A stretch of DNA of 48,068 nt from Rhodospirillaceae bacterium (GCA_016794165.1 JAEUKV010000291.1:1-48068); one strand, 5' to 3'; positions 1 to 48,068 are shown, counted from the stretch's first letter. Made by a program: numbers and translations. The notes: a model not told the origin generated them from the letters alone.

Positions 1-1214
1 TGCACCTCCCGCGCGGCGGCGTGGTCGCCGGCGATTTCCGCCACGATGGAGCGCACCTGTTCATAGCCGGTCAGCATCAGGAAGGTGGGCGCGCGGCCAT
101 AGCTCTTGGCGCCGGCGATGAAGAAGCCAGGCTCGGGATGCGTCAGTTCCGCGACGCCATGCGGCGGCACCGTGCCGCAGGAATGCAGGTTGGGATCGAT
201 CAGGGGCGCCAGGGCCGGCGGCGCTTCCACCGCCGGGTCGAGTGCGATGCGGATTTCCCGCAGCATGTCGAGATTTGGCCGGAAACCGGTCGCCGTGATG
301 ATGCGATCGACCACGAACTCGACCGCCTTGCCGTCATGCCGCGCAAAGACCCGCACCCCGTCGCAGCTCTTCTTCACCCGGTCGATGGCAAAGGGTGCCA
401 GCAGGCGCAACCGGCCTTCCTCGATCGCCCGCTTGGCCGCAAGGCCGAGGGCGCCGCGCGCCGGCAGCTTGTCGTTGAGGCCGCCGCCCAGCAGCCGCTC
501 GATGCGGTTGCGGCGCAGGGCCCAGGTGACATGGGTGCCGGGCGCCTGCTTCTGCAGGGCAAGCAGGTCGAGCACGGCGTTGATGGCGGAATGGCCGGAA
601 CCCACGACGAGGACGCGCTTGTCGGCATAGTCACGCCGCGCATGACGCAGGACATCGGGAATGCCATAGGCGATCGTGTCGGCGTTTTCGCCTTCGCCAG
701 GTACCGGGCGGCCATCGACGCCGAGCGGGTTGGGGGCGAACCACGTTCCGCTGCAATCGATCACGGCACGGGCGAGGCTGCGCTGGTGAGTGCCGTCCTG
801 GTCCACCCATTCGATTGCAAAGGGCGTCGCCGTGCGCTCGGCGTCGGTCAGCTTGTCGAGGCCCTGCCGGGCGATCGAGCGAACCTCGGCATTGAGCTGG
901 ATGCTCGCGCGCAGGCGCGGATGCGCCGCCAGCGGTGCCAGATATTGGGCGGCGATCTCGCCCCCCGTGGGCAAGGTGTCGGGCTCCGGCGCCGACCAGC
1001 CGGTCTCGCCGAGCAGGCGCGCGGCGGCCGGGGCGATGTTTTGCGACCAGGGGGAAAAGACCCGGACATGTCCCCAGGCGCGCAGCGCATGACCGACCGC
1101 CGGTCCGCGCTCGAACACCAGGGGCGTGATGCCGCGGCCGACCAGTTCGGCGGCCGCCGCCAGTCCAACGGGGCCGGCCCCGATCACGGCAACCGGCAAG
1201 GCATTCTGGTTCAT
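1..1214 (-). CDS. FAD/NAD(P)-binding monooxygenase-like flavoprotein (3' end cut off)
   Basis: The gene starts at ATG 1214 and stays open to the window edge, so its C-terminus is missing (about 404 codons visible). Residues 6-30 form a Rossmann FAD site (VAVIGAGPVGLAAAAELV). A second dinucleotide site (VVGSGHSAINAV) lies near the middle and an ATGFRPN motif follows, the plan of flavin-containing monooxygenases and TrxR-like oxidoreductases. The segment WGHVRVFSPW resembles, from memory, the flavoproteins called ArsO in some arsenic operons; that link is inference. The gene lies 85 bases downstream of a cysteine-rich PadR regulator on the same strand and is probably co-transcribed with it. The substrate is unknown. 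Confidence 0.85.
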   Translation of the reverse strand, partial: MNQNALPVAVIGAGPVGLAAAAELVGRGITPLVFERGPAVGHALRAWGHVRVFSPWSQNIAPAAARLLGETGWSAPEPDTLPTGGEIAAQYLAPLAAHPRLRASIQLNAEVRSIARQGLDKLTDAERTATPFAIEWVDQDGTHQRSLARAVIDCSGTWFAPNPLGVDGRPVPGEGENADTIAYGIPDVLRHARRDYADKRVLVVGSGHSAINAVLDLLALQKQAPGTHVTWALRRNRIERLLGGGLNDKLPARGALGLAAKRAIEEGRLRLLAPFAIDRVKKSCDGVRVFARHDGKAVEFVVDRIITATGFRPNLDMLREIRIALDPAVEAPPALAPLIDPNLHSCGTVPPHGVAELTHPEPGFFIAGAKSYGRAPTFLMLTGYEQVRSIVAEIAGDHAAAREV

Positions 1215-1299
1215 GGTCTCAACTCCTTGATCGAAGATAGCAAGTATCGGGCTCGGATGCATAGAAGAACGATGTATCAGCTCAAAAAAAGAGCGCGTG

Positions 1300-1737
1300 T
1301 TAGCCGCAGCAATCTCCCTTGCCGCGCCCGGTCGCAGCGACCATGTCGCCGCATTCGGTGAGAAAGCGGGTGACGTCCATCCAGGCGGCGACAGCGACCT
1401 TGAAGGCATCGCGGCCTTTCTCGGTCAGGGTGTAGACCCGCCGCTCACGGCCCGAGACGATCTCGGTATCGGAGGTGACATAACCGCCCTCCTCGAACTC
1501 GCGCAGGGCTGGATAGATGGTCCCCTCGGTCGGCGAGCAGCAGCCGTTGGTGGTGCGTTCGACCATGGCGGCGATGTCGTAGCCGTGCATCGGTCGCTGA
1601 TGCAGCACGGAGAGGATGAAGAACTTGGACAGGCTCATCTTGATGGTGCCGTTCCAATAGGCGCGGCTGGTGTAATCCGGCACGGGCTTGGTAACGGCAC
1701 GAGGGCGGGCCTGGGCGGCGGCGGCTGATTTTCTCAT
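1300..1737 (-). CDS. PadR-family regulator with vicinal cysteine pairs
   Basis: This 145-residue protein has a PadR winged helix at residues 34-105 ([18 protein letters not shown], then [16 protein letters not shown], then [11 protein letters not shown]). It lacks the long C-terminal dimerisation domain of large PadR proteins. It has five Cys: C66-C67 just before the recognition region, C129, and C143-C144 at the extreme C-terminus. Paired Cys in a small repressor suggest binding of a thiophilic ligand such as As(III) or another soft metal; this is inference. The ATG at 1737 sits 6 bases past a strong -10 box, so the transcript is probably leaderless. An internal ATG at 1638 is possible, but it lacks a good ribosome site and would drop conserved sequence. 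An inverted repeat inside the promoter suggests self-repression. Confidence 0.88.
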
Positions 1738-1743
1738 GTCGCC

Positions 1744-1772
1744 AATCTATGCATTGTTCTCCAATGTGTCAA
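1744..1772 (-). promoter_or_regulatory. padR promoter with an inverted repeat in the spacer
   Basis: Read on the minus strand, the -35 is TTGACA (1772-1767), the spacer is 17 bases and the -10 is TAGATT (1749-1744). The inverted repeat CATTG-TTCTC-CAATG (1752-1766) fills the spacer. A repressor bound there would block RNA polymerase. The predicted start of transcription, 6-7 bases past the -10, falls on or next to the A of the padR start codon. Confidence 0.75.
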
Positions 1773-1808
1773 GGGGCGGAGTATAGGCGGGCTTCGCCCG
1801 GCCGTTGG

Positions 1809-1830
1809 CTGTGGTCAAACCCGATCACAG
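1809..1830. repeat. Inverted repeat upstream of chvI
   Basis: CTGTGGTC and GATCACAG are separated by AAACCC and pair over 8 positions, one of them G-T. The repeat lies in the 255-base region between the divergent padR and chvI genes. It could be an operator or a small RNA hairpin. The half-site spacing does not fit the usual CRP/FNR site. I see no convincing -35/-10 pair for chvI in this region. Confidence 0.3.
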
Positions 1831-1992
1831 GAAGGGCTCCTACCGCGACGCGCTTCTCGCCAAAATCTTGACCGGCCTAGCAATTATGCCGTTTGCGCCC
1901 CATTTCTGTCATCATTGGCGCCGATCTTGGCAGGGCCCGCTGGCCACGGCCGGGCAATTTCGCTATCTGTTCCCGCGCCAAGGAGGATCCAC

Positions 1993-2688
1993 GTGCCGCA
2001 AACAATTGCGCTGGTCGACGACGACCGCAACATTCTGACCTCGGTCACCATGACGCTCGAGGCGGAAGGCTTCGCCGTGCGCACTTATAGCGACGGCGCC
2101 GAAGCGCTGCGCGGCCTCACCAGCCAGCCGGTCGACCTTGCCGTGCTCGACATCAAGATGCCGCGCATGGACGGGATGGAACTGCTGGAAAAGCTGCGCA
2201 AGACCTCGGCGCTGCCAGTGATTTTTCTGACCTCGAAGGATGACGAGGTCGACGAGCTCATGGGCCTGCGCATGGGGGCCGACGACTACATCAAGAAGCC
2301 GTTTTCGCAGCGCCTGCTGATCGAGCGCATTCGCAGCATCCTGCGGCGCGAGGAGAGCCGGCTGGGCGGCGTCAGCAACGGCGAACAGGCGATGGTCCGC
2401 GGACCCCTGATGATGGATCCAACCCGGCACCTCTGTACCTGGGAAGGAAAGTCGGTGGAACTCACCGTCACCGAATTCCTCTTGCTGAAGGCGCTGGCGC
2501 AGCGGCCGGGCCATGTGAAGAGCCGTGACCAGTTGATGGACGCCGCCTATGGCGAGAACATCTATGTCGACGATCGCACCATCGACAGCCACATCAAGCG
2601 GCTGCGCAAGAAATTCAAGGCGGTGATCGGTGAGTTCAACCAGATCGAGACCCTCTATGGCGTCGGCTATCGCTACAAGGAAAGCTGA
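1993..2688 (+). CDS. chvI: Response regulator ChvI (OmpR family)
   Basis: ChvI is the DNA-binding partner of the ChvG kinase and controls envelope, acid-stress and exopolysaccharide genes in alphaproteobacteria. The start is GTG 1993, preceded by AGGAGGA at 1981-1987; upstream in-frame codons are non-conserved. The 231-residue protein has a receiver with acidic pocket D9-D11, phospho-acceptor D53 ([10 protein letters not shown]) and K102-P103. A winged-helix domain follows, with [15 protein letters not shown] and the ChvI-typical tail [17 protein letters not shown] and [12 protein letters not shown]. The gene is followed after 12 bases by chvG. Confidence 0.96.
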
Positions 2689-2700
2689 TTGCCGTGACGG

Positions 2701-4548
2701 ATGCCGGCGGCAGCGATGAGTGAGGCGACTCGCGACGAATCCCTGGATCGCTGGCGCCTGCCGCTGTCATCGGAACCGCAAACGCGGGACGGGCGAAGGT
2801 CCGAGCCGGCCATGAAGAGCGGATTCTGGCGGCGACACGGCAAGCCGCCGGAAGACGTCACGGTTGCGTCGAAGACAGCCGACCCGCGCCGCACCAAAGA
2901 GGAACCGGCGGTCGTTGAAAAGGAGCGCGCCAAGCGTCTCCCGGCCTCGCGCCGCAGCCTGTGGCAATCGCCGCTCACGCGGCGCATCCTCGCCCTCAAC
3001 ATCATGGCGCTGCTGGTGCCGGTGCTGGGCCTGCTCTACCTGCCGACCTACCGCGACAGCCTGCTGCAATCCGAGCTTGAACTGCTGAAGACCGAAGGCA
3101 AGCTGTTCTCCGGGGCGCTGGCGGCGAGCGGCGTCGTCACCGGGCCGCTGGGCGACGAAAAGCTGCTGCCGGAAACTTCGCGCCAGACCATCCGCCGCCT
3201 GGTCGACGTTTCCAAGACCCGCGCGCGCCTGTTCACCCCGGACGGGACCCTGATCGCCGACAGCTTCCTGCTGTCTGGCCCGGGCGGGATCGTTACGATC
3301 ACGCCGCTGCCGCCGCTCGAACCCGAGCAGAGCCTGGTGTGGCGCTGGATATCGGGCGCCTACGACTGGGTCTTCAACCGCCTGCCGAGCAGCCGCGTCC
3401 TGGCACCCTACCAGGAATCGGCCGTGCAGAACGCGGCCGACTACCACGAGGTCGTCAAGGCCCTGGCGGGCGAGGCGACAACCGATGTGCGCGATGCGGG
3501 CAAGGGCAAGATGATCCTCTCCGCCGCCGTTCCGGTGCAGCGCTATCGCCAGGTGCTGGGTTCCCTGCTGTTGACCAAGTCCGGCGACGACATCGAGAAC
3601 ACCCTGCGCGATACGCGCCTGACCATCATCGGCGTGTCCGGCGTCGCCCTTGGCATCACTGTGCTGCTCTCGCTCTATCTGGCCAGCACCATCGCGCTGC
3701 CGATCCATCGCCTTGCCGACGCTGCCGACCGCGTGCGCCGGGCGAAGGGGCGCCAGCAGAAGATACCGGACCTGTCCAGCCGCGGCGACGAGATCGGCGA
3801 TCTCTCCGGTGCGCTGCGCGACATGACCGAGGCGGTCTGGCGCCGCATGGATGCGATCGAAGGCTTTGCCGCCGATGTCGCCCACGAGATCAAGAACCCA
3901 CTCACCTCGCTCAGAAGCGCGGTGGAAACCGTGGCGCGAGTCGAGGACCCGCAACAGCAGAAAAAACTGATGGGCATCATCCTCGACGACGTGCAGCGTC
4001 TCGACCGGCTGATCAGCGATATCTCCGATGCCTCGCGGGTCGATGCCGAGATGTCGCGCGCCGAAGCGGGACCGGTCGACATGCGCGCCTTGGTGCTCGC
4101 CCTCGCCGATATCCATGCCGCCACCGGTGATGAAAACGACCAGCGTCCGCGCATCGAGACGAAGCTGCCGGCCAGTGATTCGCTGACGGCCATGGGCACC
4201 GAGGGCCGGCTGGGGCAGGTGTTGCGCAACCTTGTCACCAACGCCATCTCCTTCAGCCCGCCCAATGGAACGATTATTCTCTCCGCCCGCCGCACCCCGC
4301 GCCGGATCATCGTTACGGTCGAAGACCAGGGCCCGGGGATACCGCCCGACAAGCTCAAGGCAATCTTCGAACGTTTCTATTCGGAACGGCCGAGGGGCGA
4401 GAAGTTTGGGACGCATTCGGGGCTGGGTCTTTCCATTTCGAAGCAGATCGTCGAAGCCTATGGCGGCACGTTGAGCGCCGAGAACCGTACCGATGCCGAC
4501 GGCAGGATCGTCGGCGCGCGTTTCATTGTCGATCTGGCAAGGGCCTGA
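2701..4548 (+). CDS. chvG: Sensor histidine kinase ChvG
   Basis: ChvG is an inner-membrane sensor kinase that phosphorylates ChvI. The protein has 615 residues from ATG 2701 (ATG 2716 is an alternative). It has a roughly 90-residue polar cytoplasmic extension, membrane helix 1 at about 97-114, a periplasmic sensor to about 305, helix 2 at about 307-330 and a HAMP domain. The HisKA domain carries H395 in DVAHEIKNPLTSL. The ATPase domain has the N-box (LRNLVTNAISFSP), DQGPGIP and GLGLSISKQIV. The basic, Pro/Glu-rich N-terminal extension is longer than I expect for the family. The hprK start follows 4 bases after the stop, as in other alphaproteobacteria. Confidence 0.95.
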   Translation: MPAAAMSEATRDESLDRWRLPLSSEPQTRDGRRSEPAMKSGFWRRHGKPPEDVTVASKTADPRRTKEEPAVVEKERAKRLPASRRSLWQSPLTRRILALNIMALLVPVLGLLYLPTYRDSLLQSELELLKTEGKLFSGALAASGVVTGPLGDEKLLPETSRQTIRRLVDVSKTRARLFTPDGTLIADSFLLSGPGGIVTITPLPPLEPEQSLVWRWISGAYDWVFNRLPSSRVLAPYQESAVQNAADYHEVVKALAGEATTDVRDAGKGKMILSAAVPVQRYRQVLGSLLLTKSGDDIENTLRDTRLTIIGVSGVALGITVLLSLYLASTIALPIHRLADAADRVRRAKGRQQKIPDLSSRGDEIGDLSGALRDMTEAVWRRMDAIEGFAADVAHEIKNPLTSLRSAVETVARVEDPQQQKKLMGIILDDVQRLDRLISDISDASRVDAEMSRAEAGPVDMRALVLALADIHAATGDENDQRPRIETKLPASDSLTAMGTEGRLGQVLRNLVTNAISFSPPNGTIILSARRTPRRIIVTVEDQGPGIPPDKLKAIFERFYSERPRGEKFGTHSGLGLSISKQIVEAYGGTLSAENRTDADGRIVGARFIVDLARA

Positions 4549-4552
4549 GCAA

Positions 4553-5017
4553 ATGTCGGAGCCGGCGCGCATCCGGATCGATGGGGTGGCTGTGGCGATC
4601 GGGGAAGTGGCGGTCCTCCTGCGCGGCCCTTCGGGCAGCGGTCGCTCGGACCTCGCCCTGCGCCTGATCGACGAAGGCGCCCGCCTGATCAGCGACGAGC
4701 AGGTGGAACTGGAGCGGCGCGATCGGCGGCTGTTCGCGACGGTTCCCCAGGGGATGCCGGGAGATCTGGTCGGCCGGATCGAGGCGCGCGGTATCGGCAT
4801 TGTCCCGGTGCCGCATGTGCCCACCCCCCTGCCGCTGTCCTGGGTCATCGATCTGCGACCGCGACAGGAAATCGAGCGCCTGCCGGCGGCCCGCGATGTC
4901 GACTATCTCGGCATATCGGTGCCGGCCCTTGTCCTTGACCCGTTTGCTGCCTCGGCAACGAGCAAACTGCGTCTTGCGGTCAAATGCGGCCCGGACCTAA
5001 TAATGGGCCGCACATGA
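4553..5017 (+). CDS. hprK: HPr kinase/phosphorylase, short alphaproteobacterial form
   Basis: HprK phosphorylates or dephosphorylates the regulatory serine of HPr. This 154-residue form lacks the N-terminal domain of Firmicute HprK, as is usual in alphaproteobacteria. The P-loop at residues 25-32 reads GPSGSGRS, so position 31, normally the nucleotide-binding Lys, is Arg (codon CGC). The next segment, DLALRLIDEGARLISDEQ, matches the family, as do the later GRIEARGIGIV and LVIDLRP-like segments. The gene lies between chvG and rapZ and is part of the same run. Either Arg is tolerated here or kinase activity is reduced; the sequence cannot decide. Confidence 0.92.
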   Translation: MSEPARIRIDGVAVAIGEVAVLLRGPSGSGRSDLALRLIDEGARLISDEQVELERRDRRLFATVPQGMPGDLVGRIEARGIGIVPVPHVPTPLPLSWVIDLRPRQEIERLPAARDVDYLGISVPALVLDPFAASATSKLRLAVKCGPDLIMGRT

Positions 5018-5036
5018 CGCCGGGCGGGAAAACCCC

Positions 5037-5999
5037 ATGACCACGACAGACGCCGCCAGCAGGGAATCGAAGCCTGACGCCGCGACCATGGTGATGGATC
5101 GCAGGCATGTGCTGCTGGTCACCGGCATGGCCGGCGCCGGACGCTCCACCGCGCTGAAGTGCCTGGAAGACATCGGCTATGAGGCGGTCGACAACCTCCC
5201 GCTCGATCTGTTGCCGGTGTTGCTCGCGGGACTGGGCCAGGCGGCAATGCCCGATATGGCAAAACCGCTCGCCTTCGGCATCGACTCGCGCACGACCGGT
5301 TTTTCCAGCGACAGCTTCGCGTCCCTGGTGCACCAGCTGCGCGGCGATCCGGCTTTCAGGGTCAATCTGCTGTTCCTCGATTGCGAAGACGACGTGTTGC
5401 AGCGGCGCTTCACCGAAACGCGGCGGCGTCATCCCCTGGCGCAGGATCGGCCGGTGGTCGATGGGATCCATCGCGAGCGCATCCTGATGGGGGCGGTGCG
5501 TGACGAGGCGGATCTGTTGATCGACACCACCGATACGGCGATCGGCGATCTCAAGTCGCTGCTGATCGGCCATTTCGGTCCCGGCGCACAGGCGGACCTG
5601 GCCCTGACCATTGTTTCGTTTTCCTATCGCCACGGACTGCCGCGCGAAGCGGATTTGGTTTTCGATGTTCGGTTTCTCGATAATCCACACTACAATCAAG
5701 AGCTTAGGCCACTTACCGGCGAACATGACGCGGTTGGCAAGGCGATCGCCTCCGACCCGGCTTTCCCCGGTTTCTTTGCTGCGCTGACTTCCCTATTGTG
5801 GCCGCTCTTGCCGGGATTCGAGGCCGAGGGAAAGAGCTATCTGACCATTGCCGTCGGGTGTACCGGCGGACGGCACCGGTCGGTGTTCGTTGCCGGCAAG
5901 CTGGCCGCCTGGCTGAGCGAGAAGGGCCGCACGGTGACGCTGCGGCATCGGGATCTCTCGCGCGATGTTGCGCGAACCACGGCGGACGCGACGAGATGA
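5037..5999 (+). CDS. rapZ: RNase adapter / nucleotide-binding protein RapZ
   Basis: RapZ proteins bind nucleotides and, in enterobacteria, guide RNase E to the GlmZ small RNA; the role in alphaproteobacteria is less clear. The 320 residues include a P-loop near residue 27 reading GMAGAGRST, again with Arg at the Lys position. ALKCLEDIGYEAVDNLPLDLL follows, and the C-terminal signature GCTGGRHRSVFVAGKLA is intact. The first 20 residues are a poorly conserved extension. The gene starts 19 bases after hprK and precedes the PTS genes, an arrangement that suggests a shared role in carbon or cell-wall signalling. Confidence 0.94.
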   Translation: MTTTDAASRESKPDAATMVMDRRHVLLVTGMAGAGRSTALKCLEDIGYEAVDNLPLDLLPVLLAGLGQAAMPDMAKPLAFGIDSRTTGFSSDSFASLVHQLRGDPAFRVNLLFLDCEDDVLQRRFTETRRRHPLAQDRPVVDGIHRERILMGAVRDEADLLIDTTDTAIGDLKSLLIGHFGPGAQADLALTIVSFSYRHGLPREADLVFDVRFLDNPHYNQELRPLTGEHDAVGKAIASDPAFPGFFAALTSLLWPLLPGFEAEGKSYLTIAVGCTGGRHRSVFVAGKLAAWLSEKGRTVTLRHRDLSRDVARTTADATR

Positions 6000-6019
6000 C
6001 GTTAGAGTTGGGGGATTGA

Positions 6020-6442
6020 GTGGGTCAGACATCGCTAATCGGCATCGTCCTGGTGACGCATGGCAATCTTGCCGCCGAATTTCTCGCTGCTCTTGAGCAT
6101 GTCGTTGGCAAGCAGACCGCCGCTGCCGCCATTTGCATCGGACCGGACGACGACATGGAACTGCGTCGGCGCGAGATCCTCGATGCCGTCGCTGCCTGTG
6201 ACCAGGGCAAGGGTGTCGTCCTGCTGACCGACATGTTCGGCGGGACACCTTCGAATCTCGCTATCTCGACCCTTGACAAGGCGAATGTCGAAGTGGTGGC
6301 CGGCGTCAACCTGCCGATGTTGATCAAGCTTGCCAGCGTGCGCGGCACGCTGCCGCTCCAGGGCGCGGTGAGCGCGGCGCAGGAGGCAGGACGGAAATAC
6401 ATCAACGTCGCCTCGCAACTTCTCAAAGCCAGCGAATCCTAG
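6020..6442 (+). CDS. manX: PTS EIIA component, mannose/fructose type
   Basis: This 140-residue soluble protein is a phosphoryl acceptor of the EIIA-Man fold. The acceptor is H14 in VLVTHGNLAAEF, and the signatures LLTDMFGGTPSNLA and VAGVNLPMLIKLA are clear. The start is GTG 6020 after a G-rich stretch at 6006-6015. No EIIB or EIIC permease gene is nearby, so the protein most likely ends a regulatory phospho-chain (EI-HPr-EIIA) and does not import sugar. The gene lies 20 bases after rapZ and 13 bases before HPr. Confidence 0.94.
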   Translation: MGQTSLIGIVLVTHGNLAAEFLAALEHVVGKQTAAAAICIGPDDDMELRRREILDAVAACDQGKGVVLLTDMFGGTPSNLAISTLDKANVEVVAGVNLPMLIKLASVRGTLPLQGAVSAAQEAGRKYINVASQLLKASES

Positions 6443-6455
6443 ACCGGAGCGCGAG

Positions 6456-6737
6456 ATGTCGGCGGACAGTGAAATAACGGCGCGCGCGCGGATCGCCAAC
6501 CAGAAGGGCCTGCACGCCCGGGCTGCGGCGAAATTCGTCAAGACCTCCGGATCGTTCAACGCCGACATTCGCGTGGCCAAGGGCGAAATGGACGTCAGCG
6601 GCGGTTCGATCATGGGCCTGATGATGCTGGCCGCGGGCATCGGCTCGGAACTGGTGATCCAGGCGAGCGGCCCCGACGCGCAGGCGGCGGTGGCAGCCTT
6701 GATCGACCTGATCGAGCGCAAGTTCGATGAAGAGTAA
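6456..6737 (+). CDS. ptsH: Phosphocarrier protein HPr
   Basis: The 93-residue protein carries both HPr phosphorylation sites: H20 in NQKGLHARAAAKF, the acceptor from EI, and S51 in SGGSIMGLMMLAA, the target of HprK. Having both sites next to hprK supports a system in which Ser phosphorylation gates phosphotransfer. The start ATG 6456 follows GGAGCGCGAG at a sensible distance. The gene lies directly before EI. Confidence 0.96.
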   Translation: MSADSEITARARIANQKGLHARAAAKFVKTSGSFNADIRVAKGEMDVSGGSIMGLMMLAAGIGSELVIQASGPDAQAAVAALIDLIERKFDEE

Positions 6738-6743
6738 TGCCGG

Positions 6744-8612
<1,869 letters not shown>

Positions 8613-8630
8613 CGCGGGGTTGGGTGCTGC

Positions 8631-9305
8631 ATGCGGCGCTGGATCCAACGCCTGCTCGTTCTCCTGCTGGCCGCGGCGGCAGCCTATACGATCGCGGCAC
8701 TGATCCTCAATGCCGTACCCAGGGACAGGGCTGTGGTGACGGAAGCCACCTATGGCTTCTTCGCTTGCGACAATGGCGTTCATGTCGATGTCGCCCTGCC
8801 GACTATCGGCGGCGGGCGGGATTGGCGCCGGGTGTTCCCCGTGGCGGACTTTGCAGCCGATGTCGCGGCTGCGCCCTATCTCAGTCTTGGCTGGGGGGCG
8901 CGCGGTTTCTTCGCGGCGACGCCAAGCTGGCGCGATATCAGGCCGGGGCCGGTGATCCGCGCCCTGTTCTGGCTCGATCGCAGCGTTGTGCATGTCGTCT
9001 ATCACGGCGACCCCGGCGGCCTTCCTCACTGCCGCCGGCTGGCGACCGACGCGGCGGGGCGGGATCGCCTGTTTGCCTTTATCGATGCCACGCTCGACCG
9101 CCGGGAGGGGCGCACGGTCCGCGAACCCTTACCCGGCTATGGCGCTCACGACGCCTTTTATGCAGCGGTCGGGCGTTACTCCCTGTTGCGCACCTGCAAC
9201 GTCTGGTCGGCCGAGGCCCTTCGTGCCGCGGGGCAGCCCACCGGGCTCTGGTCACCCTTCTCGTTTCAGATCATGGCCAATCTGCCGCAGGGCCGGCGCG
9301 ATTGA
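8631..9305 (+). CDS. DUF2459 / TIGR02117 family membrane-anchored protein
   Basis: This 224-residue protein has an N-terminal hydrophobic anchor at residues 7-27 and the family signature CDNGVHVDVALP. Later parts include YLSLGWGARGFF and an end typical of the family (LLRTCNVWSAEALRAAGQPTG). The conserved His, Cys and Asn look like a periplasmic papain-like or NlpC/P60-like hydrolase arrangement, but no activity is established; that is inference. It starts 18 bases after ptsI and may be read through from it. It is not part of the common alphaproteobacterial PTS-ahcY order. Confidence 0.85.
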   Translation: MRRWIQRLLVLLLAAAAAYTIAALILNAVPRDRAVVTEATYGFFACDNGVHVDVALPTIGGGRDWRRVFPVADFAADVAAAPYLSLGWGARGFFAATPSWRDIRPGPVIRALFWLDRSVVHVVYHGDPGGLPHCRRLATDAAGRDRLFAFIDATLDRREGRTVREPLPGYGAHDAFYAAVGRYSLLRTCNVWSAEALRAAGQPTGLWSPFSFQIMANLPQGRRD

Positions 9306-9373
9306 CCTGGATCAAGGCGCGGCTCAGGCGGCGACCTATGGTGGGCCGGAACCATTTGTGACGGGAGCAGAGC

Positions 9374-9862
9374 ATGATTCAATACGTGTCCGGCGATATT
9401 CTTCTCAGCAAGGCGGCGGCCATCGCCCATGGCGTGGCGCCCGGCGACCATTTCGGCAGCGGACTGGCGCTGGCCCTGCGCGAGAACTGGCCGGCGATGG
9501 TGAAGGATTTCCGGCACCATTGTCAGACCAGCCACCCGGCACCCGGCGACATCTTCGCCTGGAAGGGGGCGGACAATCGCCTGGTGCTCAACCTGATGAC
9601 CCAGGAAGCGGCCTATGGCCAGGGCGAGAAACCCGGCCGAGCCAAGATCGAATATGTCGGCCATGCCCTGAAGGCACTGGCCAAGCTGGTCAAGGCCGAA
9701 GGGGTCGCCAGCCTCGCTTTGCCACGCCTGGCAACCGGCGTCGGCGGCCTCGACTGGGACGACGTGAAGCCGCTGGTGGAACGTCATCTGGGCGATCTCA
9801 ACATCCCGGTCTATGTGTATGCCGTCTTCCACAAGGGCCAGAGCGCCGCGGAAGCCGCCTGA
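9374..9862 (+). CDS. Macrodomain (ADP-ribose-binding) protein
   Basis: The 162-residue protein is a single macrodomain. It begins MIQYVSGDILLSKAAAIAHGVAPGDHFGSGLAL, the ligand-binding opening of the OARD1/TARG1-like branch, and contains SLALPRLATGVGGLDWDDVKPLV, the second ligand-binding loop. Members of this branch remove ADP-ribose from proteins, nucleic acids or O-acetyl-ADP-ribose; the substrate here is not known. The start ATG 9374 follows a GGGAGCAGAGC ribosome site. It lies between the PTS genes and ahcY. No toxin-like ADP-ribosyltransferase partner is visible. Confidence 0.88.
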   Translation: MIQYVSGDILLSKAAAIAHGVAPGDHFGSGLALALRENWPAMVKDFRHHCQTSHPAPGDIFAWKGADNRLVLNLMTQEAAYGQGEKPGRAKIEYVGHALKALAKLVKAEGVASLALPRLATGVGGLDWDDVKPLVERHLGDLNIPVYVYAVFHKGQSAAEAA

Positions 9863-9909
9863 ATATGCCTTAAATTCCTATAGGTTAGGGCTCAGAACCT
9901 GAAACGACC

Positions 9910-9940
9910 AAGGCCGTCTTGTCCAGCGCAAGGCGGCCTT
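9910..9940 (+). terminator. Strong hairpin after the macrodomain gene, no U-tract
   Basis: A 12-pair stem (AAGGCCGTCTTG with CAAGGCGGCCTT, one G-T pair) encloses a 7-base loop. It lies 48 bases past the macrodomain stop. It lacks a following T-run, so it may only partly terminate or may protect the 3' end. Its right arm overlaps the -35 box of the proposed ahcY promoter. Confidence 0.5.
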
Positions 9941-9967
9941 GCCACTTTCATGGCCGCCTGCTATACG
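9939..9967 (+). promoter_or_regulatory. Candidate ahcY promoter
   Basis: TTGCCA (9939-9944), a 17-base spacer and TATACG (9962-9967) lie 49 bases before the ahcY start. The predicted leader is about 40 bases and contains ATAAG-TTTTTC-CTTAT (9973-9988), a weak hairpin. I do not recognise an SAH or SAM riboswitch in it. Confidence 0.5.
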
Positions 9968-10016
9968 GCCGCATAAGTTTTTCCTTATCTGACCCAAGCA
10001 CGCTGGAGAATACGAC

Positions 10017-11312
10017 ATGGCCGCCGTCCAAGACTTCAAGGTGAAAGATCTGAGCCTCGCCGAATGGGGCCGCAAGGAAATCGCCATTGCCGAAACCGAA
10101 ATGCCCGGGCTGATGGCGCTGCGCGCGGAATTCGGCAAGAAACAGCCCTTGAAGGGCGCGCGCATTGCCGGCTGCCTGCACATGACCATCCAGACCGCGG
10201 TGCTGATCGAGACCCTGATCGAACTCGGCGCCGAAGTGCGCTGGTCGTCCTGCAACATCTTTTCCACCCAGGACCATGCCGCCGCGGCGATCGCCGCCAA
10301 GAATATTCCGGTCTTTGCCTGGAAGGGCATGTCGGAAGAGGAATTCTGGTGGTGCATCGAGGCGACCGTGACCGGCCCCAACGGCTGGAAGCCCAACATG
10401 GTGCTGGATGACGGCGGCGATCTTACCGTGCTGCTGCACGACAAGTATCCGGAGATCCTCAACGAGGTGAAGGGCATCTCGGAAGAGACCACCACCGGTG
10501 TCCATCGCCTCTACCAGATGCAGAAGGACGGCTCGCTCAAGGTCCCGGCCATCAACGTCAACGACAGCGTCACCAAGTCGAAGTTCGACAACAAGTATGG
10601 CTGCCGCGAAAGCCTGGTCGACGCCATCCGCCGTGCCACCGATGTGATGATGGCCGGCAAGGTGGCCGTCGTCGCCGGTTTCGGCGATGTCGGCAAGGGC
10701 TCGGCAGAAAGCCTGCGTCATGCCGGCTGCCGCGTTCTGGTGACCGAGGCCGACCCGATCTGCGCCCTGCAGGCGGCGATGGAAGGTTACGAAGTGACGA
10801 CGATGGAAGACGCCACCACCCGTGGCGACATCTTTGTCACCGCCACGGGCTGCGTCGACGTGATCACGGTCGACCATATGCGCGAGATGAAGGACCGGGC
10901 GATCGTCTGCAACATCGGCCATTTCGACAGCGAGATCCAGATCGCCGGTCTCCGGAACTTCAAATGGCACAATGTGAAGCCGCAGGTGGACGAGGTCGAG
11001 TTCCCGACCGGCCGTCGCATCCTGGTGCTGGCCGAGGGGCGCCTGGTCAATCTGGGCTGCGCTACCGGCCATCCCAGCTTCGTCATGTCGGCCTCCTTCA
11101 CCAACCAGGTGCTGGCGCAGATCGAGTTGTGGAACAACCACAAATCCTACAAGAACGAGGTCTATGTGCTGCCCAAGCATCTCGACGAGAAGGTGGCCGC
11201 CCTCCACCTCGCCAAGGTGGGCGCCAGGCTGACCAAGCTCTCCGACAAGCAGGCGGCTTATCTCGGCATCGCCGCCCAGGGGCCGTTCAAGCCGGAACAC
11301 TATCGCTATTAA
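10017..11312 (+). CDS. ahcY: S-adenosylhomocysteine hydrolase
   Basis: AhcY splits S-adenosylhomocysteine to adenosine and homocysteine, keeping methylation reactions running. The 431-residue protein is full length with clear substrate and NAD sites: [64 protein letters not shown], and a C-terminal tail ending in KPEHYRY that completes the neighbouring subunit's NAD site. The ATG at 10017 follows GGAGAA. The ahcY-divL order is widely kept in alphaproteobacteria. Confidence 0.98.
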
Positions 11313-11334
11313 TAACGCCATGATGTGAGTATCG

Positions 11335-11375
11335 AGGGCGCCCGCCACGCGAGTCGCTGGCGCCCTTATCTTTTT
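11335..11375 (+). terminator. Rho-independent terminator of ahcY
   Basis: AGGGCGCC (11335-11342) pairs perfectly with GGCGCCCT (11359-11366). The loop contains a smaller GCG-AGT-CGC hairpin, and TATCTTTTT follows. It lies 23 bases after the ahcY stop and separates that transcript from divL. Confidence 0.85.
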
Positions 11376-11402
11376 CGAAGACGGCCAACCGGTGCCAATT
11401 GC

Positions 11403-11431
11403 TTGTCACCGGAATCGCACACCCGTACATT
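11403..11431 (+). promoter_or_regulatory. divL promoter, with GANTC sites nearby
   Basis: TTGTCA (11403-11408), a 17-base spacer and TACATT (11426-11431) end 8 bases before the ATG at 11440, so the transcript is probably leaderless or nearly so. GAATC (11412-11416) in the spacer and GACTC (11446-11450) just inside the gene both match GANTC, the CcrM methylation site of alphaproteobacteria. This allows, but does not show, cell-cycle-dependent control. Confidence 0.6.
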
Positions 11432-11439
11432 GTTTCCCC

Positions 11440-13893
11440 ATGGGGGACTCGGGATATCCAAGGTTGACGCGACACCACCGACCCGGCCGCAACGCTTCGG
11501 TCGTTGCGGCGTCGGTCGGATTCGCCCTGGCGCCGATGTCGGCAGCCTTCGCACAGGGTTCAATACCCAGCGACGGGGCGACTTCCGGCATCCTGGGCAT
11601 CGGCCTGGCGATCGCCCTGGCCGTGGCTGCCCTCGCGGCCTTCAAAGCCCGGCAGTGGCACAAGGCCAGTGATGCCCTGCGATCCGCGCTTGAGGGGGAA
11701 AGCTTCGCGCGCCAGGCTGCCGAGGCGACCCTCGCCAGCGAAAAAGCAATCTGGTCGACCGCGCCGGTCGGGCATGTCGCCTGGTTGGCGGGCAATCCAA
11801 TCGCGGCCGACGACAAGGCACGCAACGCGCTGCAGCTGACAGAGGCTGCTCTGATGCCGGTGGATCTGGCCGGTCGGGCGCATGCCGATGATCGCCAGGC
11901 CCTGCAGGACGCCCTCCGCGATCTGGACCGGGACGGGCATGCCTTCGTCCTGTTGCCACGGCCCGCCGAGGGCATGCCGCGGATGCGCTGGATCGGGCGG
12001 GTCGGCGCTGATGGCAGACGACACCTGTGGCTGAGCGAAGTGGACGATATTCTGGCCCCGATCGAACAGGCCAGCCAGCACGCCATGGCGACCGCGGCCT
12101 CTCTGGGGCAGCTGCTCGATCAACTGCCCTATCCGGTCTGGCGCCGCGGCACCGACCTTGCCATCGCCTGGTGCAATCTCGCCTTCGCCAACATCTACGA
12201 CATGCCGGTCGAGCGGATCATCGGCGAGCGGCGCGAAATCAACGCCGCGGCCAAGGCGCTGGCGCAGCGTGCCCAGCGCGTCGGCCTAGCTCAGTCCGAG
12301 AGCCAGCAGCTGGTCGTCAAGGGCCAGCGGCGGCTCTACGACCTCACCGAGGTGCCGCTGCCGGACGGGTCGGTGATCGGCTTTGCCCTGGACCAGACCC
12401 AGCTTGAAGAAAGCCATGCCGAGCTCACCCGGCATCTTGCCGCCCATGACGATGTGCTGCAGGCGCTATCCACCGGTATCGTCATTTTCGGGCCGGACCG
12501 CCGGGTCAAGTTTTTCAATTCCGCCTTCCGCGAGCTGTTCACGCTGGACGCGCATTTCCTGCGCCAGGAGCCGAACGTCGATCAGGTTCTCGACAAGCTG
12601 CGCGAACGGCGCCAGATTCCGGAGCAAGCCGACTTCCGCTCGTTCAAGAAGGAGTGGAGCCGCCATGTGATGTCGGTGATCGAGCCGTTCGAGGATTTGA
12701 TGCATGTCCCGAGCGGTGCCACCTATCGCATGATGGCGGCACCCCATCCCTTCGGCGGCGTCATCCTGACATTCGAGGATGTGACCGACAACCTGACGCT
12801 CGAGCGCAACTACAACACCCTCATCGAAGTACAGAAGGAAACCATCGATCATCTTTATGAAGGCATCGCCGTCTTCGGCAGCGACGGTCGCCTGAAGCTG
12901 CACAATCCCGCCTTCGAGCGCCTGTGGAACCTGCCGGCCGACAGCCTGGAAGGTGAGCCGCATGTGACGCAGATCGCGGATGCGGTAAAGCCGTTCTTTG
13001 AAGGGCGGCCCAACTGGCTGGACCTGCGCCACCGGATCATCACCGAGGTCGCAGAGCGCGAGCTGAAGAACATCCGCCTGGAGCGAGTCGATGGCAAGAT
13101 TGTCGACATCGCCGCCATTCCGCTGGCCGATGGCGGCCGGCTGTTCAAATACACCGACGTCACTGACAGCATCAACATGGAACGGGCGCTGACCGAACGC
13201 AACGAAGCGCTGATGGCAGCCGACCGGCTGAAGTCGGAGTTCATCGCCAACGTCTCCTATGAGTTCCGTACGCCCCTCAATGCCATCATCGGTTATGCCG
13301 AGTTGTTGGCACGGCAGTACTTCGGCGACATGAACGAGCGGCAACTCGAATACGCTTCCGCCATTCTCGATTCTGCACAAAACCTTATCCTGATGATCGG
13401 CGACGTTATTGACGTGGCGGCAATCGAAGCCGGTTACATCCAGCTCGAACCCGTCGCGGTCGATATCAGGCAGCTGGTGGAATCCATCTCGCGCCTGTTC
13501 CAGCAGCGCGCCCGCAGCCGCAATATCGACCTGGTCCTTGAAGTGCCCGCCGACATCGGCACGCTTCAGGCGGACCCACAACGGCTGAAGCAGGCGCTGG
13601 GCAATCTGCTGAGTGCCGCCATCGGCGCGGCGCCGGGCGGGCGCACGGTCGTGGTGAGCGTCAGACGCCACGTGGAAAATCTGGAAGTGTGCGTTGCCGT
13701 GCGCGGCGCGCCGGACGATTTCGGCCTCGATGTCGGCCCCGATTCAGATTCCGCCCAGGCTCGCAGTTCGACTCGCGGCCTTGGCGTCGCCCTAGCCCGC
13801 ACCCTGATCGAATTGCATGGCGGCAGCCTGCAAACGGAAAGCGGCGCCATGGGCCGCCGCATCGTCTGCCTCCTGCCGATCACTGCGGCCTAG
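11440..13893 (+). CDS. divL: DivL-type cell-cycle pseudokinase (Tyr in the H-box)
   Basis: In Caulobacter, DivL modulates the CckA-CtrA cell-cycle phosphorelay by binding DivK. The protein has 817 residues from ATG 11440, chosen because it follows a promoter; an in-frame ATG at 11392 lies upstream of that promoter. There are two N-terminal hydrophobic segments (about 10-34 and 47-69), then several PAS-like repeats (about 230-580) and a dimerisation helix. The H-box reads [18 protein letters not shown]: Tyr607 replaces the phospho-His, the DivL hallmark. The ATPase domain is degenerate: the N-box Asn is Ala (NLLSAAI) and no DxGxG motif is seen, although GLGVALARTLIELHGG remains. The position between ahcY and tsaE supports orthology. 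Confidence 0.9.
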   Translation: MGDSGYPRLTRHHRPGRNASVVAASVGFALAPMSAAFAQGSIPSDGATSGILGIGLAIALAVAALAAFKARQWHKASDALRSALEGESFARQAAEATLASEKAIWSTAPVGHVAWLAGNPIAADDKARNALQLTEAALMPVDLAGRAHADDRQALQDALRDLDRDGHAFVLLPRPAEGMPRMRWIGRVGADGRRHLWLSEVDDILAPIEQASQHAMATAASLGQLLDQLPYPVWRRGTDLAIAWCNLAFANIYDMPVERIIGERREINAAAKALAQRAQRVGLAQSESQQLVVKGQRRLYDLTEVPLPDGSVIGFALDQTQLEESHAELTRHLAAHDDVLQALSTGIVIFGPDRRVKFFNSAFRELFTLDAHFLRQEPNVDQVLDKLRERRQIPEQADFRSFKKEWSRHVMSVIEPFEDLMHVPSGATYRMMAAPHPFGGVILTFEDVTDNLTLERNYNTLIEVQKETIDHLYEGIAVFGSDGRLKLHNPAFERLWNLPADSLEGEPHVTQIADAVKPFFEGRPNWLDLRHRIITEVAERELKNIRLERVDGKIVDIAAIPLADGGRLFKYTDVTDSINMERALTERNEALMAADRLKSEFIANVSYEFRTPLNAIIGYAELLARQYFGDMNERQLEYASAILDSAQNLILMIGDVIDVAAIEAGYIQLEPVAVDIRQLVESISRLFQQRARSRNIDLVLEVPADIGTLQADPQRLKQALGNLLSAAIGAAPGGRTVVVSVRRHVENLEVCVAVRGAPDDFGLDVGPDSDSAQARSSTRGLGVALARTLIELHGGSLQTESGAMGRRIVCLLPITAA

Positions 13894-13914
13894 GGCATCC
13901 TGCGAGTTCGGGCT

Positions 13915-14472
13915 TCAGAGCTCTGATACGTGGCCGAGGATCGAATCCAGAGTGGCAATCAGGCCCGGTCGCGTTACCGTCGACTTTGTAAGGTAGCCAC
14001 TGATGTCGTAGCGCTGTCGAACCTTGGATTCGGGCGCGCGGCCAGGCTGGCCAGTATGCAAAAGAACCGGCAGGCGCTGGGTGCCGGGATCGGCGCGAAT
14101 GTCGTCGAGAAGATTGAGCCCGGCACCCGACGTTTCCATGACGACATCGAGCAGCACAAGATCAACCGGTGCGTGGCGATCGATCAATCGTGCCCGGGCC
14201 GCCGCGGCCGAATCGCAGTGGCTGATGGCGAGGCTGCGACCGCGAATGACGACCCCGGAAAGGGCCAGGTCCATGGCTCGGTGCACCTCGGGATCGTCGT
14301 CAACGATCAACAATCGCCAATCCCGTTCCTTGCGTTGGTCGGAAGCAGCCGCCAGGTCATCCTCGTCAAGCTCAAGCAGATCGTCGTCCCCGAGGGACTG
14401 GAGACGCAGGACGATCCAGCTGCAATTGCCCTCGGTCGCTAGGCTGGTCGGTGATGGCGGGTGGGTGGTCAT
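13915..14472 (-). CDS. Single-domain response regulator, DUF3369-type receiver
   Basis: From ATG 14472 (chosen over GTG 14475 because of AGGAAG seven bases upstream) the protein has about 185 residues. An N-terminal stretch of about 50 residues contains an acidic run (DDDLLELDEDDLAA). A receiver domain follows: IVDDDPEVHRAMD, phospho-acceptor Asp in LLDVVMETSGAGL, LLHTGQPGRAPE and GYLTKS. The unusual HTGQPGRAPE stretch is characteristic of receivers found with DUF3369. There is no output domain, so it probably works as a phosphate shuttle or sink for the adjacent kinase. The gene starts 13 bases past the kinase stop. Confidence 0.85.
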   Translation of the reverse strand: MTTHPPSPTSLATEGNCSWIVLRLQSLGDDDLLELDEDDLAAASDQRKERDWRLLIVDDDPEVHRAMDLALSGVVIRGRSLAISHCDSAAAARARLIDRHAPVDLVLLDVVMETSGAGLNLLDDIRADPGTQRLPVLLHTGQPGRAPESKVRQRYDISGYLTKSTVTRPGLIATLDSILGHVSEL

Positions 14473-14485
14473 CACAGCTTCCTGG

Positions 14486-17400
14486 TCACGACTCGTTGAT
14501 GGATGACAGGGGTGCGGTTCGCGGCAACTGAATGCTGAACGTTGTGCCCTTGCCGATCTCGCTGGTCACGGCAATCGAGCCGCCGAGTATATCCGCTACA
14601 AGGTTGTGGACGATGTGCAATCCGAGGCCGCTGCCGCCCTGACCCAGCCTTGAGGTAAAGAACGGGTCGAATATGCGCCCCAGAACGGTGGCCGGAATTC
14701 CCGCGCCGTTGTCGGCAACTTCCAGGCAAACGCGAGTCCCGTCGACCTGCGCGGCGCTGATCCTGATAGTGCCGGACTTGTCCGCTTTGAAGGCGTGCAG
14801 CAGGCAGTTGTTGATCAGGTTCGTCAGGATCTGTCCCAGCGGCCCGGGATAGGAGTCCAATGTGATTGCGGCATCGACCGAGATGTCAACCTTGACGCCG
14901 CTGCGCTTGAGGCTGGGGTGCATCGTGGTCACGATCTCGTCGACGATTTCCGTCAACTGGAATTGACGCCGCTGCGAACTGGTCTGATCCACGGCGACCT
15001 GCTTGAAACTCTGGATCAGCCCCGCGACGCGCTCAATGTTGCGATTCGCGATGTCAGTCCCCAGCTTGACCTGCCTGATGAAGGCGTCCAGGGCCGTGCG
15101 GGTGAGCTTGTCCCTGGCAAGATTCTCGAATTCATCGATACTGGCGATCATGGTCGAGGTGGCGAGGCTGGCGTTTCCGACCGGTGTGCTGATTTCGTGG
15201 GCGACACCGGCCACCAGGCTGCCCAGCGAGGCCAGTTTCTCGGCCCGCATCAGGTTTTCCATGGCGGATTTGAGTTCCGCCGTCCGCTCCGTGACCAGAC
15301 GTTCCAGTTCGTCGTTGAGTTGCTTCTGCGCAGCCTCGGCGGCACGGCGCAGCGTGATGTCCTCGACCGTCGACCAGACATACCGGGCACCGTCCGAGCC
15401 GGTGATCATGGAACCATTGAGGCTGACGGCGATGCGTGTGCCGTCCTTGCGAACATACTCTTTCTCATAGGGGCCGTACCTGCCGGTCGTGGCGAGTATC
15501 TCGACATGCCGCTGGTCCTGATCGGCATATTCCGGCGCGGTGAGCTTGCGATAATTGAGGTCGGGAAGCTCGTTCGGTTCGTAGCCGGTGATGCGCAGGA
15601 ACGCCTGGTTGACCTCAAGAAACTGCCCATCGACGGTGGTGAGGGTGACGCCAAGCGGTGCCGTCTCGAACAGCGAACGCAGCTTCTCCTCACTGGAGCG
15701 CAGCAGTTGCTGCGCTTCGATCTGGTCGGTCATGTCGTCCTGGACACCGAGGACACCCTTGACTTCGCCGGACCGAGTAACGATCGGTACCTTGCTGAGC
15801 TTCATCCAGCGTCTCTGCCCGGACCCGTCCAGGAACGGTACGACGTCATCGATCACAGGAGTAAGTGTTGTGGTAACCTGCCGGTCCATGGCGATAAACG
15901 CTGCAGCCTGATCCTGCCAGACCAGATCAAGGTCCGACTTGCCGACAATGGCGGCGGGATCGTCGACGCCCGCATCGATGGCGAAATTCCGGTTGCTCCC
16001 GAGATAGACGGAGTTGAGATCCTTCCAGAAGACGCGGGATGGAATTGAATCCAGGACCGTCTGCAGCATCTGTTCGGATTCGTGCGCGGCCTCGATCGCC
16101 AGTCTGAGATCGGTGACGTCGTGCACGACGGACAGAATCAATGCTTCTCCATCCATGGTGAAGCTGCGCGCCCACATCGCGCAGTGGCGAACGGAGCCCC
16201 CGCGCTGGTTGATGCGGATTGGCATGGAAACGATCTCACCAGAATTTTTGATCGCGTCGATCATGGCCAATCGCTCGGTAAGGTCGTGCCAGATGTCGAG
16301 GTCGATCGTCGTGTGCCAAAGGGCATCAGATCGTTTGATGCCGGTGATCTTCTCGAAGCCGGGATTGGCTTCCATTATCCGCCCGTCGGCAAGCGACGTG
16401 AGGAGAATGGCATCAGGCGACTGAAGCAGGATGCGGCTGGATATCTCCTCCAACTTGCGCAACCGCTTCGACATGGTTTTGCGTTCGGTGACATCCGAGG
16501 CGATGCCGAGAAAGCCGCTGATGCTGCCATCCGGGGCCTTGATGGCCGTCACAGACAGCAGTACCGGGAAGGTCGTGCCGTCTTTGCGAATATAGGTCCA
16601 TTCCTTTTCACTGGACTTGTCGTACCGAGCCTCGGCAACGAAAACTTCGAAGCCTGGAGAGATGTCGTGTTCAAACTCGCCGCTGAGCCATTCTGCGCGC
16701 TCTGCAACCTCCTGCGAGTCGTGAAAGATGGCGGGGGTCTGTTTGCCGACTAGCTCGATGGAGGTATAGCCGAGCATCCGCTCGGCAGCCCGATTAAAAA
16801 AGGTAATGACGCCTTCTGCTGTCGTTGCGATGACCGCATAGGCGGCATTACCGAGAATCGCCGCCTGCAGCGATGATGTCTCCTTGGCGGCTTTCTCCGC
16901 CAGTCTCTGTTCGGTGATGTTGAGCAGCACCCCGTCGAACCGCCGGCTGCCGTCGGCCCCAAGCGTGGCACGACCGCGATCCTGAATCCAGACATCGCGT
17001 CCATCGGCATGGCGCAGACGATAGTCCAGGGTGTACTCCTGTCCGGCAGGGATCGCGCCCAATGCTCCTTCGACCGTCTCGCGGTCTTCCGGATGGATGA
17101 GATCGCTCCAGCGAAGGGCGGCGGGGCCGACCAGAACGGCCGGCGGATGGCCGATGAGCGGCTCGATGCCGGAAGACAGATAGCTCACGATCCCCCCGGT
17201 GCCGGACTGGCGCTGATAGACCGCGCCGGGGATATTGTCCGTCAATAGCCGGAGTCGATCCTCCGACAGCCGCAGGGCATCTTCCGACCGGCGGCGCTGC
17301 TGATTGACATAGGTGAGCGCGAGATAGCTGCAGACGCCCCGCGCCAGCGCCATCTCCGGCTCCTGCCAGGGTGTACTACCCTCGCAACGTTCCATGCTGA

Positions 17401-17842
17401 AGACGCCAACGTCCTCGCCGGAGGCCCGAATGGCGTGATCCAGCGTGGCGGCGATTCCATTCGGGGCCAGATAGGAATCGCGAATGTCGGCAAGGCGGGG
17501 ATCGTTGAGCGCGTCGGCGGAGTTGAGCAGCGGTGCCTCGCGCAGTGCGGCGAATTCGCCAGCCACCTGGGCCGCGGGAATGGTTGCCGGGGCGCAACGG
17601 CGCATGGTTCTCGTATCCAGCCGCGCGATGCTTCGCAGGCAGGATCGCTCGCTGTCGAACAGCCAGACGCCAACGTAATCCATGCGCGCGAGGCCCGCAG
17701 TGCGCGCGACCACGAACTCGGCGATGGTGTCGAAATCGCCTTCCTGAACGGCCGGGTGCCGCGACAACTCCCCAAGGAAGGAGACAGTCTCCGCCGAAAC
17801 CTGCGGCACCGAAGGGGTCTCGTGCTGTTTCTTGGCGCGCAT
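14486..17842 (-). CDS. Soluble GAF/multi-PAS sensor histidine kinase
   Basis: The 1118-residue protein starts at ATG 17842, 8 bases after the upstream kinase gene ends. An open frame continues upstream, but it overlaps that gene and reads as Arg/Pro-rich nonsense. The order is a GAF domain (about 20-175), five PAS/PAC units (about 190-820, marked by motifs such as [30 protein letters not shown] and [11 protein letters not shown]), a coiled coil, and a kinase core. H882 lies in [13 protein letters not shown], with [20 protein letters not shown] and [14 protein letters not shown]. There is no transmembrane segment, so it senses a cytoplasmic signal. All catalytic boxes look intact. Confidence 0.9.
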
Positions 17843-17850
17843 TGCCCGGG

Positions 17851-19179
17851 CTACGCCGGATGGCGCGGAAGGATGAGAGAAACCGTCGACCCGCCGCCGT
17901 CTCGATCGTCGACGGCGAGGCGACCGCCCATCATCGTCATCAATTGACGGCAGATGGTCAGGCCAAGGCCCAGGCCGCTCGCATCCTTGGTGAGGACGTC
18001 CTGGCCGATCGAGAACGGTTCGTCGAGGTTGCTGCGGATGGATTTGGGAATGCCGGGGCCACGATCGCTCACGGAGATTGTGATGTGCTGGTCCAGAAGC
18101 TGCCAATTGACGTCGATATCCTTGCCCTTGGGAGAATAGCGCAGGGCATTGGCAATTGTGTGGCCGAGTACTTTCGTCAGGGCGCTGCGATCGAGATCGC
18201 ATTGGTAGCTGCGGTCGCCCGGCCCGACGCGGATCTGCAAGCCGAGACGCCTTGCGTCACTGGCGTAGAGTTCCTGCTGATACTCGATCAGTTCCTGAAT
18301 GCCGGTGGGCTCGCAGACCAGGCGCCGCTTCCGCGTGTCCAACTGGCTGAAGTCGAGAATGTCGTCGACGACCGATGCCAGCCTGCGGCCGGCATCCAGC
18401 ACGTCCTGGAGGTAGGTGGCGGGCACGGGTTTGCCGTCTTCCACTGCCCGCAGCGACAGCTCGCTGAAGCCGATGATGGCATTCAGGGGCGTGCGCAATT
18501 CGTGGCTGACATTGGCGAGAAACCGGGATTTGGCCTGCGCCGCGGACATGGCTGCCTCGCGCTGTTCGAGATAGTCGACATTGAGGATCTCGAGTTCCCG
18601 TGCCATCGCCTCCCGGCGTTCATTGGCTTCCTGCAACTGGCGCAGGCGGTCATAGGCGCGCAGGGCCGTCGCCACGGAAGTAAACAGGCGCGCCCGCGAC
18701 AGTTCCGACTTGGTCCGGTAGTCATCGATGTCGTAGTCGCGGATGACATCGCGTTCCGGGGCATAGCCGGGATGCCCGGTGCGCAGGATGATGCGCGGAA
18801 TGGTGAGGTGGAGGGTATCGCGGATCATGCGCACGAGGCGCAGGCCGGCATCGTCGGATTCCATCACGACGTCGAGCAGGATCACCGCGACCTGATTTGG
18901 CTGCGAGAGAATGCCCTCGGCCTCCGCGGCGGAATAGGCGTGCTGGAAGTGAAACCCGCGGCCCTCGAAGGTCTCGGAGCCGAGGGCAAATTCCGTCGCT
19001 ACATGCACATCGCGATCGTCGTCGACCACGAGGATTTGCCACGGCCCGGATTCATCCGAGCCATGCCGTTCCGCCACTGTCTCCGGTCCCTCGGAGAAAA
19101 TCTGGATAGCCCCACTCAATGCCGAGTCCTGTGTTGCTGAAAATTTTCCTATTATTTTCAGGCGCTTCGGACTCAACAT
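17851..19179 (-). CDS. Receiver-histidine kinase hybrid (REC-HisKA-ATPase)
   Basis: The 442-residue protein places a receiver first (about 48-170) and a kinase second. The receiver is of the DUF3369-associated type: [16 protein letters not shown], phospho-Asp in [26 protein letters not shown] and DYRTKSEL. A coiled coil links it to HisKA with H226 in [19 protein letters not shown]. The ATPase carries the Asn box ([11 protein letters not shown]), DRGPGIP and [12 protein letters not shown]. The receiver is clearly related to the lone receiver two genes downstream. Phosphorylation of the receiver probably tunes the kinase. No membrane segment is present. I see no good ribosome site before ATG 19179. 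Confidence 0.9.
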
Positions 19180-19271
19180 GGCAAAAGAGTGTTAACGCAA
19201 TCTGAATACCATACATGCGTTGTGGTTATGCAGGCGTTAGCTCGGATGGCAGGGGGAATCGCCGCTGACAG

Positions 19272-20288
19272 CTAGCTGCCCGGCACGCCCTTCGAGGTCG
19301 AGTATTCGAAGTGCAGGGCCTCGCCCGGATGCAGCAGGGGATGCGCGGCGTGAGCCGCCATGGCCGCTTCCGAGAAGCCGCACAGGATCAGTTTCAGTTT
19401 CCCGGGATAGGTCGCGATGTCGCCAATGGCAAAGATGCCGGGGACATTGGTGGCACAGTTGCGCGGGTCGATGGCGATATGGTTGCGCTCCAGGTTGAGG
19501 CCCCAGGCGGCGATCGGCCCGAGATCCATGGCAAGGCCGAAGAAGGGCAGCAGGATGTCCGCCTCCAGCCGCCGGATGTCGCCCTCCAGGGTGGCGACAT
19601 TGACGGCCGCGAGCTGGCCATTGGCGCCCTCCAGGGAATGCAGTTGATAGGGCACCACCAGTTCGACCTTGTCGGTCTTGGCAAGGGCCTCCATGCGAGC
19701 GACCGATTCCGGCGCGCCGCGGAATTTCGGACGTCGGTGGATGACGTAGATCTTCTCGGCGAGTTCGGCGAGCGAGATGGTCCAGTCGAGCGCGGAATCG
19801 CCGCCGCCGGCGATGACGATCCGCTTGCCGCGGAAATCCTCGCGGCGCTTGACCAGATAGAACACGCTCTTGCCTTCGTACTCCGCCAGATGATCGAGCG
19901 GCGGGCGGTTGGGTCCGAACGCGCCACAGCCGGCGGCGATAATGACGACGCGGGCATCGATCCGGGTGCCGGCATTGGTTTCCACCAGCCAGCGCTCCCC
20001 TTGCGGCGTCAGCCGGTCCACCTGCTGGCCCAGATGATAGGTGGGATGGAAGGGTGCCGCCTGTTCCTCGAGCTTGTGGATCAGCTGGGCGGCGTCGATG
20101 CTGGGATAGCCCGGAATGTCATAGATCGGCTTTTCCGGATACATGGCGACGCATTGCCCGCCGGTGGATTCCAGGGCGTCGACGACATGGCAGCGCATCT
20201 TCAGCATGCCGCATTCAAACACCGCGAACAGGCCAACCGGCCCGGCACCGATGATCACCACATCCGTCTGTTGAATGGCGCCGCTCAT
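19272..20288 (-). CDS. TrxR-like ferredoxin/flavodoxin-NADP+ reductase
   Basis: This enzyme moves electrons between NADPH and ferredoxin or flavodoxin. From ATG 20288, which follows GGGGAGGATCGC, it has 338 residues. An FAD site (VVIIGAGPVGLFAVFECGML) and GGQCVAMYPEKPIYDIPGYP are followed by an NADPH site (IVIAGGGDSALDW) and GIFAIGDIATYPGKLKLILCGFSEAAMAAH. There is no CxxC redox pair, which separates it from true thioredoxin reductases. It is divergent from tsaE and lies 92 bases upstream of the kinase cluster on the same strand. Confidence 0.87.
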   Translation of the reverse strand: MSGAIQQTDVVIIGAGPVGLFAVFECGMLKMRCHVVDALESTGGQCVAMYPEKPIYDIPGYPSIDAAQLIHKLEEQAAPFHPTYHLGQQVDRLTPQGERWLVETNAGTRIDARVVIIAAGCGAFGPNRPPLDHLAEYEGKSVFYLVKRREDFRGKRIVIAGGGDSALDWTISLAELAEKIYVIHRRPKFRGAPESVARMEALAKTDKVELVVPYQLHSLEGANGQLAAVNVATLEGDIRRLEADILLPFFGLAMDLGPIAAWGLNLERNHIAIDPRNCATNVPGIFAIGDIATYPGKLKLILCGFSEAAMAAHAAHPLLHPGEALHFEYSTSKGVPGS

Positions 20289-20400
20289 GCGATCCTCCCC
20301 GAGATTCCGGAGCATCCTTTAGCATATTGTAATCATGGGGCAAATGTGACGCTGCGATGAACATTGCGGCGAGGTCGCAGGACCGCTACAAACCGGCGCC

Positions 20401-20934
20401 ATGAAGCCAGTTTCAGCACAGATTCTCCTGGAATGCGACCTCGCCGGTGAGGCGCGAACCCGTCTGGTGGCGCGCCAGATCGCAGCAGAGGCCCGACCTG
20501 GCGACGTGCTGGCGCTTTGGGGCGATCTCGGCGCCGGCAAGACCACCTTCGCGCGCGGGTTTATCGGCGCGCTTGCCGGGGATGACGAACCGGTGCCCAG
20601 CCCTACCTTCACCCTGGTGCAAACCTACCAGGTTACCCTGGGCGGCGAGGCGGCCGAGATCTGGCATTTCGACCTCTATCGCCTCAAGCAGGCGGATGAG
20701 GCCTATGAACTCGGCATCGAGGACGCTTTCGCCGCCGGCATCTCGCTGATCGAATGGCCGGAGCGCCTCGGCAACCTCTTGCCACGGGACCGTCTGGACG
20801 TGACTCTGTCGCTGGGGAGCGCTGCCGATTCGCGCCATCTGGTGCTGGCTGGCGGGGCAAATTGGACGGAGCGCGTGGCGCGGATCAGGGCCGTGCTGCT
20901 TGGGGGAAAGGCCGGGGGGACAGGGCTGACATGA
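20401..20934 (+). CDS. tsaE: tRNA t6A-synthesis ATPase TsaE
   Basis: TsaE supplies the ATPase step in making threonylcarbamoyladenosine at position 37 of ANN-decoding tRNAs, with TsaB and TsaD. The 177-residue protein has a P-loop at G41-T48 (GDLGAGKT), the PSPTFTLVQTY segment, WHFDLYRL and the C-terminal SLIEWPERLG. Its stop overlaps the next start by ATGA. A third of the protein after the P-loop is conserved; the extreme C-terminus is variable, as usual. Confidence 0.96.
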   Translation: MKPVSAQILLECDLAGEARTRLVARQIAAEARPGDVLALWGDLGAGKTTFARGFIGALAGDDEPVPSPTFTLVQTYQVTLGGEAAEIWHFDLYRLKQADEAYELGIEDAFAAGISLIEWPERLGNLLPRDRLDVTLSLGSAADSRHLVLAGGANWTERVARIRAVLLGGKAGGTGLT

Positions 20935-21956
20935 TTGCAACGACGACATTGGATGTCGCTGAGCGCCAGCGACGTCGCGACGCCTTCCTGGCTGCGGCCG
21001 GCTGGGGCGCAGCCGAGATCAGGCTGCTGGCCGGCGACGCCTCCTTTCGCCATTACGACCGCCTGACATTGGCAGGTCGCACCGCCGTGCTGATGGATGC
21101 GCCACCGCCGATGGAAGACGTGCGTCCCTTCATGCGCATCGGGCGCCTGCTCAAGGGCCTGGGTTTCAGCGCCCCGCAGATCCTGGCGGACGATGCCGAG
21201 GCGGGATTTCTGCTGCTGGAGGATCTCGGCGACCGGACCTATACCCGTGCCCTCGATGCCGGTGCCGATGCGCAGGCGCTCTATGCCTTGGCGACTGATA
21301 CCCTGATCGCTCTCCATGACCGGGTGCCGCCATCGGCGCTTGAATCCCTGCCGGTGTTCGAGGACGCCCGCGCCTTGCGGGAGGTGCAACTGCTGCTCGA
21401 TTGGTACTGGCCGGCGCATTTCGGACGGCCGGCGCCGGACGATGTGCGCGCGGCCTTTGTCACCGCCTGGGAAGAGGTGCTGCCGCGGCGCCGGTGCGTC
21501 CCTGAGAGCATCGCCCTGTTCGACTTTCATGTCGACAATCTCCTGGTGCTCCAGGATCGCAAGGGGATCGAGGCCTGTGGCCTGCTGGATTTCCAGGACG
21601 CCGTGCTGGCGCCGGTCACCTTTGACCTTGTTTCCCTGCTCGAGGACGTGCGCCGCGATGTTCCCTGGGATCTGATGCGGGCCATGATCGATCGCTATCT
21701 GGCCGCCAATCCGGCGATTGCGCGCGACGATTTCATGGCCGCCTATGCGATCATCGGCGGCCAGCGCAATACCCGCATCGCTGGCACCTTCGCGCGCCTG
21801 CTGAAACGCGACGGCAAGGGCTGGTACCAGCGTTTCATGCCGCGCGTCTGGGAGTTGATCGCGCATGATCTCGCGCACCCGGCTCTGGCACCAGTCGCCA
21901 GCTGGTATGCTCGCCATCTGCCACCGGCCGAGCGCGCCGTTCTGCCGACCGATTGA
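20931..21956 (+). CDS. amgK: Anomeric N-acetylmuramate/N-acetylglucosamine kinase, AmgK-like
   Basis: AmgK phosphorylates the anomeric carbon of MurNAc or GlcNAc released by wall turnover, so that MurU can make UDP-MurNAc. The 341-residue protein has the aminoglycoside-phosphotransferase fold: GDASFRHYDRL near the N-terminus, then the catalytic region FDFHVDNLLVL with D198, H200 and N203, then LLDFQDAVLAPVTFDLVSLLEDVRRDVP. Position 197, often Arg in relatives I recall, is Phe. The start overlaps the tsaE stop by four bases. The pairing with the next gene is the main reason for the specific name. Confidence 0.87.
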   Translation: MIATTTLDVAERQRRRDAFLAAAGWGAAEIRLLAGDASFRHYDRLTLAGRTAVLMDAPPPMEDVRPFMRIGRLLKGLGFSAPQILADDAEAGFLLLEDLGDRTYTRALDAGADAQALYALATDTLIALHDRVPPSALESLPVFEDARALREVQLLLDWYWPAHFGRPAPDDVRAAFVTAWEEVLPRRRCVPESIALFDFHVDNLLVLQDRKGIEACGLLDFQDAVLAPVTFDLVSLLEDVRRDVPWDLMRAMIDRYLAANPAIARDDFMAAYAIIGGQRNTRIAGTFARLLKRDGKGWYQRFMPRVWELIAHDLAHPALAPVASWYARHLPPAERAVLPTD

Positions 21957-21968
21957 GAAGGACCCATC

Positions 21969-22706
21969 TTGAGCAAGCGAACCACCGGGATCCCGCAAAC
22001 CGCCATGGTCATGGCCGCGGGCTTTGGCACGCGGCTGCGACCGCTCACGGAAACCACGCCGAAGGCGCTGGTGCCCGTGCTGGGCGTGCCGATGCTGGAC
22101 GTCGTGCTCAACCGGCTGCAGGCCGTCGGCGTCAAGCGCGTGGTGATCAACCTGCACCATCTTGGCGACAAGATCCGCGCGCATCTCAAGGACCGCACCG
22201 ATCTCGAGATTCTCTATTCGGAAGAGACGGAAATTCTCGAGACCGGCGGTGGCATCGTCCAGGCACTGCCGCTGCTGGGAGATCAGCCCTTCTTTACCGT
22301 GAACGCCAAGATCATCTGGCTCAACGGCAAGATCGACGCGCTGCAACGGTTGGCGGCGAGCTGGAACGACGAGAAGATGGATGCTCTCTTGCTGCTCCAA
22401 CCCACCGTCACGGCAGTCGGCTATGGCGGCAAGGGGGACTTCACCATGGATCAGGACGGTCGCGTGCGCCGGCGCAGGGAGTGGGAGGTGGCGCCCTTTC
22501 TTTACGCCGGCATTCAGATCTGCCATCCACGTCTTTTCCGCGATGCCCCTTCCGGCCCCTTTTCCACCAATCTCGTCTGGGACCGGGCGATCGAGGAGGA
22601 CCGCCTCTATGGCATCCGTCACGATGGCGAGTGGTACCATGTCTCGACACCGCAGCATCTGCGCGAGGTCGAGCGGCATTTGAGCTTCCACGGCATCAAA
22701 TTCTAG
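21969..22706 (+). CDS. murU: MurU-like nucleotidyltransferase with an altered metal site
   Basis: MurU joins MurNAc-1-phosphate to UTP in cell-wall recycling. The start is TTG 21969, supported by AAGGA upstream; ATG 22005 is possible. The 245 residues show the nucleotide-binding opening AMVMAAGFGTRLRPLTETTPKALVPV, then ETGGGIVQALPLLG. At the place where this family normally has N-G-D or N-S-D, whose Asp holds the catalytic magnesium, this protein has N112-A113-K114. The codon AAG is two or more base changes away from an Asp codon. The C-terminal part (EWYHVSTPQHL) is typical. The function is likely but activity is uncertain. Confidence 0.85.
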   Translation: MSKRTTGIPQTAMVMAAGFGTRLRPLTETTPKALVPVLGVPMLDVVLNRLQAVGVKRVVINLHHLGDKIRAHLKDRTDLEILYSEETEILETGGGIVQALPLLGDQPFFTVNAKIIWLNGKIDALQRLAASWNDEKMDALLLLQPTVTAVGYGGKGDFTMDQDGRVRRRREWEVAPFLYAGIQICHPRLFRDAPSGPFSTNLVWDRAIEEDRLYGIRHDGEWYHVSTPQHLREVERHLSFHGIKF

Positions 22707-22735
22707 GTCACTCTTCCCGCGTCGAGGGGAGAAGC

Positions 22736-25700
22736 ATGAGCCTGTTCGATCGCGCATCGCGAGTCTGCTGCATTCCCACGGGAACGAGTTTTGTCGACGC
22801 CCTGGCCCATGGCCTGATGGTGGAGACGGCGGCCGATCCGCTCAGTCTCAGCGCGATCACGGTCCTGCTGCCCAATCGCCGCGCCTGCCGTGCCTTGCAG
22901 GAGGCGTTTTTGCGCCTGGGTGCCAGCGGTGGCCGCGCGCTCATGCTGCCGCGCCTGATGCCGCTGGGCGATCTCGACGAGGGCGAGTTGGGTCTGCAGG
23001 GCTTGGCGCTCGATCTCGGTCTCGGCGATGTGCTCGGTGCCGAATTGCCACCGGCGATTCCGCCCTTGCGCCGCCAGATGCTGCTGGCCGAACTGGTGCA
23101 GGTGGCGGCGGCTGCCACGCTGCCCGGCGGTGGCGAGATGTCGCTCGACCAGGCGGCACGGCTGGCCGGCGAATTGGCGCGACTGCTCGACCAGGTCGAA
23201 ACCGAGCGGCTGGATTTCGCGGCGATCCGGGATCTCGCGCCGGTGGAACTGGCGGAGCACTGGCAACTGACCCTGCGCTTCCTCAATATCCTGCAGGAGA
23301 ACTGGCCGGAGATCCTGGCGCAGGAAGGCGGCATCGATGCCGCAAGGCGGCGCAACCTGTTGCTGGCGCGCCAATGCGCGTTGTGGCGCGAGCGGCCGCC
23401 CGCCGATCCGGTAATTGCCGCCGGCAGTACCGGTTCGATTCCAGCCAGCGCCGATCTCATCGCCACGATCGCTGCGCTGCCGCGGGGATTGGTGGTGTTG
23501 CCTGGCCTCGACGTCGCGGCCGACGCGGTCGCCTGGACGGCCATCGGCGAGGATCCCGCCCATCCGCAGTTTGGCCTCGCACAGTTGCTGGCGCACCTTG
23601 GCACCGCGACCAGGGACGTCTGGCTCTGGCCGCACCAGCCGCCGGAGGGACCGCAGCGCGCGGCACCGCCGACCCGGGCCCGTATCGTCAGTGCCGCCTT
23701 GCTGCCGGCGGCGGAGACCAACAACTGGCCCAGGATTGCCGAAGACCTGCGCCGGCCCGAAGGATTGGCTGCGTTGGCTTGGAACGATGTGCAGCGCATC
23801 GACTGTCGTACCGAGCAGGAAGAAGCCGGGATCATCGCCCTCATGCTGCGGGAAGCGGTGGCGCAGCCGGTGCCCTATCGCGCCGCGCTGGTAACGCCGG
23901 ATCGCGGTCTCGCCCGGCGCGTCGCGGCCGAGTTGCGGCGCTGGAATATCCTGATCGACGATTCCGCCGGCACGGCCCTGCCGATGACCGGCCCAGGCCT
24001 CTTCTTCAATCTCATAGCCGACGCCCTCAATGATGAGCTGGCGCCCGTGGCGCTGCTGGCGTTGCTGAAACATCCGCTTTGCGCATGCGGTCTCGCCTAT
24101 GCCGATTTTCAGCAGGACGTGCGCCTGCTGGAGCGGTTGGTCCTGCGGGGACCGCGCCCGGCACCCGGCCTCGCCGGACTGCGCGCGGCGCTGGCGGCGG
24201 CGGGCACGACCCGGGAGCACGACCGTATCGCCACGCTGCTGGATCGTCTGCAGGCCGTCTTTGCGATCGCGGGTGACTGGCATGATTCCCAGCCGCTGGG
24301 CGATCGGCTGACCCGCCATGTGCGGATGGCCGAGGTGCTGGCGGCCCGCGCGGACAGCGACGGGGCCGAGAACCTCTGGCGCGGCGAAGCGGGCGAGGCG
24401 CTTGCCGGGTTTGTAAGCGAACTGCAGCCCGCATTGCGCGGCATCGCGCCGGTCCAGGCGACCGTCTATGGTGCGCTGATCCGCGAGACGATGTCCGGGA
24501 TTGATGTGCGGCCGCGCTTTGGCCTGCATCCGCGCCTCTTCATCTGGGGTCCGCTGGAGGCACGCTTGCAGCAGGTGGATCTGATGATCCTGGGTGGTCT
24601 CAACGAAGGCATCTGGCCGGGCGAAGTGGCGATCGATCCCTGGCTCAGCCGGCCGATGCGCAGGAAGTTCGGGTTGCCGGCGCCGGAACGGAAGATCGGC
24701 CTCTCCGCCCACGACTTCCAGCAGGCCATGGGCGCACCGCGCGTGGTGCTGACGCGGGCGCAGCGCGTCGGCGGCAAGCCCAGCGTGCCGTCCCGCTGGC
24801 TGCTGCGGCTGGATGCTTTCCTGCGCGCCCTCGGCATCGTCGTGCCGATCGAGGGGCCGAGCCTCTATCGCGGCTGGCAGGCGCGCCTCGACTGGCCCTT
24901 GGCGCCACCGGCACCGCTCACGCGACCGGCCCCGCGACCAGGTGCCAGATACCGACCCAATCGCCTGTCCGTGACCCAGGTGGAAACCTGGATGCGCGAT
25001 CCCTATGCGCTCTATGCCCGGCAGATCCTGCGTCTGAAGGCCCTCGATCCGCTCGACCAGGATCCCGGCGCGGCCGATCTGGGATCGCTGTTCCACGACA
25101 TTCTCGACCGCTTCGTGCACGAGGTTGGCCTGCCGCTGCCGGACGATGCCGAGGATCGCCTGCTGGCGCTGGGCGAAGCGGCCTTCGCGCAGCACATGGC
25201 GCGACCGGCCGTCTGGGCCTTCTGGTGGCCGCGGTTCCGGCAGATGGCGGCCTGGTTCATCGGCGAAATGCGCCGGCGGGAACCGGACATCGCCGCGATT
25301 GCCACGGAAAGCTGGGGCGAGTGGCGCTTCGACGAGGTCGCGCCGCCCTTCCTTCTGGTGGCCAAGGCGGATCGTCTGGACCGGCGCAAGGACGGCTCGC
25401 TCGTCATCATCGACTACAAGACCGGCAAGCCGCCGACGGCGCTGGAGGTCAGCCTCGGCTTTGCGCCGCAATTGCCGCTGGAGGCGGCGATCGCCGCCCG
25501 CGGCGGATTCAAGGGGGTGTCGCCGGCACCCATCAGCGCGCTCGAATTCTGGCATCTGAAGGGCGGGCGCGAGGGTTGCGCGGTGATTCCGGTGAAGGAC
25601 CCCGGAAGCCGCGACATTGCCGATCCGGCGGCGCTGGCCGATGCGGCCTATGCGGGGATGGTGGCGCTGGTTGAGGCGTTCAGCAGCGACGCCGCAGCCT

Positions 25701-25795
25701 ATCTCGCCGCACCGCGCGATGCTTTCGCCCTGGCCTACAACGACTATGAACACTTGGCGCGCTATGCCGAATGGGCGAGCGAGGCCGACACATGA
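22736..25795 (+). CDS. addB: Double-strand break repair protein AddB, alphaproteobacterial type
   Basis: AddB is the partner of AddA in the helicase-nuclease that resects double-strand breaks for RecA. The start ATG 22736 follows GGGGAGAAGC. The 1019-residue protein has a degenerate helicase N-terminus (CCIPTGTSFVDALAHGL; ITVLLPNRRACRALQEAF) and the family block LFIWGPLEARLQQVDLMILGGLNEGIWPG. A PD-(D/E)xK nuclease lies at the C-terminus (LGSLFHDILDRFVHE; KADRLDRRKDG; VIIDYKTGKPP). I see no paired Cys typical of the Fe-S cluster of Bacillus AddB. Its stop overlaps the addA start (ATGA). Confidence 0.96.
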   Translation: MSLFDRASRVCCIPTGTSFVDALAHGLMVETAADPLSLSAITVLLPNRRACRALQEAFLRLGASGGRALMLPRLMPLGDLDEGELGLQGLALDLGLGDVLGAELPPAIPPLRRQMLLAELVQVAAAATLPGGGEMSLDQAARLAGELARLLDQVETERLDFAAIRDLAPVELAEHWQLTLRFLNILQENWPEILAQEGGIDAARRRNLLLARQCALWRERPPADPVIAAGSTGSIPASADLIATIAALPRGLVVLPGLDVAADAVAWTAIGEDPAHPQFGLAQLLAHLGTATRDVWLWPHQPPEGPQRAAPPTRARIVSAALLPAAETNNWPRIAEDLRRPEGLAALAWNDVQRIDCRTEQEEAGIIALMLREAVAQPVPYRAALVTPDRGLARRVAAELRRWNILIDDSAGTALPMTGPGLFFNLIADALNDELAPVALLALLKHPLCACGLAYADFQQDVRLLERLVLRGPRPAPGLAGLRAALAAAGTTREHDRIATLLDRLQAVFAIAGDWHDSQPLGDRLTRHVRMAEVLAARADSDGAENLWRGEAGEALAGFVSELQPALRGIAPVQATVYGALIRETMSGIDVRPRFGLHPRLFIWGPLEARLQQVDLMILGGLNEGIWPGEVAIDPWLSRPMRRKFGLPAPERKIGLSAHDFQQAMGAPRVVLTRAQRVGGKPSVPSRWLLRLDAFLRALGIVVPIEGPSLYRGWQARLDWPLAPPAPLTRPAPRPGARYRPNRLSVTQVETWMRDPYALYARQILRLKALDPLDQDPGAADLGSLFHDILDRFVHEVGLPLPDDAEDRLLALGEAAFAQHMARPAVWAFWWPRFRQMAAWFIGEMRRREPDIAAIATESWGEWRFDEVAPPFLLVAKADRLDRRKDGSLVIIDYKTGKPPTALEVSLGFAPQLPLEAAIAARGGFKGVSPAPISALEFWHLKGGREGCAVIPVKDPGSRDIADPAALADAAYAGMVALVEAFSSDAAAYLAAPRDAFALAYNDYEHLARYAEWASEADT

Positions 25796-28700
25796 CGGCA
25801 AGGGCAATGGATCCGACCGCGCAGGCGACGCGGGATCAGAATCGCGCCGCCGATCCGGCTGTTTCCGCCTGGGTTTCCGCCTCGGCCGGGTCGGGCAAGA
25901 CGCAGGTGCTGCGCGACCGGGTCCTGCGCCTGTTGCTGGAAGGGGCGGCGCCGGAACGCATCCTGTGCCTTACCTTCACCAAGGCGGGTGCCGCCGAGAT
26001 GTCGAACCGCATTGCCACGACACTTGCCGAATGGGCTGCCATGCCGGACGACGCGCTCAAGCGCGATCTGCAGCGCCTCGTCGGCGGCGGTCGCATCGCC
26101 ACGCTGAAAGAGACCGCGCGCGGTCTCTTTGCCAGGGTGCTGGATGCACCTGGCGGCATGCGGATCGAGACGATCCATGCCTTCTGTCAATCGCTGCTGC
26201 GCCGCTTTCCCCTCGAGGCCCAGGTGGCACCGCATTTCCATCTGATCGAGGAACGCGATGCCGCGGCGCTGCTGGCGGCGGCGCGGGAAGCGCAGCTTGA
26301 GGCGGCCCGATCCGGGCAAGCGGACGACCTGCGCAATGCGCTCGACCACCTGGTTGAGCGCAGCGGCGAAGTCGGGATTGACAGGATCGTCGGCGCCCTG
26401 CTGCATGACCGGGCGCGCCTTTCTGCCCTGCAGAACCGGATGCGCGACGCTACGGCGTACCGCCGGGCGCTGGCGGCGCTCCTGGGCATCGATCCGTCGG
26501 ACGACCGGCGGAAGGCCCTGCTGAAGGCGTGTCGGGATGACGCCTTTGATGTGGCCGGTTTGCGCGCAGCCGCCGATGTCCTGGCGCGGGGGGGCAAGAC
26601 CGATGCGGCGCGGGCGACGACGCTCGCCGCCTTCTTGGCAGCGTCGGTGGACGATCGCCTTGAATCGTTCGAGGGCTATCTGCAGGTTTATTTTACAGCC
26701 AAGCTGGAGCCGCGGGCCAAACTTGCCGGCAAGGACGCCGTCAAGGCGATGCCGGACATCGAGCGGATGCTGGAGCGCGAAGTGGCGCGGCTCATCCGGG
26801 TTCTCGATCGGTTGCGCGCCGTCGACATCCTGGCGGATTCAGCGGCCCTCATGACCCTCGGTCTCGATCTGCTGATCCGCTTTCAGAAGCTGAAGGCAGC
26901 GACCGCGGCGCTCGATTTCGACGACCTCATCCTGGCAACGCGGCAGTTGCTGCAACGGCCGGGCATTGCGCCCTGGGTGCTCTACAAGCTCGACGGCGGC
27001 ATCGACCATGTCCTGATCGACGAGGGCCAGGACACCAGCCCGGTGCAATGGGACATCGTGAAGGCACTGACCGAGGAACTGGTGGCCGGCAGCGGGGCCG
27101 ATCGCCGCCACGACGGGGGCGGTGGCGCCGACAGGCCGCGCTCGGTCTTCGCGGTGGGGGATTACAAGCAGTCGATCTTCAGCTTCCAGGGGGCGGAGCC
27201 GCGCGCCTTTCTCGCCGCCCGGGAGCATTTCCAGGAGCGGCTGGCGCGCGCACCCGGAGCCAGCGATCCGCGCACGTCGTTCCTGGATATCCCGCTCAAC
27301 GTCTCTTTCCGCTCCAGCCCGGCCGTGCTGCAGGTCGTCGATACCGTCTTTGCCGGCCCTGCCGGCATCGGTGTCGGCGATGGAAAATCCGCGATCCAGC
27401 ACATTCCCGCGCGCATCGGTGCCGCCGGTCTGGTGGAAGTCTGGCCCCTGGCCATCCCGCTCGATGGTCGGGACCCGGTGCCCTGGGCGCCGCCCGAGAT
27501 CGATTCCGGACCCAGTGATCCGGCTGCCCGCCTCGCCCTCGCCATTGCCGACAAGATCGCCGATCTGGTCAAGGGCGGGCAACCCCTGCCGGCGCGTGGC
27601 CGCGCCATCCATGCCGGCGACATCATGGTGCTGGTGCGTTCCCGCACGGCCTTCGTTCCGGCCCTGGTCAAGGCGTTGAAGGCGCGCGGCATCGAAGTCT
27701 CCGGGATCGATCGCCTGGTCCTTATGTCGGAGCTGGCGGTGCAGGATCTGGTCGCGATGCTCGACTTCATGCTGCTGCCGGAAGACGACCTCAATCTCGC
27801 GGCGCTCTTGAAGAGTCCCCTGATCGGCCTCAGCGAGGAGGACCTGTTCGAGCTCTGCATCGAGCGCGGCGACCAAAGCCTGTGGCAGCGGCTGCGCGAT
27901 CTCTCACCCACCAATCCACGCTTTGCCGAAGCGCGGCGTTTTCTCGCCGACTACCTCGAACGTTCCCAGCGCCTGACGCCCTATGAACTGCTCGCGGATC
28001 TGCTGACGGCGGGCGACGGTCGCCGTCGGCTCCTTGCCCGCCTCGGCCTGCAGGTCGGCGAGGCGATCGAGGAACTGCTCAACCTGGCGCTCGGCTACGA
28101 GACAAACAACCTGCCGTCGCTGCAGGGTTTCCGCCATTGGCTCGACGTCAGCGAGGCGGAAGTGAAGCGCGAACTCGGCGAGGATGGCGGCGGCCAGGTG
28201 CGGATCATGACGGTGCACGGCGCCAAGGGCCTGCAGGCGCCGGTCGTTTTCATCGCCGACGGCCAGAGAGGCAAGCCCGTTTCGCCCGGCCTGTTCTGGC
28301 TGGGCGGCGACGCGGCGGAACTGCCGGTCTGGGTGCCGCGCAAGGAACTCGATGTCGCGGCGACGCAGATGGCGCGCAATGCGGCCGAACAGCGGGCCGA
28401 GGAGGAAGAGAACCGGCTGCTCTATGTGGCCATGACCCGGGCCGAGGACTGCCTCTATGTCTGCGGCTGGCGCGGTCGCCGGAACAGCGCGCAGGTCAGC
28501 TGGCATGCCAACGTGGCCGGTGCGCTCGCCGATCTGGCGGCGCAAGGGGTCGCGGACATGAGGACAGCGGAACCCGCGGCATGGCGCGACGAGGATGGCT
28601 GGGAAGGCATTTGGCGGTCCTATGCCTGCCCGCAGGCCGATCCGCCGGGCGACAAGGTCACCAGGACGGCACTCCCGATCGATATCGCGGCGCCGTTCCA

Positions 28701-29346
28701 ACACTGGGCGCTCCATCCGGTGGCGCCGGAACCCGATCCGCCGCGACCGCTGATACCCTCGCGTCCCAGCGCCGATGCCGGTGCCGACACGCCCCTGCTC
28801 TCGCCCCTTGGACGCGATCAGGGTTTCCGCTTCCAGCGGGGCCTCGTCATTCACAAACTCTTCCAGTTGCTGCCGGACCTGCCCCTGGCCGAGCGCCGGC
28901 CGACGGCGCGGCGCTGGCTGACGGCGATCAACCGCAGCAGCGGCCTGGCCGCTGGCGACAGCGACCTGGATGCGATCGTGGACGAAGTGATGGCGGTGCT
29001 GGAGGACCCGGCATTCGCGTCGCTTTTCGTGCCGGGCTCTCGCGCGGAAGTGCCGATCGTCGCCGAACTGGCAAAGGCCGACGGCGGCCGCGAGATCCTC
29101 AGCGGCCAGATCGATCGCCTGGTGGTGACGGCGACTCACTGCCACATCGTCGATTTCAAAAGCAACCGGCCGCCAGCCATGCAAGCCGAACATGTCTCGG
29201 TGCAGTACCTTCGCCAGTTGGCTCTCTATCGCTCGGCCATCCGGAAGATTTATCCAAGCCATACAGTCGCTTGCTATCTTCTATGGAGCGCCGTACCGCG
29301 CTTGATGCCGATTCCCGACCATCTCCTCGACAGCCATGCGTCTTGA
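25792..29346 (+). CDS. addA: Double-strand break repair helicase-nuclease AddA
   Basis: AddA is the UvrD-type 3'-5' helicase and nuclease of AddAB. The 1184 residues include the P-loop at residues 30-37 (ASAGSGKT), motif Ia (LTFTKAGAAEMSNRI), the DEGQDTSPVQW Walker B box, VGDYKQSIFSFQGAEP, VNFRSSP-like LNVSFRSSPAVL, TVHGAKGLQAPVVF and LYVAMTRAEDCLYV. The C-terminal nuclease domain has GQIDRLVV and HIVDFKSNRPP. The ATG at 25792 overlaps the addB stop by four bases, so the two are translationally coupled. Confidence 0.97.
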   Translation: MTARAMDPTAQATRDQNRAADPAVSAWVSASAGSGKTQVLRDRVLRLLLEGAAPERILCLTFTKAGAAEMSNRIATTLAEWAAMPDDALKRDLQRLVGGGRIATLKETARGLFARVLDAPGGMRIETIHAFCQSLLRRFPLEAQVAPHFHLIEERDAAALLAAAREAQLEAARSGQADDLRNALDHLVERSGEVGIDRIVGALLHDRARLSALQNRMRDATAYRRALAALLGIDPSDDRRKALLKACRDDAFDVAGLRAAADVLARGGKTDAARATTLAAFLAASVDDRLESFEGYLQVYFTAKLEPRAKLAGKDAVKAMPDIERMLEREVARLIRVLDRLRAVDILADSAALMTLGLDLLIRFQKLKAATAALDFDDLILATRQLLQRPGIAPWVLYKLDGGIDHVLIDEGQDTSPVQWDIVKALTEELVAGSGADRRHDGGGGADRPRSVFAVGDYKQSIFSFQGAEPRAFLAAREHFQERLARAPGASDPRTSFLDIPLNVSFRSSPAVLQVVDTVFAGPAGIGVGDGKSAIQHIPARIGAAGLVEVWPLAIPLDGRDPVPWAPPEIDSGPSDPAARLALAIADKIADLVKGGQPLPARGRAIHAGDIMVLVRSRTAFVPALVKALKARGIEVSGIDRLVLMSELAVQDLVAMLDFMLLPEDDLNLAALLKSPLIGLSEEDLFELCIERGDQSLWQRLRDLSPTNPRFAEARRFLADYLERSQRLTPYELLADLLTAGDGRRRLLARLGLQVGEAIEELLNLALGYETNNLPSLQGFRHWLDVSEAEVKRELGEDGGGQVRIMTVHGAKGLQAPVVFIADGQRGKPVSPGLFWLGGDAAELPVWVPRKELDVAATQMARNAAEQRAEEEENRLLYVAMTRAEDCLYVCGWRGRRNSAQVSWHANVAGALADLAAQGVADMRTAEPAAWRDEDGWEGIWRSYACPQADPPGDKVTRTALPIDIAAPFQHWALHPVAPEPDPPRPLIPSRPSADAGADTPLLSPLGRDQGFRFQRGLVIHKLFQLLPDLPLAERRPTARRWLTAINRSSGLAAGDSDLDAIVDEVMAVLEDPAFASLFVPGSRAEVPIVAELAKADGGREILSGQIDRLVVTATHCHIVDFKSNRPPAMQAEHVSVQYLRQLALYRSAIRKIYPSHTVACYLLWSAVPRLMPIPDHLLDSHAS

Positions 29347-29378
29347 GCAAGTCTGCCTCTCCGGACGGCGTCGTCACC

Positions 29379-29407
29379 TTGACGCTGGCCGGATGGGTCC
29401 ATAGATT
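29379..29407 (+). promoter_or_regulatory. trxA promoter
   Basis: TTGACG (29379-29384), a 17-base spacer and TAGATT (29402-29407) lie in the 166-base gap between addA and trxA. The leader is about 100 bases. The form matches the padR promoter, including the same -10 hexamer. Confidence 0.7.
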
Positions 29408-29512
29408 CCCGCTCATGCGGCGCCATTCGGGCCAGCGATCTGGCGCGATGCCGTTCATTGGTAGAAACGGGCCGCCGGATTCTTGGAATGGCCCCATGTG
29501 AAGGAAGACGGG

Positions 29513-29833
29513 ATGAGCACGACCCATGTCAGCGACGCAAGCTTCGACGCCGATGTCCTCAAATCCGACCAGCCGGTGCTGGTGGATTTCTGGGCCGAGT
29601 GGTGTGGGCCCTGCAAGACGATCGCCCCGGTGCTGGAGGAGATCGCGCAGGAGCTCGACGGCAAGCTGAAGATCGTGAAGGTCGATATCGACCGCAACGC
29701 GCAGACGCCGAAGAAGTACGGGATTCGCGGCGTGCCTACCCTGATGCTGTTCAAGGGCGGGCAGGTCGCTGGCACCAAGATCGGCGCCGAGCCAAAGCGC
29801 AAGCTGCTGGAATGGGTGAACTCGGTCATCTGA
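29513..29833 (+). CDS. trxA: Thioredoxin
   Basis: The 106-residue protein is a full-length thioredoxin with the active site WAEWCGPCK (C31 and C34), the cis-proline loop [11 protein letters not shown] and D25 at the usual buried-acid position. It reduces protein disulfides in the cytoplasm. The start ATG 29513 follows GAAGGAAGACGGG; an upstream in-frame ATG at 29483 is not needed. trxA beside addA is a common alphaproteobacterial order, usually with folC next. Confidence 0.97.
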
Positions 29834-29970
29834 CCGCGATTCCCAGCTAGTCGGTTCATGGCCCCGCCCGGCATCGCCGCGGCGGGGTTTCCTTTTGCCG
29901 GCTTGCCGCTTGCCTGCCGATGGCGCAAGCTGTCGGCACGAATGATGCGCGGTGGAGCGATGAGCCGATC

Positions 29971-32900
29971 ATGCGCTGTTCCATTTGTGCGGCAGAAAAC
30001 AAGGCTGAACGACAATTCTGCGCCGCTTGCGGCGCGGCTTTGCCACTGGCTTGTCCGGTTTGCGGCTTTGCCAATGACCACGACGACGCCTATTGTGGCG
30101 GCTGCGGACGCGATCTAGGCCGCAGGAAGCCGGCAGAGGCGGCAAGTGCGGAGCGCCGGCCGGTGAGCGTGATGTTCGCTGACCTGGTTGGTTATACAGC
30201 CCTGGCGCAGCGGATCGATCCGGAGGAGATGCACGGGCTGCTGGCGCGCTTCTTCGAGATTGCCGACGAGATCATCCTGCAATTCGGTGGGCGCGTCGAC
30301 AAGCATATTGGCGACAATGTCATGGCGCTGTTCGGCGCGCCGATCGCTCATGGTGACGATCCGGAACGCGCCGTAGGTGCCGCCCATGCGCTTCATCAGG
30401 TGATGCCGGAATTGTCCGCGGAGGCCGGGCGCAATCTGTCGGTTCATATCGGCATTGCGGTTGGTGACGTGCTGGCGAGCGGTCTGGGAAGCGCCGTTCA
30501 CAGCACGTATACGGTCGTCGGGCCGGCGGTCAATCTGGCAGCTCGGCTAATGGAGCGCGCAGGACCGGGCGAGACACTCGTCTCGGAGGAAGTCGCTCGG
30601 CATGTCGGGCAGAGCTTCGAGATCGTGCAACTCGGCGAGCAGGCGATCAAGGGTCTGGCGGCGCCTGCTCCGATTTTTCGGGCGGGCGCACCTCTGAGCG
30701 ACAGCCATCGGCATCGCCGGCCGATCATTGGGCGGCGCAGTGAATGCGCCCAGATCGACGCTCTCTTGGCAACCTGCCGGGACGAGGGTGTCGGTGCCTC
30801 GCTGGTGGTCCGCGGTGTTCCCGGAATCGGCAAGTCACGACTGGCGGAAGAAGCGGTGCAGCGGGCCCGAGGCAGCGGTTTCCACTGCTTCGTCTTGCGT
30901 ATCCTCGATTTTGGCACCGGCGCCATCCGCGACCCGCATCGACAACTGGCGCTGGCTCTCGCCAGCGTGGTCGGCGAATCTGACTATCTTGATCCGCTGC
31001 AGCGGGCCATGCTGGCGTCGCTAGTCGATCGCCCGCTGCTGCCAGAGGAAGCCCGGCATCTGGAGGCCATGAGTCATGCCGCCCGGCAGGGCGTAAGGGC
31101 CAACGCCCTGGCCCAGATGCTAGCTGATGCGGCCGCCCGGCAGCCGACGCTGATGGTGATCGAGGATATCCACTGGGCGGACGACAGTTTTCTGCTGACC
31201 CTGGCGTCTCTCGCCGATCGAGTCGCCGGTTCGCGTGCCATGTTGCTGATGACCACGCGCGTCGATCCGGATCCGATCGACGCAACATGGCGCGCCAGTC
31301 TCCGCAGCGGCCGAGTCATCTCGATCGATCTCACGCCACTCTCGTCGACGGAAGCACTCGAAATGTCGACACAGATTGCCATCGACATCGACCCGTTCGT
31401 TCATCGGTGCGTGGCGCGCGCGGAAGGGAATCCGCTGTTCCTCGAGCAGCTGCTGCGCCACCGCCAGAGCGGCGAAGGCGGCGTCCTGCCAGACTCGCTG
31501 CAGAACGTCGTCCTTGCCCGCCTCGATCAGTTGCCGGAGGGCGAGCGGACGGCTTTGCAGGCGGCCTCGATTCTGGGCCAACAATTCAGCGGCGAGGATC
31601 TGGCGCGGTTGCTGGGGCACCCCGGCTTCGATGGCGCGGCCATGGTGCGCCGGCAATTGCTGCGCCCGACGCCCGGGGGCTACCTATTTGCTCACGCCCT
31701 CATCCATAGCGGTATCTACTCGGCCTTGACCCGCGAGCACCGTCGTCAGTTGCATCGCAAGGCGGCCGAACTGTTTGCCGAGCGCGATCCCGTTCTTTTT
31801 GCCGAGCATCTCGATCGCGCTGAATCGGATGCGGCGGTTGACGCCTATCGTCGGGCGGCCCGGCATGAAGCGTCGCTCTATCATCTCGACCGGGCAGCGC
31901 AGCTGGCGGCGCGTGGCCTGACTCTGGCCCGGACTCCGCTAGAACGTTGTCGCCTCGGCCTGGAAGCCGGCCGACGCTTTCTTGACATCGGCGATCCGCT
32001 GGCCGCTCGCGCGGCCTTCGAGCGCGCCCTGGAGGCCGAGCCGGAACCGCTCGATCGCAGCCGGACACTCGTCGGCCTGGCTGCCTGTCATCGGCAGTTG
32101 GGCGACATCGACCTGGCCATGAACCATCTCTTGGCGGCAGAACCGCTCGCCGATGCCGAAGACGAACCGGCCTTGTTGGCCGAGATCAGCTATCTGCGCG
32201 GCAATCTAAATTTCGCGCTGGGCAGGGCGGATGAGTGTTTGGCTGCCCATGGTGCAGCCCTTGCTGCTGCGCGCCAGGCCGGTGAGGCGGAGTGGTTGGC
32301 ACGGGCAGAGAGCGGCCTTGGCGATGCCTACTACTTGCAGGGTCGCTATGCCCTGGCACAACGCCATTTCATCAACGCGGTCGATGCGGCCGAAAGTGCC
32401 GGTCTGCTGCGCATCGTGCCCGCCAATCGCGGCATGATCGGCAACTGCCACGTCTTCTACGGCCGGTTCGACCTCGGGCTGGAGGATGTGGCAGCAGCGT
32501 GTGCCGCGGCAACCCAGATCGGTGATCGCTTTGGCGAGATGTTCGGGCTCGAATGCAGGGCGTTCATCCTGATGACGGCTCGTCGCTGGCCGGAGGCCGA
32601 GACACCGGCGCGCGAGGCCATGGAGCTGGCGGCAGAGATCGGGGCGCGGCGCTACGAATCCATTACTGCTACGATCCTGGCGATGAGCTTGCTGGCGGCC
32701 GGAAGAAACGCGGAGGCAGAAGCCCTGTCGCGCCGAGCCGTGGTGCTAGCGGAAGAGACCGGCATCGGCTTTGCCGGAGCGTTGATTCTCGCGGTACGCG
32801 CCATCATTCTGGGGATAGGAGCGGAGGCGCGCGCAGCGATTGAGCGCGGCGAGGTCCTGTTGCGTCAGACCGGCATGGCACACAATCACATCTTCTTTCG

Positions 32901-33144
32901 TGCGTTCGCAATCGACTGGGCGATCATTGCTGATGATTGGGCCTTGCTGGATCGCTTTGCTGGCGGCCTCGCACAGTTTACCGCCGCCGAACCGTTACCC
33001 TATGTCGAGATCGTCATCGAGCGGGCGCGCCTGCTGGCGCGCCTGCAGCGGAATCCAGGCGACGTGTCCGCGCGGCGAGATCTCATGCTCCTGGCCGCAG
33101 ATGCGAGACGGATAGATTTCCGGCTCGCCTTTCCAGAAGCTTGA
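29971..33144 (+). CDS. Zinc-ribbon class III cyclase with ATPase and TPR-like repeats
   Basis: The 1057-residue protein has four parts. Two zinc ribbons open it (C3, C6, C17, C20 and C28, C31, C42, C45). A class III nucleotide cyclase domain follows (about 62-240) with metal ligands D71 (FADLVGYT) and D115 (HIGDNVMALFG), then VGPAVNLAARLM. A signal-transduction ATPase has its P-loop at G282-S289 (GVPGIGKS) and LMVIEDIHWADD. The last 450 residues are helical repeats of TPR type. Such proteins are thought to make cAMP under control of the ATPase and repeats; the signal is unknown. ATG 29971 was chosen because the ribbon begins there. It lies between trxA and folC and meets folC stop to stop. 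Confidence 0.88.
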   Translation: MRCSICAAENKAERQFCAACGAALPLACPVCGFANDHDDAYCGGCGRDLGRRKPAEAASAERRPVSVMFADLVGYTALAQRIDPEEMHGLLARFFEIADEIILQFGGRVDKHIGDNVMALFGAPIAHGDDPERAVGAAHALHQVMPELSAEAGRNLSVHIGIAVGDVLASGLGSAVHSTYTVVGPAVNLAARLMERAGPGETLVSEEVARHVGQSFEIVQLGEQAIKGLAAPAPIFRAGAPLSDSHRHRRPIIGRRSECAQIDALLATCRDEGVGASLVVRGVPGIGKSRLAEEAVQRARGSGFHCFVLRILDFGTGAIRDPHRQLALALASVVGESDYLDPLQRAMLASLVDRPLLPEEARHLEAMSHAARQGVRANALAQMLADAAARQPTLMVIEDIHWADDSFLLTLASLADRVAGSRAMLLMTTRVDPDPIDATWRASLRSGRVISIDLTPLSSTEALEMSTQIAIDIDPFVHRCVARAEGNPLFLEQLLRHRQSGEGGVLPDSLQNVVLARLDQLPEGERTALQAASILGQQFSGEDLARLLGHPGFDGAAMVRRQLLRPTPGGYLFAHALIHSGIYSALTREHRRQLHRKAAELFAERDPVLFAEHLDRAESDAAVDAYRRAARHEASLYHLDRAAQLAARGLTLARTPLERCRLGLEAGRRFLDIGDPLAARAAFERALEAEPEPLDRSRTLVGLAACHRQLGDIDLAMNHLLAAEPLADAEDEPALLAEISYLRGNLNFALGRADECLAAHGAALAAARQAGEAEWLARAESGLGDAYYLQGRYALAQRHFINAVDAAESAGLLRIVPANRGMIGNCHVFYGRFDLGLEDVAAACAAATQIGDRFGEMFGLECRAFILMTARRWPEAETPAREAMELAAEIGARRYESITATILAMSLLAAGRNAEAEALSRRAVVLAEETGIGFAGALILAVRAIILGIGAEARAAIERGEVLLRQTGMAHNHIFFRAFAIDWAIIADDWALLDRFAGGLAQFTAAEPLPYVEIVIERARLLARLQRNPGDVSARRDLMLLAADARRIDFRLAFPEA

Positions 33145-34464
33145 TCAGCCGTTCTCCGCCAGCACCGTGCCGGCGAGATAGAGCGATCCGCAGATAAGGA
33201 TCCGGCGCGGCTCGCTGCTGCCCATATGGGTGTCGACGATCGCGCGCAACGCCGCTTCTACCGAGCGGAATCCCTGGCTAAGCAGGCCGACATCGGCGCC
33301 GGCCGCGACGCATTCCTCGATCGAGAGACTGGCATGGTCGCCGGGGATGGCCACCGCCGCCAGATCCTCGGCATGGGGGGCAAGCTGTCCCAGGAACGCC
33401 ACCGGATCCTTGCTGTTGAGCATGCCGAAGATAAGGTGCGCGGGTTTACCGTCGCCGGCCCGCCAATCGGCCAGCATCTGGGCGATGACCTCGCCCGCTT
33501 CCGCATTGTGACCGCCGTCCAGCCATAGCTCCCAATTGCCCGAAGCGCCCCCGGGCAGCATCTCGACCAGCGGTCCCCGGGTCAGGCGCTGCATGCGGGC
33601 CGGCCAGGACACCTCGCGCAGTCCCCGCGCGATATGGCCGTCGGAGATCGTGAAGCCCTCCAGCACACCGGTGGTCGCAATGGCGCAGCCGGCGTTCCTG
33701 ATCTGGTGCCGGCCGGCGAGACCGGGCATCGGGTAGAGCCGCGGGCCGCGATGGTCGGCAAAGCGCAACGCGGTTACCAGATCGCCATCGCAACGCCATT
33801 CCCGGCCGAAGCGGCAGAGCGGCGCGCCGAGACTGGCGGCCTTTGCCTCGAACACGGCGAGGGCCTCGGGCGGTTGTGGCGAAATGACCGCGGGGCGCCC
33901 CGATTTGATGATTCCGGCCTTGGCCTTGGCGATCAGTTCCAGTGTATTGCCGAAGAATTGCATGTGATCGAACGAGATCGGCATCAGCACGCTGGCCAGC
34001 GGCTGGTCGACCACATTGGTGGCATCGAATTCGCCGCCGACCCCGGTTTCCAGCAGCACGATATCGGCCGGTTCACGGGTAAAGGCGAGGAAGGCCGCCA
34101 CGGTCGTGATCTCGAAGAAGGTGATCGGCACGTCGCCATTGGCGCGTTCGCATTCCTCCAGCAGTTCGATCAGTGCCGGTTCCTCGATCAGTTTGCCGTT
34201 AAGCCGGATGCGTTCGTGGAAGCGCACCAGATGCGGTGAGATATAGACATGGACCCGGTAGCCGGCGGCCTCCAGGATGGCGCGCAGATAGGCGATCACC
34301 GAGCCCTTGCCGTTTGTGCCGGCGACATGGATCACCGGCGGCAGGCGCCGCTCCGGATGCCCGACGGCCGCCAGCAGGCGCAGGACGCGGCCGAGCTCCA
34401 GGTCGATCAGCTTGGGATGAAGTCTGGTAAGGCGCTCGAGAACGATGTCGCTGGTCTGGGTCAC
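33145..34464 (-). CDS. folC: Folylpolyglutamate / dihydrofolate synthase
   Basis: FolC makes dihydrofolate and adds glutamates to folates. The 439-residue protein has the ATP site G49-S55 (GTNGKGS), the YISPHLVRFHERIRLNG and FFEITTVAAF segments, LLETGVGGEFDATNV and LDGGHNAEAGEV. The start is GTG 34464, overlapping the accD stop by four bases (GTGA), so translation is coupled. Its stop abuts the stop of the convergent cyclase gene with no space between them; no terminator is visible for either. Confidence 0.96.
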   Translation of the reverse strand: MTQTSDIVLERLTRLHPKLIDLELGRVLRLLAAVGHPERRLPPVIHVAGTNGKGSVIAYLRAILEAAGYRVHVYISPHLVRFHERIRLNGKLIEEPALIELLEECERANGDVPITFFEITTVAAFLAFTREPADIVLLETGVGGEFDATNVVDQPLASVLMPISFDHMQFFGNTLELIAKAKAGIIKSGRPAVISPQPPEALAVFEAKAASLGAPLCRFGREWRCDGDLVTALRFADHRGPRLYPMPGLAGRHQIRNAGCAIATTGVLEGFTISDGHIARGLREVSWPARMQRLTRGPLVEMLPGGASGNWELWLDGGHNAEAGEVIAQMLADWRAGDGKPAHLIFGMLNSKDPVAFLGQLAPHAEDLAAVAIPGDHASLSIEECVAAGADVGLLSQGFRSVEAALRAIVDTHMGSSEPRRILICGSLYLAGTVLAENG

Positions 34465-35321
34465 GCGGCCTCGTCGCGCTTGGTGAGCAGCGATATCAGC
34501 CGGCCGATCTGCTCGCGCAGTTCCTTGCGCGGCAGCACCAGGTCGATGATGCCATGGTCGAGCAGATACTCGGCGCGCTGGAATCCTTCCGGCAGCTTCT
34601 CGCGGATCGTTTCCTCGATGACGCGGGCACCGGCAAAGCCGATCTGCGCGCCTGGCTCCGCGATCTGGATGTCGCCCAGCATGGCAAAGGAGGCGGAGAC
34701 CCCGCCGGTGGTGGGATCGGTCAGCAGGACGATAAAGGGAAGGCCCGCTTCCTTGACCTGGTCGACGGCGATCACCGAACGCGGCATCTGCATGAGCGAG
34801 AGAATTCCCTCCTGCATGCGGGCGCCGCCGGAAGCGGGTACCGCCACCAGGCCGGCCTTGCGCGCGACAGCGAGTTCCGCCGCGGCGACCAGGCCTTCGC
34901 CCACCGCCATGCCCATGGAGCCGCCCATGAAGTCGAAATTGAACGCGGCCACCACGGCATCGGCGCCGTTCATGCTGCCATAGGCGACCACGATCGCGTC
35001 CTGTTCCTCGGTCTTGGCCTGGGCGTCGCGCAGGCGGTCGGTATAGCGCTTGCGATCCTTGAACTTGAGCGGGTCGAGCAGCACCTTGGGCGTCTCGACG
35101 CGTTCATATTTCCCATCGTCGAACAGCAGCTCCAACCGCGTCTTCACATCGATGCGCATGTGATGGCCGCAATGTGGGCAGACGCGCTGATTGGCGTTAA
35201 GCTCGCGGTGGAAGATCATCTGGCCGCAGGCGGGGCATTTGTCCCAGAGGTTCTCCGGCACGTCCGTCTTCTGGACCAGCTTGCGGATCTTGGGCCGCAC
35301 GAAATTGGTGAGCCAGCTCAT
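34461..35321 (-). CDS. accD: Acetyl-CoA carboxylase carboxyltransferase subunit beta
   Basis: AccD forms the carboxyltransferase half of acetyl-CoA carboxylase with AccA and starts fatty-acid synthesis. The 286 residues include the zinc finger C29, C32, C48, C51 and the crotonase-like core: FDFMGGSMGMAVGE, VPASGGARMQEGILSLMQM and LTDPTTGGVSASFAMLGD. It follows trpA by 39 bases in the usual trpFBA-accD-folC order. Confidence 0.97.
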   Translation of the reverse strand: MSWLTNFVRPKIRKLVQKTDVPENLWDKCPACGQMIFHRELNANQRVCPHCGHHMRIDVKTRLELLFDDGKYERVETPKVLLDPLKFKDRKRYTDRLRDAQAKTEEQDAIVVAYGSMNGADAVVAAFNFDFMGGSMGMAVGEGLVAAAELAVARKAGLVAVPASGGARMQEGILSLMQMPRSVIAVDQVKEAGLPFIVLLTDPTTGGVSASFAMLGDIQIAEPGAQIGFAGARVIEETIREKLPEGFQRAEYLLDHGIIDLVLPRKELREQIGRLISLLTKRDEAA

Positions 35322-35360
35322 CTTGTCTTTCTCCGTGTCGCCGTTCCGGCCACTAATCGA

Positions 35361-36188
35361 TCAAGCCCGGGCGGCGCGGACGCCCGCGGCCAGGCTCTTG
35401 ACGAGGTCGAGCGCCGAACTGGCGGCGTGTGGCGTCGGTACGCCGTTGGCATCCAGGGCCGCAGCGATGCGGTTGACCACTGCCGATCCGACCACAGCGG
35501 CATCGGCCACCCTGGCGACCGCCGCGGCGCGCTCCGGCGTCGAAATACCGAAGCCGACCGCGATCGGCAGATCCGTATGTCGCTTCAATCGACCGACAGC
35601 GGCGGCAATGTCCGCGTCGCTGGCCGAGCGTGTGCCGGTAATACCCATGATCGAGACATAATAGACGAAGCCGGAGGTGTTGTTGAGCACCGTCGGCAGG
35701 CGGATATCGTCGGTGGTCGGCGTGGCGAGGCGGATGAAATTGAGTCCCGCCTTCATCGCCGGCAGACACAGCTCCTCGTCCTCCTCCGGCGGCAAATCCA
35801 CGATGATCAGGCCATCAACCCCGGCCTTGCCCGCATCGGCGAGGAAGCGGTCGACACCGTAGGAATAGATCGGGTTGTAATAGCCCATCAGCACGATGGG
35901 GGTTGCCGCATCCTTGGCGCGGAATTCGCGCACCAATTGCAGCGTCTTCTTCATGTTCTGACCGCTCTTGAGCGCGCGCAGCGACGACGCCTGGATGGCC
36001 GGTCCATCCGCCATCGGATCGGTAAAGGGCATGCCGATCTCGATCAAATCGGCGCCCGATTTGGGCAGCCCCAGCAAAATCTCGCGCGACACCTCGTAGG
36101 TGGGATCGCCGGCCGTAACGAACACCACCAGGCCACCGCGCCCGGCCGCGCGCAACTCGCCGAAACGCTTCTCGATTCGCGTACTCAT
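35361..36188 (-). CDS. trpA: Tryptophan synthase alpha chain
   Basis: TrpA releases indole from indole-3-glycerol phosphate and channels it to TrpB. The 275-residue protein keeps the catalytic pair E50 ([11 protein letters not shown]) and D61 (MADGPAIQ), with [10 protein letters not shown] near the start and the phosphate-binding [11 protein letters not shown] near the end. The start overlaps the trpB stop (ATGA). Confidence 0.97.
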
Positions 36189-37411
36189 AGTTTCGTGCCC
36201 AGCCTTTCCGCGACGGCGAAGATGTCCTTGTCGCCGCGACCGCAGAGATTCATGATGATGATCTGTTCCCTGGCGCGTGTCGGCGCCAGCTTGCGGACAT
36301 AGCCAAGCGCATGCGCGGGTTCGAGCGCAGGGATGATCCCCTCGATCCGGGCCAGCATCTGGAAGGCGTCGAGCGCCTCCTGATCCGTCGCCGAGACGTA
36401 TTTCACCCGCTTCATCTCATGCAGCCAGGAATGCTCCGGACCGATACCCGGATAATCCAGGCCGGCCGAGATCGAATGCGCGTCGATGATCTGCCCGTCA
36501 TCGTTCTGCAGCAGATAGGTGCGGTTGCCATGGAGCACGCCGGGTCGGCCGCCGGTCAGGGAAGCCGCGTGGCGTCCGGTCTCGACCCCGTCGCCGCCAG
36601 CCTCGACGCCGATGATCTCGACCTCGCGGTCGTCGAGGAATGGATGGAACAGGCCGATGGCGTTGGAGCCTCCGCCGATACAGGCGACCAGCGTGTCGGG
36701 CAGGCGCCCCTCGGCCGCCAGGATCTGTTCCCTGGTCTCGACACCGATCACGGACTGGAAGTCGCGCACCATGGTTGGATAGGGATGCGGTCCCGCGGCG
36801 GTGCCGATGATGTAGAAGGTGTTCTCGACATTGGCGACCCAGTCGCGCAGCGCCTCGTTCATCGCATCCTTGAGCGTCGCCGTGCCGCTGTGCACCGGCA
36901 CCACTTCGGCACCGAGCAGCTTCATGCGAAAGACATTGGGCTGCTGCCGGGCAATGTCGGTCGCCCCCATATAGACGGTGCATGGGAGGTTGAAGAGCGC
37001 GCAGACCGTGGCGGTGGCGACGCCGTGCTGGCCGGCCCCGGTCTCGGCGATGATGCGGGTCTTGCCCATGCGCCGTGCCAGCAGGATCTGGCCGACGCAA
37101 TTGTTGATCTTGTGGGAGCCGGTGTGATTGAGCTCGTCGCGCTTCATGTAAATCTTGGCGCCGCCCAACTCCCGGGTCAGGCGTTCGGCGAAATAAAGCG
37201 GGCTGGGGCGGCCGATGTAATGGGCGCGGTAGTATTCCATCTCGTCGGCGAAGGTCGGGTCCGCCTTGGCGGCGGCATAGGCCTTTTCCACCTCGAGGAT
37301 CAGCGGCATCAGGGTTTCCGCGACGAAACGGCCGCCGAAAATGCCGAAACGGCCATGTTCGTCCGGTCCGGTGCGGAACGAATTGGGTTGGGCGGCGCTG
37401 GCAGTGCTCAC
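36185..37411 (-). CDS. trpB: Tryptophan synthase beta chain
   Basis: TrpB joins indole and serine into tryptophan with PLP. The 408-residue protein starts at GTG 37411, where similarity begins; GGAG lies about 10 bases upstream. The PLP lysine is K101 in [10 protein letters not shown], and GGGSNAIG binds the cofactor phosphate. [16 protein letters not shown] and the C-terminal [13 protein letters not shown] are typical. A 119-base gap separates it from trpF; no leader peptide with tandem Trp codons and no attenuator was recognised there. Confidence 0.97.
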
Positions 37412-37530
37412 GGCAGATTGGCTCCGAAACGCAGGGAAAACAGATGGATAAGAGCGGGTTCGCTCAACGGGCGCAATCAACCATAGGTGCGGGCAAAGGT
37501 CAAAGGTCCAGCGCGCAAGTCGCGACCCCC

Positions 37531-38178
37531 TCAAAGGGATTGGGCGATCGCCAGAAATTCCTTGATTTTGTTGATACTTTTCTTGCCCGGTCGATCCTCG
37601 ACCCCGGACGACGTGTCGACCGCCGGGGCGCCTGTCGCCTTGACCGCCTGCGCCAGGTTGCCGGCATGGAGCCCGCCCGCCAGCATCCAGGGAAGCCCGA
37701 AGGATTGACCCCGCAGCAGCGACCAGTCGAAACTGATTGCATTGCCGCCGGGCAGGGCGTTCGACATGGATTTCGGCGGCTTGGTGTCGAACATCAACCG
37801 GTCGGCGACATCTTCATAGGCCCTGGCCGAGGCGATGTCCGCCGCCTCCGCGACGCTGATCACCTTCATCACGGGCAGACCGAAGCGCGCCTTTACCGCG
37901 GCGACCCGGTCCGGTGTCTCCTTGCCGTGGAGTTGCAGCAGATCGAGCCGCGCCTCGTTCAGGATGGCGGCGATTTCGTCATCGCCGGCATCGACAACCA
38001 GTCCCACCCTGCCGGTGGAAGCCGGTACGCGTTTCCCCAATTCACCGGCCAGGGCCGGGCTCAGGTAGCGCGGGCTCCTGGCAAAGAAGTTGAAGCCGAT
38101 CATGAAGGCGCCGCCGCTGACGGCCGCATCGACCGTTTCCGCCGTCTTCAACCCGCAGATCTTGGCGTCGACCGGCAT
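37531..38178 (-). CDS. trpF: Phosphoribosylanthranilate isomerase
   Basis: TrpF catalyses the Amadori rearrangement step of tryptophan synthesis. The 215-residue protein has the catalytic Cys C8 in [11 protein letters not shown] and the C-terminal acid in [16 protein letters not shown], with LLQLHGKE and [15 protein letters not shown] between. ATG 38178 lies two bases after the upstream membrane-protein stop. An open frame extends upstream, but it overlaps that gene and is not conserved. Confidence 0.95.
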
Positions 38179-38180
38179 GG

Positions 38181-38975
38181 CTACACCGTTTCCGAGACGA
38201 AACGCGGATAGGTAAGAACGAAAACGGCGCCGATGCTGGCGAACATGACGTACTGGATCACCACGGAAATGAAGCTGAGCGCCAGCGGTGCCGCAGTCAT
38301 GAAGCCGAGGCTGACCGACAAGCTTAGCAGCATGGTCTGCAGCACAAACAGCAGGAAGGAGACGGTGACGAATGCGACTGCCAGCCTGATGCCATAGCCC
38401 TCGGTTCGCCGCCACGCGTCACGGAGTTTCATCGGCGCGTCGATGGCGATCCCGACCCAGACCGGCCCCAGGCGCACGACGGCGATGAGATACCAGATCA
38501 GGAACAGGATCACGGCCGCATATTGCAGGGCGGGTGCCGGATAGACCAGCAGCACGATCAACAGCATGATCGCGAGGAGGAAACCTCCGCCGATCTGCAT
38601 GGCCAGGGACAACAGCAACATCCGCAAATGGCGGCGGCCGAAAGCGAGACCCAAGCCCGGCACGGCGTCCGGCCCCAGCACCAGGAACCGCATCCAGTTG
38701 ACTACAAAGACGACAACCACGCACCAACTCGCCAGGGCATAACCGATCAGTGGCATCTCCAGGGCCGAGACGACGGCCGGGTCGGGCGTCTGACCCGGTT
38801 CAATGACAATCAGCAGATCGCCGATCGCGCCCTGCAGCCAGATGTTCAGAAGGAAATTGACGATCACCGGGACGGCGGCCAGTCGCAAGAGGTCGTCGCG
38901 CATCTGCCACACCCGGCGGAGAGCCGCCATGGCGAGTGGCCATGCCTGCAGATCAGTACCGCTCGGTTGCGTCAT
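38181..38975 (-). CDS. Six-helix integral membrane protein, unknown function
   Basis: The 264-residue protein is hydrophobic throughout, with about six membrane helices (roughly 30-50, 75-98, 118-140, 148-170, 192-215 and 228-255). No catalytic or transport signature is visible. It resembles unnamed Rhodospirillales membrane proteins of glycerophosphoryl or YhhN-like size, but I cannot assign a family. It lies 20 bases downstream of pyrF and 2 bases upstream of trpF, so it is probably co-transcribed with both. Confidence 0.75.
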   Translation of the reverse strand: MTQPSGTDLQAWPLAMAALRRVWQMRDDLLRLAAVPVIVNFLLNIWLQGAIGDLLIVIEPGQTPDPAVVSALEMPLIGYALASWCVVVVFVVNWMRFLVLGPDAVPGLGLAFGRRHLRMLLLSLAMQIGGGFLLAIMLLIVLLVYPAPALQYAAVILFLIWYLIAVVRLGPVWVGIAIDAPMKLRDAWRRTEGYGIRLAVAFVTVSFLLFVLQTMLLSLSVSLGFMTAAPLALSFISVVIQYVMFASIGAVFVLTYPRFVSETV

Positions 38976-38995
38976 GTTGCGGTCGTCAAGAACTC

Positions 38996-39742
38996 TTAAC
39001 GACGGGCTTGCGCCGGGACGTGGCCGATCGCACCGTCGATTTCGGTTCCGATGCGGCAGGCGGCCTCGCGCGGATCGGCCGCCGCCGTGATCGGCCGGCC
39101 GATGATCAGGTAGTCGGCCCCGGCCTTGGCCGCCTCGCCCGGCGTGCGCACCCGCTTCTGGTCGCCAGTGTCGCTGCCGGCCGGGCGAACCCCCGGCACC
39201 ACCAGAAGGAAGTCCGGGCCGAGTTCGCTCCGAAGCGCCTCGATCTCGTGCGGGGAACAGACCACCCCGTCAAGGCCAGCCGTCTTGGCCAGTGCAGCCA
39301 AGCGTTTGACCTGGTCGCTGGTCGAGCCGGATTGGCCGATCGCACCCAGATCCTTGTCATCGAGACTGGTCAGCACGGTAACGCCGATGATCTTGGGGCG
39401 CTTGCCGTCGCGCTTGCCGGCTTCCTCATCGGCCGTTTCACGCGCCGCTTGCATCATGGTCTGGCCGCCGGCGGCGTGAACCGTCACGATGCTGGGGGCC
39501 AGTGGCATGATGGCGCGCACGGCGCCGGCCACGGTATTGGGAATGTCGTGAAGCTTGAGGTCCAGGAAGATCGGCATGCCGACGGCGGCAATTCGACGAT
39601 AGCCGAGCGGGCCATTGGCAAGAAAGAACTCCAGCCCGAGTTTGACGCCGGCGACTGTCCGATCCAGCCGATGCGCCCAATCGACGGCCCGGTCAATATC
39701 AACCGTATCGAGTGCCGCCAGAATCTGACCTTTGCTGCCCAC
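38996..39742 (-). CDS. pyrF: Orotidine 5'-phosphate decarboxylase
   Basis: PyrF makes UMP by decarboxylating OMP. The 248-residue protein has the catalytic D61-x-K63-x-x-D66 array (FLDLKLHDIPNT), VTVHAAGG, VTVLTSL and the phosphate-binding VPGVRP and YLIIGRPIT segments. The start is GTG 39742 after an AGGGAG ribosome site. It heads the minus-strand run that ends with folC. Confidence 0.97.
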   Translation of the reverse strand: MGSKGQILAALDTVDIDRAVDWAHRLDRTVAGVKLGLEFFLANGPLGYRRIAAVGMPIFLDLKLHDIPNTVAGAVRAIMPLAPSIVTVHAAGGQTMMQAARETADEEAGKRDGKRPKIIGVTVLTSLDDKDLGAIGQSGSTSDQVKRLAALAKTAGLDGVVCSPHEIEALRSELGPDFLLVVPGVRPAGSDTGDQKRVRTPGEAAKAGADYLIIGRPITAAADPREAACRIGTEIDGAIGHVPAQARR

Positions 39743-39776
39743 GCGGATCTCCCTGCAATATCGTCGGAGGTTGCAA

Positions 39777-39792
39777 GCCGGCAGTTGCCGGC
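39777..39792. repeat. 16-base inverted repeat before pyrF
   Basis: GCCGGCA and TGCCGGC flank two bases, in the 195-base region between divergent pyrF and nsrR. It lies about 35 bases upstream of the pyrF start codon and could be an operator or a leader hairpin. No further control element is recognised in the rest of this gap. Confidence 0.35.
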
Positions 39793-39937
39793 ACCGACTG
39801 GCCGGACCTGCCGATCCTCACCATGGGCTTTTAAACCATATTCTTGCCAGCGTCACCCGCCTGGAAGGCCCATAGGCCACTTTCATGCGCCGAAGCGACC
39901 GGATAAGCTGGCCGGGAACCAGGCGCATGGGGTCCCG

Positions 39938-40408
39938 ATGCAACTCACCCAGTTTTCCGACTATTCATTGCGGGTCCTGATCTATCTGGGGCTGCGGCCG
40001 GATGCCCTGGCGACGATCGAGGAGATCGCCTCCGCCTATGGCATCTCCGAGAGCCACCTGACCAAGGTTGCCCATCGGCTGGGTCGACTCGGGATCATTG
40101 AGACGGTGCGGGGGCGCCATGGCGGCATGCGTCTGCAGATCCCCCCGGCCGAGATCAATATCGGGGCCACCATCCGTCAGATGGAAACCAATCTGGTCCT
40201 GGTCGAATGCTTCAACCCGGACCACAACACCTGCCCGATTGCACCTGCCTGCGCCCTGGCTGGCGTTCTCGACGAGGCCCTTCAGGCTTTTCTCAATGTG
40301 CTGGACCAGTACAGCCTCGCCGACGTCATGGGTAACCCGAAGTCCCTGGGCGGCCTCCTGGGCGTTGCGGCGCGCGTCGGGCGCCCGGCAGCTGGTACCC
40401 CGGGATAA
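39938..40408 (+). CDS. nsrR: Rrf2-family iron-sulfur regulator, NsrR type
   Basis: NsrR represses nitric-oxide detoxification genes and senses NO through a [2Fe-2S] or [4Fe-4S] cluster. The 156-residue protein has a winged helix (MQLTQFSDYSLRVLIYL; AYGISESHLTKVAHRLGRLG; GRHGGMRL) and three cluster Cys, C91, C99 and C105 (ECFNPDHNTCPIAPAC). D8 matches the Asp ligand reported in NsrR. No Hmp, Nor or other NO gene lies in the window. The nearest downstream genes are the two lipoprotein proteases, 59 bases on. Confidence 0.83.
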   Translation: MQLTQFSDYSLRVLIYLGLRPDALATIEEIASAYGISESHLTKVAHRLGRLGIIETVRGRHGGMRLQIPPAEINIGATIRQMETNLVLVECFNPDHNTCPIAPACALAGVLDEALQAFLNVLDQYSLADVMGNPKSLGGLLGVAARVGRPAAGTPG

Positions 40409-40467
40409 GCGGAGAGAAATCGAGGGCAGACCGACCCGCCATTTTGCCAGGGAGTTGGAGAGGCGAT

Positions 40468-41310
40468 ATGCACAAGCCGACGATATGCAAACCAAGGGTG
40501 CCTGGCGCGACAGCCGCCGTTTTGCTCATGGCGGCCGTTCTACTCGCTGCCTGCGCCAGCCCGGTGCGCATGGTCGACCGGCCGAGCGGCCCACTCCCGT
40601 GGTCCGCGGCGATCGGTCGGCTGGATTCGGTCGAGGCGGGTGGGTCCTGCTCGGCGACCCTGGTGCGACCGGACATCATCCTGACGGCTTCCCACTGCCT
40701 CTATGGTCGTGGCGATTATGCCCGCATCACCGATTTTTCCTTTACCCCCGCGCTCGATGTCGGGCGGGAACGGCTGCGGCCGATCCCGGTGGCCTCGGTC
40801 ATTGCCATGGGCTGGCCGATCAAGCCGGATGCCAGCGGTGAACTGCGCGGCGAGCCGCGCGACGACTGGGCGCTGTTGCGGATCGCCCGCAATGTCGATT
40901 ACCTGGCGCCCTTGAAGGTCGAAAAACTCAGCGTTGCCGAAATCGAGGAACGCCTCAAGGGGGGCAACACCCTGGCTCATGCCGGCTATGGTGTTTACGG
41001 CGTCGGTTCCGGCCGGCGCCTGCAGATCCGCGACCATTGCCGACTGATCGTCGACGAAAAGGATCTTCTGCGAACGGGGCGCGACGTCATCAAGAACAAC
41101 TGCGCCGTGATCCCGGGTGACAGCGGCGGTCCGATCCTTCTCAGCGATGCCGCGGGCCAGCATGTCGTGGTTGGCGTCGTGACCAATTTCTGGCGCCCGG
41201 AAGACAGCGATGAGATGACCAGCTTCGGCCCAAGCTCCATCTATTTTGCCGACATGATCGGTGAGGGGAAGTCGGCACCCGCGGCGGCGACCAGCCTGTC
41301 CCAGCCATAA
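40468..41310 (+). CDS. Trypsin-like serine protease lipoprotein 1
   Basis: The 280-residue protein has a lipoprotein signal with cleavage before C29 (LLAAC). A chymotrypsin-fold domain follows with the whole catalytic triad: H76 (TASHC), D133 (DDWALL) and S219 (GDSGGP). Flanking Cys may form the disulfides usual in this fold. It would act at the inner or outer membrane facing the periplasm; position 30 is Ala, which favours outer-membrane sorting. ATG 40468 is preceded by GGAG seven bases upstream. It is followed after 5 bases by a paralogue, so the two form an operon. Confidence 0.87.
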   Translation: MHKPTICKPRVPGATAAVLLMAAVLLAACASPVRMVDRPSGPLPWSAAIGRLDSVEAGGSCSATLVRPDIILTASHCLYGRGDYARITDFSFTPALDVGRERLRPIPVASVIAMGWPIKPDASGELRGEPRDDWALLRIARNVDYLAPLKVEKLSVAEIEERLKGGNTLAHAGYGVYGVGSGRRLQIRDHCRLIVDEKDLLRTGRDVIKNNCAVIPGDSGGPILLSDAAGQHVVVGVVTNFWRPEDSDEMTSFGPSSIYFADMIGEGKSAPAAATSLSQP

Positions 41311-41315
41311 ACCTC

Positions 41316-42140
41316 ATGCGCCTCGCCGGTTTCATTCTAGGTCTGGCCCTGCTGGGGTGCCTCGCCGGTTGTGCGGCGCGGCCGCCGGCGCCGCCCGCGC
41401 CGCCGCCGCCTGCGGCACCTGCCCCCTTGCCGTGGACAGCCGCCGTCGGCCAGTTGCAGGTCGGCCAAGGCGGCCGGCCCTGTACCGCCGTGCTGGTGGC
41501 GCCAGACCTGATCGTGACGGCGGCGCATTGCCTTTTTCAGGGCGAGACTAGCGGGATGGCCGCCGGTTTCGCCTTTCACCCGAATTTCGGCGCCCAACCG
41601 GATCTGGGCAGTTCTCGCGCCTTCGCCATCCGGGCGATCGGCAGCACGGCCGGGAACGGGGCGGTCGACAGTGCCATGGACGTGGCCGCGGATTGGGCCC
41701 TGGTCGGCATCGAGCCACCGGTGCGGGCCGTGGCCCCGGTCGCGGTGGCGCGACTCACCACCCAGGAAATCCTGGCGCGCCTTCGGAGTGGCGCCAGTCT
41801 CTATACCGCCGGCTATGGCTATGGCGCCACGCGTGAACTGCGCCGCCATGGCAGATGCCAGGTGGTCGATCCTCCGGATTCAAGTCCGGTCTTTACCCAG
41901 GCCATCCTGGTGACGGATTGCATCATCCGCATCGGTGACAGCGGCGGGCCGATCGTTCTCATCGACGAGAGCGGGCGCCCGAATCTGATCGGGATATTTT
42001 CGGGCTTCGGCACAAACGGTCAGACGGGCCTTGCCTTTGGCAGCAATGCGGCGAATTTCGCCCCCTATCTGGCGCCGCCGCTGCTCAGTTGGCTGGGGCT
42101 GGGCTCCTATCTCGGGCTCACCTCAAAAGTCCATCTATGA
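41316..42140 (+). CDS. Trypsin-like serine protease lipoprotein 2
   Basis: The 274-residue protein is a diverged tandem copy of the preceding gene. A lipobox ends at C19 (LAGC; C15 in LLGC is a weaker option). A Pro/Ala-rich linker (residues 23-38) follows, then a protease domain with H71 (TAAHC), D126 (ADWALV) and S209 (GDSGGP). The shared openings LPWSAAIGRL and LPWTAAVGQL and the matching triad spacing support duplication. The C-terminus adds about 20 residues rich in Leu and Gly that the first copy lacks. The substrate is unknown. Confidence 0.86.
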   Translation: MRLAGFILGLALLGCLAGCAARPPAPPAPPPPAAPAPLPWTAAVGQLQVGQGGRPCTAVLVAPDLIVTAAHCLFQGETSGMAAGFAFHPNFGAQPDLGSSRAFAIRAIGSTAGNGAVDSAMDVAADWALVGIEPPVRAVAPVAVARLTTQEILARLRSGASLYTAGYGYGATRELRRHGRCQVVDPPDSSPVFTQAILVTDCIIRIGDSGGPIVLIDESGRPNLIGIFSGFGTNGQTGLAFGSNAANFAPYLAPPLLSWLGLGSYLGLTSKVHL

Positions 42141-42146
42141 GGCCGA

Positions 42147-42185
42147 TTGACTCTTTGTCGCCAGCTGTATACAGCTTGATCAAGC
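42147..42185 (+). promoter_or_regulatory. Overlapping palindromic operators before the amine gene
   Basis: AGCTGTATACAGCT (42163-42176) and GCTTGATCAAGC (42174-42185) are both perfect palindromes and share three bases. TTGACT (42147-42152) can serve as a -35, with a -10 at 42168-42173 (15-base spacer) or 42170-42175 (17-base spacer) inside the first palindrome. The TGTATACA core resembles operators of GntR-family repressors. No such regulator is encoded nearby in the window. Confidence 0.6.
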
Positions 42186-42269
42186 ATCTGAAACCATAAA
42201 CAAACCATCCTGCCAGCAGGACCAGCCGGGCGCCTGGCTGCGACCTGCATCGTTGGGGAGACCGTCACC

Positions 42270-44336
42270 GTGCCGCGCAATCCACGCTACGACCTTCTGT
42301 TCGAACCGGTGAAGATCGGGCCGGTCACCGCCCGCAACCGCTTCTACCAGGTGCCGCATTGCACCGGCATGGGCTACGACCTGCCGCATTCGGTCTCGCG
42401 CCTGCGCGAACTGAAGTCCGAAGGCGGCTGGGGCGTCGTCAACACAGAATACTGCTCCATGCACTGGTCGTCCGAGGACGCCCCCTATCGTCTCTGTGCC
42501 CTTTGGGACGAGAACGACGTGAAGACGCAGTCGCTCACCGTCGAGAAGATCAAGCGCCACGGCGCGCTGGCCGGCGTCGAGCTCTGGCATGGCGGCAATC
42601 ACAGTCCCAATCGCTGGAGCCGCGAAACGCCCCTGTCGCCCTCGGGCTCGACCCAGCACGCGGTCTTTCCGATGCAGACCCGCGCCATGGACCGCGAGGA
42701 CATCCGCAACCTGCGGAAATGGCAGGTGGATGCCGCCAGGCGCGCTAAGCGCGCCGGGTTCGACATCGTCTATGTCTATGCGGGGCACGGCTATCTGCCA
42801 TTCCAGTTCATCACCAAGCGCTGGAACCAGCGTTCCGACGAATATGGCGGCCCGATCGAGAATCGCGCGCGGTTGCTCAGGGAGATGATCGAGGACACCA
42901 AGGATGCGATCGGCGATACCTGCGCCGTAGCCGTGCGCCTCGCGGTCGACGAACTGATGGGCCCGGAGGGCGTGCAGGCGGCGGAGGAGGGCGAGGCGGT
43001 GATCTCGCTGCTGGCCGAGCTTCCCGATCTCTGGGACGTCAACATTTCCTATGTCGAGAACGATTCGCTCTCCTCGCGCTTCGGACCGGAAGCGCATCAG
43101 GAGAAGTTCACCGGCTTCGTCAAGAAACTGACCAGCAAGCCGGTGGTGGGCGTCGGCCGCTTTACCTCGCCCGATACCATGGTCGACCAGGTCAAGCGCG
43201 GTATCCTCGATTTCATCGGCGCGGCCAGGCCTTCGATCGCCGATCCCTTCATCCCACTGAAGATCGACGAAGGGCGCGAGGACGACATTAGGGAATGTAT
43301 CGGCTGCAACATCTGCCGCGCCCAGAACAATTCCGGGGTGCCGCTGCGGTGTACGCAGAACCCGACCATCGGCGAGGAATACCGCCGCGGCTGGCATCCC
43401 GAGATCATGAACCCGAAGAACGGTCATGCCGACGATCCGGTGCTGATCGTTGGCGCCGGCCCGGCCGGCCTCGAATGCGCCATGAGCCTGGCGCGGCGCG
43501 GCTATGACGTGGCGCTCGCCGACGCATCGCGCGATCTCGGCGGACGGCTCAACCGGGAACCCAAACTGCCGGGCCTCGCCGCCTGGGCGCGGGTGCGTGA
43601 CTACCGCCTCGGCCAGATCGAGAAGCTTCCCAATATCGAGATCTTTCGCGAAAGCCGCATGGACAAGACGGCCATCCTTGAGGCCGGCTACCGCCATGTG
43701 ATTCTGGCGACCGGTGCCGTCTGGCGACGCGACGGAATCGGCCACAACAATCACCTGCCGGTCCTGGCGCGCGATGCCGCAAATGTCCTCACACCCGACG
43801 ACATCATGGCCGGCAAGGCCGTGGGCGGCCCGGTCATCGTCTATGACGACGATCAATACTATATGGGCGGCGTCATCGCCGAGAAGCTGCGCGCCGAGGG
43901 CCATGACGTGACCCTGGTGACGCCGGGGACCGACATTTCCAACTGGGCCTTCTATACCGACGAGCAGTTCAAGACCCAGGCCAAGCTGATGAAGATGGGT
44001 GTCAGGCTGGTCCTCACCCATCGCCTCGCGGCCTGGGGCGGGGACCACGGCCTGTTTGCCTGCAACTATACCGGCGTCGAGAAACGCATCGACGCGGCGA
44101 CCCTGGTCAGTGTCACCTCGCGGCACGCCAGCGACGCGCTCTATCTCGAACTGAAGGCCGACGCGGCCGGGCGCGATGCTGCCGGCATCGTCACGCTGCG
44201 GAACATCGGCGACAGCGACGTGCCGGGTGCCATCGTGCATGCCGTCTATGCCGGCCACAAGGCCGCGCGCGAATTCGGCGAGATGATCGATCCGGACGTG
44301 TTCCCGTTCAAGCGGGAGCTGGTCTTCGTCAAATAG
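42270..44336 (+). CDS. Trimethylamine-dehydrogenase-like FMN/Fe-S oxidoreductase
   Basis: The protein has 688 residues from GTG 42270 (GGGGAG nine bases upstream). An old-yellow-enzyme barrel carries C31 in YQVPHCTGMG, equal to the Cys that binds FMN covalently in trimethylamine dehydrogenase. A [4Fe-4S] site follows at C343, C346, C349 and C361, then an NAD/ADP-type domain (VLIVGAGPAGLECAMSL). YVYAGHGYLP keeps the catalytic Tyr and His. Two of the three aromatic residues that form the trimethylammonium bowl in the Methylophilus enzyme appear to be lost, so the substrate is more likely another N-methyl compound, as in DgcA-type demethylases. The MttB-like gene follows. Confidence 0.86.
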   Translation: MPRNPRYDLLFEPVKIGPVTARNRFYQVPHCTGMGYDLPHSVSRLRELKSEGGWGVVNTEYCSMHWSSEDAPYRLCALWDENDVKTQSLTVEKIKRHGALAGVELWHGGNHSPNRWSRETPLSPSGSTQHAVFPMQTRAMDREDIRNLRKWQVDAARRAKRAGFDIVYVYAGHGYLPFQFITKRWNQRSDEYGGPIENRARLLREMIEDTKDAIGDTCAVAVRLAVDELMGPEGVQAAEEGEAVISLLAELPDLWDVNISYVENDSLSSRFGPEAHQEKFTGFVKKLTSKPVVGVGRFTSPDTMVDQVKRGILDFIGAARPSIADPFIPLKIDEGREDDIRECIGCNICRAQNNSGVPLRCTQNPTIGEEYRRGWHPEIMNPKNGHADDPVLIVGAGPAGLECAMSLARRGYDVALADASRDLGGRLNREPKLPGLAAWARVRDYRLGQIEKLPNIEIFRESRMDKTAILEAGYRHVILATGAVWRRDGIGHNNHLPVLARDAANVLTPDDIMAGKAVGGPVIVYDDDQYYMGGVIAEKLRAEGHDVTLVTPGTDISNWAFYTDEQFKTQAKLMKMGVRLVLTHRLAAWGGDHGLFACNYTGVEKRIDAATLVSVTSRHASDALYLELKADAAGRDAAGIVTLRNIGDSDVPGAIVHAVYAGHKAAREFGEMIDPDVFPFKRELVFVK

Positions 44337-44353
44337 CAGCAGAGGAGGCGGCG

Positions 44354-45880
44354 ATGGCCCGTGAAACCACCAAGCGGCGCGAGCGTCGGCCGGCGCAGGT
44401 TGGGCCGCGGCAATTGCCGTTCGCCGGCGTCACCAATCGATATCCGCCAATCACGCTCCTGAGCGCTGACGAGGTGGAATCGATCCATCATGCATCCCTC
44501 CGTCTGCTTTCCGAGATCGGCATGGAGGTGATGCATGACGAAAGCCGCCAGCTTTTGAAGGCCGCCGGTGCGATGGTCGACGAGAGCACCCAGCGCGTGC
44601 GCTTCGATCCGGCGATGGTCGAGGAGAAAATCACGACGGTTCCCTCCAGTTTCACCCTGCAGGCGCGCGACCCGGCAAAGAATCTTCGCGTCGGCGATGG
44701 CAGCATGATCTTCGCGGCAACCGGCGGCCCTGCCTTCGCCCATGACATGGATCGCGGGCGGCGCGCCGGCAATTACCAGGACATGTGCGACTACATCAAG
44801 GTCGTGCAGTCGCTCAACGTGATCCATCAGGAAGGCGGCTGTCCCTGTGAACCGACGGATCTTCCCGCCGATTCGCGGCATCTCGATTTCTACCTCGCCG
44901 CCATCCGCTTGACCGACAAGAACTGGCAATGCTGGGCGTTGGGCGGCTACCGGGTCGAGGATGCGATCGAGATGCTGTCGATCGCTCTCGGTCAGTCGCG
45001 CGAACAGCTCCGCGCCAATCCGGCCACTCTCACCATCGTCAATTCGAACTCGCCCCTGCGCCTCGACATTCCCATGGGCGAGGGACTCTGCGCCATGGCG
45101 CGGGCCGGGCAGCCGGTCGCGATGACCCCCTTCACCCTGATGGGGGCGATGAGCCCGGTCACCATCGCCGGGGCGCTTACGCAGCAGAATGCCGAAGCCC
45201 TGGCGCTGATCGCGCTCTCCCAGATCGTGGCGCCGGGGGCGCCCGTCATGTATGGCGGCTTCACCTCGAATGTCGACATGCGGACCGGGGCGCCGGCCTT
45301 CGGCACGCCGGAATACGCCAAGGCCCAGCTCGCCTCGGGCCAGCTGGCGCGGCGCTACAAGATTCCGTTCCGTTCCTCCAACGTGACGGCCTCGAACTGC
45401 GTCGACGTGCAGGCGGCCTATGAAGGCGGCATGTCGCTCTGGAGCACGATCATGGGCGGGGTCAACCTCATCGAGCACGCCGCCGGCTGGCTGGAAGGCG
45501 GCCTTACGGCGTCCTTCGAGAAGCTGATCCTCGATGCCGAGATGCTGCAATTGATGCGCAGCTTCCTCGACCCGATCAAAATCGACGAGGCCAGCCTTGC
45601 CTTCGACGCCATGCAGGAAGTGGGGCCGGGCGGGCATTTCTTCGGCGCGGCGCACACCCTCTCCCGCTTCGACAGCGCCTTTTACGAGCCGATGCTCTCC
45701 GACTGGCGCAATTTCGAGAACTGGTCGGAATCGGGCGCCAGGACCGGTACCGAGCGCGCCAACGCGATCTGGAAGGATCTGCTCCGGACCTACGAACAGC
45801 CGCCGATCGATCCCGCCGTGGACGAGGCCCTGGAAGCCTTCGTCGCCAAGCGCAAGGAAGAAATCCACGCCAGGGCGTAG
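44354..45880 (+). CDS. MttB-superfamily methyltransferase, non-pyrrolysine form
   Basis: Members of this family transfer methyl groups from quaternary or tertiary amines to a corrinoid protein. The 508-residue frame has no internal amber codon, so this is the non-Pyl branch that includes glycine-betaine methyltransferases. It opens with VESIHHASLRLLSEIGMEV and contains VNSNSPLRLDIPMGEG, VAPGAPVMYGGFTSNVDMRTGAPAFGTPE and AAGWLEGGLTASFEKLILD. No corrinoid partner (MttC-like) is seen in the window. GAGGAGGCGGCG precedes the ATG. With the adjacent flavoprotein it suggests N-methyl compound catabolism; the exact reaction is open. Confidence 0.88.
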   Translation: MARETTKRRERRPAQVGPRQLPFAGVTNRYPPITLLSADEVESIHHASLRLLSEIGMEVMHDESRQLLKAAGAMVDESTQRVRFDPAMVEEKITTVPSSFTLQARDPAKNLRVGDGSMIFAATGGPAFAHDMDRGRRAGNYQDMCDYIKVVQSLNVIHQEGGCPCEPTDLPADSRHLDFYLAAIRLTDKNWQCWALGGYRVEDAIEMLSIALGQSREQLRANPATLTIVNSNSPLRLDIPMGEGLCAMARAGQPVAMTPFTLMGAMSPVTIAGALTQQNAEALALIALSQIVAPGAPVMYGGFTSNVDMRTGAPAFGTPEYAKAQLASGQLARRYKIPFRSSNVTASNCVDVQAAYEGGMSLWSTIMGGVNLIEHAAGWLEGGLTASFEKLILDAEMLQLMRSFLDPIKIDEASLAFDAMQEVGPGGHFFGAAHTLSRFDSAFYEPMLSDWRNFENWSESGARTGTERANAIWKDLLRTYEQPPIDPAVDEALEAFVAKRKEEIHARA

Positions 45881-45933
45881 GGTGCGATAGATCCGACCGG
45901 GCTCATCGCTGCGAATCTGCCAAACTTCCGCCT

Positions 45934-46386
45934 TCACTCTCCCTTGGAGTTCAATTTCTTCGGTGGTGCCGCCTTCTCTTCGGGTTCGGCGATGGTCACC
46001 AATGGCTGGGCGCACTCTTTCTGGCCGGCGAGGGTGGCAAGATAGTTCTGGCGCGATTGCAGGGCCTCGATTTCCTTGCCCGCGGTACCCTGGAGATCCA
46101 TCGCGAACCAGAGCGGCCAGATGAAGATCCCGGCAACGCCGGCTGCAACATTCTGCGCGACCTTGGCGCCCTGCTCTCCGCCCAGATCCGTAATCTTCTT
46201 GTTGTTCGATTCGGCCTCGGCGTAGATCGCGGTGCAATCCAACATATGATCGGTCGGTTGAACCACTGCGACAGGGTCCGGCGAGCGACCGGCGCAGCCC
46301 GACAGCACAGCGCCAATGAGAATTGAGGCAGCCATCAGCGATGCGGCGCGAACGCGCGTCGCCGGCCAAACGTTATACTTGTGCAT
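45934..46386 (-). CDS. Small lipoprotein, unknown function
   Basis: The 150-residue protein has a signal peptide with a lipobox ending at Cys in AVLSGCAG. The mature part begins with a Pro-rich linker, then an Asn/Lys/Gly-rich segment, a hydrophobic Gly/Ala stretch (VAAGVAGIFIWPLWFAMDL) that may be a membrane hairpin, and a charged tail. ATG 46386 was chosen for GGGGACGGG just upstream; codons before it read as noise. No family is recognised beyond a general likeness to small alphaproteobacterial envelope lipoproteins. It converges with the methyltransferase gene. Confidence 0.75.
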   Translation of the reverse strand: MHKYNVWPATRVRAASLMAASILIGAVLSGCAGRSPDPVAVVQPTDHMLDCTAIYAEAESNNKKITDLGGEQGAKVAQNVAAGVAGIFIWPLWFAMDLQGTAGKEIEALQSRQNYLATLAGQKECAQPLVTIAEPEEKAAPPKKLNSKGE

Positions 46387-46414
46387 TTTCCCGTCCCCTA
46401 GCAGCAAGATAGTC

Positions 46415-46444
46415 AATCTATGGTAGAAACAGGGTCGCTGTCCA
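46415..46444 (-). promoter_or_regulatory. Candidate promoter of the small lipoprotein
   Basis: On the minus strand TGGACA (46444-46439), an 18-base spacer and TAGATT (46420-46415) lie about 30 bases before the start codon. The -10 hexamer is the same as in the padR and trxA promoters. Confidence 0.5.
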
Positions 46445-46503
46445 GTTGCTCCGTGCAGGGGCGCACGGCCATATTTGCTGGATTTACCCCTCGAATGTTG
46501 GTC

Positions 46504-46530
46504 GGCCGGTCGCTTGCCGCCGGCCCTTTT
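46504..46530 (+). terminator. Terminator-like hairpin in the divergent gap
   Basis: GGCCGG and CCGGCC enclose a 10-base loop, followed by CTTTT. It lies in the 296-base region between the divergent lipoprotein and ABC1-kinase genes, about 150 bases before the kinase start. It would end a plus-strand transcript, but no upstream plus-strand gene is present, so it could end a small RNA or attenuate a leader. I see nothing else coding in this gap. Confidence 0.3.
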
Positions 46531-46682
46531 GCAGGTCACGATTTCGCGCTTGGCGGGAATTCCGAAATGGTGATTGGCCGCCACTTAGTTGATGAACCAG
46601 GCAGAAGTTTTGCCGATTTGTCGCATGACAGCAGCGGGTCGGCTATGATCCGATCCAGCGCCAGCGGGCGTAAGGATGGATC

Positions 46683-48050
46683 ATGAGCGACGACAGCGAA
46701 GCCAATTCCCTGGGTGGGCGCGTCAAGCGCTATGCCAGGGTCGGCCGGGCGATGGGTGGCCTCGCCGCCCGGGTCGCGGGGCAGCGCTATCTGGGGATCC
46801 GCGTCGATAAGGCGGAGCATGCCGCCGATCTCAAGGCGGCGCTGGGTGGCCTCAAGGGACCGCTGATGAAGGTGGCGCAGATCATGTCCACCATTCCTGA
46901 CGCGCTGCCGAAGGAATATGTCGAGGAACTGCGCCAGTTGCAGGCCAACGCCCCCTCCATGGGCTGGCCCTTCGTCCGGCGCCGCATGGCGGCGGAACTG
47001 GGCCCCGACTGGCAGAAGCGCTTCAAGGCATTCGAACACGAAGCGGCGGCGGCTGCCTCGCTGGGCCAGGTGCACCGGGCAATCGCGCCCGATGGCCGGC
47101 CGCTCGCCTGCAAGCTGCAATATCCCGATATGCAATCGGCGGTCGAGGCGGATTTATCGCAATTGAAGCTGATCTTCCGCCTCTACGAACGCTACGACCG
47201 CGCCATCGCCACCCAGCAGATCCATGCCGAGATCGCCGACCGCCTGCGCGAGGAGCTGGATTACGACCGCGAGGCGAAGGCCATGGCGCTCTACCGGTTG
47301 ATGCTCAAGGGCGAGCCCCATATCCATCTGCCGGAACCGCTCTCAGACCTCACCACCAAACGCCTCCTCACCATGACCTGGATCGAGGGCGAGCCGCTGA
47401 TGACCTTCCTTGCGCAGAAACCGTCGGTGACGTTGCGCAACAAGGTCGCCCACAACATGTTCCGTGCCTGGTATGTGCCGTTCTACGAATATGGTGTCAT
47501 CCATGGCGATCCCCATCTCGGCAATTACACCGTGCGGCCGCAGAAGGCGAAGGATGCCGGCGACGTCAATCTGATGGATTTCGGCTGCATCCGCATTTTC
47601 GAGGCGAAATTCGTGCAAGGGGTGATCGACCTCTACTGGGCCCTCTCCAACGACGACCGCGACCTCGCCATCCATGCCTATGAAAGCTGGGGCTTCAAGG
47701 GGCTGAACTCGGACGTCATCGACGTCCTCAACCGCTGGGCGCTCTTCGTCTACGGCCCGCTGCTGGAAAACCGCACCCGCAAGATCCAGGAAGCCGAGAG
47801 TGGCATCTACGGCCGCGAGGTGGCGGAAGGCGTCCACGCCGAACTCCGGCGCCTGGGGCCTGTGACGCCGCCCAAGGAATTCGTCTTCATGGACCGCGCC
47901 GCGATCGGCCTCGGCTCCGTCTTCTTGCATCTCAAGGCCGAGATCAACTGGTACGAACTGTTCCACGACCTCATCCGCGATTTCGACGTCAAGGTCCTCG
48001 CCAAACGGCAGAAGGCGGCGTTGAAGGAGGTGGGGCTATCGGCGAGCTGA
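46683..48050 (+). CDS. ABC1/AarF/UbiB-family atypical kinase
   Basis: These protein-kinase-like ATPases support ubiquinone synthesis or lipid handling. The 455 residues include the family's N-terminal motif as KVAQ (GPLMKVAQIMS), where KxGQ is the rule, so Gly is Ala. The Ala-rich loop (AAAAASLGQVHRA), the Lys in LACKLQYP, ELDYDREAKAM, the catalytic HGDPHLGNYTV and the metal-binding MDFGC follow. There is no C-terminal pair of membrane helices as in E. coli UbiB, so it may be the soluble paralogue common in alphaproteobacteria. AAGGA precedes the ATG. Its partners are not visible. Confidence 0.88.
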   Translation: MSDDSEANSLGGRVKRYARVGRAMGGLAARVAGQRYLGIRVDKAEHAADLKAALGGLKGPLMKVAQIMSTIPDALPKEYVEELRQLQANAPSMGWPFVRRRMAAELGPDWQKRFKAFEHEAAAAASLGQVHRAIAPDGRPLACKLQYPDMQSAVEADLSQLKLIFRLYERYDRAIATQQIHAEIADRLREELDYDREAKAMALYRLMLKGEPHIHLPEPLSDLTTKRLLTMTWIEGEPLMTFLAQKPSVTLRNKVAHNMFRAWYVPFYEYGVIHGDPHLGNYTVRPQKAKDAGDVNLMDFGCIRIFEAKFVQGVIDLYWALSNDDRDLAIHAYESWGFKGLNSDVIDVLNRWALFVYGPLLENRTRKIQEAESGIYGREVAEGVHAELRRLGPVTPPKEFVFMDRAAIGLGSVFLHLKAEINWYELFHDLIRDFDVKVLAKRQKAALKEVGLSAS

Positions 48051-48068
48051 TCGCGTGGCCGGAATTGA

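Follow-up and report, generated by a model that had tools for sequence, protein, structure and literature searches.

A cluster of three minus-strand genes beside divL in a Rhodospirillaceae bacterium (GCA_016794165.1 JAEUKV010000291.1:1-48068) is real and conserved, and probably encodes a functional soluble relay of known architecture. The stretch analyzed, referred to here as the window, spans 48,068 nucleotides. The trio comprises a receiver-kinase (Rec-HK), a sensor kinase with GAF and PAS domains, and a lone receiver. The reading that we consider likely is a branched two-component relay, in which the PAS kinase would phosphorylate both the receiver of the Rec-HK and the lone receiver, and the Rec-HK would in turn phosphorylate a regulator encoded elsewhere. 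The final output of the relay is encoded outside the cluster.

All three open reading frames are intact in the sequence of the window (Table 1) and are transcribed in the order Rec-HK, GAF/five-PAS kinase, lone receiver, with spacers of 8 and 13 bases. The preliminary description of this DNA had proposed a tight minus-strand cluster of a REC-kinase, a GAF/five-PAS kinase and a lone receiver, and its genes and domains are as described. Its further claim that the proteins are soluble and carry no output of their own was likewise borne out: a domain search of the three proteins revealed neither a DNA-binding nor an enzymatic output domain, and their hydropathy profiles show no apparent transmembrane segment, the maximal 19-residue mean hydropathy being 1.2-1.4 versus 2.5 for DivL. 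The window retains intact catalytic Asp, Thr, Lys and His residues and intact ATP-binding motifs. In the lone receiver, these include the phosphoacceptor Asp109, Thr140 and Lys163, and its catalytic residues are invariant across six species.

Table 1. Genes and upstream element of the relay cluster and its flanks in the window
Feature	Coordinates	Strand	Description
divL	11392..13893	+	Convergent neighbor; Tyr in place of the phosphoacceptor His (SYEFRTPL)
Lone receiver, 185 aa	13915..14472	-	Acidic N-terminal extension and one DUF3369-type receiver domain (~13978-14310); PF00072 match
Sensor histidine kinase, 1118 aa	14486..17842	-	GAF ~17315-17737; five PAS ~15317-17230; kinase core with H-box ~14489-15280
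Rec-HK, 422 aa from TTG	17851..19119	-	Receiver ~18706-19035; continuous linker helix; HisKA 18334-18534; HATPase ~17863-18192
Conserved upstream element	19179..19195	-	TTAAC-N3-CTTTTGCCA; in all six trio-bearing species
FNR	19272..20315	-	Ferredoxin/thioredoxin-reductase-like flavoprotein; ancestral neighbor on the other side
tsaE	20401..20934	+	Context gene

The start of the GAF/PAS kinase at ATG 17842 agrees with the point at which similarity to the orthologue of a congener (G005) begins. For the Rec-HK, the start is probably TTG 19119 rather than ATG 19179, since the TTG is conserved in six species while the ATG is not and falls inside a conserved upstream element. This element sits in the 152-base gap separating FNR from the Rec-HK and is a putative promoter or operator of the trio. 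Its exact form has a single match in the organism's own genome. A wider regulon was considered and rejected, as matches within two mismatches (n = 5) were at chance level compared with 11 for a reversed-pattern control.

Both receivers display the TG[QH]PGxAPE signature of DUF3369-fused receivers, and a domain search found no match to DUF3369 (PF11849) after the receiver in either protein. They share 39% identity with each other (E 4e-22), the next best receiver in the genome scoring E 4e-5, and at a cutoff of E<=1e-22 they are the only two members of their class detected in the genome. The preliminary description had called them rare DUF3369-associated receivers lacking HD-GYP output. The type and the missing output stand; the rarity does not, given that the class occurs in 28 of 289 genomes of the taxonomic class and that 76 of 79 named related loci (Proteobacteria, Cyanobacteria and others) carry the motif. 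Descent of the lone receiver from that of the Rec-HK by internal duplication was also considered and is not favored, because FastTree groups the lone receiver with two Burkholderiales lone receivers, albeit with modest local support (0.86).

Relatives of the two receivers are mostly REC-DUF3369-GGDEF/EAL or HD-GYP proteins, joined by some REC-DUF3369-HisKA proteins, DUF3369-less REC-HKs and REC-wHTH proteins. A common receiver class whose members are usually fused to cyclic-di-GMP enzymes has repeatedly lost its DUF3369 module and been coupled to kinases instead. This company raises the alternative that the trio acts on cyclic-di-GMP indirectly, its receivers binding unlinked GGDEF, EAL or HD-GYP proteins in place of the usual covalent outputs of the class. 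The prevalence of DUF3369 on alphaproteobacterial HD-GYP proteins (PMC9756655) is consistent with that idea. The cluster encodes no such enzyme, however, and the REC-HisKA and REC-wHTH fusions of the same class demonstrate that the output need not be cyclic-di-GMP, leaving this alternative quite improbable.

The kinase encoded by the middle gene belongs to a core class with the H-box HE(I/V)(N/S)TP(V/L)G. When 289 genomes of the taxonomic class were scanned at E<=1e-50, this kinase class was found in 24, all of which lie among the 28 genomes that contain the receiver class. The co-occurrence has a hypergeometric p of ~3e-31, or ~4e-27 without the genus, values that are uncorrected for phylogeny and drawn from genomes that are not phylogenetically independent. 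Moreover, for 26 of 58 receivers, a kinase of this class is encoded no more than 6 kb away. Adjacent kinase/receiver pairs occur in four other genomes of the taxonomic class, one of them with two pairs, and there the outputs are EAL, GGDEF-EAL, HD-GYP or HisKA. Pairs consisting of the kinase and a Rec-HK were retrieved from named plasmids of Azoarcus, Chelatococcus and Nostoc, a recurrence that already tells against the preliminary view of the relay as "undescribed". Further such pairs were found on a Nitrospirae contig and in four genomes of an Undibacterium-centered family set. The Nitrospirae locus was rejected as an instance of the same trio, as the third gene after its pair carries a receiver of another class.

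Searches of the window's own genome found only one kinase of this class. Given the co-occurrence and adjacency of the two classes, and with no further receivers of the trio's type detected in that genome, the middle kinase is most likely the enzyme that phosphorylates both. The lone receiver could instead be a substrate of the Rec-HK, by analogy with CheY3 of CheS3, or of another kinase. The former option would yield a linear relay: the PAS kinase would act on the Rec-HK via the receiver of the latter, and phosphate would then pass from the Rec-HK to the lone receiver, an end point that binds an unlinked target. The same logic is known from Rhodospirillum centenum (PMC3868531), the three genes form one tight cluster, and no other cognate partner lies near the lone receiver. 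We nonetheless regard the linear scheme as unlikely. The DUF3369-associated class, of which the lone receiver is a member, goes together with the PAS-kinase type, and one Undibacterium genome has a PAS kinase of that type next to a lone receiver of the class with no Rec-HK present, which points to the PAS kinase as the donor.

The receiver of the Rec-HK is N-terminal and its phosphorylation site is intact; the DHp and CA domains come after it. Its receiver motifs (DDD, LLDVVME, RTG and K), the SHELRTP motif and the N, G1 and G2 boxes are all intact. In an AlphaFold2 monomer model (mean pLDDT 84, pTM 0.60, 23 sequences), alpha-5 of the receiver, the linker and the first DHp helix form one unbroken helix (residues 142-225), the linker blocks being mostly at pLDDT 82-91. 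A Foldseek search with this model placed chains of LvrB (8vc9) at ranks 1-6, with E values of ~1e-19 to 1e-18 over 411-414 columns, that is, the full length. Rigid-body superposition of the two is poor (TM 0.33-0.35, rmsd 26 A) owing to a different placement of the domains; the match to the predicted structure is one of domains and their order rather than of rigid-body fit. VIA-align comparisons with the model returned many histidine kinases, including Caulobacter DivL, at Z ~19-23, as expected from a common kinase core.

Precedent for control through such a receiver exists with both signs. In Leptospira, phosphorylation of the LvrB receiver by LvrA leads to formation of a helix coiled coil and frees the catalytic domain, activating the kinase (PMC13269768). 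In R. centenum, phosphorylation of the CheS3 receiver by CheA3 has the opposite effect, and the kinase is turned off (PMC3868531).

Conservation was surveyed in 17 genomes of the order, all from one family, comprising seven species of the genus and 10 genomes outside it. The trio is present in six of the seven species of the genus, always in the same order and between divL and FNR, and in none of the 10 other genomes. Absence of the trio from relatives, which the preliminary description would have held against a relay, is thus not the pattern seen within the genus. The remaining congener (G004) has divL and no trio, and its DivL is the more distant, at 57% identity to that of the window versus ~75% for the other congeners; together these observations suggest that the trio was gained within the genus.

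All three genes are under purifying selection (dN/dS 0.06-0.37, with synonymous sites near saturation), and the catalytic and ATP-binding motifs are kept in the congeners with two exceptions: a truncated Rec-HK frame in G003 and, in G005, one ATP-lid motif that does not fit the strict pattern. The G003 cluster is spread over two contigs and has a stop codon in the Rec-HK receiver; either the Rec-HK may no longer work in this species or the assembly may be in error there. The sensor array has been remodeled. PAS1-5 are present in the window and in G005, G001 and G006 lack PAS1 and possess two PAS4-like domains, and G002 lacks PAS1.

The trio was thought at the outset to break a conserved divL-tsaE order. 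This proved incorrect: family members without the trio already display the order divL-FNR-tsaE, making FNR the older interruption, and the trio lies between divL and FNR. In other genera, the divL-FNR slot holds other sequence, with gaps of 0.7 to >7 kb in five or six genomes and a DUF1993 gene filling the slot in one (G009), which marks the site as permissive. The place beside divL is probably a coincidental result of insertion into the intergenic divL-FNR slot rather than a sign of a function in the DivL pathway.

The alternative is that the insertion beside divL is functional and that the relay provides an input to the cell-cycle network; the Rec-HK would then phosphorylate DivK or bind DivL or CckA. 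In its favor, the position is fixed in all trio-bearing species, and the Rec-HK has a DHp alpha-1 contact motif and a kinase core resembling Caulobacter DivL (4q20). That motif, examined with the specificity residues of the DivK-binding kinases (DivJ/PleC/PdhS) in view, and the resemblance are, however, common to ~25 kinases of the organism's own genome, and alpha-2 of the Rec-HK differs from the DIxxSGxxLLxLINDILD pattern shared by most of those paralogues. The 10 family genomes and the congener that lack the trio each have a conserved DivL in a single copy. The trio and divL are convergent and so share no promoter, and the upstream element offers one TTAA half-site with the second absent, hence no full CtrA box. 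On this balance, a cell-cycle role is very unlikely. The proposal that the trio modulates DivL is not supported beyond adjacency, in view of the divL-bearing congener that has no trio, the convergent gene arrangement, the widely shared alpha-1 and the divergent alpha-2. The fuller form of the idea, in which the relay is wired into the alphaproteobacterial cell-cycle circuit of the genus and the Rec-HK, gated by a cytoplasmic signal that reaches it via the PAS kinase, acts on DivK by phosphorylation or sequestration or else binds DivL or CckA, strikes us as highly improbable. If true, it would add a second input, specific to this genus, to the divL locus.

Under the favored branched relay, four steps can be envisaged. 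Judging from its domains, the GAF/PAS kinase would sense a cytoplasmic signal and autophosphorylate at the H-box. As the presumed cognate of DUF3369-type receivers, a role suggested by co-occurrence and adjacency, it would then phosphorylate the receiver of the Rec-HK and the lone receiver. Phosphorylation of the former would alter the coupling helix and switch the HisKA core of the Rec-HK on or off, as the structural model and the LvrB precedent suggest, and the switched Rec-HK would phosphorylate a response regulator encoded elsewhere. The last and least certain step concerns the lone receiver, which may compete for phosphate as a sink or in feedback, or may pass the signal to a protein partner encoded elsewhere, as has been reported for PhcQ. 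With one kinase and two receivers, and no other members of these classes detected in the genome, the trio offers a compact, apparently self-contained soluble set for testing how one kinase apportions phosphate to a free receiver and to a kinase under Rec control.

Several characterized systems resemble the trio and further weaken its description as an undescribed relay, since LvrA-LvrB (PMC13269768) already exemplifies a Rec-controlled kinase that takes its input from another kinase, and PhcS-PhcR-PhcQ (PMC8578825, PMC6989110) the gene set. The Ralstonia Phc operon (phcBSRQ) encodes the sensor kinase PhcS, the soluble receiver-kinase PhcR, which has no DNA-binding domain, and the soluble receiver-only protein PhcQ, the receivers of PhcQ and PhcR being alike (PMC8578825, PMC6989110, PMC11960443). 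By gene set and published description, the trio shares with it a kinase, a Rec-HK and a lone receiver encoded together, with mutually similar receivers. The trio differs in its soluble GAF/PAS sensor and in having no PhcB-type methyltransferase in the cluster. No linked phcB was found beside the trio, where the flanking genes are divL, ahcY, FNR and tsaE; a search with PF12147, a guessed profile for PhcB, matched unrelated proteins of ~600 aa.

LvrB, the prototype Rec-controlled histidine kinase and the best full-length Foldseek match, likewise has an N-terminal receiver that continues via a coupling helix into the DHp/CA core, and its receiver is phosphorylated by an upstream kinase, as proposed for the trio. 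Identity over the whole chain is 16-18%, however, no counterpart of LvrC is present in the trio, and the trio adds a lone receiver. REC-DUF3369-(EAL/GGDEF/HD-GYP/HisKA) regulators and the kinases adjacent to them in other genomes belong to the same receiver subfamily and the same kinase-core class, whereas the trio lacks the DUF3369 domain and the enzymatic outputs.

The CheA3-CheS3-CheY3 cascade of R. centenum has one kinase phosphorylating the receiver of another and ends in a single-domain receiver (PMC3868531), but the chemotaxis-type CheA kinase and receptors found there have no equivalent in the trio. Stand-alone receivers are also known from alphaproteobacteria in Osp, LovR and MrrA, which act as sinks, hubs or direct kinase inhibitors (PMC9430884, PMC5964349); these have other gene neighbors, while the lone receiver of the trio is of the DUF3369-associated subfamily. 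With the Phc likeness being one of gene set and no phcB beside the trio, the cluster is classified here as a Rec-HK relay rather than a Phc system; the arrangement also occurs in other bacteria and is represented here by a version specific to the genus.

The gap between divL and FNR, which in this contig holds the trio of relay genes, is, as judged from sequence comparison, a site permissive for insertion, because unrelated sequence of varied length (0.7 to >7 kb) separates divL from FNR in several other genera of the family (loci L077, L078, L079, L082, and L085). DUF1993 was also found in the divL–FNR gap of family genome G009. Within the genus, a putative regulatory element, TTAAC-N3-CTTTTGCCA, is conserved 5′ of the trio in six species, and its sole exact match in the genome of this contig is the one upstream of the trio. 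Upstream of ahcY-divL lie genes encoding a histidine kinase, a RapZ-like protein, and a PTS enzyme I-type protein, an arrangement that resembles the alphaproteobacterial ChvG/PTS-Ntr neighborhood.

Features located in the window and the basis of their assignment
Feature	Position	Basis
TTAAC-N3-CTTTTGCCA, conserved, putative regulatory element	within gap 19120-19271	orthologous gaps of L052-L057 (trio-bearing congeners)
Sensor kinase with PAS array	14486-17842	compared with orthologues
Histidine kinase (Sensor_TM1/Stimulus_sens_1), RapZ-like gene, PTS enzyme I-type gene	2701-5999 and 6744-8612	
Large protein: zinc ribbon, adenylate/guanylate cyclase domain, AAA ATPase, and TPR repeats	29920-33144	

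Congeners differ in how the sensor kinase's PAS array is built, with PAS1 gained or lost and PAS4 duplicated, suggesting that the input signals change while the kinase core stays fixed. In congener G003, the orthologue of the receiver-histidine kinase (Rec-HK; locus L055, draft assembly) carries a TAA stop within its receiver; either the gene is disrupted in G003 or the draft sequence contains an error at that position.

A Rec-HK with the same DUF3369-associated receiver class adjoins nitrous-oxide reductase (nos) genes on the Chelatococcus plasmid pTAD1 (L267, 7968-12372), where an OmpR-type regulator accompanies it, together with a HAMP kinase belonging to the kinase class of the trio sensor. 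This gene neighborhood is a possible clue to the signals sensed by related relays.
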